Shown piece after piece: positions 1 through 64,000 of a DNA stretch of 64,000 nucleotides. The stretch is from contig JAIOZY010000003.1 in assembly GCA_021740385.1 (NCBI GenBank), positions 1 through 64,000 on the forward strand, written 5' to 3'. Positions within the stretch are counted from its first letter, which is position 1, and each line of letters begins with the position of its first letter. The translations under genes were made by a program, and so were the position numbers. Under the pieces are notes generated by a model that was given only the letters and a program-made list of their open reading frames with translations, did no database searches and had not been told where the DNA came from. Source of the DNA: Prolixibacteraceae bacterium (GTDB lineage Bacteria; Bacteroidota; Bacteroidia; Bacteroidales; Prolixibacteraceae).

Positions 1-2
1 TT

Positions 3-59
3 GAATTAACCGGCGAATCACTGAGGAAAAACAAAATGAAAAAATCTCAAAAAAATTAA
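3..59 (+). CDS. 3' end of an upstream gene (cut by window edge)
   Basis: One frame is open from the window edge to a TAA at 57-59 and encodes about 18 polar residues rich in Lys and Asn. It may be the C-terminal tail of a gene preceding the sugar module, such as a regulator, but the fragment is too short to assign and could be chance. Confidence 0.25.
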   Translation, partial: ELTGESLRKNKMKKSQKN

Positions 60-346
60 TAATTTTGGTCTGGAAGTCATTCTTTTTTTGTGGCACAACA
101 TCACCGAAACAAGTGGCACAATTACACCGAAATATCAACCCAAAGGCGCTTTTTAGTTTTAATCTATTTCTTATAGCCGGCTTTTTCTTATAATTCGTGT
201 CGTTTTTATTCATTTTTCACTCCATGTTGTTCATTTTGCCCCCCTGTTTTTTGCGGTTTGGTTTTACCTTTGCCGAATAATGTTAAATTTGCAAAAACGA
301 ATGGTTTTTTCCGTTCTTCTTAATCAATCTAATAATAACTAAACCA
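60..346. other. Intergenic leader before the sugar module
   Basis: No convincing gene is seen here. The stretch is AT-rich with several T runs. It carries one exact Bacteroidota -7 element at 284-291, listed separately. No clear operator palindrome was recognised. Confidence 0.5.
284..291 (+). promoter_or_regulatory. Bacteroidota -7 element for the sugar transporter operon
   Basis: The sequence TAAATTTG matches the TAnnTTTG consensus and lies 55 bases before the transporter ATG. A TTTG at 257-260 could be the -33 element, but the spacer of 23 is slightly longer than the usual 19-21. Confidence 0.5.
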
Positions 347-1786
347 ATGAGTAACTCAGAACACAAACTCTCTTTTAAAGAGAAATTTGCCTACGGTTTT
401 GGCGATCTGGCCTCCGTTCTATACTGGCAAACCTTCATGCTTTATTTCACCTATTTTTATACCGATGTTTTTCTGATCCCGACTGCGGCTGCGGCAACCA
501 TGTTTTTAATTACCCGAATTTTCGACGGGGTTAACGACCCGCTTATGGGAATTATTGCCGACCGTACGAAAACACGTTGGGGTAAATTCAGGCCCTACAT
601 GTTGTGGCTTTGTGTGCCCTTTGCTTTTGTTGGCGTTTTAACGTTTACAGTACCCGATTTTAACCAAACCGGAAAATTAATATGGGCGTATGCAACGTTC
701 ATGCTCATCATGGTGCTGTACACAGCCATTAACATTCCCTATACTTCACTGTTGGGTGTTATTTCACCAAATTCGAAAGAAAGAACATCCGTATCGTCCA
801 TTAAATTCATCTTTGCCTTCGCAGCAGGCATCATTGTTTCGGCAACACTTCTGCCCATGGTTAAAGCCCTTGGGGGCACCGATGCCGCAACGGGTGTAAT
901 AAATGAAGCCAAAGGCTTTCAATCAACTTTCATCATTTATGGTATTGCAGCAATAGCCTTTTTCCTGATTGCTTTTAAAGGTACCCGCGAGCGCGTTAAA
1001 CCACCAAAAAATCAAATTACTACAGTTGGAAAAGATTTAAAAGACCTGGTAACCAACCGCCCCTGGGTTATTCTTCTGCTCACCACCATTACATTCATAC
1101 TTTTTGTTGCCGTACGTGGCAGTGTTACCGTGCACTATTTTAAGTATGTAATAGGCAGCCAGAATTTAACATTGCCCTTTTTAAATTCACGCACCTACGA
1201 TTTCCCGGAACTTGTTTCGGCCTACAATACCATTGGACAGGTTTCGTCGCTTCTCGGCGTTTTCCTGGTTAACTGGATCGCACATAAAATTGGAAAGAAA
1301 AAAGCTTTTATGCTGTTTTTTATTGTGGCCATTTTCAGTACCGGAATTATATATGTGCTCACTGCCGAACAACTGGGATTAATATATTTCTTCCAAATTA
1401 CCGGGTCGCTAACCGGCGGACCGCTTAGTGTTTTGCTTTGGGCCATGTATGCCGATACCGCCGATTACGGTGAATGGAAAAAGGGGCGCAGGGCAACCGG
1501 TTTGATTTTCTCGGCCTCAACCATGTCGCAAAAATTCGGTTGGGCATTTGGCGCTTACGTTGCCCTTACATTAATGGCACAGGTAGGTTTCCAGCCCAAT
1601 GAGGCACAGAACACCGAAAGCCTTAAAGGACTTATATCACTCTTTAGCATCATACCTGCAGGAATGGGCATTCTATCAATGGTTTTGCTGTTGCTTTACC
1701 CGTTAAACGAAAAACGCGTTCACGAAATGAGCGCCGATCTTGAGCAACGAAGAAAAGACAACGATGATGAAGTAGACCTTTCATAA
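347..1786 (+). CDS. GPH-family sugar:cation symporter (MFS)
   Basis: A 479-residue polytopic inner-membrane protein with about 12 hydrophobic segments. It resembles the glycoside-pentoside-hexuronide (MelB-like) family. The signature is visible at residues 62-85: RIFDGVNDPLMGIIADRT followed by R-W-G-K-x-R-P. It should import a glycoside coupled to Na+ or H+. The two genes that follow in the same direction encode GH130 and GH94 phosphorylases. The substrate is therefore inferred to be a beta-linked manno- or gluco-disaccharide, to be split phosphorolytically inside the cell. The start is the first ATG of the open frame. The C-terminus is short, charged and cytoplasmic. Family is clear; substrate is inference. 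Confidence 0.88.
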   Translation: MSNSEHKLSFKEKFAYGFGDLASVLYWQTFMLYFTYFYTDVFLIPTAAAATMFLITRIFDGVNDPLMGIIADRTKTRWGKFRPYMLWLCVPFAFVGVLTFTVPDFNQTGKLIWAYATFMLIMVLYTAINIPYTSLLGVISPNSKERTSVSSIKFIFAFAAGIIVSATLLPMVKALGGTDAATGVINEAKGFQSTFIIYGIAAIAFFLIAFKGTRERVKPPKNQITTVGKDLKDLVTNRPWVILLLTTITFILFVAVRGSVTVHYFKYVIGSQNLTLPFLNSRTYDFPELVSAYNTIGQVSSLLGVFLVNWIAHKIGKKKAFMLFFIVAIFSTGIIYVLTAEQLGLIYFFQITGSLTGGPLSVLLWAMYADTADYGEWKKGRRATGLIFSASTMSQKFGWAFGAYVALTLMAQVGFQPNEAQNTESLKGLISLFSIIPAGMGILSMVLLLLYPLNEKRVHEMSADLEQRRKDNDDEVDLS

Positions 1787-1898
1787 CACAAAAATATTTC
1801 AGAAATTACACTTCCTGCCGGGTTGAACGTTCGCAAATTCAATTCGGCAGGTTTGTCAATAAACATTAGAAAACATCTATCTATAAAAGTAAATTATC

Positions 1899-2891
1899 AT
1901 GAGTAAAACAATCATTGGAAAGAACCTTCCCAATATTCCATGGGAAGAAAAACCATCGGGATGCATCGATGTAATGTGGCGTTACAGCGGAAACCCGGTT
2001 ATTGGATGGAACCCAATCCCCAAAGCAGCCAGGGCTTACAACAGTGCCATTGCCCCTTTCAAAGGCAACTTTGCCGGTGTTTTCAGATGCGATCAGAAAA
2101 ACGGCAGGGCTACCTTATTTTCAGGTAAAAGCACCGATGGCATACATATCGAACTTGATCACGATCCCATTAAATGGGTCGACGAAAACGGGAACCCCAC
2201 CCCTACCAGCTATGCTTACGATCCACGTGTCATTGAAATCGACGGGGAATTTTTTATAACCTGGTGCGACGACATGAACGGTCCGTCGATTGGCCTGGGC
2301 AAAACAAAAGATTTTAAAACCTTTACCCGCATGCCAAACCCCCTGATGCCCTACAATCGTAACGGCGTGTTGTTTCCGCGCAAAGTGAACGGCAAATACA
2401 TGTTGCTAAGCCGCCCCAGCGACACAGGACATACCCCGTTTGGAAACATTTTCATTAGCGAAAGCCCCGACATGATTCATTGGGGAAATCACAAACTTGT
2501 TATGACCAACGGCGGACAAGGCTGGTGGCAGGGAATGAAAGTTGGCGCAGGCCCCGTGCCCATTGAAACCACCGAAGGCTGGCTGATGTTTTACCACGGA
2601 GTTTCAAATACCTGTAACGGTTATGTTTACAGCATTGGTGCCGTTATTCTCGATATGAACGATCCGGCGAAAGTACTGTACCGCACACGCGATTACCTGT
2701 TAACACCCGAGAAAGGTTACGAAACAACCGGCTTTGTGCCAAACGTGGCCTTCCCGTGTGCCAACCTTTACGATGCCGAAACCGGCCGAATAGCCGTTTA
2801 CTACGGAGCTGCCGACACTTATACTGCCATTGCTTTTGCACAGGCAGATGAACTGATCGATTATATTAAAAATAATTCAGAAGTATTTTAA
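1899..2891 (+). CDS. GH130 beta-mannoside phosphorylase
   Basis: A 330-residue cytoplasmic enzyme without signal peptide. It looks like a GH130 five-bladed propeller phosphorylase, close in length to the beta-1,4-mannooligosaccharide and mannosyl-GlcNAc phosphorylases. The N-terminal part has MWRYSGNPVIG and AYNSAIAPF. The Y-D-P-R-V motif near residue 106 carries the expected catalytic Asp, and a GVLFPRK segment follows. The family uses inorganic phosphate to release mannose 1-phosphate from beta-1,4-mannosides. It lies 112 bases after the transporter and 78 bases before the GH94 gene, so the three are probably co-transcribed. The exact acceptor (mannose, glucose or GlcNAc) cannot be read from sequence. 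Confidence 0.85.
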   Translation: MSKTIIGKNLPNIPWEEKPSGCIDVMWRYSGNPVIGWNPIPKAARAYNSAIAPFKGNFAGVFRCDQKNGRATLFSGKSTDGIHIELDHDPIKWVDENGNPTPTSYAYDPRVIEIDGEFFITWCDDMNGPSIGLGKTKDFKTFTRMPNPLMPYNRNGVLFPRKVNGKYMLLSRPSDTGHTPFGNIFISESPDMIHWGNHKLVMTNGGQGWWQGMKVGAGPVPIETTEGWLMFYHGVSNTCNGYVYSIGAVILDMNDPAKVLYRTRDYLLTPEKGYETTGFVPNVAFPCANLYDAETGRIAVYYGAADTYTAIAFAQADELIDYIKNNSEVF

Positions 2892-2895
2892 ACGA

Positions 2896-2954
2896 AAAAA
2901 GTCATTGGTCATACCTCATTAGTGAAAAGAAAAACCAATGACCATTGACTTTTT
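2896..2954 (+). repeat. Long intergenic hairpin between GH130 and GH94 genes
   Basis: Arms of 17 bases at 2896-2912 and 2938-2954 pair with one mismatch around a 25-base loop. The arms contain repeated ATGACCA/GTCATTGG words. The 3' arm ends in five T residues, so it could act as a weak terminator or as an mRNA-processing stem. The GH94 ATG follows 15 bases later. Confidence 0.6.
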
Positions 2955-2969
2955 CCAAATGACGAAGTT

Positions 2970-5363
2970 ATGCAATACGGACATTTCGACGACAAAAAAA
3001 AAGAATATGTAATTGACCGCCCCGACACACCAAAATCGTGGAGCAATTACCTTGGCTCAACCGAATACGGAGCCATCATCACCAACAATGCCGGCGGGTA
3101 CAGTTTTTACAAGTCGGCTGCGCAAGGGCGTTTTATGCGCCTCCGGTTCAATTCCATCCCGCTCGACCAGCCGGGACGCTATTTTTACGTGCACGACCGC
3201 GACAAGAGGGATTACTGGTCGGCATCGTGGCAGCCCGTAGGGAAACCACTCGACCAATATAAATCGGTTTGCCGCCACGGTACCGCCTACACGGCCATCG
3301 ATTCGGAATACGACAACATTAAAACCGAAACCACTTACTTTGTCCCACTTGGGAAAAATTTTGAATGCTGGTGGTTAAAAGTAACCAACAACGACAAGGT
3401 AAAGCGCAACCTGCGTTTGTATTCGTTTGTTGAATATGCCAACAACTGGTACATCCACCAGGATTTCTGGAACCTTCAGTATACCCAATACATTTTACGC
3501 ATGAACGTGGTAGACGGAATAATCGACCACGGCATAAACGTGTTGCTGCCCGACGACAGCGGCGATTTTGACAGCCACGACGGAAACCGGCACACATTCC
3601 TCGGTGTTGTTGGCGCCGAAATTTCGGGTTATGAAACCGACCGGGATGTATTCCTGGGCGACTACCGAAGTTATCACAACCCCTTGGTAGTTGAAAAGGG
3701 CGAGTGTTCAAACTCGCTTGCTTATGGCGATAACGGTTGCGGGGTTGTACAAATTGATGTTGAACTCGAACCCGGCGAAACCAAAGAACTTGCTGTAATT
3801 ATGGGCATTGGGAAAGCAGCTGTTGAAGGGAAAGCAGCTATTGCCGAGTTCAGTGCACCCGGCAAACTTCAAACCGAATTTGATGCCCTGAAAAAAAGCT
3901 GGCATGCCAAAATTGAAGGCATGTGGATTAATACCCCCGATGCCGAGTTCAACAGCATGACCAACATGTGGAGCCCATTCAACAGCCTGATGACCTTTGC
4001 CTGGTCGCGGGCAGCAAGCCTGGTATACAGCGGCGAACGCGACGGACTGGGCTACCGCGACACCGTGCAGGATATTCTGGGTGTGCTGCACACCATTCCC
4101 GAAGAGGCCGGCAAGCGCCTCGAGTTAATGATAACCGGACAGGCATCGACCGGCGGGGCCATGCCGGTGGTGAAACCTTTTTCACACAACCCGGGGAAAG
4201 AAAAAACACCGGATGAAAAAGAGTACCGCTCGGACGATTGCATGTGGCTTTTTAATACCGTTCCGGCCTATGTGAAAGAAACCGGAAATATAGAGTTTTA
4301 CAAAAAAGTATTGCCCTATGCCGATAAGGGTGAGGACACCGTGCTTGGACACTTACGTCGGGCAATTGAATTTAACCTTGAACGCAGCGGGGAACACGGG
4401 CTTCCCTGCGGTTTGCAGGCCGACTGGAACGATTGCCTCGAATTGGGGCACGATGGTGAAACGGTTTTCGTGGCCATGCAACTGCGTTATGCGCTGAAAA
4501 CGTACATCGAAATTAACGAAATGTTTGGTAAAAACGATGAAGTTGAATGGGCAAAAACACACCTGGCTACCCTCGATGAAAATATCGATAAACATTGCTG
4601 GGACGGTGATTGGTATGTGCGTGCTTTCCGCTTCGATGGCAGTGTTTTTGGATCGAAAACCAATGATGAGGGTAACTATTGGCTGAACCCGCAAACGTGG
4701 TCGGTAATAAGCGGTCATGCTTCGGCCGAAAAAGCAAAAAAAGCCATTCAAACCGTTCGCGACCATTTGGCTACCGATTGTGGTGTAATGGTATGTGCCC
4801 CACCTTATGAGAAAGCCGACCACCGCATTGTAAAAGCCCCGTTATTTAATCCGGGAATGAAGGAAAATGCGTCGATTTTTTCGCACACCCAGGGTTGGGC
4901 CGTTATTGCCGAAACGATGCATGGTAACGGCAACCAGGCCTTCAAATACTACCGTTCGTTTATGCCGGCAGCTTACAACACCAAGGCCGAGGTACGGCAA
5001 ATTGAACCTTACGTGAACTGCCAGTTTACCCACAGCATTTACAGCCCGCGGTTCGGGGCATCGCGCCTGCCCTGGCTGACAGGAGCAGCCACATGGGGCT
5101 TCTATGCAGCCACGCAATACATCATGGGCGTTCAGCCGGAATACAACGGGCTCAGAATCGATCCGTGTGTGCCCGAATCGTGGAAGAATTTTTCAATGAA
5201 TCGCCGTTTCCGTGGAAAACATTTTTCCATTGAAGTGAGAAACGAAAAAGGTATTGAAAAAGGCGTAAGCAAATTAATTGTAAACGGGGAAGAAATTGAT
5301 GGCAATTTTATCCCGGTTGAGCAGATGAAAGATCAAAATGAAATAATGGTTATAATGGGTTAG
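2970..5363 (+). CDS. GH94 cellobiose phosphorylase-like enzyme
   Basis: A 797-residue cytoplasmic protein with the architecture and usual length (about 800) of GH94 inverting phosphorylases: N-terminal beta-sandwich, helical linker, (alpha/alpha)6 catalytic barrel and C-terminal beta domain. The early segment with NNAGGYSFYKSA and RMRFNSIPLD resembles cellobiose phosphorylase rather than the much longer cyclic-glucan or chitobiose enzymes. The QADWNDCLE motif near residue 485 carries the expected general-acid Asp. The family converts cellobiose plus phosphate to glucose 1-phosphate and glucose. It is last in the GPH-GH130-GH94 set and is followed at once by a hairpin terminator. Cellobiose is the most likely substrate, but related disaccharides are possible. 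Confidence 0.88.
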   Translation: MQYGHFDDKKKEYVIDRPDTPKSWSNYLGSTEYGAIITNNAGGYSFYKSAAQGRFMRLRFNSIPLDQPGRYFYVHDRDKRDYWSASWQPVGKPLDQYKSVCRHGTAYTAIDSEYDNIKTETTYFVPLGKNFECWWLKVTNNDKVKRNLRLYSFVEYANNWYIHQDFWNLQYTQYILRMNVVDGIIDHGINVLLPDDSGDFDSHDGNRHTFLGVVGAEISGYETDRDVFLGDYRSYHNPLVVEKGECSNSLAYGDNGCGVVQIDVELEPGETKELAVIMGIGKAAVEGKAAIAEFSAPGKLQTEFDALKKSWHAKIEGMWINTPDAEFNSMTNMWSPFNSLMTFAWSRAASLVYSGERDGLGYRDTVQDILGVLHTIPEEAGKRLELMITGQASTGGAMPVVKPFSHNPGKEKTPDEKEYRSDDCMWLFNTVPAYVKETGNIEFYKKVLPYADKGEDTVLGHLRRAIEFNLERSGEHGLPCGLQADWNDCLELGHDGETVFVAMQLRYALKTYIEINEMFGKNDEVEWAKTHLATLDENIDKHCWDGDWYVRAFRFDGSVFGSKTNDEGNYWLNPQTWSVISGHASAEKAKKAIQTVRDHLATDCGVMVCAPPYEKADHRIVKAPLFNPGMKENASIFSHTQGWAVIAETMHGNGNQAFKYYRSFMPAAYNTKAEVRQIEPYVNCQFTHSIYSPRFGASRLPWLTGAATWGFYAATQYIMGVQPEYNGLRIDPCVPESWKNFSMNRRFRGKHFSIEVRNEKGIEKGVSKLIVNGEEIDGNFIPVEQMKDQNEIMVIMG

Positions 5364-5370
5364 AAATATG

Positions 5371-5399
5371 GGGTTGCCTTTGGGGGCAGCCCTTTTTTT
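5371..5399 (+). terminator. Rho-independent terminator of the sugar operon
   Basis: GGGTTGCC and GGCAGCCC pair (one G-U) around a short loop and are followed by seven T residues. It starts eight bases after the GH94 stop codon. Confidence 0.8.
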
Positions 5400-6309
5400 A
5401 TTTTGTCAGCTCCCTAAAAGCCGATTCAACACTCCGGCTTTCTTCCTGCATCGAGATGATGGTCCACCCGTTTCTAACGGCCGCTTCAAATATTTTTGGC
5501 CTGATGTCATCTTCATCAACCGAGGCCGTAATGAGGTATTCATTTTCATCGATCCGGGAAACATCTGCAATAAAAGAAAGTTTATTTAGTTGGTTCATGT
5601 TAACCGCTTCGGAAATGGTTAGTTTTACCGTTTGCCGCTTTTGTTTCGTCAGCTTTTTGATTTGGTCAACAGGCCCGTCGGCAACCATTTCCCCATTACG
5701 AATAATCATTACACGATTGCAAACAGCTTCAACTTCCTGCATGATGTGGGTCGATAAAATTACCGTTTTCTTTTCGCTGAGGTTTTTTATCAGGTTCCGG
5801 ATTTCGTCGAGTTGATTGGGGTCGAGACCCGATGTTGGCTCGTCGAGAATTAAAACTTCCGGGTCGTGAATAAGTGCCTGTGCCAGCCCCACACGTTGCC
5901 GGTACCCTTTCGACAAAGCACCAATGCGCTTTGTTATTTCGGGTTTGAGCCCGGTTATTTCAACAACCTCCGCAACACGGTTTTTCTTGTGTTTCAAACG
6001 GTACATACCGGCCACCATTAACAGGTATTCACGCACGTACATTTCGTGATAAAGGGGCGTGTTTTCCGGCAGGTATCCAATCCGTTCCCTGAAGGCAGTT
6101 TTATTCGTTCCAACGGGTAAATCTCCAACCAGGGCGTAACCACCATCAGAGGGTAGGTAACCGGTAATAATTTTCATCAGGGTAGACTTACCGGCACCGT
6201 TGGCACCCAATAGTCCAACCACTTCACCTGCTTTAATCGAAAAGGATACATCGTTTAAAGCCAGCTGGTTTCCGAATTTTTTGCTAATATGGTTTACAAC
6301 TACCGACAT
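5398..6309 (-). CDS. gldA: ABC transporter ATP-binding protein, GldA-like
   Basis: A 303-residue ABC ATPase when started at the internal ATG at 6309 (MSVVVNHISKKFG); an upstream in-frame ATG at 6342 would add 11 unlikely residues. Visible are Walker A GANGAGKST, signature LSKGYRQRVGLAQA, Walker B VLILDEPTSGLDP and the switch His in STHIMQE. Sequence and length resemble GldA, the ATPase of the GldAFG exporter needed for gliding in some Bacteroidota. The membrane partner GldFG is not in this window, so a general DrrA-type exporter ATPase is the alternative. It is convergent with the sugar operon and sits downstream of the PiT gene, from which a strong terminator separates it. Confidence 0.75.
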   Translation of the reverse strand: MSVVVNHISKKFGNQLALNDVSFSIKAGEVVGLLGANGAGKSTLMKIITGYLPSDGGYALVGDLPVGTNKTAFRERIGYLPENTPLYHEMYVREYLLMVAGMYRLKHKKNRVAEVVEITGLKPEITKRIGALSKGYRQRVGLAQALIHDPEVLILDEPTSGLDPNQLDEIRNLIKNLSEKKTVILSTHIMQEVEAVCNRVMIIRNGEMVADGPVDQIKKLTKQKRQTVKLTISEAVNMNQLNKLSFIADVSRIDENEYLITASVDEDDIRPKIFEAAVRNGWTIISMQEESRSVESAFRELTK

Positions 6310-6345
6310 GCTGCTGGTAAAAAAACGTTTGCTTCGGGTCAAAAG

Positions 6346-6372
6346 TATAAAAAAGGCCGGAAAAACCGGCCT
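6346..6372 (-). terminator. Terminator of the PiT gene
   Basis: AGGCCGG and CCGGCCT form a perfect 7-bp stem with a five-base loop. On the minus strand it is followed by a run of six T residues. It lies 44 bases after the PiT stop and isolates the GldA-like gene. Confidence 0.85.
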
Positions 6373-6415
6373 GTTCTGTTTTGCCGGATAAACCCATCCC
6401 GGCCAGTATTATAAA

Positions 6416-8671
6416 CTAATCGATATTCGTTTCGGTTTCAATAATAAAATCCCGTTGCGATTTTACCAGGTTAATCAAATTCAGCAACATGTTTTTGGTT
6501 TCACTGATAATGTTAAAATAAAGCATCGAATTACGGGTTGATACCTCGTTAGCCTTGATGCGTTTTATTTGGTCTTTTTCGATTGATTTTAGCTGGTCAA
6601 GCAACTGGTCGCGTTTTTCAATCAATTCATCAAGCTTATCGAATTTATTATCGTTCAAAATATGCAAAGCAAAGTTGAAGAAATCATTTAAATCGAGGCT
6701 AAATTTTTTCATTTGTTTAATCTGAACGGGGAGCAGGGGCTTGTGCATGTTATCGTAGTGTGTAAAAACAGGTTTCACCAAAAAATGCACAGCATGTGCC
6801 ATTTCCCGAAGATAGTCGATGGCCTGCACGTAAAAGTGACCGGTATCAACCTGGTCTTTCTGTAATTTATCGATAGCCTTAAACACATTGTTTTTCAGTT
6901 TTTTAGCCTTCTCATTAAACGCTTTTTCCTCTTGCAGGGCCGCTTTCATCTGATGCTTGTCGGAGTTAAAAAAGCCTTCGAAACACAAGGAATAGGCTTT
7001 AGCGGTTGAAATGATGGCCCATACGCTGTTTTTGTGGCATTTTTCAAGTACTTTCTTCGCGTTTGTACCCTGTTCAAACACATCATCTTTTTCGCCAATT
7101 TCTTTTTTGTTTTTCTTTTTAAACATTATTTGAGTACGCATAATAATGACAAATGCAATCAGAACAAGTATAAAAATTGCGATGTAGCCACCCCAAAGAA
7201 AAATTTTTGCAACAATGAATGAAACGGTAAAAGCAATAAGGGCGGTTAAAAACCATCCGCCAATAACAGCAAAAACTCCCGATATTCGATAAACAGCCGA
7301 TTCGCGTCCCCAGGCTTTATCGGCCAGGGAAGTACCCATGGCCACCATAAATGTTACATACGTTGTTGAAAGGGGTAACTTTAAGGAAGTGCCAATAGAA
7401 ATCAGTATACTGGCAATTATAAGGTTCGATACAGCCCTTATTTTATCAAAAGCTGGCCTTTCGGCAGGAGGTATCGAAAAATCTTCGGGAACGGTCTGGA
7501 ACTGTTTTGAAACAGAATTTGTAATCGCCTTTGGGGTTATTTTATGTATCAAATCACTTGATTTCACCGATATAGCAACAAAAAACCTCGCAACAGCCGA
7601 TGACCCAAAACGTTCATCTCCTTCATTCTGCCGGGAAAGATCGACCGATGTTTTTACCACGCCCTGTGCTTTACGGGATGTTATCAAAGTAATGATCATT
7701 ATCACCCCGGCAATAAGCAGCATATATGTTGGTGTTTTTACCGGCCCACGCAACATTTCCATGCTAAGCAAATCGGGAGGCGCACCCGATGCAACCCAGT
7801 GTTTAAAGGAAGAAAAACCGGCCAGGGGCACGCCAATAAAATTAACAAGGTCGTTACCGGCAAAAGCCATGGCCAGGGCAAATGTGCCCACCAATACAAT
7901 TATTTTTAAAATGTCGATTTTAAAAAGCCAGCGCAATAACTGCAGCAGGAATGTCCAGGCAATAAAACTTAAAGCCAGAATTGACAGCATGTTGTCTTTT
8001 AACATTTGTGCATCTTCACTGCTTATAAACGAGGCACCCTTAGCCCCTTTGATAATCATGAAATAGGTAATGGCTGCTATGGCAAGCCCGCCATACATCG
8101 AACCAAAATATTTTAAGCGCTTCGTGTAACGAAATGAAAACAAAAGCCTTGTTAGCCAGTGTATTATGGCTCCAACTGAAAAGGCAATAACTACTGATAA
8201 GAGTATGCCTGTAATGATTAACAGGGCTTTATCGGAGTTGATATATTTACTTAGCTCGCTGGCTGCTTCACCGGCCCTGTTCATTTTTGTAAGTGAAACC
8301 GATACAGCCGAACCCAACAATTCAAAAACAATTGAAACCGTTGTAGAAGTAGGAAAACCAAACGTGTTGAATAAATCGAGTAGAATAATATCGGTGATCA
8401 TTACAGCAAGGAATATGATCATGATCTCGGAAAAAACAAACGACTCGGGATTAAAAATGCCTTTCCGGGCTACTTCCATCATCCCGCTCGAAAAGGTTGA
8501 CCCCACCAGAACACCCAGGGCAGCAACACCAAAAATGATCCATTTGGGGGCAGCTTTTGACCCGATTGCGGAATTTAAAAAGTTTACAGCATCGTTTGCA
8601 ACACCTACAATTAAATCTGAAATGGCCAGTGCAAACAGCACCACAACCAGGATCAAATAAATCTCACTCAT
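6416..8671 (-). CDS. PiT-family phosphate transporter with C-terminal PhoU-like domain
   Basis: A 751-residue inner-membrane protein. Both inverted halves of the PiT family are visible: GVANDAVNFLNSAIGSK near residue 23 and AGNDLVNFIGVPLAG in the middle. About ten hydrophobic segments end near residue 515. The remaining 230 residues are soluble, Lys/Glu-rich and helical, like the DUF47/PhoU-related proteins that elsewhere are encoded separately beside pit. The protein should carry out low-affinity phosphate (or metal-phosphate) uptake coupled to an ion gradient. It is divergent from a PhoR-like kinase and a PhoB-like regulator. The fused tail probably senses or gates transport; that is inference. 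Confidence 0.87.
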   Translation of the reverse strand: MSEIYLILVVVLFALAISDLIVGVANDAVNFLNSAIGSKAAPKWIIFGVAALGVLVGSTFSSGMMEVARKGIFNPESFVFSEIMIIFLAVMITDIILLDLFNTFGFPTSTTVSIVFELLGSAVSVSLTKMNRAGEAASELSKYINSDKALLIITGILLSVVIAFSVGAIIHWLTRLLFSFRYTKRLKYFGSMYGGLAIAAITYFMIIKGAKGASFISSEDAQMLKDNMLSILALSFIAWTFLLQLLRWLFKIDILKIIVLVGTFALAMAFAGNDLVNFIGVPLAGFSSFKHWVASGAPPDLLSMEMLRGPVKTPTYMLLIAGVIMIITLITSRKAQGVVKTSVDLSRQNEGDERFGSSAVARFFVAISVKSSDLIHKITPKAITNSVSKQFQTVPEDFSIPPAERPAFDKIRAVSNLIIASILISIGTSLKLPLSTTYVTFMVAMGTSLADKAWGRESAVYRISGVFAVIGGWFLTALIAFTVSFIVAKIFLWGGYIAIFILVLIAFVIIMRTQIMFKKKNKKEIGEKDDVFEQGTNAKKVLEKCHKNSVWAIISTAKAYSLCFEGFFNSDKHQMKAALQEEKAFNEKAKKLKNNVFKAIDKLQKDQVDTGHFYVQAIDYLREMAHAVHFLVKPVFTHYDNMHKPLLPVQIKQMKKFSLDLNDFFNFALHILNDNKFDKLDELIEKRDQLLDQLKSIEKDQIKRIKANEVSTRNSMLYFNIISETKNMLLNLINLVKSQRDFIIETETNID

Positions 8672-8719
8672 TATGTTGATATTAAAAAAAAATGATGAAA
8701 ATATTTTACTTTCAGCTTA

Positions 8720-8727
8720 CAAAGCTA
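8720..8727 (-). promoter_or_regulatory. -7 element for the PiT gene
   Basis: On the minus strand this reads TAGCTTTG, matching TAnnTTTG. It lies 48 bases upstream of the PiT ATG within the divergent intergenic region. Confidence 0.5.
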
Positions 8728-8821
8728 ATGGCCTTTTTTTCGATACATATTGCCGGTTTTTTATTAAAATGTTAACTAAAAGTAAATTTCGCACAAAAAC
8801 CGTACTTGCAAATTTTTCATA

Positions 8822-8829
8822 TAAATTTG
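8822..8829 (+). promoter_or_regulatory. -7 element for the histidine kinase gene
   Basis: TAAATTTG lies 44 bases before the ATG at 8874. This supports that downstream start over the longer open frame, which would begin upstream of the promoter. Confidence 0.5.
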
Positions 8830-8873
8830 TCGCACAAAATATTTTAAACACACTTATTGTAAATAATAACAAC

Positions 8874-9920
8874 ATGAAACGCTTGCACCCGAATGTTATT
8901 TCAATCTGGATATCAATATTGGTTTCACTAATAATTACCATTATATTTTATTTTTTCCTGGACTGGGTATCTGATCAAAAATTGAAATTATTGCTTTTCT
9001 TTTCCCTTTCTGCTTTCGTTATTTTCATCATATCCAGCTTCTTACTCAACAATTACATTGAAAAAAGGCTTAAACCCATTTTTAAAATCATCAGGGAAGT
9101 TCCTGTTGAACAGGTTAAAAAATCGAAACATAGTCCGAAAAGCCAACCGTTTAACCTCGATGTAAACAACGAAGTTAGTAAATGGGCCACCCACAAACAG
9201 GAAGAAATTAAACGGCTGAAGGAACTGGAGCAATACCGAAAAGAGTTTGTAGGCAATGTTTCGCACGAACTCAAAACCCCTATTTTCAACATTCAGGGCT
9301 ATATTTTAACCCTCCTCGAAGGAGGCATTGATGACCCCCGCATAAATCAACTATACCTGCAACGTACCGTAAAAAGTATCGACCGCATGATTTCCATTGT
9401 CGAAGACCTTGAATCGATAAATAAGCTCGAATCGGGGGTGTTTAAATTAAACAAAGAATCTTTCGACATTATTAAGCTGGTAGAGGACGTTTTCGATATT
9501 GAACACTTACTGGCAAAAGAACGAAAAATTAAACTCGACTTCAGCACCCGGACCGATAAGCCCGTTTTCGTTAATGCCGATAAAAAAAGAATAACCGAAG
9601 TGCTGACTAACCTGGTTGTTAATGCCATAAAATACGGCAAGAAAGGAGGTGAAGTAAAAATTGGTTTTTTCGATATCGACGACCATATTATGGTAGAAGT
9701 AAGGGATAACGGCATTGGTATTGAGAAAGAACAACTACCGCGCATTTTTGAACGGTTTTACCGCATTGATAAACACCGTTCGCGTGAACAGGGAGGAACG
9801 GGTTTGGGTTTAGCCATTGTAAAACACATTATTGAGGCACACGAACAAACCATTGATGTAAAAAGCCAACCCGATGTGGGTTCAACCTTTACATTTACCC
9901 TCGAAAAAGGAAAAAATTGA
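8874..9920 (+). CDS. Sensor histidine kinase, PhoR-like
   Basis: A 348-residue membrane kinase. The frame is open from 8673, but the ATG at 8874 starts directly before the first transmembrane helix and follows a promoter-like element, so it is chosen here. Two close N-terminal membrane helices leave almost no periplasmic loop, and neither HAMP nor PAS is obvious. A dimerisation helix with FVGNVSHELKTP (phospho-accepting His) follows. The ATPase domain has N-box NLVVNAIKYG, G1 VRDNGIGIE, an ERFYRIDK F-box and G2 GGTGLGLAIVKHI. It is followed 181 bases later by a PhoB-like regulator and is divergent from PiT. A phosphate-sensing role is therefore likely. With no sensor domain, the signal may come through a partner such as the PhoU-like tail of PiT. 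Confidence 0.85.
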   Translation: MKRLHPNVISIWISILVSLIITIIFYFFLDWVSDQKLKLLLFFSLSAFVIFIISSFLLNNYIEKRLKPIFKIIREVPVEQVKKSKHSPKSQPFNLDVNNEVSKWATHKQEEIKRLKELEQYRKEFVGNVSHELKTPIFNIQGYILTLLEGGIDDPRINQLYLQRTVKSIDRMISIVEDLESINKLESGVFKLNKESFDIIKLVEDVFDIEHLLAKERKIKLDFSTRTDKPVFVNADKKRITEVLTNLVVNAIKYGKKGGEVKIGFFDIDDHIMVEVRDNGIGIEKEQLPRIFERFYRIDKHRSREQGGTGLGLAIVKHIIEAHEQTIDVKSQPDVGSTFTFTLEKGKN

Positions 9921-10067
9921 CATTCTGAATATTTCGTTGATGCTTATTACCCGGATTATTCATAGATAATCCCTGTATCACCCGATGGTTTCGGGACAAC
10001 TAAGATTCAGTAAAAACTTTTTTCAAAAGTTTAACCGTTCATTAATTTAATATTTATTCATTAAGTT

Positions 10068-10075
10068 TATTTTTG
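10068..10075 (+). promoter_or_regulatory. -7 element for the response regulator gene
   Basis: TATTTTTG matches TAnnTTTG and lies 26 bases before the ATG at 10102. The regulator may thus have its own promoter in addition to read-through from the kinase gene. Confidence 0.4.
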
Positions 10076-10101
10076 TTTTTTAAAACTGAAATCAATTGCT
10101 C

Positions 10102-10803
10102 ATGAGTGATGAAAAGAAAATACTTTTGGTAGACGATGAAATTGACATTCTCGAATTTGTGAGTTACAACCTCGAACGTGAAGGTTTTAAAGTTTACACG
10201 GCACAAAACGGGAAAGATGCCATCCGCATTGCGGAAAAAAAGAACCCCGACCTGATTATCCTTGATGTAATGATGCCCGAGATGGACGGCATCATTACCT
10301 GCGAAGAATTGCGCAAAATACCCAGCCTCAAAAATACCGTTATTGCTTTTTTAACGGCCCGTGGAGAAGATTATTCCCAGATTGCCGGCTTTGAAGCAGG
10401 TGCTGATGATTACATTACAAAACCCATAAGGCCCAAGGTTCTGATAAGCAGGGTTAAAGCACTTCTGAAGCGATCTACGATAATTGAAGATGAAGAAAAA
10501 ACAACAACCAATACCAACAATACCATAACTATTGGGGGAATTACCATCGACCGTGAACGGTACATGATCTCGGTTGACGAAAAAGAAATGATTTTACCCC
10601 GAAAGGAATTTGAATTGTTGTCGTTACTGGCATCAAAACCCGGAAAGGTTTTTACCCGTGAAGAAATATACGCCTCGGTATGGGGCGAACAGGTTGTTGT
10701 GGGCGACCGTACTATTGATGTCCACATTCGAAAACTGCGGGAAAAAATTGGCGAAAATCACATCAAAACCCTCAAAGGTATCGGGTATAAATTTGTCGAT
10801 TAA
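10102..10803 (+). CDS. OmpR/PhoB-family response regulator
   Basis: A 233-residue two-domain regulator. The ATG at 10102 (MSDEKKILLVDDE) is preferred to the TTG two codons upstream. The receiver domain (residues 1-120) shows the acidic DDE pocket, the phospho-acceptor in LIILDVMMPEMDG, the conserved Thr in FLTARGE and the Lys in TKPIRP. A Thr/Asn-rich linker leads to a C-terminal winged helix ending LKGIGYKFVD, typical of OmpR/PhoB DNA-binding domains. It is paired with the upstream kinase and lies beside the PiT transporter. Control of phosphate genes is the likely role. No Pho-box was sought systematically. Confidence 0.88.
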   Translation: MSDEKKILLVDDEIDILEFVSYNLEREGFKVYTAQNGKDAIRIAEKKNPDLIILDVMMPEMDGIITCEELRKIPSLKNTVIAFLTARGEDYSQIAGFEAGADDYITKPIRPKVLISRVKALLKRSTIIEDEEKTTTNTNNTITIGGITIDRERYMISVDEKEMILPRKEFELLSLLASKPGKVFTREEIYASVWGEQVVVGDRTIDVHIRKLREKIGENHIKTLKGIGYKFVD

Positions 10804-10899
10804 TTTTCTTTTTCACTATCAAAGCATAAAGTGTTAAACGCCAGTAATGGTTCAAGGCCATTTTTCCGGTATTTCATCCATTTTTCATTTTTAATTTTA

Positions 10900-10907
10900 T
10901 AAATTTG
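10900..10907 (+). promoter_or_regulatory. -7 element for the SPOR lipoprotein gene
   Basis: TAAATTTG lies 28 bases upstream of the ATG at 10936 in a very AT-rich region. Confidence 0.5.
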
Positions 10908-10935
10908 TAATGCAGTAAAACAAATAACTATAAAA

Positions 10936-11382
10936 ATGAACATTGGCCGTACATTACTATTAATGCTGGTTGTAATTGCCCTTTTTTCCTGCCAAAAGGA
11001 AAAACCTGCTGACCATACCCATTATCAACCTTATCAGCGCGACACCACTGCTGCTGTTTCGGCCAAAAAGGAAACAGCCAAAGAAGAAGCACAAACCCCA
11101 AAAGACAGCCCTGAGGCCGTTCACAAAAGTCAGTTCCCCGTAAACCTGGATCATAAATATTTTATTGTTATTGCCAGTTACACCGTAGAAGAATACGCGC
11201 TTGAAACCCTTGATGAGGTTAGCAAAGAAGGGTTTACACCAAAACTTTTCATGCAGAACAAAGATGGATGGTACAAACTTGCCGTTGAATCTTTTCAAAA
11301 CATTGAACAGGCCGACAGCGCCCTGAACAAAGTAAGGGAAAAAGGCAGCCCATACACCGATGCACGTATCGTGGTTAAATAA
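10936..11382 (+). CDS. SPOR-domain lipoprotein
   Basis: A 148-residue protein. An N-terminal hydrophobic segment ends in the lipobox-like ALFSC, so Cys18 is probably lipidated. A charged Glu/Lys/Ala linker follows to residue 70. The C-terminal 75 residues (YFIVIASYTVEEYALETLDE to the end) look like a SPOR fold, which binds peptidoglycan strands lacking stem peptides. A role at the cell wall or septum is inferred. Its stop overlaps by eight bases the stop of the convergent PAP2 gene, so there is no room for a separate terminator. A second protein of similar design is at 46.0 kb. Confidence 0.72.
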   Translation: MNIGRTLLLMLVVIALFSCQKEKPADHTHYQPYQRDTTAAVSAKKETAKEEAQTPKDSPEAVHKSQFPVNLDHKYFIVIASYTVEEYALETLDEVSKEGFTPKLFMQNKDGWYKLAVESFQNIEQADSALNKVREKGSPYTDARIVVK

Positions 11383-11992
11383 TATACAAAACCGAAAACA
11401 TACAAGCCAGTCCCATCAAAAAACCGGCATAAACCTGCGAGAGGGTATGTTTATGAAGGTAAACACGCGATGTTCCTACCAAACCCGACACGAAAACAAC
11501 GGCAATGATCACCCACAAAAAATCCATACCGTAACGGAAATTCAAACCAAGCAACACACCAAGTAAGCCACCCAAGGCCGATGCATGTCCCGATATTTTC
11601 CATCGAAGGGTAACAATGAGCGATAGCACCACAAGAATGGAAATTCCCAACAGAAAAATCCTGAATATGCCGGGAACAGGCAGTTTACCAACAAGCTGGG
11701 AGCCCATAAAAATACTAAAAGCCGTAAACATGTATGGGACAATCCGGTCGGTACGGTTATCGAGGTTTCGTTGCTTTTCTTTATTGAGCAACAAAACGGC
11801 AATAAATAAAAGCGGCAAAACACCGGTCGAAATTAAATAAATCAGAAACAAAATGTTCCTTACCTTAACGGTATAATATTCGCTGCCGGGTATATGGCTG
11901 TATATCAAAAAAAATCCAATAATTGGAATAAGAAATGGATTGAAAATATATGAAAGTATTTTTGCCGTTATTTTTACAGGATCCTGTTTCAT
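11375..11992 (-). CDS. PAP2-family phosphatase-like membrane protein
   Basis: A 205-residue protein with about six membrane segments, started at the ATG at 11992 (MKQDPVKI), 11 bases after the rpoN stop. A longer open frame from 12028 would overlap rpoN. The later PAP2 motifs are visible: SGH within WKISGHASALGG, and S-R-V-Y-L-H-K-H-T-L-S-Q-V-Y-A-G near residue 180. The first motif (KxxxxxxRP) is not clear. Such proteins hydrolyse lipid phosphates or pyrophosphates such as undecaprenyl pyrophosphate. The substrate is unknown here, and a degenerate first motif makes catalysis uncertain. It is third in an asnS-rpoN-PAP2 run. Confidence 0.7.
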   Translation of the reverse strand: MKQDPVKITAKILSYIFNPFLIPIIGFFLIYSHIPGSEYYTVKVRNILFLIYLISTGVLPLLFIAVLLLNKEKQRNLDNRTDRIVPYMFTAFSIFMGSQLVGKLPVPGIFRIFLLGISILVVLSLIVTLRWKISGHASALGGLLGVLLGLNFRYGMDFLWVIIAVVFVSGLVGTSRVYLHKHTLSQVYAGFLMGLACMFSVLYII

Positions 11993-12002
11993 TTTTACCT
12001 CA

Positions 12003-13454
12003 TTAAAGTTCTTTTCTAAGCCTGGCAACCGGAATATTTAACTGTTCACGGTATTTGGCAACCGTACGCCGTGCTATGGGATAACCTTTTTCCTTTAAAA
12101 TTTCCGACAATTTATCATCGGTAACGGGTTTGTGTTTATTCTCCGAGAGAATTACATCCTGAAGAATATTTTTTATCCTCCGGGTTGAAACTTCTTCGCC
12201 CGATTCATCCTGCATCGATTCGGAAAAGAAATACTTCAACGGAAAAATGCCAAAATGGGTTTGAATATACTTGCTGTTCGAAACCCGCGAAATGGTTGAA
12301 ATATCGAGCCCGGTTTCGTTTGCAATATCCTTTAGGATCATGGGCTTAAGTTTTGATTCGTCGCCATCGAGAAAGTATTCGTGCTGGTAATTAACAATGG
12401 CATTCATGGTTAATAACAGCGTTTGGTGCCTTTGCCTGATGGCATCGATAAACCATTTAGCCGAATCGAGTTTTTGTTTCACAAACATGACTGCCTCTTT
12501 CTGATCGCGCGATTGTTTTTCCCTGTTTTCGCTGTATGCCTTTAGCATGTTCGCGTATGTTGAGCTTACCCTCAGGTCGGGCACGTTGCTTTTTGTGAGC
12601 GATACTGTAAGTTGCCCGTTTATGATCTCAAGGATAAAGTCGGGCATAATGGCCGGATTTGCGCGGCTCGAAGGGTTACTGTACGAACTTCCCGGTTTTG
12701 GGTTCAGGTGCACAATTTCTTCAATGGCTTCACGCAGGTCATCTACGCTGAGGTTTAGCCGCGCCATAATCTTATCGTAGTGCTTACGTGTAAATTCGTC
12801 AAATTGTTCACGGATAATCCGAATTGCCTTTTCATCAATAACATCTTTATGGTCTTTTCGCTCAAGCTGTAACAACAGGCATTCGCGTAAATCCCGGGCA
12901 CCAATTCCGGGCGGTTCAAGGCCTTGTACAACTTCCAGTATACGCCCCATCTCTTCGTTGCTGGTTTCAATGTTCATCGAAAAAGCCAGGTCGTCAACCA
13001 TTGCTTCTACTTCGCGGCGCAAATAACCATCTTCATCAATGTTCCCGATTATGTATTCGGCCAGCAAATGCTCCTTTTCGTTTAACCTGAGCAAACCCAG
13101 CTGTTCAATCAAAAACTCGTGAAATGTAGAACCAATTGAAAAGGGTATCTCTTCACGCTTGTCATCTTTCGAATAATTGCTGGTGCGGTATTTATACGAG
13201 GGCTCGTTGTTTATGTAGTCTTCAATTGAAATCTCGTTATCGATGCTCTCCGAAGAATCGCTATCCTGTTCCCGATCGTTTTCATCATCGTTTTTCCTGG
13301 GGTCGATTTCCAAAACCGGGTTTTCTTCCAGTTCATTTTTAATGCGTTGTTCCAATTGCAGGGCGGGCAACTCCAGCAGCTTGATCATTTGTATCTGCTG
13401 CGGCGAAAGCTTCTGAAGTAGCTTTTGTTGTATTGTGAGCCTTTGACCTGCCAT
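12003..13454 (-). CDS. rpoN: RNA polymerase sigma-54 factor RpoN
   Basis: A 483-residue protein with the full sigma-54 layout. The N-terminal activator-interacting region is Gln/Leu-rich (QRLTIQQKLLQKLSP). An acidic linker with many Asp, Glu and Ser spans about residues 50-75. The core-binding and HTH regions follow. The RpoN box ARRTVAKYRE lies near the C-terminus. It directs core polymerase to -24/-12 promoters and needs an AAA+ enhancer-binding protein, none of which lies in this window. The gene follows asnS by 124 bases. The length is normal for Bacteroidota. Confidence 0.96.
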   Translation of the reverse strand: MAGQRLTIQQKLLQKLSPQQIQMIKLLELPALQLEQRIKNELEENPVLEIDPRKNDDENDREQDSDSSESIDNEISIEDYINNEPSYKYRTSNYSKDDKREEIPFSIGSTFHEFLIEQLGLLRLNEKEHLLAEYIIGNIDEDGYLRREVEAMVDDLAFSMNIETSNEEMGRILEVVQGLEPPGIGARDLRECLLLQLERKDHKDVIDEKAIRIIREQFDEFTRKHYDKIMARLNLSVDDLREAIEEIVHLNPKPGSSYSNPSSRANPAIMPDFILEIINGQLTVSLTKSNVPDLRVSSTYANMLKAYSENREKQSRDQKEAVMFVKQKLDSAKWFIDAIRQRHQTLLLTMNAIVNYQHEYFLDGDESKLKPMILKDIANETGLDISTISRVSNSKYIQTHFGIFPLKYFFSESMQDESGEEVSTRRIKNILQDVILSENKHKPVTDDKLSEILKEKGYPIARRTVAKYREQLNIPVARLRKEL

Positions 13455-13578
13455 AATTTACCTGTTGCATTTGTACGCTGTAAAATTAGCAAAAAAGCGG
13501 GTGATTATTGCAATCGTGCACAGTCAAATGTTCCGGGATAACAGTAAATTGAAGTGTTTGGCTAAAAAAGAGTCTGTA

Positions 13579-15015
13579 TTAGAATTCGCAATTTTTTGGT
13601 GTCCTTGGAAATGGAATCACGTCCCTGATGTTGCCCATGCCGGTTACAAATGTGATAAGGCGCTCGAAGCCCAGTCCGAAGCCACTGTGGGGCACTGAAC
13701 CATAACGGCGCGTGTCGAGGTACCATTCCATCTCTTCGAGCGGGATGTTCATGGCCTTCATTTTTTCAACCAGCACATCGTAGCGTTCTTCACGCTGCGA
13801 ACCGCCAATAATTTCGCCAATTTGCGGGAAAAGCACATCCATGGCAGCCACGGTGTTACCGTCTTCGTTCACCTTCATGTAAAAGGCCTTGATATCAGCC
13901 GGGTAATCAATCAGTATTACCGGACGTTTAAAGTGTTTTTCAACCAGGTATCGTTCGTGCTCACTTTGAAGGTCGGTACCAAAGCCTTCAACCGGATATT
14001 GGAATTTTCCTTTTTTAGCCGGTTTTGAATTTTGCAGTATTTTGATGGCTTCGGTGTATGTTAACCTGACAAATTCGTTATCGGCCACAAATTTCAGTTT
14101 TTCGATCAGTTCCATCGAGCGCTGGTCCTGCGGTTTGTTTTTTTCTTCCTGCTGCTGGCGCTGGCTAAGAAACATAAGGTCTTCTTCGCAATTTTCAAGT
14201 GCATAGTTGATCAGATATTTCAGGAATTCCTCGGCCAGGTCCATGTTATCGTTCAGGTCGTAAAAGGCCATTTCGGGTTCAATCATCCAAAATTCGGCGA
14301 GGTGGCGCGATGTGTTTGAATTCTCGGCACGGAACGTAGGCCCGAACGTGTAAATTTTCGACAGGGCCAGTGCGGCCAGTTCGCCTTCAAGTTGACCTGA
14401 AACAGTCAAACCGGTATGTTTCCCGAAGAAATCCTGGCTGTAGTCAATTTTTCCATCATCGGAGCGGGGTGGGTTGTTCAGTTCGAATGTGGTTACCTGG
14501 AACATTTCCCCAGCTCCTTCTGCATCACTAGCAGTAATAATGGGCGTATGTATGTTGAAAAAACCTTTTTCGGTAAAGAATTTATGCACGGCAAAAATCA
14601 TGGCATGGCGTATACGTGCTATGGAACTGAATGTGTTTGTACGGAAACGCAGGTGCGCAATTTCGCGTAAAAATTCGAGGCTGTGCCGCTTGGGCTGCAG
14701 GGGGTATTTGTCGGGATCGGCCTCGCCAACCACTTCAATCTCTTTGGCAACCAGCTCTACCTTTTGCTGTCCGCCCGATTCAACCAGCTCGCCAACAACG
14801 GTTAATGCTGCACCGGTATTGATTTTCCTCAGGATACTTTCATCGAAAAGATTAACATCGGCCACGACTTGAAGGTTACTGAGTACGGTTCCATCATTCA
14901 AATTAATGAAGTTCACGTTTTTGCTTTCACGCTTTGTTCGTACCCAACCGCTTACTTTAATTGTACTGCCAATTGCTTCCGATTGCAGAATTTCTTTGAT
15001 TTCCTGTCGTTTCAT
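13579..15015 (-). CDS. asnS: Asparaginyl-tRNA synthetase
   Basis: A 478-residue class IIb aminoacyl-tRNA synthetase that charges tRNA-Asn. The ATG at 15015 ([10 protein letters not shown]) is chosen over a TTG two codons upstream. The N-terminal OB-fold anticodon-binding domain (about residues 15-110) has [13 protein letters not shown]. The catalytic domain shows motif 2 in [20 protein letters not shown] and motif 3 GFGLGFERL near the end. The sequence ends [10 protein letters not shown], typical of AsnRS. It is followed by rpoN in the same direction. Confidence 0.96.
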
Positions 15016-15037
15016 AGTCAACCTGTTTTAAAGATGG

Positions 15038-15045
15038 CAAAGGTA
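15038..15045 (-). promoter_or_regulatory. -7 element for asnS
   Basis: On the minus strand it reads TACCTTTG, an exact TAnnTTTG. It lies 22 bases upstream of the asnS ATG. Confidence 0.55.
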
Positions 15046-15295
15046 AACTATTTTGGAAAAAATTAAATGAAAGTGTTTCATCCTTTGATTAATTTTAAGA
15101 TTATCTAAACCTTAAAGATATAAACAGAAACATTTTCCCATCTTTACCATTATTTTGTAAAAATTACAACCTTGAAACCGGAGAAGAAGAGTGGATTAAA
15201 ATTTGGAACGGGTGGTAAAAAAGAACATATAAAAGGAACGGGGCAGGATACTGAATATGTGCCCCATTTATATTTCATCAGATTCAAACTAAATG

Positions 15296-16378
15296 CTATT
15301 TCAGAACTTCCTCGGCTTTCTTTTTAAAATCGGCAAGCAATTCGGTAAACACTTCTTTTACGGTCGAAATTCTGGTGGCTCTAAAGGCATTGCTGCCGGC
15401 AAATGCGTAACCATTTTTCATGTTTCCTTTGGCCGCATTGTAAAGTGCCGTAACAATACAGTAAGGACTTTTCGAAATATCACAGGTTTTAATACATTTA
15501 AACGGACATTTTTTGGGTACTTTCAGCCCCTTTTTTACTTTGTCGATAAATGCGTTGCCAAAGGCACGCCCAGGCATTCCAACCGGGCTTTGAATAATTT
15601 CCAGCTGGTTTTCGCCCGAATCGATATATTGCTGTTTGAAAATGTCTGAGGCATCGCACTCCTCGGTTGTTACGAAACGACTACCAAGTTGTACTCCTTT
15701 GGCTCCTTTTTTCATAATTTCGTAAATATCGATACCGTCGTATAATCCACCAGCAGCAATTACCGGTATCTCTTTGTCATATTTTAGTTCGAATTCCCTG
15801 ACGGCTTTTACCACATCGGGGACAATTTGATTGAGTGAATAATTCACATCTTCAATCTGTTCTCGCTTGAATCCTAAATGGCCGCCGGCTTTAGGCCCTT
15901 CAACCACAAAGGCATCGGGCAGGTAATCGAATGAATTCTTCCATTTTGTACAGAGTAAGCGTGCTGCCTTGCCCGATGAAACAATGGGAACCAATTTGGT
16001 CACACTGTCGGGTTTCAAAAACGATGGTAAGTTTAATGGTAGTCCGGCACCGGCAAAAATAATATCGGCTTTTTCGGCAATGGTTGTACGCACCATGTCT
16101 TCAAAATTGGTAAGTGCCGACATAATGTTTATACCAATCACTCCTTTGGTTGCTTCACGGGCCTTGCGGATTTCATTTTTTAATCCATCAATATTAGCCT
16201 GTAAATAATCTTTGGCCTTATCTTTATAAATGAGCCCTAATCCTGCACAGGAAATAACACCAACTCCTCCCTCGTTTGCAACAGCAGCTGCCAGCTTCGA
16301 TAATGAAATTCCAACACCCATACCGCCTTGAATAATAGGTATTCGGATGTTCAATTCTCCCAACGATAATCCCTTCAT
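15296..16378 (-). CDS. NAD(P)H-dependent flavin oxidoreductase / nitronate monooxygenase family
   Basis: A 360-residue TIM-barrel FMN protein. The opening IPIIQGGMGVGIS is the usual N-terminal motif of the nitronate monooxygenase/FabK-like family. GPKAGGHLG (near residue 180), IAAGGLYDG and GVQLGSRFVTTEEC are the FMN phosphate-binding and active-site segments. The C-terminal part has a cysteine cluster (CPFKCIKTCDISKSPYC) that occurs in a subgroup from anaerobes and may bind metal; that is inference. The true substrate is unknown. It could be an alkyl nitronate detoxifier or an enoyl-ACP reductase. Downstream of mtnA with a 135-base gap and its own promoter-like element. Confidence 0.82.
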   Translation of the reverse strand: MKGLSLGELNIRIPIIQGGMGVGISLSKLAAAVANEGGVGVISCAGLGLIYKDKAKDYLQANIDGLKNEIRKAREATKGVIGINIMSALTNFEDMVRTTIAEKADIIFAGAGLPLNLPSFLKPDSVTKLVPIVSSGKAARLLCTKWKNSFDYLPDAFVVEGPKAGGHLGFKREQIEDVNYSLNQIVPDVVKAVREFELKYDKEIPVIAAGGLYDGIDIYEIMKKGAKGVQLGSRFVTTEECDASDIFKQQYIDSGENQLEIIQSPVGMPGRAFGNAFIDKVKKGLKVPKKCPFKCIKTCDISKSPYCIVTALYNAAKGNMKNGYAFAGSNAFRATRISTVKEVFTELLADFKKKAEEVLK

Positions 16379-16404
16379 ACTTTTCTCTGTTTAATAATGG
16401 GGGT

Positions 16405-16412
16405 CAAACGTA
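16405..16412 (-). promoter_or_regulatory. -7 element for the flavin oxidoreductase gene
   Basis: On the minus strand it reads TACGTTTG and lies 26 bases before the start codon. Confidence 0.5.
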
Positions 16413-16513
16413 CGAATTAATAATTTCCTATTACGATGATTTAGACATTTAACATCTTTTAACCAGATATTTCAAATGCCCTGTGCCTGATGTGATCAAA
16501 TTTGACTGAATAC

Positions 16514-17620
16514 TTAATGTAACCTTCGTTTTTCATTGGGAAACAAGTTTGATATTTCCTTTTCAGTGGCTTCACAAATTCCCCTTTCAGTGATTAAACC
16601 CGCAACCAGTCTGGCCGGGGTTACATCGAATCCATAATTGGCAATGGGGCAATCATCAGGTGTTACCTGTACTTTCCCCCCTTTCCCTTCAATAAACTGC
16701 ACCTCTTCAAAGTTGCGCTCCTCAATGGGTATTTCGGTTAAACCATTTGCTATTGAAAAATCAATTGATGACGAAGGCAGTGCCACATAAAACGGGACAC
16801 CGTTATCGAAAGCTGCCAGGGCTTTCAGGTACGTCCCAATTTTGTTGCACACATCGCCGGTTCGGGTTGTGCGGTCGCTGCCAACAAGTACCATGTCAAC
16901 TTTACCGTGCTGCATCAGGTGGCCTCCGGTGTTGTCGGGAATAACCGTGAAGGGCACGCCCTGTTGCTGAAGCTCGAAAGCAGTAAGCCTGCTGCCCTGG
17001 TTGCGGGGTCGGGTTTCATCGACCCACACATGCACAGGAATACCATTCAGATGTGCTTTATAAACCGGTGCCAGCGCTGTACCCCAATCGATGCTGGCCA
17101 GCCAGCCCGCGTTGCAGTGGGTGAGGATGTTAACAGGCTTGCCGGGTTTTTGTCTGGCAATTTGCTCAATCAGTGGCAAACCGTGTTCGCCAATGGCATT
17201 GCAGTAATCGATTTCGAGATGTTTTAATTCTTCGGCTTTATTAAATGCCCTATTGGTCATCCGCTTTACATCAGTTTCGTTTTTTAAATGTCGATAAATG
17301 ATATCTACAGCATAGGCCAGGTTAACAGCGGTAGGCCGTGTTGTTTTCATATCGTCACACATTTCTTTCAGGTAAACCGGGAGGGGCTTGTCATTTTGAT
17401 AATTCAACAATGCCAGAAAAATACCGTAAGCAGCGGTAACGCCAATCAGCGGTGCTCCCCTTACGGTCATTTTTGAAATGGCTTCTTTTGCATCTGAAAA
17501 AGTTTTCAATGTTTTAATGTTGAACTCGAAGGGAAGCTTTTGCTGGTCGATCACACGAATAATATTATAGTTGCCGGCTTCGGCCCATATTGTGTGAAAA
17601 TGTTGCCCGTTTATATTCAT
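16514..17620 (-). CDS. mtnA: S-methyl-5-thioribose-1-phosphate isomerase
   Basis: A 368-residue enzyme of the methionine salvage pathway. It interconverts methylthioribose 1-phosphate and methylthioribulose 1-phosphate. Catalytic Cys is in LTHCNAGWLAS (near residue 168) and catalytic Asp in VGSDRTTRTGDVCNKIGT (near residue 250). KMTVRGAPLIG is the substrate-binding segment near the N-terminus. Fold and length match the eIF2B-like family. The gene is divergent from the HAD phosphatase, which could conceivably act in the same salvage pathway, but HAD substrate assignment is not possible from sequence. Confidence 0.92.
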   Translation of the reverse strand: MNINGQHFHTIWAEAGNYNIIRVIDQQKLPFEFNIKTLKTFSDAKEAISKMTVRGAPLIGVTAAYGIFLALLNYQNDKPLPVYLKEMCDDMKTTRPTAVNLAYAVDIIYRHLKNETDVKRMTNRAFNKAEELKHLEIDYCNAIGEHGLPLIEQIARQKPGKPVNILTHCNAGWLASIDWGTALAPVYKAHLNGIPVHVWVDETRPRNQGSRLTAFELQQQGVPFTVIPDNTGGHLMQHGKVDMVLVGSDRTTRTGDVCNKIGTYLKALAAFDNGVPFYVALPSSSIDFSIANGLTEIPIEERNFEEVQFIEGKGGKVQVTPDDCPIANYGFDVTPARLVAGLITERGICEATEKEISNLFPNEKRRLH

Positions 17621-17636
17621 GGTTTACATGGATTGT

Positions 17637-17644
17637 TATCTTTG
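17637..17644 (+). promoter_or_regulatory. -7 element for the HAD phosphatase gene
   Basis: TATCTTTG lies 23 bases before the ATG at 17668. It supports that internal start, since the longer open frame begins upstream of it. Confidence 0.5.
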
Positions 17645-17667
17645 CGGCAATTTATCATTTTCTGCAC

Positions 17668-18297
17668 ATGGCTGTCAACAAAAAATTCAAAAATATTCTT
17701 TTCGATCTGGGCGGGGTTTTAATTGACATTGATTTTGAACAAACCCGCAAAGCATTTAACCGTATTTTGAAACCGGAAGCTAAAGCAAACCTTAACTGGG
17801 ACGAATTGCCTGAAGTTGTTACCGCGATGGAAACCGGCCGCTGGTCGAAAGACAAATTTAAAGCTGAAATGCTCAGGTTATGTAACCCGGGCATATCGGC
17901 TTACCAGATGGTTGATGCCTGGTGTGCCATGATTCAGGAATTTCCCTCATTCCGGCTAACCATGCTAAGGAACCTTGCTAAAACATATAACCTGTACCTG
18001 TTAAGCAACACCAACACGTACCACATTCGTTTTTTTGAATTTGAATTTTTGAACCGGTACCATGTTCCGCTGAAAAAGGAGTTCAAAAAAGTATATTATT
18101 CCAGCCAGATTGGTTACCGAAAACCCGATCCTGAAAGTTTCAGGTATGTACTGAAAGATGCCGGGTTAATTGCCGCCGAAACGGTTTTGGTTGACGACCG
18201 TCAGGACAATTGCGATACAGCCGAATCGCTGGGCATGTTATCGATAAAAGTACCAGAGAATACCGGATTGGAAGCAGTGATTGAGCAGATACTGTAG
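17668..18297 (+). CDS. HAD-superfamily phosphatase (subfamily IA)
   Basis: A 209-residue hydrolase started at 17668 (MAVNKKFKNILFDLGG). A longer frame from 17590 would overlap mtnA. Motif I is FDLGGVLIDID with nucleophile Asp, motif II LLSNTN, motif III Lys in GYRKPDPESF and motif IV VDDRQDN. A helical cap occupies residues 20-90. The type resembles YihX/YjjG-like sugar phosphate or nucleotide phosphatases. Substrate not assignable. Confidence 0.85.
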   Translation: MAVNKKFKNILFDLGGVLIDIDFEQTRKAFNRILKPEAKANLNWDELPEVVTAMETGRWSKDKFKAEMLRLCNPGISAYQMVDAWCAMIQEFPSFRLTMLRNLAKTYNLYLLSNTNTYHIRFFEFEFLNRYHVPLKKEFKKVYYSSQIGYRKPDPESFRYVLKDAGLIAAETVLVDDRQDNCDTAESLGMLSIKVPENTGLEAVIEQIL

Positions 18298-18379
18298 CAT
18301 TATTCCCTTTGAAATCAAAAGATTTACATCAATGTCGATTTGTAAAGACCTGGAAATCCCACTTCCGGAAAAAAAATAA

Positions 18380-19582
18380 TTATTGTTCAATCACATACTC
18401 AAGGCAAGGATCTTTTAACGCCCGCATATCGTCCGAAGTAATCGGGATGAAAACATCGGGTTCGAGGCTGGGCGGGTCGCCGTCAACATTTAAAAAATAC
18501 TTGGTTGAGTACCATACTTTCAGATCAAGTTTATTTAAATTAAACGATTTAACCTCGCCGTAATGGTTTGGCTTTCCGCCGGTTGGTGAACCAATGAGGA
18601 TGGCGTTGGTTTTCTGTTTTAAATCGATGGCATTCAGCAAAGCGCTCGAAAACGTAAATTTTCCGATAATAACATACAGGTTGCCGGTTTGATTAATGGT
18701 TGAATTGGCTTTTATTGCATTCAGCATTGTACCAAAAATCAGCGAATTTCCCCCTCCGTTCCACCGCAGGTCGATCACCATTTTCTCCAGCTTGTTTTCT
18801 TTTATGGCATCCATTACATCCGATTTAAAACTGCTGAAAGAATATCCATCCATATTGCTGCACGAGTTGTACTGGACATACATTAGTTTTTCATCGGGTA
18901 AAGCCTTCATCCAGTATTCGGTGTTGGTATCCTGAATATAAAGTGGAAGTGTTTTTCCGGAGAAAAAACTTACCGATTCAGAGCTCAATTCCGTTTCGTT
19001 AATGGGCAACGACAACCCGCTAACCGTTTGAAAAGTAAGCTGATGTCCGTTTTCGGCAATCTCAAGGTACTCAAGCATTTGGCTACAGGATAGGTAATTC
19101 TGGACTCCGGTTTGAAGTTTTGCATCGTTTTCGTGTGGGATTATTTCACCGAAACCGGAATAGATGTCTTCGAAACCTGTTTGGTCGATTCCGTTGATCA
19201 CTTCGCCCAGCAACTCAGTGCAGTTTGCCGGGGTACGGTAACAAAACAAGCCGTCGTTGAGGTACAAAAAACTGAATGGCAGTCGTGTAAAGCACTCATT
19301 TCTTAAATCGACATTGGTATGTGCATCGCCCACATTGGTTAATATTTTCGAGAGTTCAATGACCACCTCGGCATCACTCAGGTTTTCGGTTTTAAATTTC
19401 AAATCTCCGATCTGGCCGTAGAAATCTTCTTTGCTCAGGTTGAAAAACAGGTTCTTGTGATGCTTTTCAAGGGTCTCGGCAAAATAATCGATGTTAATAT
19501 TCCAGTCGGTCGACTCGGGCGGTGCTTCGATGCAGCCGGTAAAAACGATTAGAAGAAGGAAAAAAGGAATGATTCGTTTCAT
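18380..19582 (-). CDS. S41-family peptidase, lipoprotein
   Basis: A 400-residue exported protein. Its signal peptide ends in the lipobox VFTGC, so Cys17 is probably lipidated. Residues 30-110 form a helical tricorn-core-like domain, and the second half carries the S41 fold. LRWNGGGNS (near residue 277) is the conserved Asn/Gly segment, and KFTFSSALLNAI carries the likely catalytic Ser. ILIGSPTGGKPNHYGE follows. No clear PDZ domain is seen, as in the C-terminal-processing-peptidase relatives of Bacteroidota. The substrate is unknown. It is followed on the minus strand by nothing close; the convergent HAD gene ends 82 bases away. Confidence 0.8.
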   Translation of the reverse strand: MKRIIPFFLLLIVFTGCIEAPPESTDWNINIDYFAETLEKHHKNLFFNLSKEDFYGQIGDLKFKTENLSDAEVVIELSKILTNVGDAHTNVDLRNECFTRLPFSFLYLNDGLFCYRTPANCTELLGEVINGIDQTGFEDIYSGFGEIIPHENDAKLQTGVQNYLSCSQMLEYLEIAENGHQLTFQTVSGLSLPINETELSSESVSFFSGKTLPLYIQDTNTEYWMKALPDEKLMYVQYNSCSNMDGYSFSSFKSDVMDAIKENKLEKMVIDLRWNGGGNSLIFGTMLNAIKANSTINQTGNLYVIIGKFTFSSALLNAIDLKQKTNAILIGSPTGGKPNHYGEVKSFNLNKLDLKVWYSTKYFLNVDGDPPSLEPDVFIPITSDDMRALKDPCLEYVIEQ

Positions 19583-19625
19583 GAGTTTTGAAAGATGGGT
19601 TACATGTATTTTTTATTTTTTTTTA

Positions 19626-20498
19626 CTAAAACCAATCGAAATTATCAGCAATAATAATTTCATCCTTTTTTATGTGGTGTGTTGTTTTCATAGGGATTGT
19701 TCTATATTTAAGATTAAATTTTGAAGCCAAATCCCTTATTTCTTTTGTGTTATCATACGTCAACATAAATTTACCCTGAAGTTGAGAGGTTAATTGAAAT
19801 AAAGCTTCGTGATCAATTTCGAAATGCGTGTACAGTCTTTTCCCTGCAACAGTATATGGGGGATCGATAAACGAATAAAAGTTTTTTTCATTCTTTATTT
19901 TTTCTAATTCCTCAAATGCATCGCCAGAAATAAACTTCATCTTATGATTTACAAAACCAATTGCAAAAATTCTGTCGTGTAAGGTTTTTGGATACCAACG
20001 CGATTTTATTCCTTTGCCATTCTCGCCACTTTTAATTAAACCTGATCCCTTAGTAATTATTCCGCCATGAAAAATTCGATTTTTAATGATAGTACTCAAG
20101 GCTTTCTCTTTATTTGTTTTTTTATCCTTTCCTAAAATTGCTTTTGCATTTTCTATTGTTAAGTTAAAAGAATAAATTTTTTCAGCTAACCAGGTTGGAT
20201 CTCCGTTAACAATTTCTTCCCATACAGCAGAAACATCGCTGTCTAATTCTACCATAACAATTTTATCGGCCAAATTTTCAAATGCAGCAGTAAGACTAAC
20301 TATACCCCCACCTGCAAAAGGTTCGAATAGTGTTTTCGATTGAACGGATTGTTTAAGCCATTTTCTTACAACAGGTATTAACCATGTTTTTCCTCCAGGA
20401 TATCTAAACGGGCTTCTTTGTGGAACAGATGCTACATTGACAACTTTTGAAGTTGTCTTTTCGTATTTAGTATCAAATATCGATAATTGTCCATCCAT
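19626..20498 (-). CDS. D12-class DNA adenine N6-methyltransferase (RM methylase)
   Basis: A 290-residue Dam-like methylase. Motif X is PFRYPGGKTWL near residue 31, motif I is LFEPFAGGGIVSL near residue 58 (SAM binding) and motif IV is DPPYT near residue 215 (catalysis on adenine). It starts two bases from the stop of the NotI-family endonuclease gene, on the same strand, so the two form a type II restriction-modification pair. The coding is AT-rich compared with its flanks, suggesting acquisition. Recognition site is unknown. An orphan regulatory methylase is unlikely given the partner. Confidence 0.9.
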   Translation of the reverse strand: MDGQLSIFDTKYEKTTSKVVNVASVPQRSPFRYPGGKTWLIPVVRKWLKQSVQSKTLFEPFAGGGIVSLTAAFENLADKIVMVELDSDVSAVWEEIVNGDPTWLAEKIYSFNLTIENAKAILGKDKKTNKEKALSTIIKNRIFHGGIITKGSGLIKSGENGKGIKSRWYPKTLHDRIFAIGFVNHKMKFISGDAFEELEKIKNEKNFYSFIDPPYTVAGKRLYTHFEIDHEALFQLTSQLQGKFMLTYDNTKEIRDLASKFNLKYRTIPMKTTHHIKKDEIIIADNFDWF

Positions 20499-20500
20499 GA

Positions 20501-21388
20501 TTAACTACTTATGATATCTGAGAATGATGGAGCATCTGGTGAGTTTTTTTCCAAATGATCATCAAGACGGTTTTGAAGCAAAGTAATAAATTCAGAAATA
20601 TCACCTGGTTCGGGTGTGGTAATTTTTATTAAAGCTGGTTCAAACTTTGTATAAATAATATCCGTTAGGATTAAATTGTTAACGTTATCTTCTTTATTGT
20701 ATGTTAGATCGTAAAGAAACCATGCTATATCTGCATCTGACTTTGTTGTAGTTGGAAGATCAGGAAGTGTTTCAAAAAAAGATTTTTGAAGTGCTACTGT
20801 TTGCTTCTTTTTCCAAGATTGAAAAATCCCTCCTTTGTATAGCATTTGTGGAATAAGTCGTTTTCGTGAAGATGATAAATAATCTGGTTTTGGAAAATTG
20901 TAACCAGATGGCCAGATAAAGTCATTTTTCGGATTTCTCAAATACTCTTCAAAAGGATTTCTTAAATTACCTGATATATAGACTCCTTGAACTTCAAGAG
21001 AAGTAAAATCAATTAATTGACCTTTCTTATTATATTGAATTAAAACAAAGTCGATATTTCCGGCTGATTGTCCGTTTTTATCCATTAACTTGATTTCAGA
21101 TAATGAAGTCCAAGTTGCTTTTTGGCCGAAAGCAAATTCAGCAGCATTTTCAATTATTACCCAATCTTCCCTAAATCTGACAGGACAAGTTATTACTGAT
21201 GTTCCATTATGCCAAACGCTGCAAACTCCAAGCGGATTGTTTGCTTTATCTTTTGTGCAATTGGGTACTTTATTGTTGAAAGGACATAGTTTTTGTTTCC
21301 TGTAACGTTGAGCTTTATTGCTTTCATTCTCAATTGGGAAACCAAAAACTTCTCCCAGCGGACATTTATCTTTAGTTGTTTTAGTCAT
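20501..21388 (-). CDS. NotI-family type II restriction endonuclease
   Basis: A 295-residue protein whose N-terminal third matches the NotI family pattern: EVFGFP, then CPF near residue 36, one Cys eight residues on, G-V-C-S-V and T-C-P near residue 69. In NotI these four cysteines hold a structural iron. A central acidic/Gln segment (NIDFVLI ... LEVQGVY, near residues 110-140) is the probable PD-(D/E)xK nuclease core. The gene precedes the D12 methylase by two bases. The target could be GC-rich as in NotI, but an adenine methylase requires an A in the site, so it is not GCGGCCGC itself. Low-GC coding suggests transfer. Confidence 0.8.
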   Translation of the reverse strand: MTKTTKDKCPLGEVFGFPIENESNKAQRYRKQKLCPFNNKVPNCTKDKANNPLGVCSVWHNGTSVITCPVRFREDWVIIENAAEFAFGQKATWTSLSEIKLMDKNGQSAGNIDFVLIQYNKKGQLIDFTSLEVQGVYISGNLRNPFEEYLRNPKNDFIWPSGYNFPKPDYLSSSRKRLIPQMLYKGGIFQSWKKKQTVALQKSFFETLPDLPTTTKSDADIAWFLYDLTYNKEDNVNNLILTDIIYTKFEPALIKITTPEPGDISEFITLLQNRLDDHLEKNSPDAPSFSDIISS

Positions 21389-21392
21389 TACA

Positions 21393-21400
21393 CAAAGTTA
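21393..21400 (-). promoter_or_regulatory. -7 element of the RM operon, almost abutting the ATG
   Basis: On the minus strand it reads TAACTTTG and ends four bases before the endonuclease ATG. With the usual 5-8 base distance to the transcript start, the mRNA would be leaderless or nearly so. Confidence 0.5.
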
Positions 21401-21480
21401 AAAAAAATGTTGGCCATTGAATGTCTGTGATATATTAATTGATGAAATCACAGGTGCAATACCCGAGCTTTTTAACTAAG

Positions 21481-23031
21481 TTATTTCACCTTCCTGGCCA
21501 GCGCCCCCGTTGGGCAGGCATCGGCCACCTTTTCCGCAATTTTCTTCAATCCTTCGCTTATCGTTTCGTTAAAGGGTACGCCAATCTCGACATCGAAGCC
21601 GCGGCCAATGTAGGTGAAACCAAATGCTTCACGGTGTTTTTCGGTTAAGGCCACGCAAATCCCACATTTGATGCATTTTTCGGGTTCATAAACAATGGTT
21701 TCGTGAAACTGTTTCCTGACAGCTTTCCGTTCTTCATAGGCAAACCGTTTTTGAACTGCATCGTATTCATCGGAATAATCGCGCAGTTTGCAGTTGGTAG
21801 CTTTGCGGCAGTCGCAGTGCAGGCAACGGGCAGCTTCGGATTTTACCTCTTCTTCAGAAAATCCAGTTAAAGTACCTTGCCCGGGTTCAACCCTTTTCTC
21901 ATCGACCGATTCTTTCAGGTACTGGGCATATTCCGGGATTACCAGTTTGCCAAACCGGGAGTTAAATTTCATGGGCTGGCCTTTTACCGGCAATCCGTTT
22001 AGCATTTGCCAAACCGATGCAGCAGCTTCTTTACCCTGAGCCAATGAGCGGATGGCAATTTTCGACGATCGCAAAGCGCTGCCAACAGCAAATACCTTTG
22101 GGTTGTTGGTTTGATACGTATTGCTGTCAACGATGAACCCTTTGAAGTTCCAGTCCAGGCCCCAGTATTTTTGTTCCATGGCAATTTCGCCCGAGGCTAT
22201 GATCACGGCATTATAATCCTGCTGAAGTTTTTCAAATTGTGCCTTATCGATTTCAGTGTTCAGAAAAAAATTAACGCCCAGTTTTTCAATAGCTGAAATT
22301 TCTTTATTGAGCACATTTTTGGGAAGTTTTTCATCTGGGATTTCTGTCTGTAGCTGTCCTCCAATGAAAGGGGACTTTTCAAAAACATCGCACTGAATTC
22401 CTTTGAGTTGAAGATAATATGCTGCCGATAACCCGGCCGGGCCGCTGCCAGCAATGGCTACTTTATGACCGGTGGCAGAAGCCGGTTTTTCTTCAATTTG
22501 CCCGTTCTCACCTACAAAGCGTTTCAGCAGGCAAATCGACACTGTCCCATCGATGGGTTTGCGGCGGCAGGCCCCTTCGCAGGGCGCCGGACAAATATAC
22601 CCCAACACAGCAGGCAGGGCAATGTTTTGTTTAACAATTCGGAGTGCTTCATCAAACTTTCCGGCAGCTAACAATCTGTTCATTTGAGGAATGTCCATGT
22701 GTGCCGGGCATGCAATGGTGCAGGGCGCTTCGCAATCGCCCACGTGGTCTGATAGGAGCAGTTCGAGTCCGGTGCGGCGTGCCTCGTGAATTTCTTCGTC
22801 ATTGGTCACAATGTCCATGCCCTGTTCGGCTTTCCTTGAGCACGACGGGATAAATTTGCCTGAATGGGTGTCTTTCACCAGGCAAATCATGCACGAGTTA
22901 AGGTGCCCAACCTCTTCGTTATGGCAAAGGGTTGGGATTTCAATTCCCAATTGGTTTGCCGCCTGAAGGATGGTGCTGCCTTCGGTGACTTCAATTTCGG
23001 TATTGTTTATTTTTATTTTTATTTTTATCAT
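21481..23031 (-). CDS. Fe-S flavoprotein: NuoG-type 2Fe-2S domain fused to a shortened GltD/Nfn-like FAD domain
   Basis: A 516-residue cytosolic redox protein. Residues 1-80 are a NuoG/HydA-type 2Fe-2S ferredoxin with the expected C-x10-C-x2-C-x13-C spacing. Residues 95-180 are a GltD-like double 4Fe-4S domain (CEAPC, CPAHMDIPQ, CPAPCEGACRR). From 187 an FAD Rossmann fold begins (GSGPAG near 193). The return motif NNPKVFAVGSA lies only about 110 residues later, so the inserted NAD(P)H-binding domain of GltD is missing, and the usual FAD-contacting Gly-Asp reads Gly-Ser. The C-terminus has more cysteines (CLHCDCRKATNC; CIKCGIC with a distant CPTGA). It follows the NuoEF fusion with one frameshifted small gene between, so it is probably its partner. 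No hydrogenase H-cluster motif is present. Confidence 0.8.
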   Translation of the reverse strand: MIKIKIKINNTEIEVTEGSTILQAANQLGIEIPTLCHNEEVGHLNSCMICLVKDTHSGKFIPSCSRKAEQGMDIVTNDEEIHEARRTGLELLLSDHVGDCEAPCTIACPAHMDIPQMNRLLAAGKFDEALRIVKQNIALPAVLGYICPAPCEGACRRKPIDGTVSICLLKRFVGENGQIEEKPASATGHKVAIAGSGPAGLSAAYYLQLKGIQCDVFEKSPFIGGQLQTEIPDEKLPKNVLNKEISAIEKLGVNFFLNTEIDKAQFEKLQQDYNAVIIASGEIAMEQKYWGLDWNFKGFIVDSNTYQTNNPKVFAVGSALRSSKIAIRSLAQGKEAAASVWQMLNGLPVKGQPMKFNSRFGKLVIPEYAQYLKESVDEKRVEPGQGTLTGFSEEEVKSEAARCLHCDCRKATNCKLRDYSDEYDAVQKRFAYEERKAVRKQFHETIVYEPEKCIKCGICVALTEKHREAFGFTYIGRGFDVEIGVPFNETISEGLKKIAEKVADACPTGALARKVK

Positions 23032-23089
23032 GTTTTCAATTTTGGAACGCTGATGACGCGGGTTTGGTGATAATCACGGATATTTTATA

Positions 23090-23292
23090 TCATGCTTTAA
23101 AAACTTCTTCTTTTGTATGGTGTAACTGTACTATCATTGGGGTATCTTTTCAAAATGGCAATGTATCGCTTCCCTGATATTCTGTTTCAATTCTTCAATT
23201 GTGTCGGCTTCTGTAAAAATTGAATGACCCAAGGTTTTGGCTTCCAAACCTCCTTCGGACGATTCTTGAACTATGAAAATGATTTCATTCAT
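23090..23292 (-). pseudogene. HicB-like small antitoxin gene with a one-base frameshift
   Basis: From ATG 23292 the frame encodes 52 residues (MNEIIFIVQESSEGGLEAKT ... EAIHCHFEKIPQ) and stops at 23134. The start matches the small HicB-related family often mislabelled as 2-oxoisovalerate dehydrogenase E1, normally about 65-70 residues. The missing tail is present in another frame (DTPMIVQLHHTKEEVFKA, stop at 23090). One added base in the A/T run at 23147-23150 would restore a full protein. No HicA toxin follows. It is either a decayed antitoxin or an assembly indel. Confidence 0.6.
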
Positions 23293-23373
23293 GATTTTGA
23301 CTTTCACAAAATTTACAAATAATCTTGCTTTATAAAATCAACACACTTTTATTATTATCCACCCAAAAGCCCA

Positions 23374-25749
23374 CTACAAAATTTTGGGATTTTTTTCTCC
23401 CCCTTTGGGGGAGTCAGAGGGGGCAACATCTATCGCATCCTCGGGGCACACCTGCCGGCAACTGTCGCACTTGATGCACAGCTCCTGATCGATGCTGTGC
23501 TTTTCGTGCGGAGTGAAGGCAATGGCATCAACCGGGCATTTCTGGGCACACTTTGTGCACCCTATGCAATTGTCGTTAACACTGTAACTGATCAGGTCGG
23601 TGCATTTTCCCGTTGGGCATACCCCGTTTATGTGGGCTTCGTATTCATCCCTGAAATACTTCAGTGTGGTTACAATTGGGTTGGGCGCTGTTTTTCCCAG
23701 GTTACAAAGGCTTCCCTTTTCGGTCCAGTGCGCAATTTTTTCCAGTTCGTCGAGGTCTTCCATTTTCCCTTTGCCCTGTGTAATGCGGTTCAGGATATCG
23801 AGCATCCGCTTTGTGCCAATGCGGCAAAAGGTACATTTCCCGCACGATTCATCCTGTGTGAACGAAAGAAAATATTTTGCAATATCCACCATACAGTCGG
23901 TTTCGTCGAGCACAACAAGCCCGCCGGAACCCATCATGGCCCCGATTTCGTTCAGGCTTTTAAAGTCGATGGGCGTATCGGCCAGCCAATAGGGAATACA
24001 ACCCCCCGATGGCCCGCCAATTTGTACGGCTTTGAGCTTTTTCCCGTTGGCCACACCCCCGCCAATTTCATCAATGACCTGGCGTAAAGTTATTCCCATA
24101 GGTACTTCTATCAATCCACCCCGAGCAATTTTTCCGGCCAGGGCAAAAACTTTAGTGCCTTTGCTGTTTTCGTTTCCAATCGAGTTGAATTTTTCAGCCC
24201 CGTTCTGAACAATGTACGGTATCATTGCAAACGTTTCGGTGTTGTTAATCAGTGTTGGTTTCCCGAACAGGCCTGTTTGCGCCGGGAATGGCGGACGTGC
24301 CCGTGGAAAGCCCCGGTTTCCTTCAATCGAGGCCATAAGCGCTGTTTCTTCACCACATACGAAAGCGCCCGCACCTTCATAAATTTCAATGTCGATTTTC
24401 GATGGGGAATTTTTTCCCAACACGCCCCGCTCGCGACAAATTTTCAATGCTTCGTTAACCCGTTTAACTGCCAGGGGATATTCGGCCCGGATGTAGAAAT
24501 ACCCTTTTGTGGCGCTCACGGCATAGGCGGCAATCAGCATTCCTTCAATTACCCGATACGGGTACGATTCGAGCAACATGCGGTCCATAAACGCGCCCGG
24601 GTCGCCTTCATCGCCGTTGCATATCAGGTATTTGGTGTCCGATTCCTGCACATCAACGGCAATCCATTTTGCCCCGGTGAGGTAACCGCCGCCACCGCGT
24701 CCCCGCAAGCCGCTGTCGTAAATCGTATCAATTACTTCGGAAGGTGGCATTTTCATGGCCTTTTCAAGCGCTGTAAAACCCTTATGCCTGAGGTATTCAT
24801 CGAAATCGACCGGATTAATAACCCCGCGCAGTTCGGTGGCAATAGGTATTTGTTTTCCAAGAAAAGAAGAAACCTGTTTTTCGCGCACATCGATGGAATA
24901 GCGTTCAATACTTTCCCAGTGTTCATCGGTTTGTGCTTTGTCGATAAACTGGTCAAGGGCACGGCCAAGCTTCCCCCAGAATGATGCCGGTTGAAAATGC
25001 CTGTCGATAATTCCCTGAACATCTCCCGGTTGCACTTTGGCATAAAGTATGGGTTCTTTCCCATCGGGCAAAACTTCCACAAGGGGAACCTGGTGGCACA
25101 TGCCCACGCAGCCCACGTGTTTCAGGTTAACGTTAATGCCTTCTGTTTGTACAACTTCTTCAACGGTTTTCTGAATTTCGGCGCTGCCACTCGCCTGGCA
25201 ACATGAGCCAAGACCGATGCGTATTTCCCCTTTTATTTCCTTGCCTTCCGGCGTACGGAAACGCTTCCCTTTCTTTTTGTTTTTCTGGATATCAAAATCG
25301 TCGAGTACACGGTTAACCTGGTCGGGCTGCACGTGGCCATACGTGATGTTATCGATTTGCACTACCGGGGCAAGGGTGCAGCACCCTAAGCAGCTCACTT
25401 CCGATACGGTGTATTTTCCACTTTGGTCTGTTTTTTGCGCCCCTTCAAGTTTCAGCTCACGCCTGAACGCATCGTAAACCCGACCGGCTCCCTTAACATG
25501 ACAGGCAGTACCAACACACACTTTAATGATGTGATCGCCGGCAGGTTCCATCCTGAACTGATGATAAAAACCGGCTACGCCAACCAGTTGGGCCGGGGTA
25601 ATATCGGTTTTTTTGCAAACGTAGCGCAATGCGTCTTCAGGTAAATAATTGTATTTTGCCTGAATCGCCTGTAGAATCGGGATCAGCGAATTTTTTGCAG
25701 TACCTTTTTCCGCAACAATTTGATCGATATGTTTATAGTCAACAGACAT
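23374..25749 (-). CDS. NuoE-NuoF fusion (HydC-HydB-like) NADH-oxidising flavoprotein
   Basis: A 791-residue fusion. Residues 1-150 are a NuoE/HydC thioredoxin-like 2Fe-2S domain (CVGTACH ... CLGCC). Residues 170-260 are a second thioredoxin-like 2Fe-2S domain as at the start of HydB (CCQASGS ... CVGMC). Residues 300-700 are NuoF: GLRGRGGGGYLTGAKW for FMN/NADH, CNGDEGDPGAFMDR, an SLBB segment and the 4Fe-4S motif ESCGKCTFCRIGT. The end holds a double 4Fe-4S ferredoxin (CIGCTKCAQKCP; CIKCDSCRQVCP). This is the layout of bifurcating HydBC-type subunits, which couple NAD(H) to ferredoxin. The hydrogenase subunit is not in the window. The last 20 codons run into a GC-rich repeat (DSPKGGEK). Confidence 0.88.
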   Translation of the reverse strand: MSVDYKHIDQIVAEKGTAKNSLIPILQAIQAKYNYLPEDALRYVCKKTDITPAQLVGVAGFYHQFRMEPAGDHIIKVCVGTACHVKGAGRVYDAFRRELKLEGAQKTDQSGKYTVSEVSCLGCCTLAPVVQIDNITYGHVQPDQVNRVLDDFDIQKNKKKGKRFRTPEGKEIKGEIRIGLGSCCQASGSAEIQKTVEEVVQTEGINVNLKHVGCVGMCHQVPLVEVLPDGKEPILYAKVQPGDVQGIIDRHFQPASFWGKLGRALDQFIDKAQTDEHWESIERYSIDVREKQVSSFLGKQIPIATELRGVINPVDFDEYLRHKGFTALEKAMKMPPSEVIDTIYDSGLRGRGGGGYLTGAKWIAVDVQESDTKYLICNGDEGDPGAFMDRMLLESYPYRVIEGMLIAAYAVSATKGYFYIRAEYPLAVKRVNEALKICRERGVLGKNSPSKIDIEIYEGAGAFVCGEETALMASIEGNRGFPRARPPFPAQTGLFGKPTLINNTETFAMIPYIVQNGAEKFNSIGNENSKGTKVFALAGKIARGGLIEVPMGITLRQVIDEIGGGVANGKKLKAVQIGGPSGGCIPYWLADTPIDFKSLNEIGAMMGSGGLVVLDETDCMVDIAKYFLSFTQDESCGKCTFCRIGTKRMLDILNRITQGKGKMEDLDELEKIAHWTEKGSLCNLGKTAPNPIVTTLKYFRDEYEAHINGVCPTGKCTDLISYSVNDNCIGCTKCAQKCPVDAIAFTPHEKHSIDQELCIKCDSCRQVCPEDAIDVAPSDSPKGGEKNPKIL
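23397..23425. repeat. GC-rich palindromic repeat, copy 1
   Basis: CTCCCCC and GGGGGAG pair around TTTG, followed by tcagaggggg. It lies inside the 3' end of the NuoEF-fusion gene and supplies the residues A-P-S-D-S-P-K-G-G-E. It belongs to the set of small hairpins found further along this region. Confidence 0.65.
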
Positions 25750-25775
25750 TGGTTAAAATCATTGTTACCTAAAGG

Positions 25776-26231
25776 TTATTCTCCACACATTTTTTTAGCT
25801 TCACGGATCAATTCTTCACTAATTCTAAAATCGGTTTTTTGAATCGCCTCCAAAATTTCAGTTAATGAATTGATTAATCCCTTTCTCTTTGCAATAATGA
25901 AAATACCAATGGTTCCGGTATAATCTAATCCTAAATTTCTGGCTTCACACCTGCCTTTAAATTCATCAATAATTAATAAACATTCCTCTTTCTCAATAGC
26001 TAAAGCAATTGCACTTGCCTCCGCTGAATCAAGAAAACTTTCAAGGATTTTCTGGTAATTTTTATTTTTAGGATTTTCAATTATAACAAATTCCGGAATT
26101 GCTTTTCCAAATTCCTTTGCTACGATTTCAGTGATTGTAACCGTGCCAAATAGTGATTGTAATATTTTAACCTTACCAAGTTTATCGAGTAAAATCAAAC
26201 AACTTGTATCAGATACTATAATCCTGGGCAT
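25776..26231 (-). CDS. DUF3368 PIN-like toxin
   Basis: A 151-residue PIN-domain-like protein. IIVSDTSCLILLDK at the start carries the first acidic residue. Glu in LDSAEASAIALAIE (near residue 72) and Asp in LLIIDEFKGRCEARN (near residue 88) complete the expected metal-binding set. DUF3368 proteins are toxin partners of UPF0175 antitoxins and probably cleave RNA. The start overlaps the antitoxin stop by 23 bases, indicating translational coupling. It sits 27 bases upstream of the NuoEF fusion on the same strand. Confidence 0.82.
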   Translation of the reverse strand: MPRIIVSDTSCLILLDKLGKVKILQSLFGTVTITEIVAKEFGKAIPEFVIIENPKNKNYQKILESFLDSAEASAIALAIEKEECLLIIDEFKGRCEARNLGLDYTGTIGIFIIAKRKGLINSLTEILEAIQKTDFRISEELIREAKKMCGE

Positions 26232-26454
26232 TTTTTATATCATTTTCGAGTTCGGATGGATGGTAATTAAATATTGATACATCGTAATCACCCAATATTT
26301 CCATAAAAGCTCTTTTTGACAGACCAACCAATTCGGCTGCCTGACCAAGACTCAATTTCCCTTTTTCGTAAAGCCGGGAAGCCAGTAACATTTTTGCTTC
26401 CCTGTCGTTTAGGTCGACTGTATCGGGAATATTTAATAAAATTGTTTTCATCAT
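26209..26454 (-). CDS. UPF0175 antitoxin
   Basis: An 81-residue protein. The centre (KLSLGQAAELVGLSKRAFME) is a helix-turn-helix typical of UPF0175 antitoxins. The C-terminal part is acidic and probably wraps the toxin. The start may be either of two adjacent ATG codons (26454 or 26451). It should repress its own operon and neutralise the DUF3368 toxin. Confidence 0.82.
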   Translation of the reverse strand: MMKTILLNIPDTVDLNDREAKMLLASRLYEKGKLSLGQAAELVGLSKRAFMEILGDYDVSIFNYHPSELENDIKNAQDYSI

Positions 26455-26467
26455 TTTATTCTTTTTT

Positions 26468-26475
26468 CAAAGTTA
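26468..26475 (-). promoter_or_regulatory. -7 element of the UPF0175/DUF3368 operon
   Basis: On the minus strand it reads TAACTTTG and lies 13 bases before the antitoxin start. The toxin-antitoxin pair thus has its own promoter inside the redox region. Confidence 0.5.
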
Positions 26476-26507
26476 CCTATAATTATCATTGTTTCAATAT
26501 TTTTACA

Positions 26508-28406
26508 TTACTTCCCAATACAATACAAATTCTTATTCCCCCTTATAAAAATGCATCCATTGGTAAAAGCGGGAGTGGTCATAACTTTTTCGCCCATGGG
26601 GATATCGGCAATTTTTTGCAATTCCCTGTCAATTTTCAGAATGTGTACCACACCGCTCATGTCAATGGCAAATAACTTTCCATCGGCCACAACCGGCGAT
26701 GAATAGAACCCTTCATCAAATTCGGCTTCCCAATACATGTTTCCCGAATGAACATCGTAGCAAGCCATTACGCCATAAGTTGTTGCAATGAACAACAGAC
26801 CATCAGCAGCTACAGGACTGGCCACTTCGGGAAGGTAATAATTGTCTTCCCAAACCATTTCGCCTTTTTCGGGGTTGATGGCTGCAAGGGTTGCATATTC
26901 GTTGGCAGCAAACACCAGCCCGTTGCCAAAGCCCGGCGATGGCCCCACTTCGCCCATCATGCAATCCACTTTCCAAAGCTCTTTCCCTGTTTCGGTATCG
27001 TGACCGGCAACCGTTGGTTCTGAGGAAGTAATAATTTGCATTTTACCATCAATTTCGGCCAGTATTGGCGAGGCCCACGAAATGTGGTTGTTTCTTTTCA
27101 CATCCCACAATATTTCGCCGGTTTGCATGTGAAGCGCCAACATGCGTCCGCCCTTGTTGGTGTCGTACTGCACAAATACTTTTTCTTTCCAGGCAATTAG
27201 CGAAGACGAGTGCCCGTAATGGTTATCGGGTACACCCAGATTTTTGGCCCAAATGCGCTTGCCTTCCATGTTGAGCGAAAGGATATCGCCGGTGCCGAAA
27301 ATGGCCACAACAACATTTCCATCGGTAACAACCGAAGGCGCTGCAAGGCCGGTATCGTCGGTTGTTTTGGGTGCAGTGGCCGGCGATCCCGTAATATTGT
27401 CAGCCTTATGTTGCCACAATAGTTTCCCGTTGCTTTTATTGTAACAGTATATCCATCGCTCCGCATTGCTTGCTCCGGTTACGAATAGCTTATTGTTCCA
27501 AATAACCGGGGAGCTGAACCCTTTTACCGGAACGGTAACTTTCCATTTGACATTTTCGCCGCTGGCGACATCCCACGCAACCGGAACATTTTCGGCATTA
27601 AATACGCCATGCCCTAAAGGCCCCCTGAAGGAATTTGCCTGTTGATTTATTTCCTTTATGGAAGGATACTGAACTTTAGGCTGAACAGCTTTTTCAGTTT
27701 TTGGAGCTTGTTCTTTTTTCTCAGATAATCCTGTATCCGAGGTAGAAACAACATTTGATTTTCCATTTTCAGAACCCGGCAATGCTTCGGTAGTCGTTTT
27801 TTCAGAAATCGTTTCTGATGCAGTTAAATCAATTACTTCGATGGGTTCTTCAACATTTTCTGCAACAATTTCGATGCTGTAATTTTCCAATTGGTCAACG
27901 CTTAAAAAAGACGCAACGAAAGCAAGCAGCAACATGATTCCCCCGCCATACAAAATCCATTTGCTGGTAGCAATGCGGCTTGTTTGTTCAGAAACCGGGC
28001 TGGCTTGTGGCTTTTCAATTTTGGAAGTGACAGAAAAATAGTACCGCAATGAAACAACCAACACAACCCCACAGACCAGTAATAACCACCCGGCGGTTTT
28101 AACCTGCCATTTGGCGGTAAAAAAAGCTTTTCGTGCCATCAGGTCAAAGGCACGGATTTCTTTTTTAAGTTCTTCATTGCCGGGGTCATCGGCCAGGCGT
28201 TCGGTCAAAGCAGTAAGGGTAGCGCTTTCGGTTGGGTCGTTCTTTGCCAGTTGCAGGTAATTCAGCAAAAGAAGGATGCTTATCACCACGGCAAAAATGG
28301 CTGAAATGATGGCAGTGGAGAAAGAAACCTTTACCGGGTTGCTTTGATACCCCTTCAAATTTCCCCAAGAGGAAGACTTTAGTTTATTATCATTGGTTTT
28401 TGCCAT
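26508..28406 (-). CDS. Membrane-anchored PQQ-like beta-propeller protein
   Basis: A 632-residue protein. Residues 28-50, about 103-122 and 150-168 are membrane helices, separated by a short charged helical stretch. A Thr/Glu/Lys-rich linker runs to about residue 240. The remainder is a repeat domain of PQQ-like blades (for example GKLLWQHKADN, GKRIWAKN, GEILWDVKR, GKELWKVD, GEMVWEDN, GNMYWEAEF). The W-containing blade ends are those of PQQ/BamB-type propellers. The PQQ ligand residues of true quinoprotein dehydrogenases are not recognised. The domain should face the periplasm. It follows the polyferredoxin gene by 54 bases and is last in the propeller/Fe-S run. Confidence 0.8.
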   Translation of the reverse strand: MAKTNDNKLKSSSWGNLKGYQSNPVKVSFSTAIISAIFAVVISILLLLNYLQLAKNDPTESATLTALTERLADDPGNEELKKEIRAFDLMARKAFFTAKWQVKTAGWLLLVCGVVLVVSLRYYFSVTSKIEKPQASPVSEQTSRIATSKWILYGGGIMLLLAFVASFLSVDQLENYSIEIVAENVEEPIEVIDLTASETISEKTTTEALPGSENGKSNVVSTSDTGLSEKKEQAPKTEKAVQPKVQYPSIKEINQQANSFRGPLGHGVFNAENVPVAWDVASGENVKWKVTVPVKGFSSPVIWNNKLFVTGASNAERWIYCYNKSNGKLLWQHKADNITGSPATAPKTTDDTGLAAPSVVTDGNVVVAIFGTGDILSLNMEGKRIWAKNLGVPDNHYGHSSSLIAWKEKVFVQYDTNKGGRMLALHMQTGEILWDVKRNNHISWASPILAEIDGKMQIITSSEPTVAGHDTETGKELWKVDCMMGEVGPSPGFGNGLVFAANEYATLAAINPEKGEMVWEDNYYLPEVASPVAADGLLFIATTYGVMACYDVHSGNMYWEAEFDEGFYSSPVVADGKLFAIDMSGVVHILKIDRELQKIADIPMGEKVMTTPAFTNGCIFIRGNKNLYCIGK

Positions 28407-28460
28407 ATTGTTTTGTCTATAATTTTTTCTTTTACTGGCTTTATATTTTAAATCGCACCT

Positions 28461-29960
28461 TCATTTTTGCAGCGGTCCCCCTTCCTCCGGTTGGCGGAGG
28501 TTAGGGGTGGCTTTATTCCCCTCCTCGGAGGGGTTAGGGGTGGGTTCGTTCCCCTCCCGGGAGGGGTTAGGGGTGGGTTTAACCGGGCAATAATCCATGC
28601 AACGCCCGCAACTGTAACAATCCACTTTATTGGGGGTATAATCTTTTCGGCGGCGAAACACATACTGATTCATGAGTAATATTCCAATTGCAAGTCCGAG
28701 GAAACTGCCCAATATCCAACTCCCCGTGTAATATTTCTGTTTAATTTCTTTTGCTTCGGTTACCAGATGTTCCATTGTTTTTCCCGATGAAAGGAATGTC
28801 TGGATGTCGATGTTATCCGGGTCTTCTTTTAACTCGGGATGTTGGATCAGCAATTCGGCCAGGTACACATCGGGATGTGCTTTCGACAAGAAAGAATGTG
28901 CTTTCGACATGGCAAACCCGCCCAGAAATATCCAAACCGGAATGAGGAGCAGGAAGATTGAAAATCGTTTTTTGTTCAGTTTTTTCTCATCCGTTTTCAG
29001 GGTTTCTGTTGGTGCATCAATGGCATCGAAGGGGCACGAATTTTCACACAGTTTGCACTGGATACACTCAGCAGGTGTTATGCTCAAATGCTTTGCCGAA
29101 AATTTCGACATCCAGCCAAGCAACACTCCGTAAGGACAAAGAAACCGGCAATATGGGCGCGCAACAAACATGCCCAGCAGCAGGAATGCTATACCCAGAA
29201 TGATCATGGTAAATTCGGCGCCCATGCGGAAAATTCCTACGAAGGGATCGTAGCGGCATATAATGAATTCGGATCCGGTGGCTGCCAGTAAAACTGCCAA
29301 ACCAAGGTAAATGTATGGAATTAATCCCAGGCTTTTACGAAGCCAGACCGGAAGTGACACAGGTTTGATAATTACCAAATCCTGAATGACCCCCAGCGGA
29401 CAGGCCGAGGCACAAAATACACGCCCGAAGAAAAGGGTAAAAATAAGGGGCATAACAAAAAACAGGATTATCGGGATTGAAATGGCATAAGCCGGATCGA
29501 ACAATGTGAGGGCAATATTTTGGATTGAGCCGATCGAACATACACAGCCTTCGCGGATAAAACCAAAATAAACCAGCGAAAACACGCTTAACCAAAGCAA
29601 TCCTTTACGCGACCGCCTTTTCAGTGCAAACCATGCTGCCAGTGACATGACCAGAACCAATACCGATACATCGATGTATTCCCAGGCCAATGCACGTGGC
29701 TCGGGGGTTGTAGGTGTGGGCTGGGTGTATCCGGTTTCAAATTCGGGTTTTGGGAAGCGTTGTTGCTGGCTGAAAGATGAAAAGGAGATTAAAAGAAAAA
29801 GTATGAAAAATGTAATTTTAAATTTAACCACAGAGAAAACAGAACAACCACAGAGGGATGAAAAGTAACTTTTCCATTCAGTATTTCCATTCAGCTTCCT
29901 ATGTAAAACCTCTGGCTTTGTCACAGTATTTTTGTTAATATTTTGAGATTCGTTATTCAT
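28461..29960 (-). CDS. NapH/NosR-like membrane polyferredoxin
   Basis: Up to 499 residues with about six membrane helices. Cysteine sites in order: EGCVCSIG, FCASACPLGV and YCRFLCPYGV (the paired CxxxCP motifs of NapH/NosR/CcoG-type proteins), CIQCKLCENSCPFDA and DCYSCGRCMDYCPV. These imply two 4Fe-4S clusters and a quinol- or partner-linked electron path across the inner membrane. The N-terminal 43 residues read through a short dispersed repeat. A GTG at 29831, directly before the signal-like FKITFFILFLLISF, is a plausible true start. The last 33 residues are translated GC-rich repeats (PTPNPSREGN twice over). The gene lies between a Tat ferredoxin and a propeller protein. Confidence 0.8.
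   Translation of the reverse strand: MNNESQNINKNTVTKPEVLHRKLNGNTEWKSYFSSLCGCSVFSVVKFKITFFILFLLISFSSFSQQQRFPKPEFETGYTQPTPTTPEPRALAWEYIDVSVLVLVMSLAAWFALKRRSRKGLLWLSVFSLVYFGFIREGCVCSIGSIQNIALTLFDPAYAISIPIILFFVMPLIFTLFFGRVFCASACPLGVIQDLVIIKPVSLPVWLRKSLGLIPYIYLGLAVLLAATGSEFIICRYDPFVGIFRMGAEFTMIILGIAFLLLGMFVARPYCRFLCPYGVLLGWMSKFSAKHLSITPAECIQCKLCENSCPFDAIDAPTETLKTDEKKLNKKRFSIFLLLIPVWIFLGGFAMSKAHSFLSKAHPDVYLAELLIQHPELKEDPDNIDIQTFLSSGKTMEHLVTEAKEIKQKYYTGSWILGSFLGLAIGILLMNQYVFRRRKDYTPNKVDCYSCGRCMDYCPVKPTPNPSREGNEPTPNPSEEGNKATPNLRQPEEGGPLQK
28476..28578. repeat. GC-rich palindromic repeats, copies 2-4 in tandem
   Basis: Three hairpin units lie in a row: 28476-28510, 28517-28543 and 28549-28578. Two share the form CCCCTCC-GGAGGGG-TTAGGGGTGGG. 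They sit in frame in the 3' end of the polyferredoxin gene and encode N-P-S-x-E-G-N units. The bases before them (tttttgcagcg) recur before copy 6 at 30.1 kb. Confidence 0.8.
29826..29856. repeat. Short direct repeat AACCACAGAG (two copies)
   Basis: AACCACAGAG occurs at 29826-29835 and 29846-29855, within the doubtful N-terminal part of the polyferredoxin frame. Such CACAGAG words resemble a dispersed non-coding repeat, which supports a downstream start for that gene. Confidence 0.45.
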
Positions 29961-29966
29961 TTTTTA

Positions 29967-29990
29967 CCCACCCCTGGCCCCTCCCCAGAA
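29967..29990. repeat. GC-rich repeat, copy 5, inverted orientation
   Basis: CCCACCCCTGGCCCCTCCCC is the reverse form of the GGGGAGGGG-TTAGGGGTGGG element. It lies just upstream of the polyferredoxin frame and is degenerate, lacking the opposite palindrome arm. Confidence 0.5.
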
Positions 29991-30099
29991 GGAATTTGGG
30001 CAGTGCAATTTTTGGTTATTCTACCTTTGAATCATTTTGTTATTTATTAATCACATTAGTTCTTCTATTATTATAATCTTCACTTTTGCAGCGACTTGT

Positions 30100-30127
30100 T
30101 CCCCTCCTTGGAGGGGTTAGGGGTGGG
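30100..30127. repeat. GC-rich palindromic repeat, copy 6
   Basis: TCCCCTCC-TTGGAGGGG followed by TTAGGGGTGGG. It sits directly after the stop of the Tat ferredoxin gene, where it could also act as a transcript stem. Confidence 0.75.
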
Positions 30128-30128
30128 T

Positions 30129-30719
30129 TTATGTTGGATTCTCCCACCTGCTATTTTCATCAGCCACAAAATCCCCTTTAATTATATATGGTTTATTGGC
30201 CGGAACACGATGAATGGCATTGCTGGGGCAAACCCGTGCAATGGTACATTCGTTGCAGTTAACACACAAGTCGTGGCGTATTTGCAGGATTAGCGAACCG
30301 TTGCCAAACGATGAACATCCGGCTACGCACTTAGCGCATCCGATGCATAAATCTTTATTAATGATGTACTCAAAATAGGGTTCTTCGATAAAGCGGCGTT
30401 CGATGGCAGCAGTTGGGCAAAGCTGATTTTCAGCCCCGGTATCCAGATCTTTAACGCCCGGTTTGAAATATCCGCCGCATAAGTCGCAGTAACCGCACAA
30501 ATCGTAAGCATGAACACATTTAACGGCCGAAACCGGTAAAACACAATCGGTAGCACAACGTCCACATTGTGTACATTCAAAGGGATCGATTTGCCATACA
30601 GTTCCGCCGGCTTTTGATTTAGTAATGGCCAGAGTAGCCAGACCGCCAACAGCAACAGCGGCAGTAACCTGCATACTGCGGTTGATAAATTCCCTCCTGT
30701 TGTATTGTTTTTTACCCAT
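30129..30719 (-). CDS. Tat-exported 4Fe-4S ferredoxin, NapG-like
   Basis: A 196-residue protein. A twin-arginine signal is visible at the start (NRREFINRS followed by a hydrophobic AAVAVGGLATLAI). Several 4Fe-4S motifs follow: CTQCGRCATDCVLP, CGYCDLCGG, CIGCAKCVAGCSSFG and CVNCNECTIARVCP. A periplasmic electron carrier is expected, receiving electrons from or passing them to the membrane polyferredoxin as NapG does with NapH. Its start overlaps the stop of the 62-residue gene by one base, so translation is likely coupled. Confidence 0.85.
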   Translation of the reverse strand: MGKKQYNRREFINRSMQVTAAVAVGGLATLAITKSKAGGTVWQIDPFECTQCGRCATDCVLPVSAVKCVHAYDLCGYCDLCGGYFKPGVKDLDTGAENQLCPTAAIERRFIEEPYFEYIINKDLCIGCAKCVAGCSSFGNGSLILQIRHDLCVNCNECTIARVCPSNAIHRVPANKPYIIKGDFVADENSRWENPT

Positions 30720-30907
30720 CAGTTTTCTTTTTCAGGCAACTTGCATTCACTGTACTTGCTGCATTTTTTACAAGCAACATTTTCTGTACATTGATTGCTG
30801 GATGTTACTTTCCTCCTGACAAGCAGAAAACCTGTCAGCAGTAAAATGCTTCCTGCAATTCCATATCGAAAAACGCTGTTTAAAAATTCTTTCCTATTCA
30901 TGTTCAA
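30719..30907 (-). CDS. Small four-cysteine membrane protein, unknown family
   Basis: A 62-residue protein. MNMNRKEFLNSVFRYG resembles a weak (RK) Tat-type N-terminus and is followed by one hydrophobic helix (GIAGSILLLTGFLLV). The tail is hydrophilic with a C-x5-C-x2-C-x5-C pattern (QCTENVACKKCSKYSEC). It overlaps the propeller gene upstream by 14 bases and the ferredoxin gene downstream by one base, so it is translated as part of this operon. The four cysteines could bind one Fe-S cluster or another metal; that is inference. I do not recognise the family. Confidence 0.7.
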   Translation of the reverse strand: MNMNRKEFLNSVFRYGIAGSILLLTGFLLVRRKVTSSNQCTENVACKKCSKYSECKLPEKEN

Positions 30908-31841
30908 ATATCCGTATCATTTTCCGGTCGAAATCGAGCGCTACAATGGTTTCACCAATGGTTGCCACCTCGGCTGCATGCTGGTTGCCTTCAAATTTTG
31001 AAGGTGCAGCTACAACCGATTCAAGCTTGCCCGAAGGTGTATAAATTTTTATTCGTGGCATTCCCTTCTCGCTGGTTACAAAGCGGCCATCGGGTAAAAA
31101 GCTAAACTGGGCCGGGTTACAACAGCCTGTAAACCCGTCGATGTCGTTCGATGCTTTATCCCAGTTTTCCAGCAGATCTCCCCTAAGGTTATACTGCTGC
31201 AATGCGTGCATGCCCGGATTGGTACACCATAGTTCATTTTCAGTATTCACTGCCAAATCGAAATACGGGCTTGGGACAATAAAACCAAGCAGGTTATTGC
31301 TGCCCGAAACACCTTCAATTTCTGCTACTTTTTGATCTTGAGTGTAGATGTAAACCCGCCTTTTACCTGCATCGGCCACAACAATGTTTTCTTCCCAAAA
31401 AGCCACCGACGTGATTAATGTACTGTCGGTCAATTTACCGGTACTGAAAAGTTCATCTCCTGAATGCGTGTATACCGTAAAATGATCTTTATAACCGACT
31501 ATTAAACGCTCATTATTAACACCGATACAACGGGGATTATCTTCAATTGAAAATTGCGACTGTAACTGCCCCTGAACGGTTAAAATTTTTACCGAAGAAT
31601 CGGCCGCCAAATAAATCAAATTATTGCTGGTTGCAATACCGCCATATTCCCCAATGTTGATTTTAATTTGCCTGACTTCCTTGTGGCTTATCAGTTCCGG
31701 ATCGACTTTTTTGTATTCATCGACATTGTATTCATACGAGTTTTGCTTCGCCTTGCGTGGTTTGCTGTTAATATAATTGGCAACAATAACCACCACGATG
31801 AGCAGCGCCAGGAAGATCAAAAAGTATTTTAGTTGCTTCAT
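30894..31841 (-). CDS. Membrane-anchored NHL-like beta-propeller protein
   Basis: A 315-residue protein with one N-terminal membrane helix (YFLIFLALLIVVVIVANYI) and a periplasmic domain. The domain shows repeated short blades (for example SVKILTVQGQLQSQFSI, HFTVYTHSGDELFSTGKL, HALQQYNLRGDLLENWDK, RIKIYTPSGKLESVVAA) as in NHL/six-bladed propellers. It has no cysteine relay; one CC pair (FTGCCNPAQF) may form a disulfide or contact a ligand. It precedes and overlaps the four-cysteine protein gene. Its role is probably binding or scaffolding within the redox system. Confidence 0.72.
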   Translation of the reverse strand: MKQLKYFLIFLALLIVVVIVANYINSKPRKAKQNSYEYNVDEYKKVDPELISHKEVRQIKINIGEYGGIATSNNLIYLAADSSVKILTVQGQLQSQFSIEDNPRCIGVNNERLIVGYKDHFTVYTHSGDELFSTGKLTDSTLITSVAFWEENIVVADAGKRRVYIYTQDQKVAEIEGVSGSNNLLGFIVPSPYFDLAVNTENELWCTNPGMHALQQYNLRGDLLENWDKASNDIDGFTGCCNPAQFSFLPDGRFVTSEKGMPRIKIYTPSGKLESVVAAPSKFEGNQHAAEVATIGETIVALDFDRKMIRIFEHE

Positions 31842-31907
31842 TTTCTTTTTCTTTTTCTTTTACAATTATTAGAGAATCGTTCTTTCTTTTATTATGCAAT
31901 ACCTTAT

Positions 31908-31938
31908 TCCCTTCCCTTTGGGAAGGGTTAGGGATGGG
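31908..31938. repeat. GC-rich palindromic repeat, copy 7
   Basis: TCCCTTCCC-TTTGGGAAGGG followed by TTAGGGATGGG. It is the intergenic filler between two propeller genes and matches the other copies with a few A/G changes. Confidence 0.7.
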
Positions 31939-31939
31939 C

Positions 31940-33367
31940 CTAGAGGTTTTTAATATTTATGCAAACCATCCTGTCGGCATCGCGTAAAACCATGTAGCCA
32001 TCGGCCAGTGCTAATGGTGCCCAGGCATCGTGCCCATCTTCAATAATTACCTTGCTGTCGAGATGGAAGTACCCGCCGGTACTTGCCCTGATTATGTGCA
32101 GAGTACCATCATCGTTCAACAAATAAAATTTCCCGTCGGCCAAAATGAACGGCCCCATGCCAAAGCGTTGATCTTTGTCGCTGGCCCACAAAATATTCGT
32201 GCAATCGTCGGGATTAACACAAACAAACTGGTTGCGGTATGTTCCCCCGTCTTTGGGCATAATGCCAAACAAATGACCTTTCCAGAAAATGGGTGTTTGC
32301 TGTTCGCTGGCCAAACCCGTGTTTGGTTTATATTGTTGCAAAACCGTTGTGTTAAAATTACCGTTTGTTTCCTGCAATTGCAACATCATGCTACCGGCAC
32401 CGTAACCTGCTGTAAGGAAAATTTTTCCGTCGGGCATGCAAACCGGCGAGGGGGCAATTACATTGGTGTCCCATTCGGGAGCTTTCCACAAAACGTCTCC
32501 TTCATCACTACCTTCGGCCGAAACGGCCACTACACCCCCAATGGAGCAATATACGTACATTTTCTTCCCGCCGAAAGTATACGGTATTACCGAAGAGTGC
32601 GACATTTTCCAATTGTCAGGATTTGGCACTTCCCACAATTTTTCACCGGTTTTACAATCAACAGCAATTAAAAGCGCTTTACCCCCGGTGGCAATTATTG
32701 CTTTCCCATTGTCGATAAGCGGGCACTGCCCGGTGTACCAAAGTGGCACTTCGCTTTCGTATACTTTTTCAATATCAATTCCCCAAAGGAAGTCTCCGCT
32801 TTCACGTTCAACGCACATCACGTGGCAACGTGGCCCGATGGTCAGGATAAAATCCCTGGTTACCGCAGGAACCGTTCGGCTCATGCCGTGATTTCGTTTT
32901 ACGGCTACGTTGTACCAGCGACGCCAATGTTCTTCACCGGTTTTTAAATCATAACAATGTAGCATATCGGCCCTGATCTCTTCATTGTAATCCAACAAGT
33001 AAACAAGGCCTTCAAAAATAGCGGCGCCGGCATGGCCTTCGCCCAGCTCGTGGCTCCATAAAATCTGGGTAGTATTGCCTGAAAAATCATCAATCAGGTT
33101 CGAGGCCGTTTTATGGATATTATCGAAACCGGCACCTCTGAACCTGGGCCATGTGCCCTTTAGGTTTGAATTCGATTTACTGAACCGTTCGAAATGTTCG
33201 CCAATAACAATGTTCTCCGAAACCGCGTTTCCTTTTCCCCGGTTGTCCATACCCGGTTGGCTCGGAACAATATCCCGTGCAGGATTATAAAGCAAATACC
33301 AAAGCAACAAGCCGGTAAAAGCCAATAAAACAATTACAATAATTCCTCTGTATAAAAAACGGTTCAT
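31940..33367 (-). CDS. PQQ-like beta-propeller protein, membrane-anchored
   Basis: A 475-residue protein with one N-terminal membrane helix (GIIVIVLLAFTGLLLWYLL) and a periplasmic propeller. Blade ends have the PQQ/BamB-type pattern: GEEHWRRWYN, GDFLWGIDI, GEKLWEVPN, GDVLWKAPE, TNILWASD. The text between (ATGGKALLIAVDCKTGEKL) is typical of PQQ_2 repeats. No heme motif (CxxCH) is seen, so it is not a quinohemoprotein. Start is the ATG at 33367. It follows the secreted propeller gene by 34 bases. Confidence 0.78.
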   Translation of the reverse strand: MNRFLYRGIIVIVLLAFTGLLLWYLLYNPARDIVPSQPGMDNRGKGNAVSENIVIGEHFERFSKSNSNLKGTWPRFRGAGFDNIHKTASNLIDDFSGNTTQILWSHELGEGHAGAAIFEGLVYLLDYNEEIRADMLHCYDLKTGEEHWRRWYNVAVKRNHGMSRTVPAVTRDFILTIGPRCHVMCVERESGDFLWGIDIEKVYESEVPLWYTGQCPLIDNGKAIIATGGKALLIAVDCKTGEKLWEVPNPDNWKMSHSSVIPYTFGGKKMYVYCSIGGVVAVSAEGSDEGDVLWKAPEWDTNVIAPSPVCMPDGKIFLTAGYGAGSMMLQLQETNGNFNTTVLQQYKPNTGLASEQQTPIFWKGHLFGIMPKDGGTYRNQFVCVNPDDCTNILWASDKDQRFGMGPFILADGKFYLLNDDGTLHIIRASTGGYFHLDSKVIIEDGHDAWAPLALADGYMVLRDADRMVCINIKNL

Positions 33368-33401
33368 TAAAATGTTATCCCTTTGCCCGAATTTACAGCT
33401 T

Positions 33402-34610
33402 TTATTTGACTTTGTAAGCCACTAAAGCATTTCCATGCCTGAGGTAAAGCAAGCCATTTTCAATTACCGGGTGTGCCCAGTGCTGGGCTGTTCCGTGTTC
33501 AACTTTAGTTAAACCTTTTTGTTTATAGGCTTCGGGTGTGGCTTCAACCAGTGCAATTTCGCCCCTGTCGGAATAGAGATACAGCATACCATCGGCCGCA
33601 ATGGTTACGCCAATCCCTAAATCTTTGTTCAACCATTTTTCTTCACCGGTTTTTGCATCGAGGCACCGCCAGCCGCGGTTTTTGTCGCCCGAGGCATACA
33701 GGTAACCATCAACACACACAACGCCACCAATGCGGTTATCGAAATCGGAATTGAACCAGGCTTTTTCAATCGAACTGCCATCGGCCGAAAGATTTAAACG
33801 TACTGTTCCATGGCCGTATCCGCTTGTGCAAATTACGGAGTTATCATAAAAAATGGGTGTGTTGGCATGTACGCTCCATTTGTTGGGTTGCTCGAAACTC
33901 CAGAGCAATTTTCCGTTAGATGCATCGAGGCCGATAATGTGGCTGGCCATCATGGTAACGAGTAGTTTACGTCCTTCCCGCTCAATCATTACCGGGGTAC
34001 AATAGGCCGAAGCATCGCCAACGCCGGGGCTTTCCCATATTGTTTCGCCATTAAGCCGGTTCAGGGCAACAACATTTTCTTTTTTACCTCCCGGCGAGCA
34101 ATATATTACATCGCCATCAACCAGCAGGGTTTCCGTAACGCCCCATTTAATGTTTTCTCCATCGGTTTCGGCAAGCATGTCGCGTTTCCAGCGCAGCTTT
34201 CCCTGCATGGCATCGAAGGCATAAATAACGCCCTTACCGCTGTACATGTACAACCATCCACCAGAAATAACCGGGGTAGATCGTGAACCGGGAAAACTTT
34301 CGTAATACTCTTCGCCGTATTTATAACGTTTCACTTCTTTGCCGTCCATGTCGAGGATAAAAATGTAACCGTCTTTATCAATCATTGAAGAAACAAAAAT
34401 GTGCCTCAAAGCCAGTACCGGCGAGGAATGCCCTTCGCCAAAACCTTCGAAAACCCATTTTATTTCAGGGCCTTCTTCGGGCCATGTTTTCAGCAAACCT
34501 GTTTCCTGATAAATCCCGTTATTCCCTCCGCGCCATGCTGTTGTTTCCTGGGCATTCAAACTCAAAAAAGAAAAAGAAAATGCTATAACCAATGTTAGTA
34601 ATGTCCTCAT
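33402..34610 (-). CDS. Secreted PQQ-like beta-propeller protein
   Basis: A 402-residue protein with a cleavable signal peptide (ending SLNAQ). The mature part is a propeller with blades such as GPEIKWVFEG, GKLRWKRDM, GETIWESPG, GKLLWSFEQPN and GEEKWLNKD. It is the first gene of the redox run on the minus strand. Homologues are often annotated as PQQ-binding-like or serine/threonine-kinase-like propellers; the actual ligand is unknown. Nothing in the window encodes PQQ synthesis. Confidence 0.78.
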   Translation of the reverse strand: MRTLLTLVIAFSFSFLSLNAQETTAWRGGNNGIYQETGLLKTWPEEGPEIKWVFEGFGEGHSSPVLALRHIFVSSMIDKDGYIFILDMDGKEVKRYKYGEEYYESFPGSRSTPVISGGWLYMYSGKGVIYAFDAMQGKLRWKRDMLAETDGENIKWGVTETLLVDGDVIYCSPGGKKENVVALNRLNGETIWESPGVGDASAYCTPVMIEREGRKLLVTMMASHIIGLDASNGKLLWSFEQPNKWSVHANTPIFYDNSVICTSGYGHGTVRLNLSADGSSIEKAWFNSDFDNRIGGVVCVDGYLYASGDKNRGWRCLDAKTGEEKWLNKDLGIGVTIAADGMLYLYSDRGEIALVEATPEAYKQKGLTKVEHGTAQHWAHPVIENGLLYLRHGNALVAYKVK

Positions 34611-34814
34611 AACTATTTTTTATGTTGATTTGTTGCTAAAATAGTAAACTATTGATCGCTTTTTAAAATTTTTAAAAAATTAACAAGCTGTTAACAGCTT
34701 TTTTCATCATGTCTTAATCAGACAGTTTCTGCAATAATTTACCCCGGTGAAACGATCTAAACAATTAAATGAGATACCTGTTTAAACTGAAAGAAATATT
34801 TAAACAACAGAAAT

Positions 34815-35204
34815 ATGAATTATTATCTTTCTAAAATAATTAAGGATATCCCGTTCGATAAAGCGGAAGAGATTGTCAGGGAAAAATTAAAAGATCAGGG
34901 ATTTGGTGTTATTACCGAAATTGATATTGCATCGACATTGAAGCAAAAAATAAATGAAGATTTCAGGCCGTATAAAATTCTGGGTGCCTGCAACCCCCGT
35001 TTTGCATTCAAAGCCCTTTCGGAAGAGGACAAAATGGGCGTGATGCTTCCGTGCAATGTTTGCATCCAAAAAAAGGGCAATAACGAAGTTGAGGTTATCA
35101 CCATTAACCCGCTTGAAACCATGAAAGGCAATAACAGTGACGAAATGAATTCACTTGCCAACGAGGTGCACAAGAGGCTAAAAGCGATGCTTGATGCAAT
35201 TTAA
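34815..35204 (+). CDS. DUF302 protein
   Basis: A 129-residue cytoplasmic protein matching DUF302 in length and pattern: paired alpha/beta with KILGACNPRFAFKALSEED and MLPCNVCIQKKG. The two cysteines in P-C-N-V-C are common in the family and may bind metal or a ligand. Function of DUF302 is not established. It is convergent with the DUF4412-like gene. Confidence 0.82.
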   Translation: MNYYLSKIIKDIPFDKAEEIVREKLKDQGFGVITEIDIASTLKQKINEDFRPYKILGACNPRFAFKALSEEDKMGVMLPCNVCIQKKGNNEVEVITINPLETMKGNNSDEMNSLANEVHKRLKAMLDAI

Positions 35205-35215
35205 ATCGCGGGCGG

Positions 35216-35911
35216 CTAAAAAGAGAAATAGTTTACCTTGTTAATGGACGTGCCCATGTTAACATCTTTCAGCGAAACGTGATGTTTTTCGCGGTTTAAC
35301 AACGATACTGTTTTCATCACGGTTTTTGCACCGTTTGCATCAACCGAAGTCATTTCCATAACAAAACCTCCAACCGATAAGGTATTGTGGAGCATGGACA
35401 TTTTTGCCGCACGGAAAATCCCGTAGTCGTTCGAAAGGTCTACTTCGTTTGTGATCCATGCTTCGCCCGAAATTTTTTTGTAGGTGTAGGTATACTTTTT
35501 ACAATTCTTACCCAATATCTTTTTGGTTTCGGAAGCCGGAACAATTTCCAGCATTTTCATATCCTTTTCCGACGGGTATTTAAATTTTGTAGCGTTGTAC
35601 ATGGGCTCCGGTGTGCCCGGACTAAAAATCTGAACAGCCACTTCGTTTTTCAGGTCCATTATGGTTTCGGTATCCCTTTCGGTTTTACCTGTTTTTAAAA
35701 GAATATCAAAGTTTTTCCTGTTTGACTGAAAGAATATTTCATAGTTCATTTTTTGCCTGAGCTTTCCTCTTTTGTCAAAAAATTCAACCTCGAACTTGTT
35801 GTTACGGTCAAACGAGTATTCCCCTTCCCAGTTTACCCCGGGCATTTTAATCTGTGCACCTGCATAAGAAAATAATCCTAAAGCAAAAAGCGCAATAATT
35901 ATTTTTTTCAT
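35216..35911 (-). CDS. Exported protein, DUF4412-like
   Basis: A 231-residue protein, started at the ATG before the signal peptide (MKKIIIALFALGLFSYAGA). A longer open frame adds 14 charged residues that are unlikely. The mature part is beta-rich, with I-L-G-K-N-C-K-K-Y-T-Y and G-E-A-W-I-T-N-E, a pattern seen in DUF4412/lipoprotein-fold proteins. Function unknown; periplasmic location is inferred from the signal peptide. Confidence 0.65.
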   Translation of the reverse strand: MKKIIIALFALGLFSYAGAQIKMPGVNWEGEYSFDRNNKFEVEFFDKRGKLRQKMNYEIFFQSNRKNFDILLKTGKTERDTETIMDLKNEVAVQIFSPGTPEPMYNATKFKYPSEKDMKMLEIVPASETKKILGKNCKKYTYTYKKISGEAWITNEVDLSNDYGIFRAAKMSMLHNTLSVGGFVMEMTSVDANGAKTVMKTVSLLNREKHHVSLKDVNMGTSINKVNYFSF

Positions 35912-36010
35912 ACTTTCACTATTGATGGTTTTTTTCTGTTTTTCCAAAACCAAAAACTAATCCAAAATACAAAATATTGCATTAGAAAAAACATTCCGGA
36001 AAATTGTTTA

Positions 36011-37123
36011 CTAAAATTTTGAAAGCAGTTTAAACCGGTTGCCTGGCAATGACTTTAGCACGCCTTTAAATTCGAGGTTCAACATTAGTGAATTAATTTT
36101 CTGAACCGACCAGTTCAGTTTTCTCGAAGCAAAATCGGTTGTAATGATTTCATTGCCCGACAGTAATTCCACAACCTTTTTTTCATCATCATCCAAATCA
36201 ATCATCATCACCTGTTGCCGGGGTTGTGCATTGGCTTCCCATCCCATGTATTCAATCAAATCGCTGGCCGAAGTAATCAGGGCAGCTTCATTTTTTCGGA
36301 TGAGGTTGTTGCACCCTTGTGAAAACTGATCGGAAACCTTTCCGGGAAATGCAAACACATCGCGGTTATACGAGTTGGCAATATCGGCTGTAACCAACGC
36401 GCCCCCCTTACCGGCCGATTCCACCACAATTGTACAATCGGCAAGCCCGGCAATAATGCGGTTGCGGCGGGGAAAATTCCCCGGGTCGATTTTTGAGCCC
36501 GAAGGAAAATCGGTAAGAATACCGCCCCCGGCCTCAATAATGTCGCGGGCCAGGTTTTTATGTGCCGACGGGTATAATTTATCGAGCCCGTGCCCAACTA
36601 CCCCAACTGTTGGGAACCTGTTTTTCAACGCAGCTTTATGCGCGGTACCGTCAATACCAAAAGCCAGACCACTTACAATTAGCACCTCAATGCCTGCCCG
36701 GGCCAGCCCTTTTACCAGGTTTTCGGTCAATTCCCTTCCGTATTCGGTGGCGCTGCGGGTACCAACAATGCTGACAATTCGCTGGTGATTGAGATCGGCA
36801 TCTCCTTTCTGAAAAAGAATTACCGGTGCATCGCTACACTGTGCCAAACGCTTCGGAAAAACCTTGTCGAGGTAAAAGTATGTTTTAATGTTATGCTTCT
36901 GAATAAAGCCAACTTCGCGTGAAGCCTTTTCAAGCATTTCTGCACGATTATCTAAAATAATGTTAATCAGGTTACTGCCAATTCCCGGAATTTCTTTAAA
37001 GGCTTTTCGTGGCGCTTCAAAAACGGCATCGAGGCTGCCAAGGTAGGCAACCAGCCGGCGGGCATTTACCGCACCTATGCGTGGAAACATCGATAGGGCA
37101 ATTTGATAGTTCAGGGCTGTCAT
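36011..37123 (-). CDS. dprA: DNA processing protein DprA
   Basis: A 370-residue protein that loads RecA on incoming single-stranded DNA during transformation. The N-terminal HhH-like segment spans residues 1-70. The Rossmann-like core has SIVGTRSATEYGRELT, VSGLAFGIDGTAHKAAL and a GGGILTDFPSG loop with FPRRNRIIAGLA. A C-terminal winged helix ends the protein (residues 305-370). The start is the ATG at 37123; a TTG one codon upstream is the alternative. The gene 18 bases upstream on the same strand encodes a small membrane protein. Confidence 0.93.
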   Translation of the reverse strand: MTALNYQIALSMFPRIGAVNARRLVAYLGSLDAVFEAPRKAFKEIPGIGSNLINIILDNRAEMLEKASREVGFIQKHNIKTYFYLDKVFPKRLAQCSDAPVILFQKGDADLNHQRIVSIVGTRSATEYGRELTENLVKGLARAGIEVLIVSGLAFGIDGTAHKAALKNRFPTVGVVGHGLDKLYPSAHKNLARDIIEAGGGILTDFPSGSKIDPGNFPRRNRIIAGLADCTIVVESAGKGGALVTADIANSYNRDVFAFPGKVSDQFSQGCNNLIRKNEAALITSASDLIEYMGWEANAQPRQQVMMIDLDDDEKKVVELLSGNEIITTDFASRKLNWSVQKINSLMLNLEFKGVLKSLPGNRFKLLSKF

Positions 37124-37144
37124 CAATTTTCAGGATATTTATTA

Positions 37145-37651
37145 TTACTTATGTTCGAACTGATATTTCTGATTGATAATCTGTTGTAAAACTTGCAAAA
37201 CCTGTTGCCGTTCTTTCTTTGTTAACAGCGTTAAACTAACGGAGGGAAAATCGGCTACGCCATATTTCGAATTAACCGATAAAATAAGTTCTTTTTTCAA
37301 TCCCTTCATTTTTCTCACTGTTTCGAAACCGGCAAACTGGCTGAATTCAATCTCAATCGACTGGTAATTGCGCATGGTTGAGGCCACCGAATAGTAGTTC
37401 ACCTGCAAAGCTGTTTCGGTTACGAGCAATTCAAAAAACGATGGCTTCAGGTTGGTGAACAATATAAACCAGGCAATTCCAACAACGACATCAGCTATAA
37501 GGAAATAATTCATGTTGGTTGCCAAAAAATAAAAAGCAGCTCCCAAAAACAGCACACCGCTTACGATAAACAGTGCAAATACATTGGCCGAACGTTTTTT
37601 ATTGTCGTACCGATATGTGAAATTTATGTTTTCTTTCGATCCCATTTTCAT
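37145..37651 (-). CDS. Small membrane protein, PH/YcxB-like
   Basis: A 168-residue protein. Two adjacent membrane helices (VFALFIVSGVLFLGAAFYFLA and a second near residues 52-70) are followed by a basic beta-rich tail. This resembles the YcxB-like/bacterial PH-domain membrane proteins, but the match is weak. It precedes dprA and is divergent from aroB. Confidence 0.55.
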   Translation of the reverse strand: MKMGSKENINFTYRYDNKKRSANVFALFIVSGVLFLGAAFYFLATNMNYFLIADVVVGIAWFILFTNLKPSFFELLVTETALQVNYYSVASTMRNYQSIEIEFSQFAGFETVRKMKGLKKELILSVNSKYGVADFPSVSLTLLTKKERQQVLQVLQQIINQKYQFEHK

Positions 37652-37679
37652 TAACTTCTACCAAAATAACAAATTGTTT

Positions 37680-37687
37680 TAATTTTG
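37680..37687 (+). promoter_or_regulatory. -7 element for aroB
   Basis: TAATTTTG lies 22 bases before the ATG at 37710. Confidence 0.5.
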
Positions 37688-37709
37688 AAGCATAAAAAAA
37701 GTGTTAAAT

Positions 37710-38780
37710 ATGAGCATTCCCGTTTTTAAAAACGACATCAGGGTTACCAACAACCTTGAGCCTGAACTAAAAGGCATAATTGAAAAATACCCAAAAGGGA
37801 AAGTTTTCGTGGTAGTTGATGAAAATACACAACAACATTGCCTGCCTTTGTTGCAGAGATTTGCTGTATTTGAAGGAATACCTGTATTGAAAATCCCAAG
37901 CGGGGAAGAACACAAAAGCCTTGATTCGGTTGTGCAAGTGTGGAATTTCCTGGAAGAGAACAATGCCGACCGCAAATCGCTTCTGATCAACCTTGGCGGG
38001 GGAATGCTGAGCGACCTTTGCGGGTTTGCTGCATCGTGCTTTAAACGCGGTTTGCATTTTGTGAATATTCCAACCACGTTGCTTTCGCAGGTTGACGCCT
38101 CGGTGGGAGGAAAAACAGGCATCAACTTTAACGGGCTGAAAAACGAGATTGGTGTTTTCAATCAACCGCAAACGGTAATTATTGCTTCACAGTTTTTGAA
38201 AACCATCGACAAAGAAAACTTTCTTTCGGGCTATGCCGAAATGCTGAAACACGGGCTTATCCGCAGCAAACCACACTGGGACGAACTTTTGGAATTTGAT
38301 ACAGAAAACATCAATTACGAAAGCCTTAACGAAATGATTGCCCGTTCGGTAGCCATTAAAGAATACTTCGTGGTGAACGACCCCACCGAGAAAAACATCC
38401 GCAAAGCACTGAACCTGGGGCACACCGTTGGCCATGCTTTTGAAAGCCTGGCACTGCACCAGGGGCGGCCAATATTACATGGTTTTGCTGTGGCTTACGG
38501 GTTAATTGTTGAATTGTACCTCTCGGCAAAAAAGGTCGGGTTTCCAATGGAGCAGGCCAACCAAATTTCGAAATGGATTGTTGACACTTACGGGCCGTTC
38601 GAAATAAGCCAAAACGATTACGAGGAGCTTTACCTGAAAATGACCAAGGACAAGAAGAACGAAGCGGGCAGGATCAATTTCACACTTATTCCGGAAATCG
38701 GAAAAGTTGAAATTAACATTGACTGCAGCCGGGAACTGATTGTTGAAGCGCTTGATTATTACGCTGGAATGACAAAGTAA
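37710..38780 (+). CDS. aroB: 3-dehydroquinate synthase
   Basis: A 356-residue NAD+- and metal-dependent enzyme, second step of the shikimate pathway. The ATG at 37710 is chosen over a GTG three codons upstream. NLGGGMLSDLCGFAAS and IPTTLLSQVDASVGGKTGIN are the NAD and substrate-binding motifs. Metal-binding residues appear in SGYAEMLKHG and NLGHTVGHAFE. aroA lies 290 bases downstream; the two may share transcripts although a small gene lies between. Confidence 0.94.
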   Translation: MSIPVFKNDIRVTNNLEPELKGIIEKYPKGKVFVVVDENTQQHCLPLLQRFAVFEGIPVLKIPSGEEHKSLDSVVQVWNFLEENNADRKSLLINLGGGMLSDLCGFAASCFKRGLHFVNIPTTLLSQVDASVGGKTGINFNGLKNEIGVFNQPQTVIIASQFLKTIDKENFLSGYAEMLKHGLIRSKPHWDELLEFDTENINYESLNEMIARSVAIKEYFVVNDPTEKNIRKALNLGHTVGHAFESLALHQGRPILHGFAVAYGLIVELYLSAKKVGFPMEQANQISKWIVDTYGPFEISQNDYEELYLKMTKDKKNEAGRINFTLIPEIGKVEINIDCSRELIVEALDYYAGMTK

Positions 38781-38787
38781 AGTTTTG

Positions 38788-38795
38788 TAACTTTG
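38788..38795 (+). promoter_or_regulatory. -7 element for the orphan antitoxin gene
   Basis: TAACTTTG lies 17 bases before the ATG at 38812. Confidence 0.45.
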
Positions 38796-38811
38796 TGAAA
38801 AAGATAAACGC

Positions 38812-39009
38812 ATGAAGGCCATAGAATTTCAATCAAAAACAGACAAAACAGATCAACCTGAAACAAATGTTCGTGTTATTGTACTTATTGACGAAGAGGT
38901 GTCTGATATTGAAGACAATAAAGCATGGGCAAAGGCAATAGCAGGCAATCCATCGTTTGACTTTTTGAAAGAACCTGAAGAAGATATTTACACATTAAAT
39001 GACAGATAA
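38812..39009 (+). CDS. Orphan antitoxin-like small protein
   Basis: A 65-residue acidic protein. The C-terminal pattern NPSFDFLKEPEEDIYTLND and the middle VRVIVLIDEE resemble a small antitoxin family that normally precedes a PemK/MazF-type toxin gene. No toxin follows; the next gene is aroA. The short tail after TLND and the missing linker near residue 15 suggest that the locus is a remnant. It carries its own promoter-like element between aroB and aroA. Confidence 0.6.
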   Translation: MKAIEFQSKTDKTDQPETNVRVIVLIDEEVSDIEDNKAWAKAIAGNPSFDFLKEPEEDIYTLNDR

Positions 39010-39069
39010 TCAAATTAATAAGAATAAATTTCAATGGTTATTAGTAATTAAGATAATAACGAAAAACCA

Positions 39070-40299
39070 ATGCAATACACGATAAAACCCACAACAAAAT
39101 TTCTTCAAAGCGAAATAAGTTTACCTTCCTCAAAAAGCATCAGCAACCGGGCGCTTATCATCAATGCCCTGGCATATAGTCCGCTGCCGGTTCAGAACCT
39201 GAGCAACAGCGACGATACCCGGGCGATGCAAAAAGTGCTTACTTCAAATACCAACAAGTTTGACATTGGCCATGCCGGTACCGCCATGCGCTTTCTTACC
39301 GCCTTTCTTGCAAAAATTGTGGGCAAATGGGAAATTACCGGAAGTGAACGCATGCAGCAACGCCCCATAAAAATTTTGGTTGACGCGCTAATGCAACTGG
39401 GAGCAAAAATTGAGTACATCAATAACGAAGGTTACCCGCCGCTGCGTATATGGGGATCGAACCTGAAGGGCGGAAAACTGGAACTCGACGGTAGCATCAG
39501 CAGCCAGTACATCACTGCATTGCTGATGATTGCCCCTACCCTTGAAGGCGGACTGGAACTTACACTGAAAAACCGGATAACATCGGCCTCGTATATCGAC
39601 CTAACACTAAACCTGATGGCCCGTTTTGGGATTTCGTTCAAATGGACCGGAAACGTGATAACAATTGAAGAACAACCATATAAACCCATCCCTTATACCG
39701 TTGAAGCCGATTGGAGCGGTGCCTCCTACTGGTACGAAATGGCTGTACTTGCCAACGAAACCGATATTTTTTTAAAAGGCCTTGAACTCGACAGTCTGCA
39801 GGGCGATTGTGCACAGGCCAAATGGTTCGAATCGTTCGGGATTTTATCGGAACAGGAAGAAAACGGTGTGCGGCTTACGAAAAAAGAAGTGAGACTGCCC
39901 GAAAAATACGTGCAGGATTTTATCGAAAACCCCGATATTGCCCAAACATTTGCCGTAATGTGCGTATGCAAAGGCATACCCTTTCATTTCACCGGACTTG
40001 AAACGTTGAAGATAAAAGAAACCGACCGGATTGCGGCCCTGATTGATGAACTTGAAAAAATGGGCGCCAACCTGTACGAGCCACAACCCGGCGAACTTGC
40101 CTGGGACGGCCAGCTCGATGAAACACTTTTTTCAAATCCGGAACCGATCAACACTTACCACGACCACCGCATGGCACTGGCTTTTGCACCGGCAGCAATG
40201 GCCACTGGCCATATCGAAATTAACGACCCACAGGTGGTTACCAAATCGTACCCGGGTTTTTGGAACGATTTACAAAAAGCGGGATTTGACGTTGATTAA
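39070..40299 (+). CDS. aroA: 3-phosphoshikimate 1-carboxyvinyltransferase (EPSP synthase)
   Basis: A 409-residue enzyme that joins phosphoenolpyruvate and shikimate 3-phosphate. Visible motifs are LPSSKSISNRALI at the start, GHAGTAMRFLTAF (PEP-binding loop, slightly diverged from the usual LGNAGT form), and the later KIKETDRIAAL and YHDHRMALAFAP. It is somewhat shorter than the 425-residue norm, as is common in Bacteroidota. Same direction as aroB. Confidence 0.93.
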   Translation: MQYTIKPTTKFLQSEISLPSSKSISNRALIINALAYSPLPVQNLSNSDDTRAMQKVLTSNTNKFDIGHAGTAMRFLTAFLAKIVGKWEITGSERMQQRPIKILVDALMQLGAKIEYINNEGYPPLRIWGSNLKGGKLELDGSISSQYITALLMIAPTLEGGLELTLKNRITSASYIDLTLNLMARFGISFKWTGNVITIEEQPYKPIPYTVEADWSGASYWYEMAVLANETDIFLKGLELDSLQGDCAQAKWFESFGILSEQEENGVRLTKKEVRLPEKYVQDFIENPDIAQTFAVMCVCKGIPFHFTGLETLKIKETDRIAALIDELEKMGANLYEPQPGELAWDGQLDETLFSNPEPINTYHDHRMALAFAPAAMATGHIEINDPQVVTKSYPGFWNDLQKAGFDVD

Positions 40300-40335
40300 T
40301 AAATATACAACGAAGTTATTTTAAGCTGGGCATTC

Positions 40336-41277
40336 TCATTCAAACAACTCAACATCAACGGCAATGTTTTCTCCGTTTTCGTTTTGAGATATCTTGAAAG
40401 ATACGCTGTCACCTTCATTCAAGTCATTAAAGTCTACGCCATTAACAGACTGATAATGAAAAAACAAGTTGTTGCCTGGATATTTGATAAAGCCGTATCC
40501 GTTTTTTAACGACATGATTTCGCTTGTTTTAATACCATTATCATCTCCCTTGCTTTGCCTTTTGTGCAACGATCTTACAACGTTATTGTTTGTCCTTCTT
40601 TCCATTTTTTGCTGAGGCAAAAATAAATTATTAATTGCCGAACTATCTTTGGAAACACGGTTATCTATTTCTTCATGCATTGAAATGGGATAAGTTACAA
40701 CCTCTAAAAGCTCCTGTGATGTTCTGGTAATCCTGTCATTTCCAAAATCATCGGTATAATCAAAATCCCATGATAAAAGCATAACCCGCGTGCCAAGGGT
40801 ATTTAACTTTTTTACAAGTGGAATATAATCTCCATCAGATGCCACTAAAACAAGCACATTAAATCTTTTGTAATAGGCCATTTCAAATGCCTCAAGTGCT
40901 AACCATACATCAATGCCTTTTTCGTGCTTTTTACCGGAATGAGAGGTTCTAACGGGCAAATAATGAGTTGTAATACCCTCTTTCATAAGCACATCATCAA
41001 AAACTCTGTCGTAATACAACGAGTTTGATTTTTCGGCTGCTTCCTGTGCATTTAGCCTTCCTCTAAAATAATGGGAATCAACTATCTGGCATAGTCTGTA
41101 TCCCGATGTTTCACCTTCAAGTTCTGCAACTTTATGCCGTATAAAGTCATGTAAACCCGAAACGCTGATCCTAGATTTTCTTTGATGAACATACGCATAA
41201 TAATTACTCACATGCAAAAAATAATTACCATCGTAAAACACGCCTATCCTGATCAATTTGTTGTTTTCACTAATCAT
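40336..41277 (-). CDS. NYN-domain protein with C-terminal cold-shock domain
   Basis: A 313-residue protein. Residues 5-190 form a NYN/PIN-like nuclease fold: RIGVFYDGNYF with first Asp, KGIDVWLALEA and VLVASDGDYIPLVKKL with further acidic residues. A basic linker follows (residues 215-245). Residues 250-313 resemble a cold-shock domain: NGYGFIKYPGNNLFFHYQSV and LNEGDSVSFKI. The combination suggests an RNA-binding, possibly RNA-cutting enzyme. It is convergent with aroA. A LabA-like NYN protein without CSD would be the usual form. Confidence 0.78.
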   Translation of the reverse strand: MISENNKLIRIGVFYDGNYFLHVSNYYAYVHQRKSRISVSGLHDFIRHKVAELEGETSGYRLCQIVDSHYFRGRLNAQEAAEKSNSLYYDRVFDDVLMKEGITTHYLPVRTSHSGKKHEKGIDVWLALEAFEMAYYKRFNVLVLVASDGDYIPLVKKLNTLGTRVMLLSWDFDYTDDFGNDRITRTSQELLEVVTYPISMHEEIDNRVSKDSSAINNLFLPQQKMERRTNNNVVRSLHKRQSKGDDNGIKTSEIMSLKNGYGFIKYPGNNLFFHYQSVNGVDFNDLNEGDSVSFKISQNENGENIAVDVELFE

Positions 41278-41378
41278 AGTTTATGTGTCTTTATAGTCAG
41301 CACAATAAAAAGAAATTTGTTTCCATACAATTTAAATCATATTGCAAAAACAAAACCGTGTATAATAAATGCCGTGTA

Positions 41379-42005
41379 TTAAAAAATATAGGCAGAGCGG
41401 GCAACATTATCCCATGTACCTAAACCATGAACCGATCTAGGTCCTATATACATTTTTGCTCTTCCCGCCCAATATCGCTCGGTGAATAAAATTGTTATAG
41501 GGAACACATACATAGAAGAAATATTACAATCTAGAGGAGTTGGGAAAAAAGGTATTGGTATCGGTAGTACCATTGAGAATCCTTGAAAATTGATATTTTC
41601 ATAAACAATAGTAGGAATATAACTTGTTTTAAGATTTTTATTCTCATAGAATTTGTCTCTTTTTTCATTAAGAGACGACAAGTAATTTTTTACCTTTTCT
41701 GAATCGTTTGATTCTTTCCACAATTCCATTTTTTCGACATAAGAAATTTCTTTTTGAAGCTCTAAAATTTTTGTTTTTATATAATCAGTTAACTTACCCG
41801 ATTCTTCTAAATATAATGTAACTTCATCAAAATTTTTACATAAAGTTTCATTCACATCATCAATTACAATGATTTCTTCAATAAAATAACTTTCATTAGT
41901 TCTGTAATCAGGTTTGAGTGCTATTTCATCTGTGTTATTACAACCCAACAGGCAGAATACTATACATAATGTTGCAGCTTTTACAAATAACATAAAATTT
42001 TTCAT
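41379..42005 (-). CDS. Lipoprotein with beta/gamma-crystallin-like C-terminus
   Basis: A 208-residue protein started at the ATG at 42005, directly before the signal peptide with lipobox LLGC (Cys22). Residues 30-120 are Glu/Lys-rich and probably helical. From about residue 130 the sequence looks like a crystallin-type Greek key: VYENINFQGFS, then CNISSMYV, and a second half FTERYWAGRAKMYIG with WDNVARSAYIF. These would be Ca2+-binding or structural. It lies 19 bases after the last of four tandem paralogs on the same strand, so it may belong to that system. Fold call is tentative. Confidence 0.55.
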   Translation of the reverse strand: MKNFMLFVKAATLCIVFCLLGCNNTDEIALKPDYRTNESYFIEEIIVIDDVNETLCKNFDEVTLYLEESGKLTDYIKTKILELQKEISYVEKMELWKESNDSEKVKNYLSSLNEKRDKFYENKNLKTSYIPTIVYENINFQGFSMVLPIPIPFFPTPLDCNISSMYVFPITILFTERYWAGRAKMYIGPRSVHGLGTWDNVARSAYIF

Positions 42006-42024
42006 GATTTTTAAATTTTTAGTG

Positions 42025-42510
42025 TTAGTAATAAGAACTGATAAGAGATAATGTTCCAATAAGTTCCAATAGGATCAGAAATACAGGAAGCGCTACAGTT
42101 GTTATTAAACAACCTGTTACCGCGCTTTTTACCTGAGCAGGATCGTTGTTAGTAACAAAAGCCACAACAAGGATTCCAAGAGCTGAAAACATGCAACCAT
42201 ACCAGAAAGGGCCAACAATAAGCGGGTTCGAGTCTACTTCCTGGCTCATGGCAATGGCCGATGTTGAACTGACATTTTCAAGCAGTTCGCTGTTCGTGGC
42301 CAGTACTTCGTCATATGTCAGTTCATTATCGGAAATAAAGTTTTCCAGTTTCGAAATTTCTTCAAACGAACTGTATATTTCGTTTTCATCAAAATTGACG
42401 ATGGCCTTATCACCCTGGGTTACTGTAAAATTTGTTCCGGCAAATGCTTGTGGTATTAAAAAGAAAATGGCCATGCTTACAGCCATTGTTTTAAACAGGA
42501 TTTTTTTCAT
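42025..42510 (-). CDS. Tandem C-x27-C exported protein, paralog 4 (last)
   Basis: A 161-residue protein with a signal peptide ending QAFAG. The mature N-terminal half is acidic with the motif FDENEIYSSFEEISKLE. The C-terminal half holds two hydrophobic helices with cysteines at 106 and 134, each after Gly (Y-G-C and T-G-C), exactly 27 residues apart. The same spacing occurs in the three other paralogs. No family is recognised. It is the last paralog on the strand and is followed 19 bases later by the crystallin-like lipoprotein gene, suggesting co-transcription. Confidence 0.75.
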   Translation of the reverse strand: MKKILFKTMAVSMAIFFLIPQAFAGTNFTVTQGDKAIVNFDENEIYSSFEEISKLENFISDNELTYDEVLATNSELLENVSSTSAIAMSQEVDSNPLIVGPFWYGCMFSALGILVVAFVTNNDPAQVKSAVTGCLITTVALPVFLILLELIGTLSLISSYY

Positions 42511-42853
42511 ATTAGTTAAGTTTTAAGTTTGAATTCAATGTAAAGCTAAGTAAAATAATTTAATCATCAAGTAAATATTGTTTTAAAACGGATGTTCGGT
42601 TTAAAAGGGGTTGCTTTGCTGCCAATAACAGATTTTGTTTTATGTGTCATTTCGAACGCATGTGAAAGATCTCAGCGTATTTGAGCATATCTCTCCTAAC
42701 GTCGAGATGACACCTTTTTTTCAACTGTCATCTTCGTATTATACCCAAAAAAATGAGAAGAACCAGCAAGAAAGCGGTATACATAATGTTTTAACACGAA
42801 GATAAAAAAAGATATCATTGTTGTCCGGGGAAATAGAAAAAGAATGGGCAGAT
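42511..42853. other. Intergenic region between paralogs 3 and 4
   Basis: A 343-base stretch without a gene; no degenerate fifth paralog could be read on the minus strand. It contains an inverted repeat at 42644-42713, listed separately. Confidence 0.6.
42644..42713. repeat. Dispersed inverted repeat (GTGTCATTTCGA ... TCGAGATGACAC)
   Basis: Terminal arms of 12 bases pair with one mismatch across a 46-base middle. It resembles short dispersed palindromic elements seen between Bacteroidota genes. It lies between paralog 3 and paralog 4 of the tandem array. Confidence 0.65.
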
Positions 42854-43324
42854 TCACAAGTAAAACCCAAAATACGCGAACATGCAACCATACACACCAA
42901 CAACACTTAAAACGCCAACAATACTGGTTGTTGCGCATCCCCACAACGAACTGTTAAGCGCCGTTGTGTCACCTTCGTTTACCAGGGCAACGGCCAAAAT
43001 GCCCACACCGCCAAACAGGCAACCCATTAGAAAGGATGTTTGTGAATCGAAACGGAATTGCTCAACTGCCCCAACGGCCGAGGATTCATTCGCAATATTA
43101 TCGGTTGAATAACCCGCTTCAATCAAACCGGTATACGTGATGTTTTCGTTTTGCTGAATGTAGGCAAGTTGTTCTTCAATTTCATTGAAAGCACTGTAGA
43201 TTTCGCTTTCATCGAATTCACAGATTATTGTATTATTTTCAGTGTTGTATGAAAAAGTATTAAAGGGAACGATGAAGGAGAAGATAAATACGAAAACAAT
43301 GGGGTATAGAACTACTTGTTTCAT
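42854..43324 (-). CDS. Tandem C-x27-C exported protein, paralog 3
   Basis: A 156-residue protein with signal-like N-terminus (MKQVVLYPIVFVFIFSFIVP). The motif FDESEIYSAFNEIEEQ is at residues 37-52. The conserved cysteines are at 102 and 130, both after Gly. It is the most diverged of the four and has extra cysteines at 35 and 147, so disulfide pairing may differ. A strong hairpin terminator separates it from paralog 2. Function unknown. Confidence 0.72.
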   Translation of the reverse strand: MKQVVLYPIVFVFIFSFIVPFNTFSYNTENNTIICEFDESEIYSAFNEIEEQLAYIQQNENITYTGLIEAGYSTDNIANESSAVGAVEQFRFDSQTSFLMGCLFGGVGILAVALVNEGDTTALNSSLWGCATTSIVGVLSVVGVYGCMFAYFGFYL

Positions 43325-43348
43325 TTTTTTAGTTAAGAAAAGATATAA

Positions 43349-43382
43349 AAAAGGCTGCTGAAAATTTTCCAGCAGCCTTTAA
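43349..43382 (-). terminator. Terminator after paralog 2 of the tandem array
   Basis: AAAGGCTGCTG and CAGCAGCCTTT form a perfect 11-bp stem. On the minus strand a T run follows. It lies seven bases after the paralog 2 stop, so paralogs 1-2 and 3-4 are probably separate transcripts. Confidence 0.85.
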
Positions 43383-43388
43383 ATATTA

Positions 43389-43871
43389 TTACAGATACCA
43401 CCAATAACTTCCAGCTCCAAGTAAACTTAACGTAACGCTGAAAACTACCCAGAAACCGGTGCTGGCAGCACAGCCCCAAACCGATTTCATGATCTGGTCT
43501 TTATCCATATCGGTTGTAAGAGCTACAATGGCTATACCAGCCAAATTCAGGATACAACCCCACCAAAATGCGCTAACAATTGGCGGATCGCCGGCATTTG
43601 CATTGCCCATTGCCAGGGCAGCCGATGAGCTCACGTTTTCAACAAGCGCTTCTTTTTCGGCTTCCACTTCGGCATAGGTTACATCGTTTTCCGAAACGTA
43701 GCTAACCAGTTCCGAAATTTCATCGAACGAGCTGTAAATCTCGTCTTCGTTAAAATTAACAATGGCTTCTTCCTCTTCGTTTATCGAGAAATTGCCCCCG
43801 GCAATGGCCTGGGAAAAAAACATTAATGAGGCCATGGATACGGCCACCGTTTTAAATAAAAATTTTTTCAT
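43389..43871 (-). CDS. Tandem C-x27-C exported protein, paralog 2
   Basis: A 160-residue protein started at the ATG at 43871 (MKKFLFKTVAVSM), not at the upstream ATG of the longer frame. Signal peptide ends QAIAG. The motif FNEDEIYSSFDEISEL matches paralog 4 closely, and cysteines are at 106 and 134 as there (W-G-C each). Between motif and first cysteine lies an acidic, Ser/Ala-rich stretch. The C-terminus is aromatic (SYWWYL). Function unknown. Confidence 0.75.
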   Translation of the reverse strand: MKKFLFKTVAVSMASLMFFSQAIAGGNFSINEEEEAIVNFNEDEIYSSFDEISELVSYVSENDVTYAEVEAEKEALVENVSSSAALAMGNANAGDPPIVSAFWWGCILNLAGIAIVALTTDMDKDQIMKSVWGCAASTGFWVVFSVTLSLLGAGSYWWYL

Positions 43872-43930
43872 GCTAAAAAGGTTTAGATTTGACAAAATAT
43901 TTAAATATTGCTTTTACACACAAATGAATA

Positions 43931-44401
43931 TTAATAGTAGGAATAAGACCATATCCAACCTCCGCCAAGAAGCAGACCGTTAATTAAACAACCCCAACCC
44001 GATTTTACTATTTGACTGCTATCGAAACCGGTGGTTAAACCAACAATGAGCATCCCTACCCAGTTAAGCAGGCAACCCCACATAAAAGCGCTGAAAATGG
44101 GCGGAGTATCTGTCATCGTTGCATTAGAGAAAGCCGAAGTAGCACTTAAATTGGCCACCAACTCGCTGTTGTTGGCCTCAAGCCCGGAATAGGTAATCCC
44201 GTCGTTTCCCCTGATCATTGTTTCCAATTCGCTCACTTCATCGAAAGCCGCGTAAATTTCAGCTTCGCTAAAGCCGGCAACCATTTCTGCTTCTTCTTCA
44301 CTAACCGCCATTGCCGGTGCGGTAGTATACGCCAATGCCTGAACACTGGTGAAAACCAGTGCCAACATTACACTAATTGTTTGCAATAAAATTTTTTTCA
44401 T
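43931..44401 (-). CDS. Tandem C-x27-C exported protein, paralog 1 (first)
   Basis: A 156-residue protein with signal peptide ending QALA. The motif FSEAEIYAAFDEVSELE is at residues 44-60, and cysteines at 110 and 138 both follow W-G. The two hydrophobic C-terminal helices end in a Trp/Tyr-rich tail (GGGWIWSYSYY). It is the first of the array on the minus strand. Nothing in the sequence suggests an enzyme. A membrane-inserting or envelope-stress peptide is possible but unproved. Confidence 0.75.
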   Translation of the reverse strand: MKKILLQTISVMLALVFTSVQALAYTTAPAMAVSEEEAEMVAGFSEAEIYAAFDEVSELETMIRGNDGITYSGLEANNSELVANLSATSAFSNATMTDTPPIFSAFMWGCLLNWVGMLIVGLTTGFDSSQIVKSGWGCLINGLLLGGGWIWSYSYY

Positions 44402-44797
44402 GTGTATAAATTCATTTTAAGTTACTTCCTGACTGTTTGATCGAAGAACTTAAACTTGAATTAATTTTCATCCCGCATGGAACTCGCAGTTATAATAGCT
44501 CTCCTTTTATGAAATATCCTGCCCTGCTCGTTTCATGATAAAAAAGTTCTTCGTTCTGCCTATGTAAAAATATGGCAATATCGGCGAATTTCAAACATTG
44601 GTTTCCAAAAAAAGCTGTTATTCAGACAAATTATAAGTAAGGTGATTTTAAACAAAGAGCCTAAGCCGTTGAATAAAAACAACATGTAGCCACATTGCCC
44701 GGAAATATATTATAAAATATATTTTCTGTTACAACCGGTTCTATTCAGAAAATTGCGCAAATGCAACCGTTTTATACATTTTTAATCAGAAAAGCTA
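44402..44797. other. Intergenic region upstream of the tandem array
   Basis: A 396-base AT-rich stretch between trpS and paralog 1. No gene, tRNA or strong hairpin is seen. An AT-only near-palindrome (around 44707-44724) is probably chance. The promoter of the array should lie here, but no exact TAnnTTTG was found on the minus strand. Confidence 0.5.
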
Positions 44798-45799
44798 CTA
44801 AAACAAGCTTTTAAAACCAATCAGTTGTTTCACCTCGTTAAGGGTTTTAAGGGCTGATTCGCATGCTTTTTCCGAACCTTCACGCGCTACTTTTGCCAGA
44901 TAGGCTTCGTCTTTCAGTATTTCATCAATCCGTGTGCGTATGGGGTTTGTGAATGCAATGATGTCTTCGGCGAGTTGTTTTTTCATATCGCCGTAGCGTA
45001 TTTCGCAACGGTTGTATAAACCATCAAAGTGTTCAACCACATCGTGTTTTGAAACAATTTTCATCAAGGTAAAAAGGTTTTCAACGGCTTCCGATTTTGG
45101 GCTGTTCTGTTCGGTTGGGCCGGTATCGGTTACGGCGCGCATCACTTTTTTACGTATCGATTTCGGGTCTTCGTAAAGGTTAATGGCGTTTCCTTCCGAT
45201 TTGCCCATTTTTCCGCTACCGTCAAGTCCGGGCACTTTTATCATGTCTTTTCCGTCGAAAGTGAAAGGGCGGGGTATGGGAAAAACCTCGCTGTTGTATA
45301 TGCGGTTAAACCGTCCGGCAAATTTACGGGCCATTTCAAGGTTCTGTTCCTGATCTTTGCCCACCGGCACAAAATTGGCCTTGTGTATAATAATATCGGC
45401 AGCCATCAGTACCGGATAGGTGAGCAGGCCCGCATTAACATTCTCGGGCTGTTTACGGGCTTTTTCCTTAAACGAGGTTGTACGCTCAAGCTCGCCAAGG
45501 TATGCGTTCATGTTCAGGAAGGTATACAGCTCGGTTACTTCGGGCACATCGCTCTGTATAAAAATGGTGGCCTTTTCGGGGTCGATACCGCAGGCGAGGT
45601 ATTCGGCCAGTACCTGTTTTACCCCTGCCTGCAGGTTTTCGGGCGTAGGATGTGTTGTAAGCGAGTGAATATCGGCAATGAAAAAGAAACAATGATAATC
45701 GTTTTGCATTCTGACGAAATTGCGCACTGCACCAAAATAATTGCCCAAATGTAAAAATCCTGTTGGCCTTATTCCACTAACAACTGTTGGTTTGTTCAT
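44798..45799 (-). CDS. trpS: Tryptophanyl-tRNA synthetase
   Basis: A 333-residue class I aminoacyl-tRNA synthetase that charges tRNA-Trp. The HIGH-like motif is HLGN in GIRPTGFLHLGNYFGA. The KMSKS-like loop is KMGKS in GSGKMGKSEGNAI. Length and motifs match bacterial TrpRS. It stands alone on the minus strand with its own promoter-like element. Confidence 0.95.
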   Translation of the reverse strand: MNKPTVVSGIRPTGFLHLGNYFGAVRNFVRMQNDYHCFFFIADIHSLTTHPTPENLQAGVKQVLAEYLACGIDPEKATIFIQSDVPEVTELYTFLNMNAYLGELERTTSFKEKARKQPENVNAGLLTYPVLMAADIIIHKANFVPVGKDQEQNLEMARKFAGRFNRIYNSEVFPIPRPFTFDGKDMIKVPGLDGSGKMGKSEGNAINLYEDPKSIRKKVMRAVTDTGPTEQNSPKSEAVENLFTLMKIVSKHDVVEHFDGLYNRCEIRYGDMKKQLAEDIIAFTNPIRTRIDEILKDEAYLAKVAREGSEKACESALKTLNEVKQLIGFKSLF

Positions 45800-45833
45800 T
45801 GCCGGAAAATTTTAAATATTTTTAAATGAGCCA

Positions 45834-45841
45834 CAAAAATA
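45834..45841 (-). promoter_or_regulatory. -7 element for trpS
   Basis: On the minus strand it reads TATTTTTG and lies 34 bases before the trpS ATG. Confidence 0.45.
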
Positions 45842-45985
45842 TAAAAAAATCACCATTCTGTTTTCTCCCGTTTTCAATGATTTATGAGCGGTAAAATTCA
45901 AAACCAATAACAAGGATAATGAATTCAGGTTATTACCGCTTAAAGAAAAATTGGGTGTGGAGATTAAAAGATTAAAAAAGTAGTG

Positions 45986-45993
45986 TAAATTTG
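45986..45993 (+). promoter_or_regulatory. -7 element for the second SPOR lipoprotein
   Basis: TAAATTTG lies 24 bases before the ATG at 46018. It overlaps the TTG of the longer open frame, which argues against that upstream start. Confidence 0.5.
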
Positions 45994-46017
45994 CAGTTTA
46001 ACGAAAAAAACAGTCAA

Positions 46018-46473
46018 ATGAAGAAGTTACTTGTTGTTTTAGTGTCCCTTTTTATAATTGCATCATGCAAAACGTCGAAAAAAGCCGTTTCGGAGCCTGA
46101 ACCTGTAAAGGAAGAACTGGTTGTTGAAGTAGTGGAAGAACCGGTTGAAGAACCCGTTGCAGAAGAAGTTGAAGAACCCATCATTATTAAAACCGAGGAG
46201 GTTGAAATTATTGAAGAGGAAAAGCCACCGGTAAAACCAACCTACGATTTTTTTGTAATCATCGGGAGTTTTAAAAACCCGGCCAATGCCGAAAATTACA
46301 AAGCCGATATGGGCGATAAAGGGTTTACACCTGTGTTGCTTTCAACCGATTCAGGTTTTCTGCGGGTAGCTGTCGATCAAACCAACTCAGAAGAAGATGC
46401 CCGTACCTTCATTAAGAGAATAAGGGAAAAATATCCCGAGCACAAGGATGTTTGGCTGCTAAAGAAAAAATAG
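46018..46473 (+). CDS. SPOR-domain lipoprotein
   Basis: A 151-residue protein. The signal peptide ends in the lipobox IIASC (Cys17). A long Glu/Val/Pro-rich linker (residues 25-75, with repeated VEEP units) is followed by a SPOR-like domain from YDFFVIIGSFKNPANAENYK to the end. It probably binds denuded peptidoglycan. It resembles the protein at 10.9 kb in design. It stands alone and is convergent with the TonB receptor gene. Confidence 0.75.
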   Translation: MKKLLVVLVSLFIIASCKTSKKAVSEPEPVKEELVVEVVEEPVEEPVAEEVEEPIIIKTEEVEIIEEEKPPVKPTYDFFVIIGSFKNPANAENYKADMGDKGFTPVLLSTDSGFLRVAVDQTNSEEDARTFIKRIREKYPEHKDVWLLKKK

Positions 46474-46517
46474 GAAAAGAATTTCCCCCGCAGCAAAGAG
46501 ACTGTGTGAAATTGAAA

Positions 46518-48899
46518 TTAAAATTCTAAAATGATCCCCAGCGTGGGCAACACGGTCCCTACTTTATTTTCAACCCTTCGCAACTGATAACGAAGCCCGT
46601 TGTCGGTTTTAATAAAATTGCCATCGTCATCTTTTTCCCTTACAATTATATCGTTGCTTTCGGCCTGAAAGTTATAGGCATTCTGTATGTCGATGTAAAC
46701 CTTTAATGTTAATTTTTTCAGGTAGAATGCTTTATCAGCCCTGATATCGAGCTGGTGGAAAGCACCAAAACGTTCGCTGTTAATGTTATCGAAATCGAAA
46801 TAGGGCCCGCCAATGGCATCCCACGCGGGAACGATTTCCGACACTTCAAGGTCGTAAGGCGTGTAGGGCAATCCGCCCACAAAACGCCATTTTGCCCCAA
46901 ATGTCCAGTTTCCTTTGATTTTATACGTAGCAAAAGCAGTAAGTAAATGGCGGCTGTCCCAGGTTGTAGGTATGTATTCGCCGGTTTCGGGATCTTCAAA
47001 TTCACTTCTTACATAGGTATACGAAAAGTTTCCGTTCAGGTTTTTTTGGTTGTTAACCCGCGCAAAAACCTCAAAACCATATGCCCTGCCCGTTCCGGTC
47101 GAAACCACTTCTTCGTCGCCCAACACACCGTAGTCGGCTCCTTTGTTGGCAAGGCTTATCTTGTCGTTAACCGAGAAGGGGTATTGGCTGTAATTTTTCA
47201 GGAACCCTTCTACCGAGAACTGGAATATTTGTTCCGGTTTATACTCAACACCGGCAATGTACTGGTCGACCCTGATGTATTTCAGGTTGTTCTCCTTGTT
47301 CACAAAAACATCGTCGCGTTTAAAGCCAAGCGAGGTATAGGGCGGAAGCTGGTAATAGCGGCCCGTATTGGCGTTAATGCTCAGTTCGTCGGTAATGTTG
47401 TACGAAACCGAGAGTCGGGGCGAAAACTGGTCGAGGGGGTTGGCCATGCTTTCGGAATAAGTATTTCCGTCGAAACGTGTACCAACTGAAACCACCAGGT
47501 CGTTGGCTAAAAAGTTTTTGCTCGCCTGTGCAAACAGCCCGTATTTTTGCAGGTTAATATCGGTACTGTAATTAATTTCGTTGAGCTTGCCGCCAAAAAA
47601 CCTTTTCTGATAGGTATCGTTGGTATAACGCACCAGTTCGGCATTTACACCGTAATTGAATTTGAATGATTTTACCCGGTTGGTATTCTCAATCCGCAGT
47701 TTATTTTCAATTTCCCGCGATTTATAGTCGAGCGAAAGGTTTTCGGTATCCGATTCATCGTTATCGATATATTTATACGATTCGTTGTTCAGGAAATTCC
47801 GGCTCAGGGCAACACTCAGGAAGCCATTTTCATGAAAGTGTTTGTAAATGCCGCCAATGGTGTACGTCCATTGTTCATTTACTGGTATTGATGTAAGTAT
47901 GAAATCCTGTTGTTCATCGGGTTCTTCAATACCCAGATTCAGGGCAAATTCATCGATAGCCCCCAGGCCGATGAAGGTAATTTCGTTTTGCTGATCGATG
48001 CGGGTACGCACCTTAAACTGAAAATCGTTAAATGTTGGCAAAAAAGGTAGTTCGATTAAACTAAACAGAAATTGCAGGTACGAGCGGCGTGCCGAGGCAA
48101 TAAACGTTGTTTTTTCGCCCAGCGGCCCGTCAAAAGTAGCACTCACTTCCGAAGCACCGAGTGAGGCACTGAATTTCAGCTTTTCGCTATTCCCGTCAAC
48201 CTGGTTAAATTCGAGTATCCCGCTCAGGGCGTCGTTCCTGTTCGAGGGGAAAGCACCGGCGTAATATTTCACTTCGCGGATAAAATCAGCATTAATAATA
48301 CCAACCGGTCCGCCCGAAGCGCCCTGGGTCGCAAAATGGTTGATATTGGGAACTTCAATTCCGTCTAAGTAAAAAACACTCTCGGAAGGCCCGCCCCCAC
48401 GAATAATAATGTCGTTGCGAAATGCAGGTGTGGATGCAACGCCGGGGAACGACTGGATTACTTTTGAAATGTCGCGGTTGGCACCCGGGTTGGTTTCAAT
48501 TTCGCCAATGCCGATGCTCCGCAGTGAAACGGGGCTTTCTTCGGTTTTCCTGAAGGGGCTGGCCGTTACGGTAACCTCTGCCAGCTCGGTATCGGCCTCC
48601 TGCATGGTAATTTCAACATTGGCCACGTTGGCATTGCTTATTTCAATTTCTGATGATATGGCTGCGTTATAACCAATAAACGATGTTGTAAGCCTGATGA
48701 AACCGGGTTCGAGGCCAAAAATCTGGAAATTCCCGTCGAGGTCGGTAACGGCCCCTTTGGTTGTTCCCATCACAACCACGTTAACAAACGGCAGGGGTTC
48801 GTTCGAATCGGCATCGAGCACACGGCCTTTAACAACTCCCTCCTGTGCCCATAACATAACGGTTAAGAGCAAAAATAATAATGTATATATAACCTTCAT
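46518..48899 (-). CDS. TonB-dependent outer-membrane receptor
   Basis: A 793-residue outer-membrane protein. The signal peptide (ending LWAQ) is followed by a carboxypeptidase-like regulatory domain (residues 20-105: VVKGRVLDADSNEPLPFVNV). The plug has R-N-D-I-I-I-R-G-G-G-P-S-E-S-V near residue 165, and the rest is a 22-strand barrel ending in Phe. The cargo is unknown; it is not of the longer SusC type. A 249-residue lipoprotein is encoded seven bases upstream on the same strand and is its likely partner. Confidence 0.86.
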   Translation of the reverse strand: MKVIYTLLFLLLTVMLWAQEGVVKGRVLDADSNEPLPFVNVVVMGTTKGAVTDLDGNFQIFGLEPGFIRLTTSFIGYNAAISSEIEISNANVANVEITMQEADTELAEVTVTASPFRKTEESPVSLRSIGIGEIETNPGANRDISKVIQSFPGVASTPAFRNDIIIRGGGPSESVFYLDGIEVPNINHFATQGASGGPVGIINADFIREVKYYAGAFPSNRNDALSGILEFNQVDGNSEKLKFSASLGASEVSATFDGPLGEKTTFIASARRSYLQFLFSLIELPFLPTFNDFQFKVRTRIDQQNEITFIGLGAIDEFALNLGIEEPDEQQDFILTSIPVNEQWTYTIGGIYKHFHENGFLSVALSRNFLNNESYKYIDNDESDTENLSLDYKSREIENKLRIENTNRVKSFKFNYGVNAELVRYTNDTYQKRFFGGKLNEINYSTDINLQKYGLFAQASKNFLANDLVVSVGTRFDGNTYSESMANPLDQFSPRLSVSYNITDELSINANTGRYYQLPPYTSLGFKRDDVFVNKENNLKYIRVDQYIAGVEYKPEQIFQFSVEGFLKNYSQYPFSVNDKISLANKGADYGVLGDEEVVSTGTGRAYGFEVFARVNNQKNLNGNFSYTYVRSEFEDPETGEYIPTTWDSRHLLTAFATYKIKGNWTFGAKWRFVGGLPYTPYDLEVSEIVPAWDAIGGPYFDFDNINSERFGAFHQLDIRADKAFYLKKLTLKVYIDIQNAYNFQAESNDIIVREKDDDGNFIKTDNGLRYQLRRVENKVGTVLPTLGIILEF

Positions 48900-48906
48900 G
48901 GATAAT

Positions 48907-49656
48907 TTACTTTTTCACAATGATTTTAACTTTTGAAACAATCTCCAATGCTGTTGTAAAGGTCGATAAATCGGTGTAAAGCCAACCGTCTTTACCGGCA
49001 TAATGACCGTGCCCTATGGGGTTCATGTAATATTCATCGAATGGCCCCTCGAGGTCGATAACAGCAGCATAAACCAGCGATGGCTGGCAGGAATAGTTAT
49101 AATCGGGTTCGCCCGGGAATTTTTCGTTGTGCCAATATTCGTTCCAGTCCCAGGGCTGGTTAATTTCCATCAGCACCCTGAATTTTTGGGGCACCTCAAC
49201 AGGACTGGCTGTACTGAGCGAAAAATCGCCCCTCGGTGTTGCCGCGGTAATGGCGTCGGGCACCGGGTAATCGGGCGTAGGTAATAAAACGTTCTCTTCG
49301 GTTGTGGGTAGTCGTTTGTGCAGCCAGTAAGGCAGCGAAGATGGATTCTGCGATGGCCCGGGTGTCGCATCCCATTTACCATGCTCGGGCCGTGCATGGC
49401 CATAAACCCCCGTACCGAGCGATTTGGTCACGTACAAGGTTTCAAGGTAGTTTCCCTCAAGGTCTTCGATCCAAAAAGCAAACGTGGGATGGTTGTGGTA
49501 CTTCCCTTTCTGAAATTCAATTTCAATGGGCAGGCCTGAAATGCCCGTATGGGTTTGGATGTATTCCTTTTCAGGTTCAGAAACCTTTTTGTGCGCCGTG
49601 CAACCGGCCGCTAAAACCAATATTAAAATGATGGTTATGGTATGCCTTATCTTCAT
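48907..49656 (-). CDS. Lipoprotein upstream of TonB receptor, DUF2271-like
   Basis: A 249-residue exported protein with lipobox LAAGC (Cys19). The first half has FAFWIEDLEGNYLETLYVTKS, reminiscent of DUF2271, with Trp/Pro-rich loops after it. The second half has a long aromatic loop region (EINQPWDWNEYWHNEKF). It begins the operon with the TonB receptor (7-base gap). Function unknown; it may be a surface or periplasmic binding partner. Confidence 0.6.
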   Translation of the reverse strand: MKIRHTITIILILVLAAGCTAHKKVSEPEKEYIQTHTGISGLPIEIEFQKGKYHNHPTFAFWIEDLEGNYLETLYVTKSLGTGVYGHARPEHGKWDATPGPSQNPSSLPYWLHKRLPTTEENVLLPTPDYPVPDAITAATPRGDFSLSTASPVEVPQKFRVLMEINQPWDWNEYWHNEKFPGEPDYNYSCQPSLVYAAVIDLEGPFDEYYMNPIGHGHYAGKDGWLYTDLSTFTTALEIVSKVKIIVKK

Positions 49657-49888
49657 AGCGTTAATCGATTTATTAAACTCATTTTTTCAAAAGTTTTCAT
49701 TTATAAACAAAAGATACGTAAAAACGTTCGTTTTTCAATATTAAAAAAGTATTAGATTATGATTAACTTGTTTCAGGGCACATAATATTAATGCTTTAGG
49801 ATATTTCGATTTAACTTATCAAAATATTGGGAACCCGCTTCATGCCATTAAACAACGCGTAACACGATACACAATCGGTGCTTTTTGC

Positions 49889-49896
49889 TAAATTTG
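49889..49896 (+). promoter_or_regulatory. -7 element of dgt, four bases before the ATG
   Basis: TAAATTTG is followed by AGGC and then the ATG at 49901. Transcription would begin at or next to the start codon, giving a leaderless mRNA. Confidence 0.5.
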
Positions 49897-49900
49897 AGGC

Positions 49901-51226
49901 ATGGAGTGGCAGCATCTTTTATCGGTAAAACGGTTAGGTAAACCTTCCTCGGGCACGATTAACGAAGAATCGCGCACCGAGTTTCAGCGCGATTACGACC
50001 GCCTGATTTTTTCGTCACCCTTCCGGAGGCTTCAAAACAAAACACAGGTTTTTCCCCTGCCGGGCAGCGTATTTGTCCATAACCGCCTCACCCATAGCCT
50101 CGAGGTTGCCAGCGTGGGCCGCTCGCTGGGAAACATGCTTTCGGCATACATTGAAAGAAAGGGGATAGAACACCCGTTGCTGGGCGAAATGGGTTCGGTG
50201 GTAGCCGCTGCCTGCCTGGCGCACGATATGGGGAACCCCCCGTTTGGGCATTCGGGCGAAGATGCTATCAAAGGGTTTTTTCATAACGGTAAAGGCAAAC
50301 CGATGGTTGCCGGTATTGAGCCGGCAAAAAAATCCGACCTGGCACTTTTCGATGGCAATGCCAACGCCTTCAGGCTTTTAACACACCAGTTTAACGGGCG
50401 TCGAAAAGGCGGGTATGCCCTCACGTACACTATGTTAGCATCTATTGTAAAATATCCCTATGAATCACCTTTGGCTAACAAACCCAAATTCGGATTCTTC
50501 CAGTCCGAAAAACAAATTTTCAGCGAAATTGCCCGAGAACTGGGCGTGCTGAAAATGAATGCCGAAGGATTAATGTATGCCCGCCACCCGCTGGTATACC
50601 TGGTTGAAGCCGCCGACGATATTTGTTACCAGATTATGGATATTGAAGATGCGCATAAGCTGAAAATCCTGTCGTACAACGAAACAAAAGAGCTGTATCT
50701 GAATTTTTACAACCGGAAAGAAGATGCCCCAAAATTAAAAAACATCGAAAAAACGCTGAAAGATGTTACCGATGCCAACGAACAAATTGCCTATTTGCGG
50801 GCCGGTGTAATCGGTTTGCTGGTGAATAATTGTATTGGTGCATTTATCGAAAACGAAGAAGCCATCATGAAAGGCGGTTTTAACAGTCAGCTTATGAAGT
50901 GCATCACACCGGTAGCCCTGCAGGCCATGAAACAAGTTGCCCACGTTTCGGTCAACCGGGTTTACTGCCATCCGTCGGTTATTGAAATTGAACTGGCTGG
51001 TTACAAAATCATTTCTACCTTACTGCAACATTTTACCGAAGCTGCGCTGACCAACAGTCATTATGGAAAAAAGCTGATGAAACTTTTTCCATCGCAGTAC
51101 CTTACAGAAAAAGCCGATACGTATTCAACAATTCAGTCGGTGGTCGATTATGTTTCAGGAATGACCGATTTGTACGCCCTTGAATTGTACCGGAAAATTA
51201 CCGGGATCAGTTTGCCTAAATTGTAA
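49901..51226 (+). CDS. dgt: Deoxyguanosinetriphosphate triphosphohydrolase
   Basis: A 441-residue HD-domain enzyme that cleaves dGTP (or other dNTPs) to the nucleoside and tripolyphosphate. FSSPFRRLQNKTQVF and NRLTHSLEVASVGRSL carry the first metal His, and AAACLAHDMGNPPFGHSGEDA the HD pair. EAADDICYQIMDIEDAHK (near residue 235) carries the last Asp. The ATG follows a -7 element by four bases. dNTPase activity also counters phages in some bacteria, but that is inference here. A DUF58 gene follows by 48 bases. Confidence 0.92.
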   Translation: MEWQHLLSVKRLGKPSSGTINEESRTEFQRDYDRLIFSSPFRRLQNKTQVFPLPGSVFVHNRLTHSLEVASVGRSLGNMLSAYIERKGIEHPLLGEMGSVVAAACLAHDMGNPPFGHSGEDAIKGFFHNGKGKPMVAGIEPAKKSDLALFDGNANAFRLLTHQFNGRRKGGYALTYTMLASIVKYPYESPLANKPKFGFFQSEKQIFSEIARELGVLKMNAEGLMYARHPLVYLVEAADDICYQIMDIEDAHKLKILSYNETKELYLNFYNRKEDAPKLKNIEKTLKDVTDANEQIAYLRAGVIGLLVNNCIGAFIENEEAIMKGGFNSQLMKCITPVALQAMKQVAHVSVNRVYCHPSVIEIELAGYKIISTLLQHFTEAALTNSHYGKKLMKLFPSQYLTEKADTYSTIQSVVDYVSGMTDLYALELYRKITGISLPKL

Positions 51227-51233
51227 TGATCCG

Positions 51234-51266
51234 TTTGGTTGTTTTCTTCAAAAAGTAGTACTTTCG
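51234..51266 (+). promoter_or_regulatory. Bacteroidota promoter for the DUF58 gene
   Basis: TTTG at 51234-51237 and TACTTTCG at 51259-51266 are separated by 21 bases, close to the TTTG-N19-21-TAnnTTTG consensus. The ATG at 51275 is eight bases on, so the leader is very short. Confidence 0.5.
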
Positions 51267-51274
51267 GGCAATAA

Positions 51275-52213
51275 ATGGAATACATAACCAACTTACATAA
51301 TTTAGAAGAATTTCAGGATTTCGACAACCTGGAACTGATTGCCAAAGAGGTGGTCGAAGGCTTTATTACCGGGTTGCACCGCAGTCCCTTTCACGGGTTT
51401 TCGGCCGAATTTTCGGAACACCGGCAGTACAACGAAGGCGAGTCGACCAAAAACATCGACTGGAAACTATATGGCCGTACCGAACGGGTATATGTAAAGC
51501 AATTTGAAGAGGAAACCAACCTGCGCTGCCAACTGGTAATCGACACCTCTTCATCGATGCTGTTTCCCTACAGGAAAGGCAAAAAGCTCCAGTTAAACAA
51601 GCTTTCTTTTTCGGTTTATTGTGCCGCTGCTATAATATACATGCTGCGCCGCCAGCGCGATGCTTCCGGTCTGAGTCTTTTTTCCGAAAAACTTGATTTC
51701 CATGCCGATGCCCGCTTATCATCGGTGCACCTCGATTTATTATACAGCCACCTTAGCCGCCTGCTGAAACCTGAAGAAACCGGGTTAAAGCGCACAACAA
51801 ATGCCGTGGAGGTATTGCACCAAATTGCCGAAAACATTCACAAACGTTCGCTGGTTGTCATTTTTTCCGACATGCTTGAAGACATTGGCCCCGATGCCAT
51901 TTACCATGCATTGCAACACCTGCGTTACAACAAACACGAGGTGGTTCTTTTTCATGTAACCGACAAGCAGCACGAAGAAGAGTTGGTTTATTCCAACCGC
52001 CCGCATAAATTCATCGACCTAGAAACCGGGGAGATGATCAGGCTGAAACCCCAGGAAGTAAAAAAACAATACGCCCAAATGATGAAAGCCCGTGTTGACG
52101 ACCTGAAACTGAAATGCGGCCAGTACCAGATCGATATCATCGAAGCCGATATTAACGACAATTTCCGGCATGTATTGCACTCATATCTTATTAAACGGGG
52201 CAAGCTGGGCTAA
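51275..52213 (+). CDS. DUF58-family protein
   Basis: A 312-residue protein matching the short DUF58/VWA-like type that accompanies MoxR ATPases. G-E-S-T-K-N-I-D-W-K-L-Y is the DUF58 signature. LVIDTSSSM (near residue 93) is a MIDAS-like motif for metal. No transmembrane segment is seen. The MoxR partner is not in the window; dgt is upstream. Role likely in chaperone-like assembly, but not proved. Confidence 0.85.
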   Translation: MEYITNLHNLEEFQDFDNLELIAKEVVEGFITGLHRSPFHGFSAEFSEHRQYNEGESTKNIDWKLYGRTERVYVKQFEEETNLRCQLVIDTSSSMLFPYRKGKKLQLNKLSFSVYCAAAIIYMLRRQRDASGLSLFSEKLDFHADARLSSVHLDLLYSHLSRLLKPEETGLKRTTNAVEVLHQIAENIHKRSLVVIFSDMLEDIGPDAIYHALQHLRYNKHEVVLFHVTDKQHEEELVYSNRPHKFIDLETGEMIRLKPQEVKKQYAQMMKARVDDLKLKCGQYQIDIIEADINDNFRHVLHSYLIKRGKLG

Positions 52214-52229
52214 AACACACCCAGGAAAA

Positions 52230-52256
52230 AAACCCGAAGGAATACCTCCGGGTTTT
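52230..52256. terminator. Bidirectional terminator between DUF58 and PL9 genes
   Basis: AAACCCG and CGGGTTT pair around a second short stem (AGG/CCT) with an AATA loop. A-rich and T-rich flanks allow use from both strands by the convergent genes. Confidence 0.75.
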
Positions 52257-52302
52257 AAACTACGAAAACTAACTACTTATTATAACTGCTGCTCTTCGTT
52301 AT

Positions 52303-54849
52303 TTATTCAATTAAAATCTTTTGCCTGTAAACATTGTTTTCGTTCTCAATAATGAGGTAATATAAACCCCTTTTATATTCCGATACATCGAGCATAACCA
52401 TCGATTGTGAAATGATGCGCGAAAGCACCGTTCGTCCCGACAAGTTGCAAAGTTTCAGTTTTGATGAGAAAGTAAGCGGGTCATTTGCTTTAACATGTAA
52501 AATGTTTTTGGCCGGGTTTGGGTAGCAGGCAAAAGTCAGTTCATCGTTTAGAAAAGAACTGTTATCGGGTACAGCATCGTAACCGCCTTCGTAAGCACCA
52601 AGGTCGGGGGCTTCGTCTTCAAAATCGAAATCGAGTATGGTGCCGGCATCAATGGCATCGCTGTTTTTTCTGAGTTTCAGAAACATGATTTCGGGTAGCG
52701 AGCCGTCTTCGTTACGCGGGGCTGTTACCCCGGTGGTATCGAGGCTGGCAAAATCGGTTTCGTCAACGTCAATTAAATCCCAGCTGTTGGTAATTTCTTC
52801 GTTTGAACTGTGCAGCGAATTGTTGCCAATAAACGCGAGGTTATTCACCAGCCGGTGGTTCCCTTCGTTGGGTTTTTCGCCAAGGCGGAAATTGCCGCCA
52901 CCGTTGCGGTAACCGGTGCAATTGATAATTTCAATGCCGGCCATGTTGTGGTTTTGGTCGAAGCCTTTTCCTCGGTTAAGGAAAGTAACACAGCGGAATG
53001 CTTTATGTGGCCCGGCGTAATAATCGCCCCCGAATTTAATACCGTTGCCATCGCCATCGAACGAACTGTCGCCCCAAATGTTATACCCGTTACGGAAAGC
53101 GTGGCAGTTTTCGAGGTAAATGGTTGGTGTAGCCTGCCAAAAATCCCACCCGTCGTCGGAATTGAGCCAGGCACGGCAACCTATGAATTGGTTCCCTTCT
53201 CCCAGTTCGAATTTTGCCGCGAAACCGTCGGCATTTTCACCGTGGTTTTTCGGGTCGTAATTTTCGTATGAATCGCAATTGATGATGGTATTGTGCGAAG
53301 CCCCGCCACTGAGTTGGATGCCCGAGTCACCATTCCGGTAGGTGTGGCACATTTCAATAATGTTGTGGTGCCCTTCAATGTAAATGCCGTTATCGCCGGC
53401 AAGTGTCACGTTAATGCCTTTCATGTGAACGTATTCGCCATCAATTTCAATGCCTCTTGCCGGGTTACTTTGATGGTTGAAAACGGGTTGTTCGCCCGGC
53501 CAGGCAAAAATGTTGATGTGTTTATCGACGTTACCGGTCAGTTTAATTTCAATGTCGCGTGCAAAACGGTACTCACCCCCCCGAATGTAAATGGTATCGC
53601 CGGGCAGGGCAACCTCAAGGGCTTTAATAATAGTTAGAAATGGCTTATCGAACGTTCCGGTATTGTCGTTATTCCCATCGGTTGCAACATAGAATGTTGA
53701 TGGTTCGGCCTTAAAAATGAAACTTTTTATTTCACTTTCACTGGTTCCGGCCGGATTTGCTGCCTCCACTTTCCAGTAATAATTTCCATCGGGCATGGGT
53801 TCAGTTTGGAAATGGGTAAGGGATGTTTCGCATACCACATCGTCTTCGGTCAATTCAGCATTTGTACCAATGAAAAGCCGGTATGAAAACGTGTTTTCTG
53901 TTCCGAGCCAGTAAATGGGAAAACCACTGTCGAAGAGTTGTTCGGAACCCGGAGCAAGTTTGTTCACAACAAACGGAAGGGCCGATTCGGGGTTGGTGCG
54001 CTGTAGCAATAGCCGGTCGATATAGGGCAATCCGCTGCCCTCAACTTTTATAAAAAGATCGCCTTCGGGAAGTAAAAGGGTTACAATTTGTTCGTTCCAA
54101 AACGAAAACGGACTGTTTGGAACCAGCACTGCCCCGATTGTATCGTTGCCGCTTATGATGTTCATTTCCAAATGTCCTTCACCCGGGTTGTGGTACCTGA
54201 TTTTCACGTTGAAATAACTTGTAGAATCGATGGTAATGTTTGTAGAAAAACTACTATTTTCGGCATTACCAACTACGTAACCCGATCCGGTGTAACCGTC
54301 GAGTGTATTGTCGATTGCAAAATTTTCGAGTTCACAATCTTCGGTTTCGATAATGTGCGAAGAGCCGTCGTTGGCCGACTCAAGCACGAATTCAACATAG
54401 TCGAAGCGACCGTTTTCACCGGCTTCGCGGTTCGATAGCAGCATGATGGAATTTCCCGGTAAAATAAGGATTCCCTGCAGGGTTTTAGTCACAAACTGGT
54501 CGCTGCCGCCGTGATTGCCTTCCCAGCTATCAATTATATCTCCATCAATTCCAAATTTATACGTACTTGTTCCATCGCTTTCATCGAAATAAACAACCTT
54601 CACAGTATAAATACCCTCGGGAAAACCAAAAGCACTGGTAGCTGTGCTAAAACCGCCTCCTGAAGCTGCCTTTATTATTTTAAAATTTGAAGCACCGGCT
54701 TTGTTTTCGATGGTGTATGTGCCCAGATCATCAAAATGTTCCGCTTCTACACGGTATGTTTCACCAACCTGTGCAATTGACCAAACCGGCAGCAAAAACA
54801 AAAGCAACATTGCAATGTTCTGTTTGCCTGTGTTATATATGTTATTCAT
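52303..54849 (-). CDS. PL9-like pectate lyase with CBM-like N-terminus and T9SS sorting domain
   Basis: An 848-residue secreted protein. The signal peptide ends SIAQ. Two CBM6/35-like beta-sandwich regions occupy about residues 28-290, with a FnIII-like segment to about 380. Then a right-handed beta-helix begins (STFYVATDGNNDNTGT). PL9 traits are visible: GENADGFAAK, DDGWDFWQA, GNGIKFGG with the candidate catalytic Lys, and KGFDQNHNMAG. The last 80 residues (CYPNPAKNILHV ... YRQKILIE) are a type IX sorting domain. It should cut polygalacturonan at the cell surface. It is the last gene of the pectin locus, after GH28. Confidence 0.85.
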   Translation of the reverse strand: MNNIYNTGKQNIAMLLLFLLPVWSIAQVGETYRVEAEHFDDLGTYTIENKAGASNFKIIKAASGGGFSTATSAFGFPEGIYTVKVVYFDESDGTSTYKFGIDGDIIDSWEGNHGGSDQFVTKTLQGILILPGNSIMLLSNREAGENGRFDYVEFVLESANDGSSHIIETEDCELENFAIDNTLDGYTGSGYVVGNAENSSFSTNITIDSTSYFNVKIRYHNPGEGHLEMNIISGNDTIGAVLVPNSPFSFWNEQIVTLLLPEGDLFIKVEGSGLPYIDRLLLQRTNPESALPFVVNKLAPGSEQLFDSGFPIYWLGTENTFSYRLFIGTNAELTEDDVVCETSLTHFQTEPMPDGNYYWKVEAANPAGTSESEIKSFIFKAEPSTFYVATDGNNDNTGTFDKPFLTIIKALEVALPGDTIYIRGGEYRFARDIEIKLTGNVDKHINIFAWPGEQPVFNHQSNPARGIEIDGEYVHMKGINVTLAGDNGIYIEGHHNIIEMCHTYRNGDSGIQLSGGASHNTIINCDSYENYDPKNHGENADGFAAKFELGEGNQFIGCRAWLNSDDGWDFWQATPTIYLENCHAFRNGYNIWGDSSFDGDGNGIKFGGDYYAGPHKAFRCVTFLNRGKGFDQNHNMAGIEIINCTGYRNGGGNFRLGEKPNEGNHRLVNNLAFIGNNSLHSSNEEITNSWDLIDVDETDFASLDTTGVTAPRNEDGSLPEIMFLKLRKNSDAIDAGTILDFDFEDEAPDLGAYEGGYDAVPDNSSFLNDELTFACYPNPAKNILHVKANDPLTFSSKLKLCNLSGRTVLSRIISQSMVMLDVSEYKRGLYYLIIENENNVYRQKILIE

Positions 54850-54876
54850 AAATTACTGTATCTAATTAATTCCCCT

Positions 54877-56319
54877 TTAATTAACAAGTTCCTGGTTGAT
54901 AGTAACGTTTTCTAATGTTACATTGTTTGCAAACTCAATTTTGTTTTCTTTTTCAACACCGCTGAAATGTGAATCTGAAATGTGAATACCGGTTATGCAG
55001 TTTTTGCCTTCAATGCCCTGAAGCAATAAAGCATATTTTGTTTTAGCACATTCAATTTTTGAAAGGTTTATGTTGCGCACAAGTGGATAAAGGGTATCTT
55101 GCCCTTCATTTTTGATATCGTAATTGCAGTTAACACGCAATATGGCCTCACCCACTTCACCAATTTCAACATTCCTTACAAAAATATTTTCAACAATACC
55201 GCCCCGGTTCGAGTTGGTTTTAATGCGAATGGCCCGGTCGAGTTCGGGGCTGTCCATTTTGCAGTTTTCGACAAAAACGTTTCTGGCACCGCCCGATATT
55301 TCGCTTCCGAGCACCACGCCACCGTGTCCGTTCTCCATGTGGCAGTCGCGTACAACAATGTTTTCAACCGGTACGTTCCAGCGCCGTCCATCGTTATTTC
55401 TTCCCGATTTCAGGGCAATGCAGTCATCGCCCGTGTTGAAATAACAGTGTTCAATCAATACATTTTTGCATGACTCGGGGTCGCACCCATCGTTGTTTGT
55501 ACCGAGGCTGTTCACATGAATGTTGCGTATAATAATGTTTTCGGAAAGTAAGGGATGGATTATCCAGAACGGTGAATTTTCGATGGTTATGTCAGAAATC
55601 AATATGTTCCGGCATTTGTACAGGTTTATGAACTGGGGCCTGAGGTAGCAACCTTCGCCCATTACCCGCTCTTCAACCGGAACGTTGTTGTGGTCATATT
55701 CGTTGAGTTTAGGCCTTGCATTCGGAAGCAACTGGCTGGGCTCCCCTTCTTTCCAACCGTATTCTTTCCGCCCTTTCCATTTCCACCAGTTTTCGGTGCT
55801 GGCATTTCCTTTCAGCAACCCTTTCCCGGTTATGGCAATGTTTTCTTTATCGTATGCATAAATCAGCGGTGAATAATTGTAACAGTCAATGCCTTCCCAA
55901 CGGGTAAGCACAACGGGCAAATAATCCTCCGGGTTGGTTGAAAACGATAGTACCGCGTTTTCGGAAACCACAAGGTTCACATTCGATTGCAGGTGTATGG
56001 CCCCGGTAAAAAACGTGCCCGAGGGCACAACAACTTTTCCCCCTCCGCTGTTACTGCATTTTTCAATGGCTTTGTTAATGGCTTCGGTTGAGTTGACTTC
56101 CGGATCGGCAACAGCGCCAAAATCGGTTATGTTGTACGTATTGCCTGGAAATTCGGGTTCTTCAATTCCGGCAACTATTTTTTCTGCTTGTTCCCAGTTT
56201 TTATCACCGGTATTTACCGGGGAGCAACCTGCAAGAAAAATAGCCAATACTAAAGCCGGCAGGCCGGAAAAATGAAAATTCTTCCCCCTTGCTGTCAAAA
56301 ATTTTATCATTCGTTTCAA
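54877..56319 (-). CDS. GH28 polygalacturonase-like lipoprotein
   Basis: A 480-residue enzyme. The signal peptide ends in lipobox FLAGC. The parallel beta-helix has the GH28 catalytic set: NTNNDGCDPESC-like N-N-D-G-C-D (near residue 275), NTGDDCIALKSGRNNDG, and R-I-K-T-N with the Gly-rich E-N-G-H-G-G-V-V-L-G-S. These act as acid/base Asp residues in exo- or endo-polygalacturonases and rhamnogalacturonases. It lies 27 bases before the PL9 gene on the same strand. Surface or periplasmic location is not distinguished. Confidence 0.9.
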   Translation of the reverse strand: MKRMIKFLTARGKNFHFSGLPALVLAIFLAGCSPVNTGDKNWEQAEKIVAGIEEPEFPGNTYNITDFGAVADPEVNSTEAINKAIEKCSNSGGGKVVVPSGTFFTGAIHLQSNVNLVVSENAVLSFSTNPEDYLPVVLTRWEGIDCYNYSPLIYAYDKENIAITGKGLLKGNASTENWWKWKGRKEYGWKEGEPSQLLPNARPKLNEYDHNNVPVEERVMGEGCYLRPQFINLYKCRNILISDITIENSPFWIIHPLLSENIIIRNIHVNSLGTNNDGCDPESCKNVLIEHCYFNTGDDCIALKSGRNNDGRRWNVPVENIVVRDCHMENGHGGVVLGSEISGGARNVFVENCKMDSPELDRAIRIKTNSNRGGIVENIFVRNVEIGEVGEAILRVNCNYDIKNEGQDTLYPLVRNINLSKIECAKTKYALLLQGIEGKNCITGIHISDSHFSGVEKENKIEFANNVTLENVTINQELVN

Positions 56320-56376
56320 TTTTGGCAGTTAATAAAAATCGTCAATTTGTGTAAGCCAAATCAGTTTTGGCGCCGG

Positions 56377-56420
56377 ATAAAAAAACTGCCCGCTAAGCAA
56401 TTTTTTTTGCGGGCAGTTTT
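56377..56420 (-). terminator. Terminator after the DUF4957-like gene
   Basis: AAAACTGCCCGC and GCGGGCAGTTTT form a perfect 12-bp stem. On the minus strand a run of T residues follows. It lies 12 bases after the stop, so the GH28-PL9 pair may be separately or weakly co-transcribed. Confidence 0.85.
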
Positions 56421-56431
56421 AATTGCATCGG

Positions 56432-57760
56432 TTATTTTTTAATTATTCGTACCGGATGGTTTCCTTCAACATCTATAATATAAACCCCTTTTGAGAGTGA
56501 AGAAATGTTGAGCGCCTGACCCGAAACAACGTTTGTAAACTGAAGCACTTTTTGTCCCAGGTTAGTGTAAACATTAACAGCAGGCACGGTGGTTTCATCG
56601 GTTTCAATAAAGAGCATTTTGCTGGCAATGGTTGGATATACGCGTACGGTATTTTCTTTCAACTGTTTTGAAGAAACCGGTTCGTTAGCCCAACGCGGGT
56701 CGCCTACCAGTGTGCCTTCTTCGCTCATGAAGTAAAGGTCCGAAGAAGCATCGGCTATATGAAAGTTCCCGTTTTCGGGATCGGCAAACCCGGGATCCAT
56801 TACATAGTTGTATTGTTTAATGCTCATGGGTGTTTGTTCAACCGTTCCGTTTTCAATTATGAAATCTTCGCTCAGTACGTTGAACTGCATTTCGCAATAG
56901 AGGATACCGCTGTTATCGTCGAGCAAACGGAAGCCGTTTACCGAAACCTCTTCGCTTACATTGGTTTTACCAAGGATACAGTTTTTGATGGTAAGCGAAG
57001 CCTGGTCGTTGTTCCTGAGGTCGAACAAATAGTTTCCGCTTTTTCCGCCGCCCCATTCGTTGAATGTACAGGCTTCAATTTTGATAACAACCGGATAACT
57101 GGGCATCTCTTCCAGCTCTACCATGCGGTTAAGTACTTTGTAGAAGGTTGAATTTTTAATGGTAAAAGTGTCGAAAGTGATCCGTGATTTAAGTCGGAAA
57201 GGGCCATAGTCGCCACCACCCCTGAGGTCCCAGATGATGCAATTATCAACAAGAATGTTTTCGGCATAATATGAATCACGGTCGCCGCGTATTACCGAAC
57301 GGTCGAAGTGTCGGATAACGCAGTTTTTGAGAACAATGTCGCCAAACGCGTTGGCATCGCCCGTACCCGAAATGAGGTTCACGCAATAATCACCCGGCAG
57401 GTCATCAACATCGGTCGGGTCCACTTCAACCCCGCTTAACGAGTCAACATCGGCACCCGAAAGGATAAGCCCATCGAGTGTTATGCTCACGTTGTTGGCC
57501 TCAACATCAATTTGTTTAATGTGAATGCGTGTGTCATTCACGGCATCGGTTGCCGATTTAATGGTAATCGATTTTGTAACGGTTAGCCCGTCGGCGTTTG
57601 CTTTGTGGGCACCCGGCATAATTAACAAGGTTCCTCCCTCCTCAACTTCGGCAATTTTATCGTTAATGTTATCGCCAAGGTTTACTACAACTTCGTTTTG
57701 TGCAAATACAAGCGATGCTGCAACCAACATGCAAACAAGTAATGTGTAAAATTTTTTCAT
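56432..57760 (-). CDS. DUF4957/DUF5123-like beta-helix protein with T9SS sorting domain
   Basis: A 442-residue secreted protein. The signal peptide ends LVFAQ. The rest is a right-handed beta-helix (LIMPGAHKANADGLTVTKSITIKSA; I-V-L-K-N-C-V-I-R-H-F-D; repeated T-I-K-N) as in DUF4957/DUF5123 proteins of pectin loci. The last 75 residues (VRVYPTIASKMLFIE ... PVRIIKK) are a type IX sorting domain. It probably binds or cuts pectin outside the cell. It follows susD in the operon order. Confidence 0.82.
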   Translation of the reverse strand: MKKFYTLLVCMLVAASLVFAQNEVVVNLGDNINDKIAEVEEGGTLLIMPGAHKANADGLTVTKSITIKSATDAVNDTRIHIKQIDVEANNVSITLDGLILSGADVDSLSGVEVDPTDVDDLPGDYCVNLISGTGDANAFGDIVLKNCVIRHFDRSVIRGDRDSYYAENILVDNCIIWDLRGGGDYGPFRLKSRITFDTFTIKNSTFYKVLNRMVELEEMPSYPVVIKIEACTFNEWGGGKSGNYLFDLRNNDQASLTIKNCILGKTNVSEEVSVNGFRLLDDNSGILYCEMQFNVLSEDFIIENGTVEQTPMSIKQYNYVMDPGFADPENGNFHIADASSDLYFMSEEGTLVGDPRWANEPVSSKQLKENTVRVYPTIASKMLFIETDETTVPAVNVYTNLGQKVLQFTNVVSGQALNISSLSKGVYIIDVEGNHPVRIIKK

Positions 57761-57802
57761 AACATGTAATTTTTATGGTTTTTATTTAATTTTTTAATGA
57801 GA

Positions 57803-59566
57803 TTAATTATATCCGTAATCGTTTTTGATCTCTGTATTAGTATCAACAACACTTTGGTGTATGGGCAACACTTCACTGTGATTAGGCGTGAAATAGGCCG
57901 CAATATCGAGAATGTATTCCTCGGTAAGGTTTTCGGCCCAGGGGGTAACATTTGGCCATTCGATGGTGTCGCGCTGGGCAATTTGTACCGAATCCATCAC
58001 GTAATCAAGGTTAAGGTAAACGATTTTATCGCCTTCATTTTTCCATACAATATCGCGTGGTAAATTTTCATACGGTGGTTCATTGTTGTACATTTTGGTG
58101 AGTTCGTTTCTCATTTCCTTAATTTTCGTGTCGAGAAGGTTCCAGCGTATCAGGTCGTATTTTCGGATGCTTTCGCCGCCCAGTTCCCAGGCACGTTCAT
58201 CAACAATGGCATCGAAAAAGCCTTGGTAATCAGTTGGTATCCCGGGCATTTTATCAAGGTTTCCGGCAAAAGCCCTTTCCCTGATAGCACGCAAAGCGTT
58301 TATTGCTTCAGCCGTTGGGCCGTTGTTTAGCTCATTTTCGGCTTCGGCAAACATCAGGTAAACATCGCTCATTCGGAGTATTGGCCAGTTAATGCCGGTA
58401 AATTTATCGGTACCGGGTTGTGCAGGCTGCAGCCATTCACGCCGCCATTTGGCTATCAGTATGTCATCAAGGGACATTAATTTGCGAACGCTGTTCTCAT
58501 CAATTTCGTAAGGTACCACCGTTAAATCGCGCCGTACATCGCCTTCGTGGAATGAATAGTAGTAGTTTGGTAAAGCATTCACCCCGGGGTTACATTTCCC
58601 GAATTGCGGATTATTTTCATCAATGCGGGTTCCGATGTAATAACCAAGTTCACCGCTGGTGTATGCCCCCAAACCAATTTCGAAGATGATTTCGCCAAAC
58701 TCGGTATCGATTTGTTTTTCGCTCATCCCCTTAAAAATATCCACATAATCGGGGTTGAGCATGTGCTCCCCGCTGTTCATGATTTCGCGGCACTGATCGC
58801 GGGCTATTTCGTAATACTTATCAGGGTTCGATCCTTGTTCCATTACACCCGAAGAGCGGCGCAGAACCCATCCTGCCCTGCACAGGGCTATGCGGGCCAT
58901 CAGGCCTTTAACAAAGCCTTTGGTAACGCGTTCTTCCTGTGGTTGCAGCCCGGAACGCCAGGGAACAATCTCTTCAGCAAATTTCAGATCATCAATAAGG
59001 TATTCCAATATTGAATCGCGGTCGGTTTTGGGAATGTTGAAATCGTCGCCTACTTTCGAAGGAACGGTTTTAAACGGAACATCTCCCCAGTTACGGACCA
59101 GTTCGAAATAAAACTGGGCCCTCAGGGTAATGGCCTCACCGTGCATGTAGTGCATAAGCTTTACTTCCTCGTCGGTTCCTCCATCATAAATGGGGCTTTG
59201 TGGAATATTTTCGATGCAAATATTGGCCCTTTCAATGGCGAAATAGAAGTTCTTCCAGGGTTTTTCAATTTCGCTGTTTCCCGAGTTTGCCGCGTATTTG
59301 GCAATGCCACGGCGGCCATTATCGAGTTCGCCCGAGCATTTGGCAATGTCGGTATCAACACCGTAATACATGCTGACTCTTTTGGAATAACCTTCGTCAC
59401 GGGTCAGAAGCTGATAAATACCCAGCATGGTTTGTTTGGTGTAATCGACATTCGAGAAAACGTTTTCGTTCGAAAACAGGGAAACCGGCTCATACTCGAA
59501 AAACTTCTCACACGAGAAGGTTAGCATGAGCATTGTAAGAATGATAATATATTTGATTCGTTTCAT
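57803..59566 (-). CDS. SusD/RagB-family outer-membrane lipoprotein
   Basis: A 587-residue surface glycan-binding lipoprotein. The lipobox is TFSC near residue 19. The TPR-rich SusD fold is seen from YTKQTMLGIYQLLTRDEGYS to the C-terminal DRAWELGGE... region (VDERAWELGGESIRKYDLIRW). It forms the lid of the SusC channel encoded 18 bases upstream. With GH28 and PL9 downstream the ligand is probably a pectic oligosaccharide. Confidence 0.92.
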   Translation of the reverse strand: MKRIKYIIILTMLMLTFSCEKFFEYEPVSLFSNENVFSNVDYTKQTMLGIYQLLTRDEGYSKRVSMYYGVDTDIAKCSGELDNGRRGIAKYAANSGNSEIEKPWKNFYFAIERANICIENIPQSPIYDGGTDEEVKLMHYMHGEAITLRAQFYFELVRNWGDVPFKTVPSKVGDDFNIPKTDRDSILEYLIDDLKFAEEIVPWRSGLQPQEERVTKGFVKGLMARIALCRAGWVLRRSSGVMEQGSNPDKYYEIARDQCREIMNSGEHMLNPDYVDIFKGMSEKQIDTEFGEIIFEIGLGAYTSGELGYYIGTRIDENNPQFGKCNPGVNALPNYYYSFHEGDVRRDLTVVPYEIDENSVRKLMSLDDILIAKWRREWLQPAQPGTDKFTGINWPILRMSDVYLMFAEAENELNNGPTAEAINALRAIRERAFAGNLDKMPGIPTDYQGFFDAIVDERAWELGGESIRKYDLIRWNLLDTKIKEMRNELTKMYNNEPPYENLPRDIVWKNEGDKIVYLNLDYVMDSVQIAQRDTIEWPNVTPWAENLTEEYILDIAAYFTPNHSEVLPIHQSVVDTNTEIKNDYGYN

Positions 59567-59584
59567 TGCTGTACGATTATTTGT

Positions 59585-62500
59585 TTACAATGTAAGGTTT
59601 AAGCCAAAAATTACTGAACGGCTACGCGGGTAAGCCGAGTAGTCAACGCCCGGGGTCATTGGTGTGCGCCGGCGTGTGTCAACTTCGGGGTCGTATCCTG
59701 AATAATTCGTAAACGTGAAAATGTTATTTAACGTTCCGTAAATCCTCAACTCTTTTACGTAAATGTGATTAAGCAGGTTTTTGGGCAGCGAGTAACCCAG
59801 GGTGATGTTGTTTATCCTCAGGAATGAGCCGTCTTCAACTGCCCACGAGTGGAGCAGGTAACGCCCCTGTGGCGGAGTCCAGATGGTTGCATTTTCGTTC
59901 ATTGCTGCCAGTTCGGCCGGGTCGGTTACCACAACGCCCTCGTCATCAACGGTCATCCATCGGTGGTCGCTGTCCATCATGGTAAGCATGTTGCTGTATT
60001 TGCGGTAGGCGCTGGTAAATTCAATTTTGCTGGCGTTGTAAATATCGTTGCCGTACACCCAGTTCAGGAACACGCTGCAATCGAAATTTTTATACCGGGC
60101 CATCAGGTTCAAACCGCCAAAATGTTTCGGGTTTGCATTTCCAATAATGGCACGGTCGTCGTCAAAGGTAACTTTGCTGCCATCGCCAACGGGGTTGCCG
60201 TTTTCGTCTTCGGGGTCGGAAAGGTTTTTGAATTTGTAACTTCCCGGGCCAAAGCCGGCAAATGTAATCCCGCTGTTATCGGGTACCCCGTCTTTCAAAA
60301 CATATTGGTTGTTTTCATTTTTCAGGAATTCACCGGTTTCGGGGTCGGTTTGAAAATCGTCAACGGTATAAAAACCGTCGGTTACAAAACCCCACATTTG
60401 TCCAATGGGCTCGCCAACCTTAATAATGTAGTCATCGCCGGTATCGTTATTCCAATCTGATGCGCGGGTGAAATATTCCAGCCCGCCAAGGTCGTCAATC
60501 CGGTTTTGGTTAAATGAAATGTTGAAGTTGGCCTGGAAAGTAAATTCTTTACTGTCGACAATTACAGCGTCAACAAGCCATTCAACGCCCCTGTTTGATG
60601 TTCTCCCAATGTTCTGCATTTGCACGTCGAAACCCGACACATCGGGAATTTCGTTTTCTATAAGCAAATCGGAGGTGGTATTCAGGTACAATTCAACCGA
60701 TGTATTCAACCGGCTGTTAAACAATCCCAGGTCGATACCAATGTTCCGTGTTGTAGTCGTTTCCCACTTTAGGTTAGGATTGGCCAGCGACGAAGGGTAG
60801 AAATATGGTTGTTCCTTTTCGTTCAGGAAGTATGCCTTGCTGGAAGAAACACTATAAGTTGTTGTCCACAGAAAATCGTCGATGCGGTTGTTACCTGCAG
60901 TACCATAACTTGCCCTCAATTTCAGGTTCGAAATTACGGGAATATTTTTAATGAAAGCTTCTTCCGATAGGCGGTAAGCAACCGATGCACTGGGAAAATA
61001 TCCCCATCGGTTTTGGGGGCCGAATTTCGACGAGCCATCAGCCCTGAAAGTTACCGTAGCCAGTAACCGGTCTTTCCAGGTATAGTTTAACCTGCTGAAG
61101 AACGAAAGCAGTGAATTTTCAATTTCGTATGTTTCAGGCTTTTGATGTTCGTCGCCAAGCACCATTGATCCAAGCGCCACTTCGGCAGTTATCTCTTTGG
61201 GAAATGAACGCGAAACAACTTCAAAACTGTTGTAAGACGAATGTATAGCTTCCTGGCCAACGAGGACATCAAAGTCATGTTGATCGGCAATGTCTTTTTT
61301 AGAATAATGGATGGTGTTTGTATTCCTTAACGTTTTGTTTTCCCTTGTTTCAAGGCTTGCTACCGGGCGGTCGCCGTATTTTCGCGCTTCGCTGGTCGAA
61401 AGGCCGTAAAAACGTTCCCTTCGCCGGTTAAGGGTTTCGAGGCCCAACACCGATTGAATTTCGAGCCCCGGAAGCGGGGTAAGAGTTATACTCCCGTTGT
61501 AATTGCCGGTTGTGCGGAAATCCTGCCGAAAGTCGTCTTTTGCCAAAGTAAGCGGGTCGGTAAGCTGGCTGGCTTCGAAGTAATCGTCTTCGTTAAACAG
61601 AATATCTTCCGAAACATCGGCCAGGCCCTTGGTCGGCCTAAACTGTACCGAGTGTTTTAATCGGTTGGTTGATGATGTACCCGGATCGGACGTGCCGGAA
61701 CCGTAAACGATCCTGTCGGAGTATTTCATGTCGAAATTAATGGTTAGCAGGTCGGAAGCTTCCCGTTGAAAATTGACGTTTAGGTTGTTCTTTTTGAACC
61801 CGGTCTCTACCATGATTCCTTTATCGGTGGTGTTGGTATAGCTCAGGTTATACTTGGTTTTTTCGTCGCCGCCCGAAATACTAACATTATTATATAAGGT
61901 TGGGGCATTGTTGCCAAAAACCTGTCCCTGCCAATCGGGGTTTGTTTCATTACTGTAAAGCGAGTCAAGGTCGTCCCAGGCTCCATAAAAAAATTCAAAA
62001 TCGCGCCGTTCGGGAAAACTGCCCCTCGAACGCTCGTATTGAAAGAGTACGTATTCATACGGGTCGAGCACATCAAGCTTGTTGGCCAGTTGTTTAAAAC
62101 CATAATAGGTGTTGTAGTTAACGGTAACTTTTCCTTTAGTACCCGATTTTGTGGTAATAATAACAACGCCGTTTGCACCGCGTGAACCGTAAATGGCTGT
62201 TGAGGAAGCATCTTTTAAAACATCGATCGATTTAATATCGCTCGGGGCAATATCGCCAATGCTGTTTACGGGGAAACCATCAACAATGTACAAGGGTGAA
62301 TTGTCCTGTGTAATGGAACCGCCTCCACGCACCCTTATTTTTACTTCGGCATCGGGCGAACCCTCGGTTGTTGTAATTTGTACGCCTGCCAGCCGGCCGG
62401 TCATGGCCTGGGCTGTCGACGAAACCGGGATGTCTTTCAGTTGCTCTTCACTAACCGAAGCTACCGAACCGGTAAGGTCGCGTTTTTGAACCGAACCGTA

Positions 62501-62821
62501 ACCAATGGCTACCACCTCGTCGAGGTATTCGGTCCCTTCTTCCATTGTAACGTTAATTACCGAACGGCCATTTATTTCAATTTCGCGGGTTTTGAGCCCA
62601 ACAAATGAAAAAATCAGCGCATCGGATTGGGGGTCGTTAACTTCAATGGTGTAGTTACCATCAATATCGGTTATAGAACCTGTTGTAGTCCCCTTAACAA
62701 CTACTGTAACGCCGGGTATTGCCTCACCGCCTTCTTCGGTAACTTTTCCCGTTACCGAAACCTGGGCCATAAGTGCAGAGGTTACAAGCAGGAAACCAAT
62801 GATGCCAAGAAACTTCCTCAT
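59585..62821 (-). CDS. SusC/RagA-family TonB-linked outer-membrane transporter
   Basis: A 1078-residue channel, started at the ATG at 62821 (MRKFLGIIGFLLVTSALMAQ). The longer open frame would overlap the upstream terminator. A carboxypeptidase-like domain (VSVTGKVTEEGGEAIPGVTV) precedes the plug, with ALQGRVAGV-like A-M-T-G-R-L-A-G-V-Q and SSTAIYGSRGANGVVIITTK. The barrel fills the remainder and ends FGLNLTL. It imports oligosaccharides powered by TonB-ExbBD. Paired with SusD 18 bases downstream. Confidence 0.93.
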   Translation of the reverse strand: MRKFLGIIGFLLVTSALMAQVSVTGKVTEEGGEAIPGVTVVVKGTTTGSITDIDGNYTIEVNDPQSDALIFSFVGLKTREIEINGRSVINVTMEEGTEYLDEVVAIGYGSVQKRDLTGSVASVSEEQLKDIPVSSTAQAMTGRLAGVQITTTEGSPDAEVKIRVRGGGSITQDNSPLYIVDGFPVNSIGDIAPSDIKSIDVLKDASSTAIYGSRGANGVVIITTKSGTKGKVTVNYNTYYGFKQLANKLDVLDPYEYVLFQYERSRGSFPERRDFEFFYGAWDDLDSLYSNETNPDWQGQVFGNNAPTLYNNVSISGGDEKTKYNLSYTNTTDKGIMVETGFKKNNLNVNFQREASDLLTINFDMKYSDRIVYGSGTSDPGTSSTNRLKHSVQFRPTKGLADVSEDILFNEDDYFEASQLTDPLTLAKDDFRQDFRTTGNYNGSITLTPLPGLEIQSVLGLETLNRRRERFYGLSTSEARKYGDRPVASLETRENKTLRNTNTIHYSKKDIADQHDFDVLVGQEAIHSSYNSFEVVSRSFPKEITAEVALGSMVLGDEHQKPETYEIENSLLSFFSRLNYTWKDRLLATVTFRADGSSKFGPQNRWGYFPSASVAYRLSEEAFIKNIPVISNLKLRASYGTAGNNRIDDFLWTTTYSVSSSKAYFLNEKEQPYFYPSSLANPNLKWETTTTRNIGIDLGLFNSRLNTSVELYLNTTSDLLIENEIPDVSGFDVQMQNIGRTSNRGVEWLVDAVIVDSKEFTFQANFNISFNQNRIDDLGGLEYFTRASDWNNDTGDDYIIKVGEPIGQMWGFVTDGFYTVDDFQTDPETGEFLKNENNQYVLKDGVPDNSGITFAGFGPGSYKFKNLSDPEDENGNPVGDGSKVTFDDDRAIIGNANPKHFGGLNLMARYKNFDCSVFLNWVYGNDIYNASKIEFTSAYRKYSNMLTMMDSDHRWMTVDDEGVVVTDPAELAAMNENATIWTPPQGRYLLHSWAVEDGSFLRINNITLGYSLPKNLLNHIYVKELRIYGTLNNIFTFTNYSGYDPEVDTRRRTPMTPGVDYSAYPRSRSVIFGLNLTL

Positions 62822-62860
62822 AAGAATAACTTTAATGGTTTGAATATATCCAAAGATCAG

Positions 62861-62893
62861 AAAAAACAAGGGTACCGGCAATAACCGGCACCC
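62861..62893 (-). terminator. Terminator upstream of susC
   Basis: GGGTGCCGG and CCGGTACCC pair with one mismatch; on the minus strand a TTGTTTTTT tract follows. It ends the 62.9-kb gene and places the susC promoter in the 48 bases that remain, unless read-through is used. Confidence 0.75.
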
Positions 62894-62903
62894 ATTTATC
62901 AAT

Positions 62904-64000
62904 CTATTTTCTCATCAACTTGGTTTGTGTTGTATATATTTCATTTTCAACTTTCAACAAATATGCCCCGGGGCTAAGGTTGCTAATGTCGAGCCTGTAA
63001 CCCGAGTTGATGGCACGGTTTATTACTACTGAACCAGCCATGTTGTAAACCTTCAACTGTGATTTGCTCACACCGGTATTGATGAATATGTGATCGGATG
63101 CCGGATTGGGATACACTTTAAACATACCGTTTGAAATATCGTCAACACCCGTGAGTATGCTTATATGTACAACATAGGTTAATTGTGTCCCATCTTCAGC
63201 GGTTACCACAATACTAACATCACTCGGGAAACTGGTAACCAGTCCGTCGCCCTCAACCGTTGCAAGGGCATCGTTGGCTTCGGCCCCGATCAGTACACTG
63301 GTTGTACCTTCTTCCAGCTCAAGGTCGTATTCCATCACTTCCGGATCGAAATCAGGAGTCAATTCGCCCTTGGTTGCCGAAATTGAAGCCAAAGTAGCAT
63401 CGGTCGACGGATAATAGTATTCAACATTAACCGTGTAGGTATTTTGTGAACCATCTTCGGCTGTTACCACTATATTTACCGATGAGGGTATTTCGGTAAT
63501 TTCTCCAGCCCCTTCAATGGTAGCCGAATCGTGGTTAGCAACGGCGTTAAGGGTTACACTTGGATTTTCGAAATGAACCGAAAGGTTGTATTCCCTGGTA
63601 TACGGATCAAAATCAGGCTCGAGTGTACCAACACTTGTTGTAAGTTCAGCCAGCTTGGCATCGCCCGATTTCTGGTAAACCTGACGCTCGGGTGCACCGG
63701 TAACAAAATCAGGTAAGTTGGGATCTTCATGCCCCAGCCATACAACCATCCAGTCGAGGTAACCGCCAATGATCTCACCGCTTTCATCGCCAAATTTTAT
63801 GTAATTATCGCTGGTTGATGAGGTTGATGTTGCCTGAAGGGCCGGTTCGGCCGCTTCGTCGATGTAAACAGAAGCCATGTCGCCCTCAACAACAATGCGG
63901 TATGTGTGCCATGCCGAAAGGTCCATGTCTACTTTTACCTCCACTTCCGATTTCGAAAGTTCAAGTGTACTATCGGAAGGGGTAATACGCAGTTCGTCGC
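62904..64000 (-). CDS. Secreted multidomain protein with T9SS sorting domain (5' end outside window)
   Basis: The frame is open to the window edge, so the gene is cut at its 5' end; at least 365 residues are seen. A LamG/concanavalin-like segment (WHTYRIVVEGDMASVYIDEA) comes first. Two cadherin-like beta-sandwich repeats follow (each with LTPDFDP/LEPDFDP and VVTAEDGSQNTYTV). The last 75 residues (FKVYPNPASDHIFI ... TQTKLMRK) form a type IX sorting domain. The gene ends in a terminator before susC. It could be a further pectin-active enzyme of the same locus; the catalytic part would lie outside. Confidence 0.8.
   Translation of the reverse strand, partial: DELRITPSDSTLELSKSEVEVKVDMDLSAWHTYRIVVEGDMASVYIDEAAEPALQATSTSSTSDNYIKFGDESGEIIGGYLDWMVVWLGHEDPNLPDFVTGAPERQVYQKSGDAKLAELTTSVGTLEPDFDPYTREYNLSVHFENPSVTLNAVANHDSATIEGAGEITEIPSSVNIVVTAEDGSQNTYTVNVEYYYPSTDATLASISATKGELTPDFDPEVMEYDLELEEGTTSVLIGAEANDALATVEGDGLVTSFPSDVSIVVTAEDGTQLTYVVHISILTGVDDISNGMFKVYPNPASDHIFINTGVSKSQLKVYNMAGSVVINRAINSGYRLDISNLSPGAYLLKVENEIYTTQTKLMRK

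What the first reader, a model, noticed from the sequence alone, without database searches (positions are those of the whole stretch)
42025..44401. Four tandem exported paralogs with an invariant C-x27-C pair
All four have a signal peptide, the motif F-x-E-x-E-I-Y-x-(S/A)-F-x-E and two Gly-Cys sites exactly 27 residues apart between hydrophobic helices. They have diverged strongly elsewhere. No known family fits. Tandem expansion with diversification is typical of effectors, bacteriocin-like or immune proteins, or envelope peptides facing varied partners. A disulfide-linked helical hairpin that inserts into membranes is a testable idea.
Basis: partly seen in the sequence, partly recalled or inferred. 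Interest (0 to 1): 0.82.

Follow-up and report, generated by a model that had tools for sequence, protein, structure and literature searches.

The report
Envelope hairpin proteins with LolA-YidD machinery
Four neighbouring genes make small exported proteins with a membrane-type helical hairpin, and in related bacteria such genes usually head one conserved gene cluster that looks like an undescribed machine for handling hydrophobic proteins in the cell envelope rather than a set of toxins.

Summary
The four tandem paralogs are real (42025-44401, minus strand): signal-peptide-like start, shared F.E.EIY..F.E motif, and a hairpin with two Gly-Cys sites 27 residues apart. No Pfam or NCBIfam family fits them. 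The effector/bacteriocin/immunity idea finds no support.

In 71 of 82 non-redundant homologous loci the gene is followed on the same strand by B (LolA fold), then usually D (YidD domain behind a signal-peptide-like start) and two TPR proteins. The window's genome keeps this operon intact, about 55 kb away on the same contig.

Exported TM2-domain hairpins fill the same slot in a paralogous cassette. Of 58 B-bearing genomes among 393, 35 have the window's family and the other 23 all have a TM2 match, against 1 of 23 B-less controls.

Best reading: the hairpins are clients or subunits of a periplasmic LolA/YidD-like membrane-protein delivery system. Association is shown; cargo role and target membrane are inferred. 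The Cys pair is common, not invariant (80 of 104 in register); usually only one Cys is lost, so an obligatory disulfide is unlikely.

The parts
43931..44401 (-). hairpin protein, copy 4 (next to trpS), 156 aa
   Evidence: groups with one copy each from G040, G016 and G022 (SH-aLRT 97)
43389..43871 (-). hairpin protein, copy 3, 160 aa (ATG at 43871)
   Evidence: AlphaFold model; groups with copy 1 and one copy of G022 (SH-aLRT 96)
42854..43324 (-). hairpin protein, copy 2, 156 aa, the most divergent of the four
   Evidence: groups with one copy of G022 (SH-aLRT 94, not starred; that G022 row has a long branch)
42025..42510 (-). hairpin protein, copy 1, 161 aa
43350..43380 (-). terminator-like hairpin between copies 3 and 2, suggesting that copies 4-3 and 2-1 are separate transcription units
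   Evidence: 14-pair stem followed by T-run (number of such sites in the region, 3, is no more than in shuffles, 2.8); the 71-nt stretch folds at -20.5 kcal/mol, z -6.6, 0 of 200 shuffles as good
41379..42005 (-). lipoprotein-like gene (LLGC lipobox by eye), ATG 19 bases after the stop of copy 1; membership in the system not shown
   Evidence: no Pfam or NCBIfam match at E 1 for the longer TTG form, no PHROGs match; did not recur in the neighbourhoods compared

Best explanation
The four genes belong to a family of small exported helical-hairpin proteins (signal-peptide-like start, acidic helical stalk, two-helix hydrophobic hairpin) that act with a conserved operon of exported proteins: a LolA-fold carrier (B), a YidD-domain protein with a signal-peptide-like start (D), two TPR proteins with DUF5683-like tails (C1, C2) and often one more, weakly TPR-like, protein (E). 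Shown: gene order, tight spacing, co-occurrence, the LolA fold of a B model, the YidD domain of D, and the presence of exported TM2-domain hairpins in the same slot of a paralogous cassette. Inferred: the hairpin proteins are clients or small membrane subunits of this machine; after Sec export the LolA-like protein shields their hydrophobic hairpin, and the exported YidD with the TPR proteins promotes its insertion and assembly in an envelope membrane. In the window's genome array and operon lie about 55 kb apart but both are kept.
For: Loci picked only for the hairpin family: 82 of 94 hold B, 81 D, 79 C, 36 E (redundant set); non-redundant, hairpin gene directly before B on the same strand in 71 of 82 (70 plus L091, seen). 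Median gaps: hairpin-B 73.5, B-D -44, D-C 2.5, C-C -35, C-E 0.5 bases. Across 393 genomes of the order: both 35, hairpin family only 5, B only 23, neither 330; Fisher odds ratio 100, p 3e-29, kinship not corrected; all 33 genomes with B at E below 1e-30 have the hairpin family. The 23 B-only genomes all match an exported-TM2 profile (E at most 1e-15), 19 of them on B's contig within about 3 kb; 1 of 23 B-less controls does. B model (pLDDT 91.8): Foldseek best 3buu, LolA superfamily, E 4e-9; VIA-align 3bk5 Z 16.9, rmsd 2.6, 182 aligned; P. gingivalis LolA3 9tp6 Z 15.8, rmsd 3.1, 186 aligned. D passes the YidD cut-offs in the 4 D proteins scanned. The window's genome has B, D, C1, C2 and a DUF4294 gene at C51:99271-102647.
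Against: No experiment. Hairpin genes without B nearby: 11 of 82 non-redundant loci, 3 of them cut by the end of the held sequence within 300 bases; the window's array itself is not next to B. Five of 40 genomes with the family lack B (G102, G106, G119, G206, G298, rechecked), and so does G001, same genus as the window's genome, 86% complete. B of G209 is doubtful (E 7e-4, residues 1-57 only). Both hairpin helices are hydrophobic enough (median best-window Kyte-Doolittle 1.97 and 2.0; at or above 1.6 in 90% and 77% of 104) that Sec could simply leave them in the inner membrane, with no carrier needed. Pfam's LolA_like is matched only below its cut-off where that was shown. Whether the TM2 matches in the 23 genomes are all exported was checked by reading only for those fetched; the G198 match is partial.
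Confidence: 0.5

Rival explanations
1. The hairpin proteins are fixed inner-membrane anchor subunits of a complex that moves something else: B carries a lipid, lipoprotein or pigment, and the hairpins with C1/C2 form its platform.
For: Same association data; LolA-fold proteins bind acyl chains (established knowledge), and LolA2/LolB2 genes lie in flexirubin loci (passages of PMC11885536). Hydrophobic helices suit the inner membrane.
Against: Tandem multiplication of the hairpin gene alone (2 or 3 copies in 22 of 82 loci) is easier to explain for a client or repeated subunit than for one fixed anchor; the presence of a YidD domain points to membrane-protein insertion.
Confidence: 0.27
2. The hairpin proteins are pilin-like subunits that assemble into an extracellular or envelope polymer, with B, D and C as assembly factors.
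For: Leader plus two hydrophobic helices resembles VirB2-type pilins (recalled); Pfam T4SS_pilin appears at E up to 0.1 in 18 of 57 members, best 0.0024; several paralogs per locus.
Against: 18.3 bits against a cut-off of 26.6 for the best-scoring protein shown; no type IV secretion gene among the recurrent neighbours.
Confidence: 0.1
3. Secreted toxin, bacteriocin or immunity proteins.
For: Small, exported, hydrophobic hairpin, tandem paralogs.
Against: Association with envelope machinery; paralog subgroups shared across genera; no recurrent immunity-like neighbour besides the operon; no hit for the four in PADLOC or PHROGs, none in phages for copy 3, in plasmids for a homolog or in IMG/VR for two alignments.
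Confidence: 0.06

Closest known systems
TM2 domain proteins (PF05154), exported form of Bacteroidota
   Same: Leader, short stalk, two-helix hairpin with spaced Gly; same slot before (or beside) B-D-C-C. Profile-profile with leaders P 2e-8; without leaders P 0.0008 (first set) or 0.0027 (larger set), against 0.026 for the best of 14 unrelated control alignments.
   Different: No HRFYLG motif; the four window proteins show no TM2 match at E 1; the leader-free similarity is weak (probability 25% and 11%) and covers 26-70 columns, so homology is not proven.
Lol pathway (LolA/LolB)
   Same: B has the LolA-superfamily fold, close to P. gingivalis LolA3 and LolB in structure, and a leader.
   Different: Sits in an operon with a YidD-domain and TPR proteins and a hairpin gene; sequence below Pfam's LolA_like cut-off where shown. 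The two LolA papers looked at (passages only) hold no mention of YidD.
YidD, membrane protein insertion efficiency factor (PF01809, TIGR00278)
   Same: D carries the domain above both cut-offs.
   Different: Longer, with a signal-peptide-like start; the window's genome also has an ordinary short YidD without one, at C45:36025.
VirB2-type pilins (T4SS_pilin, PF18895)
   Same: Leader and two hydrophobic helices; sub-threshold profile matches.
   Different: Below cut-off; acidic stalk between leader and hairpin; no secretion-system genes among recurrent neighbours.

Membership tests
TM2 domain (PF05154) | Profile score above the curated cut-off | tested here: not met
   No TM2 match at E 1 for the four window proteins. 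Among 57 homologs TM2 is not in the 25 of 49 families shown.
TM2 domain (PF05154) | G-x-H-R-F-Y-L-G motif in the first helix and turn | tested here: not met
   Absent from the hairpin region of the 104 aligned members as printed; a seven-member clade has G[ST]Y-x-x-Y-G instead.
TM2 domain (PF05154) | Two-helix hairpin in the same cassette position | tested here: met
   Model and neighbourhoods.
LolA superfamily (for B) | LolA/LolB fold | tested here: met
   Model of the L104 B protein: Z 16.9 to 3bk5, 15.8 to LolA3, 15.1 to LolB of P. gingivalis.
LolA superfamily (for B) | Sequence profile above cut-off (Pfam LolA_like) | tested here: not met
   14.0 and 15.3 bits against 30; 6 of 18 members match at E 0.1, best 0.0013, bits not shown.
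LolA superfamily (for B) | Carries lipoproteins to LolB | not testable with these tools
   Needs biochemistry.
YidD (for D) | YidD profile above cut-off | tested here: met
   57.8-66.3 bits against 27 in Pfam for 4 proteins; 62 and 51.6 against 40 in NCBIfam for 2.
YidD (for D) | Acts on the cytoplasmic side, no signal peptide (recalled for E. coli YidD) | tested here: inconclusive
   D has a signal-peptide-like start by eye; location not measured.
Type IV secretion pilin (PF18895) | Profile score above cut-off | tested here: not met
   18.3 bits against 26.6; no match at E 1 for the four window proteins.
Bacteriocin or toxin with immunity gene | Recurrent immunity-like neighbour; toxicity on expression | tested here: inconclusive
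   No such neighbour among the recurrent clusters; toxicity not testable here.

The most novel reading that the evidence does not exclude
A second, protein-carrying Lol-type pathway: a periplasmic LolA-fold carrier and an exported YidD, scaffolded by TPR/DUF5683-like proteins, ferry alpha-helical hairpin proteins across the periplasm and insert them into the outer membrane. It would exist in two paralogous versions, one for TM2-type and one for Gly-Cys-type hairpins.
Probability: 0.25. Interest if true: 0.9.

Novelty: categorically new. Interest (0 to 1): 0.72.

Why it matters
How helical membrane proteins could reach the outer membrane is largely open, and YidD's role is poorly understood even in the inner membrane (both recalled). 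A cassette in which a LolA-fold carrier and an exported YidD accompany a small hairpin protein, in two parallel versions, turns this into a short list of gene removals and pull-downs. It also gives TM2-domain proteins, whose function PMC3861447 (passages) calls unknown, partners that hint at a role.

Tried and rejected
Known family for the hairpin proteins: nothing above cut-off for the four in Pfam and NCBIfam, nothing at E 0.01 in PADLOC and PHROGs. Of 57 homologs, many show sub-0.1 matches to scattered membrane families (49 families, best E 9.6e-5; cut-offs not shown), which I read as membrane-helix composition. PDB by sequence: best E 0.18 for B and 0.71 for the hairpin family. PDB by fold for the hairpin model: Foldseek best E 6.9, VIA best Z 5.5 among only 13 chains; a missing match is no proof of a new fold.

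Mobile-element origin: no hit in IMG/VR with alignments A2 and A3, in phages with copy 3, in plasmids with one homolog.

Remnants of further copies in the window's gaps: best tblastn E 0.014 over 28 residues, taken as chance. Bacteroidota-type -7 motif (recalled) within 250 bases of the five starts: none. Sigma-70-like sites: 18 against 12.8 (sd 3.7) in shuffles, not telling.

Two hits of the phylum sample (L059 E 5.5e-4, L060 E 9.7e-4) were read and set aside: one is a different 270-aa protein, the other another hairpin type. The leader-free FAM-TM2 profile comparison got weaker, not stronger, with more TM2 rows (P 0.0008, 0.0027), and the long-loop clade alone gave only P 0.03. The idea that C1/C2 tails and the hairpin family are related: no profile similarity.

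Literature (open-licence papers only; listings unless said): YidD + Bacteroidetes + LolA, 0 papers; TM2 domain/Bacteroidetes/signal peptide/YidD, at least two terms, 15 of 1,132 listed, none of the 15 holding YidD; YidD + membrane protein insertion + periplasm, 12; YidD + YidC, 12 of 29 listed; LolA + Bacteroidota + outer membrane + lipoprotein, 12; DUF5683, 1, on nematode receptors; TM2 domain + Bacteroidota + periplasmic, 0; insertion efficiency factor + Bacteroid + outer membrane, 2; YidD/TM2/tetratricopeptide, at least two terms, 8 of 77 listed. No title or abstract start seen describes the cassette; it may be described elsewhere. StlA, a salt-tolerance protein flanked by a TM2 gene (passages of PMC3861447), was considered and left.

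Rows dropped: 119 family rows to 104 by identical last 100 residues; 94 loci to 82 by identical ends of the family protein; one TM2 row without its start left out. Context was read for 40 regions, 54 named loci and later L227-L246; not every weak hit was fetched. The three and 98 statistics rest on simple ORF calls (ATG only, overlaps up to 60 bases allowed).

Full report
OBSERVATION. The four ORFs are real and homologous. All share the EIY motif and the two Gly-Cys sites with 27 residues between the cysteines. Copy 3 starts at ATG 43871. A stable terminator-like hairpin at 43350-43380 separates copies 4-3 from 2-1. No curated family fits the four.

FAMILY. Profiles from the four, and then from 20 homologs, find the family in 13 of 61 relatives, 40 of 393 genomes of the order and 3 of 395 across the phylum, own genome included each time; the two others were read and set aside. 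A scan of named genomes gave 54 loci, among them Mariniphaga, Maribellus, Tangfeifania, Emticicia, Cyclobacterium, Marivirga and Jiulongibacter. The window's genome is probably in Prolixibacteraceae; this is inferred, because contigs of the same-family handles G008 and G009 have exactly the lengths of the Mariniphaga sediminis and Tangfeifania contigs. In 104 non-redundant members the two Gly before the Cys are kept in 103 and 104, the Cys themselves in 86 and 94; both Cys in register in 80; a Cys in each helix zone in 90. Of the 14 others, 13 keep one Cys and 1 keeps none; least changes on the tree are 1 and 4. Cys thus behaves at least partly like a small packing residue; that is inference.

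STRUCTURE. The AlphaFold model of copy 3 (57-row alignment; pLDDT 80, pTM 0.44) is all helical, with the hairpin at 101-119/124-159. No convincing similar solved structure was found.

NEIGHBOURHOOD. In loci chosen only for the family a fixed order follows on the same strand: B, D, C1, C2, often E. Non-redundant, 71 of 82 have a family gene directly upstream of B (70; L091 was missed there because it also holds a family gene on the other strand). Of the other 11, three reach the end of the held sequence within 300 bases and one (L078) is the truncated fifth copy of the window's own genome. The window's array is not among the 82 and is not next to B. Genes B to E mostly overlap or nearly touch. 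B folds like LolA/LolB. D has a YidD domain behind a signal-peptide-like start. C proteins have TPR repeats or similarity to them and a PGxGxxYxG tail; of five scanned, DUF5683 is listed in three and passes its cut-off in one. E is at best weakly TPR-like. The Q-rule for exported Bacteroidetes proteins is known (abstract start of PMC5837995 in the listing); a loose compatible pattern is in 41 of 51 B, 37 of 37 D and 73 of 87 C rows, without a control.

WINDOW GENOME. The operon lies on the window's own contig, plus strand: B 99271-99942, D up to 100459, C1 in the open frame 100401-101276, C2 up to 102105, then a DUF4294 gene 102102-102647, with no hairpin gene at its head. In G016 and G022 hairpin genes stand between trpS and B-D-C, as trpS stands beside the window's array; so array and operon were probably separated in the window's lineage (inference).

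SECOND VERSION. Exported TM2-domain proteins sit at the same place in a paralogous cassette: TM2-B-D-C-C in L227-L231, L240 and L245; with TM2 convergent downstream in L091, L233, L237-L239 and L242-L244. These loci were chosen by TM2 or by B hits. Loci of that set without the full pattern: L232 and L234 (TM2 hits of other types, no cassette), L235 (cassette at a contig end, no TM2 seen), L236 (B alone), L241 (B and D, no TM2). The test in genomes: of 58 B-bearing genomes among 393, 35 have the window's family; the other 23 were searched with an exported-TM2 profile and 23 of 23 matched, 19 on B's contig within about 3 kb, against 1 of 23 genomes without B. The controls were the listed B-less genomes, not a random draw; kinship was not corrected; one of the 35 (G209) rests on a doubtful B. 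Sequence relation of the two hairpin families is suggestive only: the family profile reaches a TM2 protein at E 5e-5 with leaders included, and leader-free comparison gives P 0.0008 or 0.0027.

MECHANISM. Shown: association, order, folds and domains. Inferred: that the hairpin protein is client or subunit, that B shields it, that D helps to insert it, and which membrane. Precedent for LolA proteins with other roles: lolA2/lolB2 in a flexirubin operon (passages of PMC11885536) and a LolA3 that pairs only very weakly with LolB (passages of PMC13103446). Against delivery to the outer membrane: both helices are hydrophobic enough to be held in the inner membrane.

AGE OF THE PARALOGS. The window's four fall in a 13-row clade (SH-aLRT 98). 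Copy 4 groups with one copy each of G040, G016 and G022 (97), copies 3 and 1 with another copy of G022 (96), copy 2 with a third copy of G022 (94, not starred). The set is therefore mostly older than these genera. Only 147 columns support the tree and 36 of 101 inner branches are open.

NOVELTY. The parts have known folds or domains; the system as a whole was not found described in the searches named under Tried and rejected, which cover open-licence papers only. Its function is untested.

Noticed in passing
G000:C52:10268-10579 (L027): A fifth copy of the family in the window's genome, without leader and stalk start: probably a truncated remnant.
   Followed up: partly
L028 (G022:C79:6400-6618): A degenerate copy with three stop codons lies between intact copies in G022, so copies in the array are also lost.
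   Followed up: no
window 40336-41277 (-): NYN-domain protein with a C-terminal cold-shock domain (Pfam E 6e-15 and 2e-11), next gene but one after the array.
   Followed up: no
L077, L093, L094, L096, L097, L101, L102: A clade of the family with a 13-residue longer first helix or turn (GxYxxYGAVAGP-like) and no helix-1 Cys; it looks part-way to a TM2 hairpin by eye, though profile comparison does not bear this out. Three of the seven (L077, L101, L102) have no B nearby.
   Followed up: partly
L227-L231, L240, L245: Exported TM2 proteins end in DNPxFFMW or close to it; the window's family often ends in Tyr, Phe or Leu (70 of 104). A C-terminal signal is conceivable.
   Followed up: no
L090, L091, L244: Parts of both cassette versions lie side by side in one stretch, which suggests that they are used together in some genomes.
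   Followed up: no
G000:C51:102102-102647 (L195): A DUF4294 protein (92 bits, cut-off 27) takes the place of E at the end of the window genome's operon.
   Followed up: no
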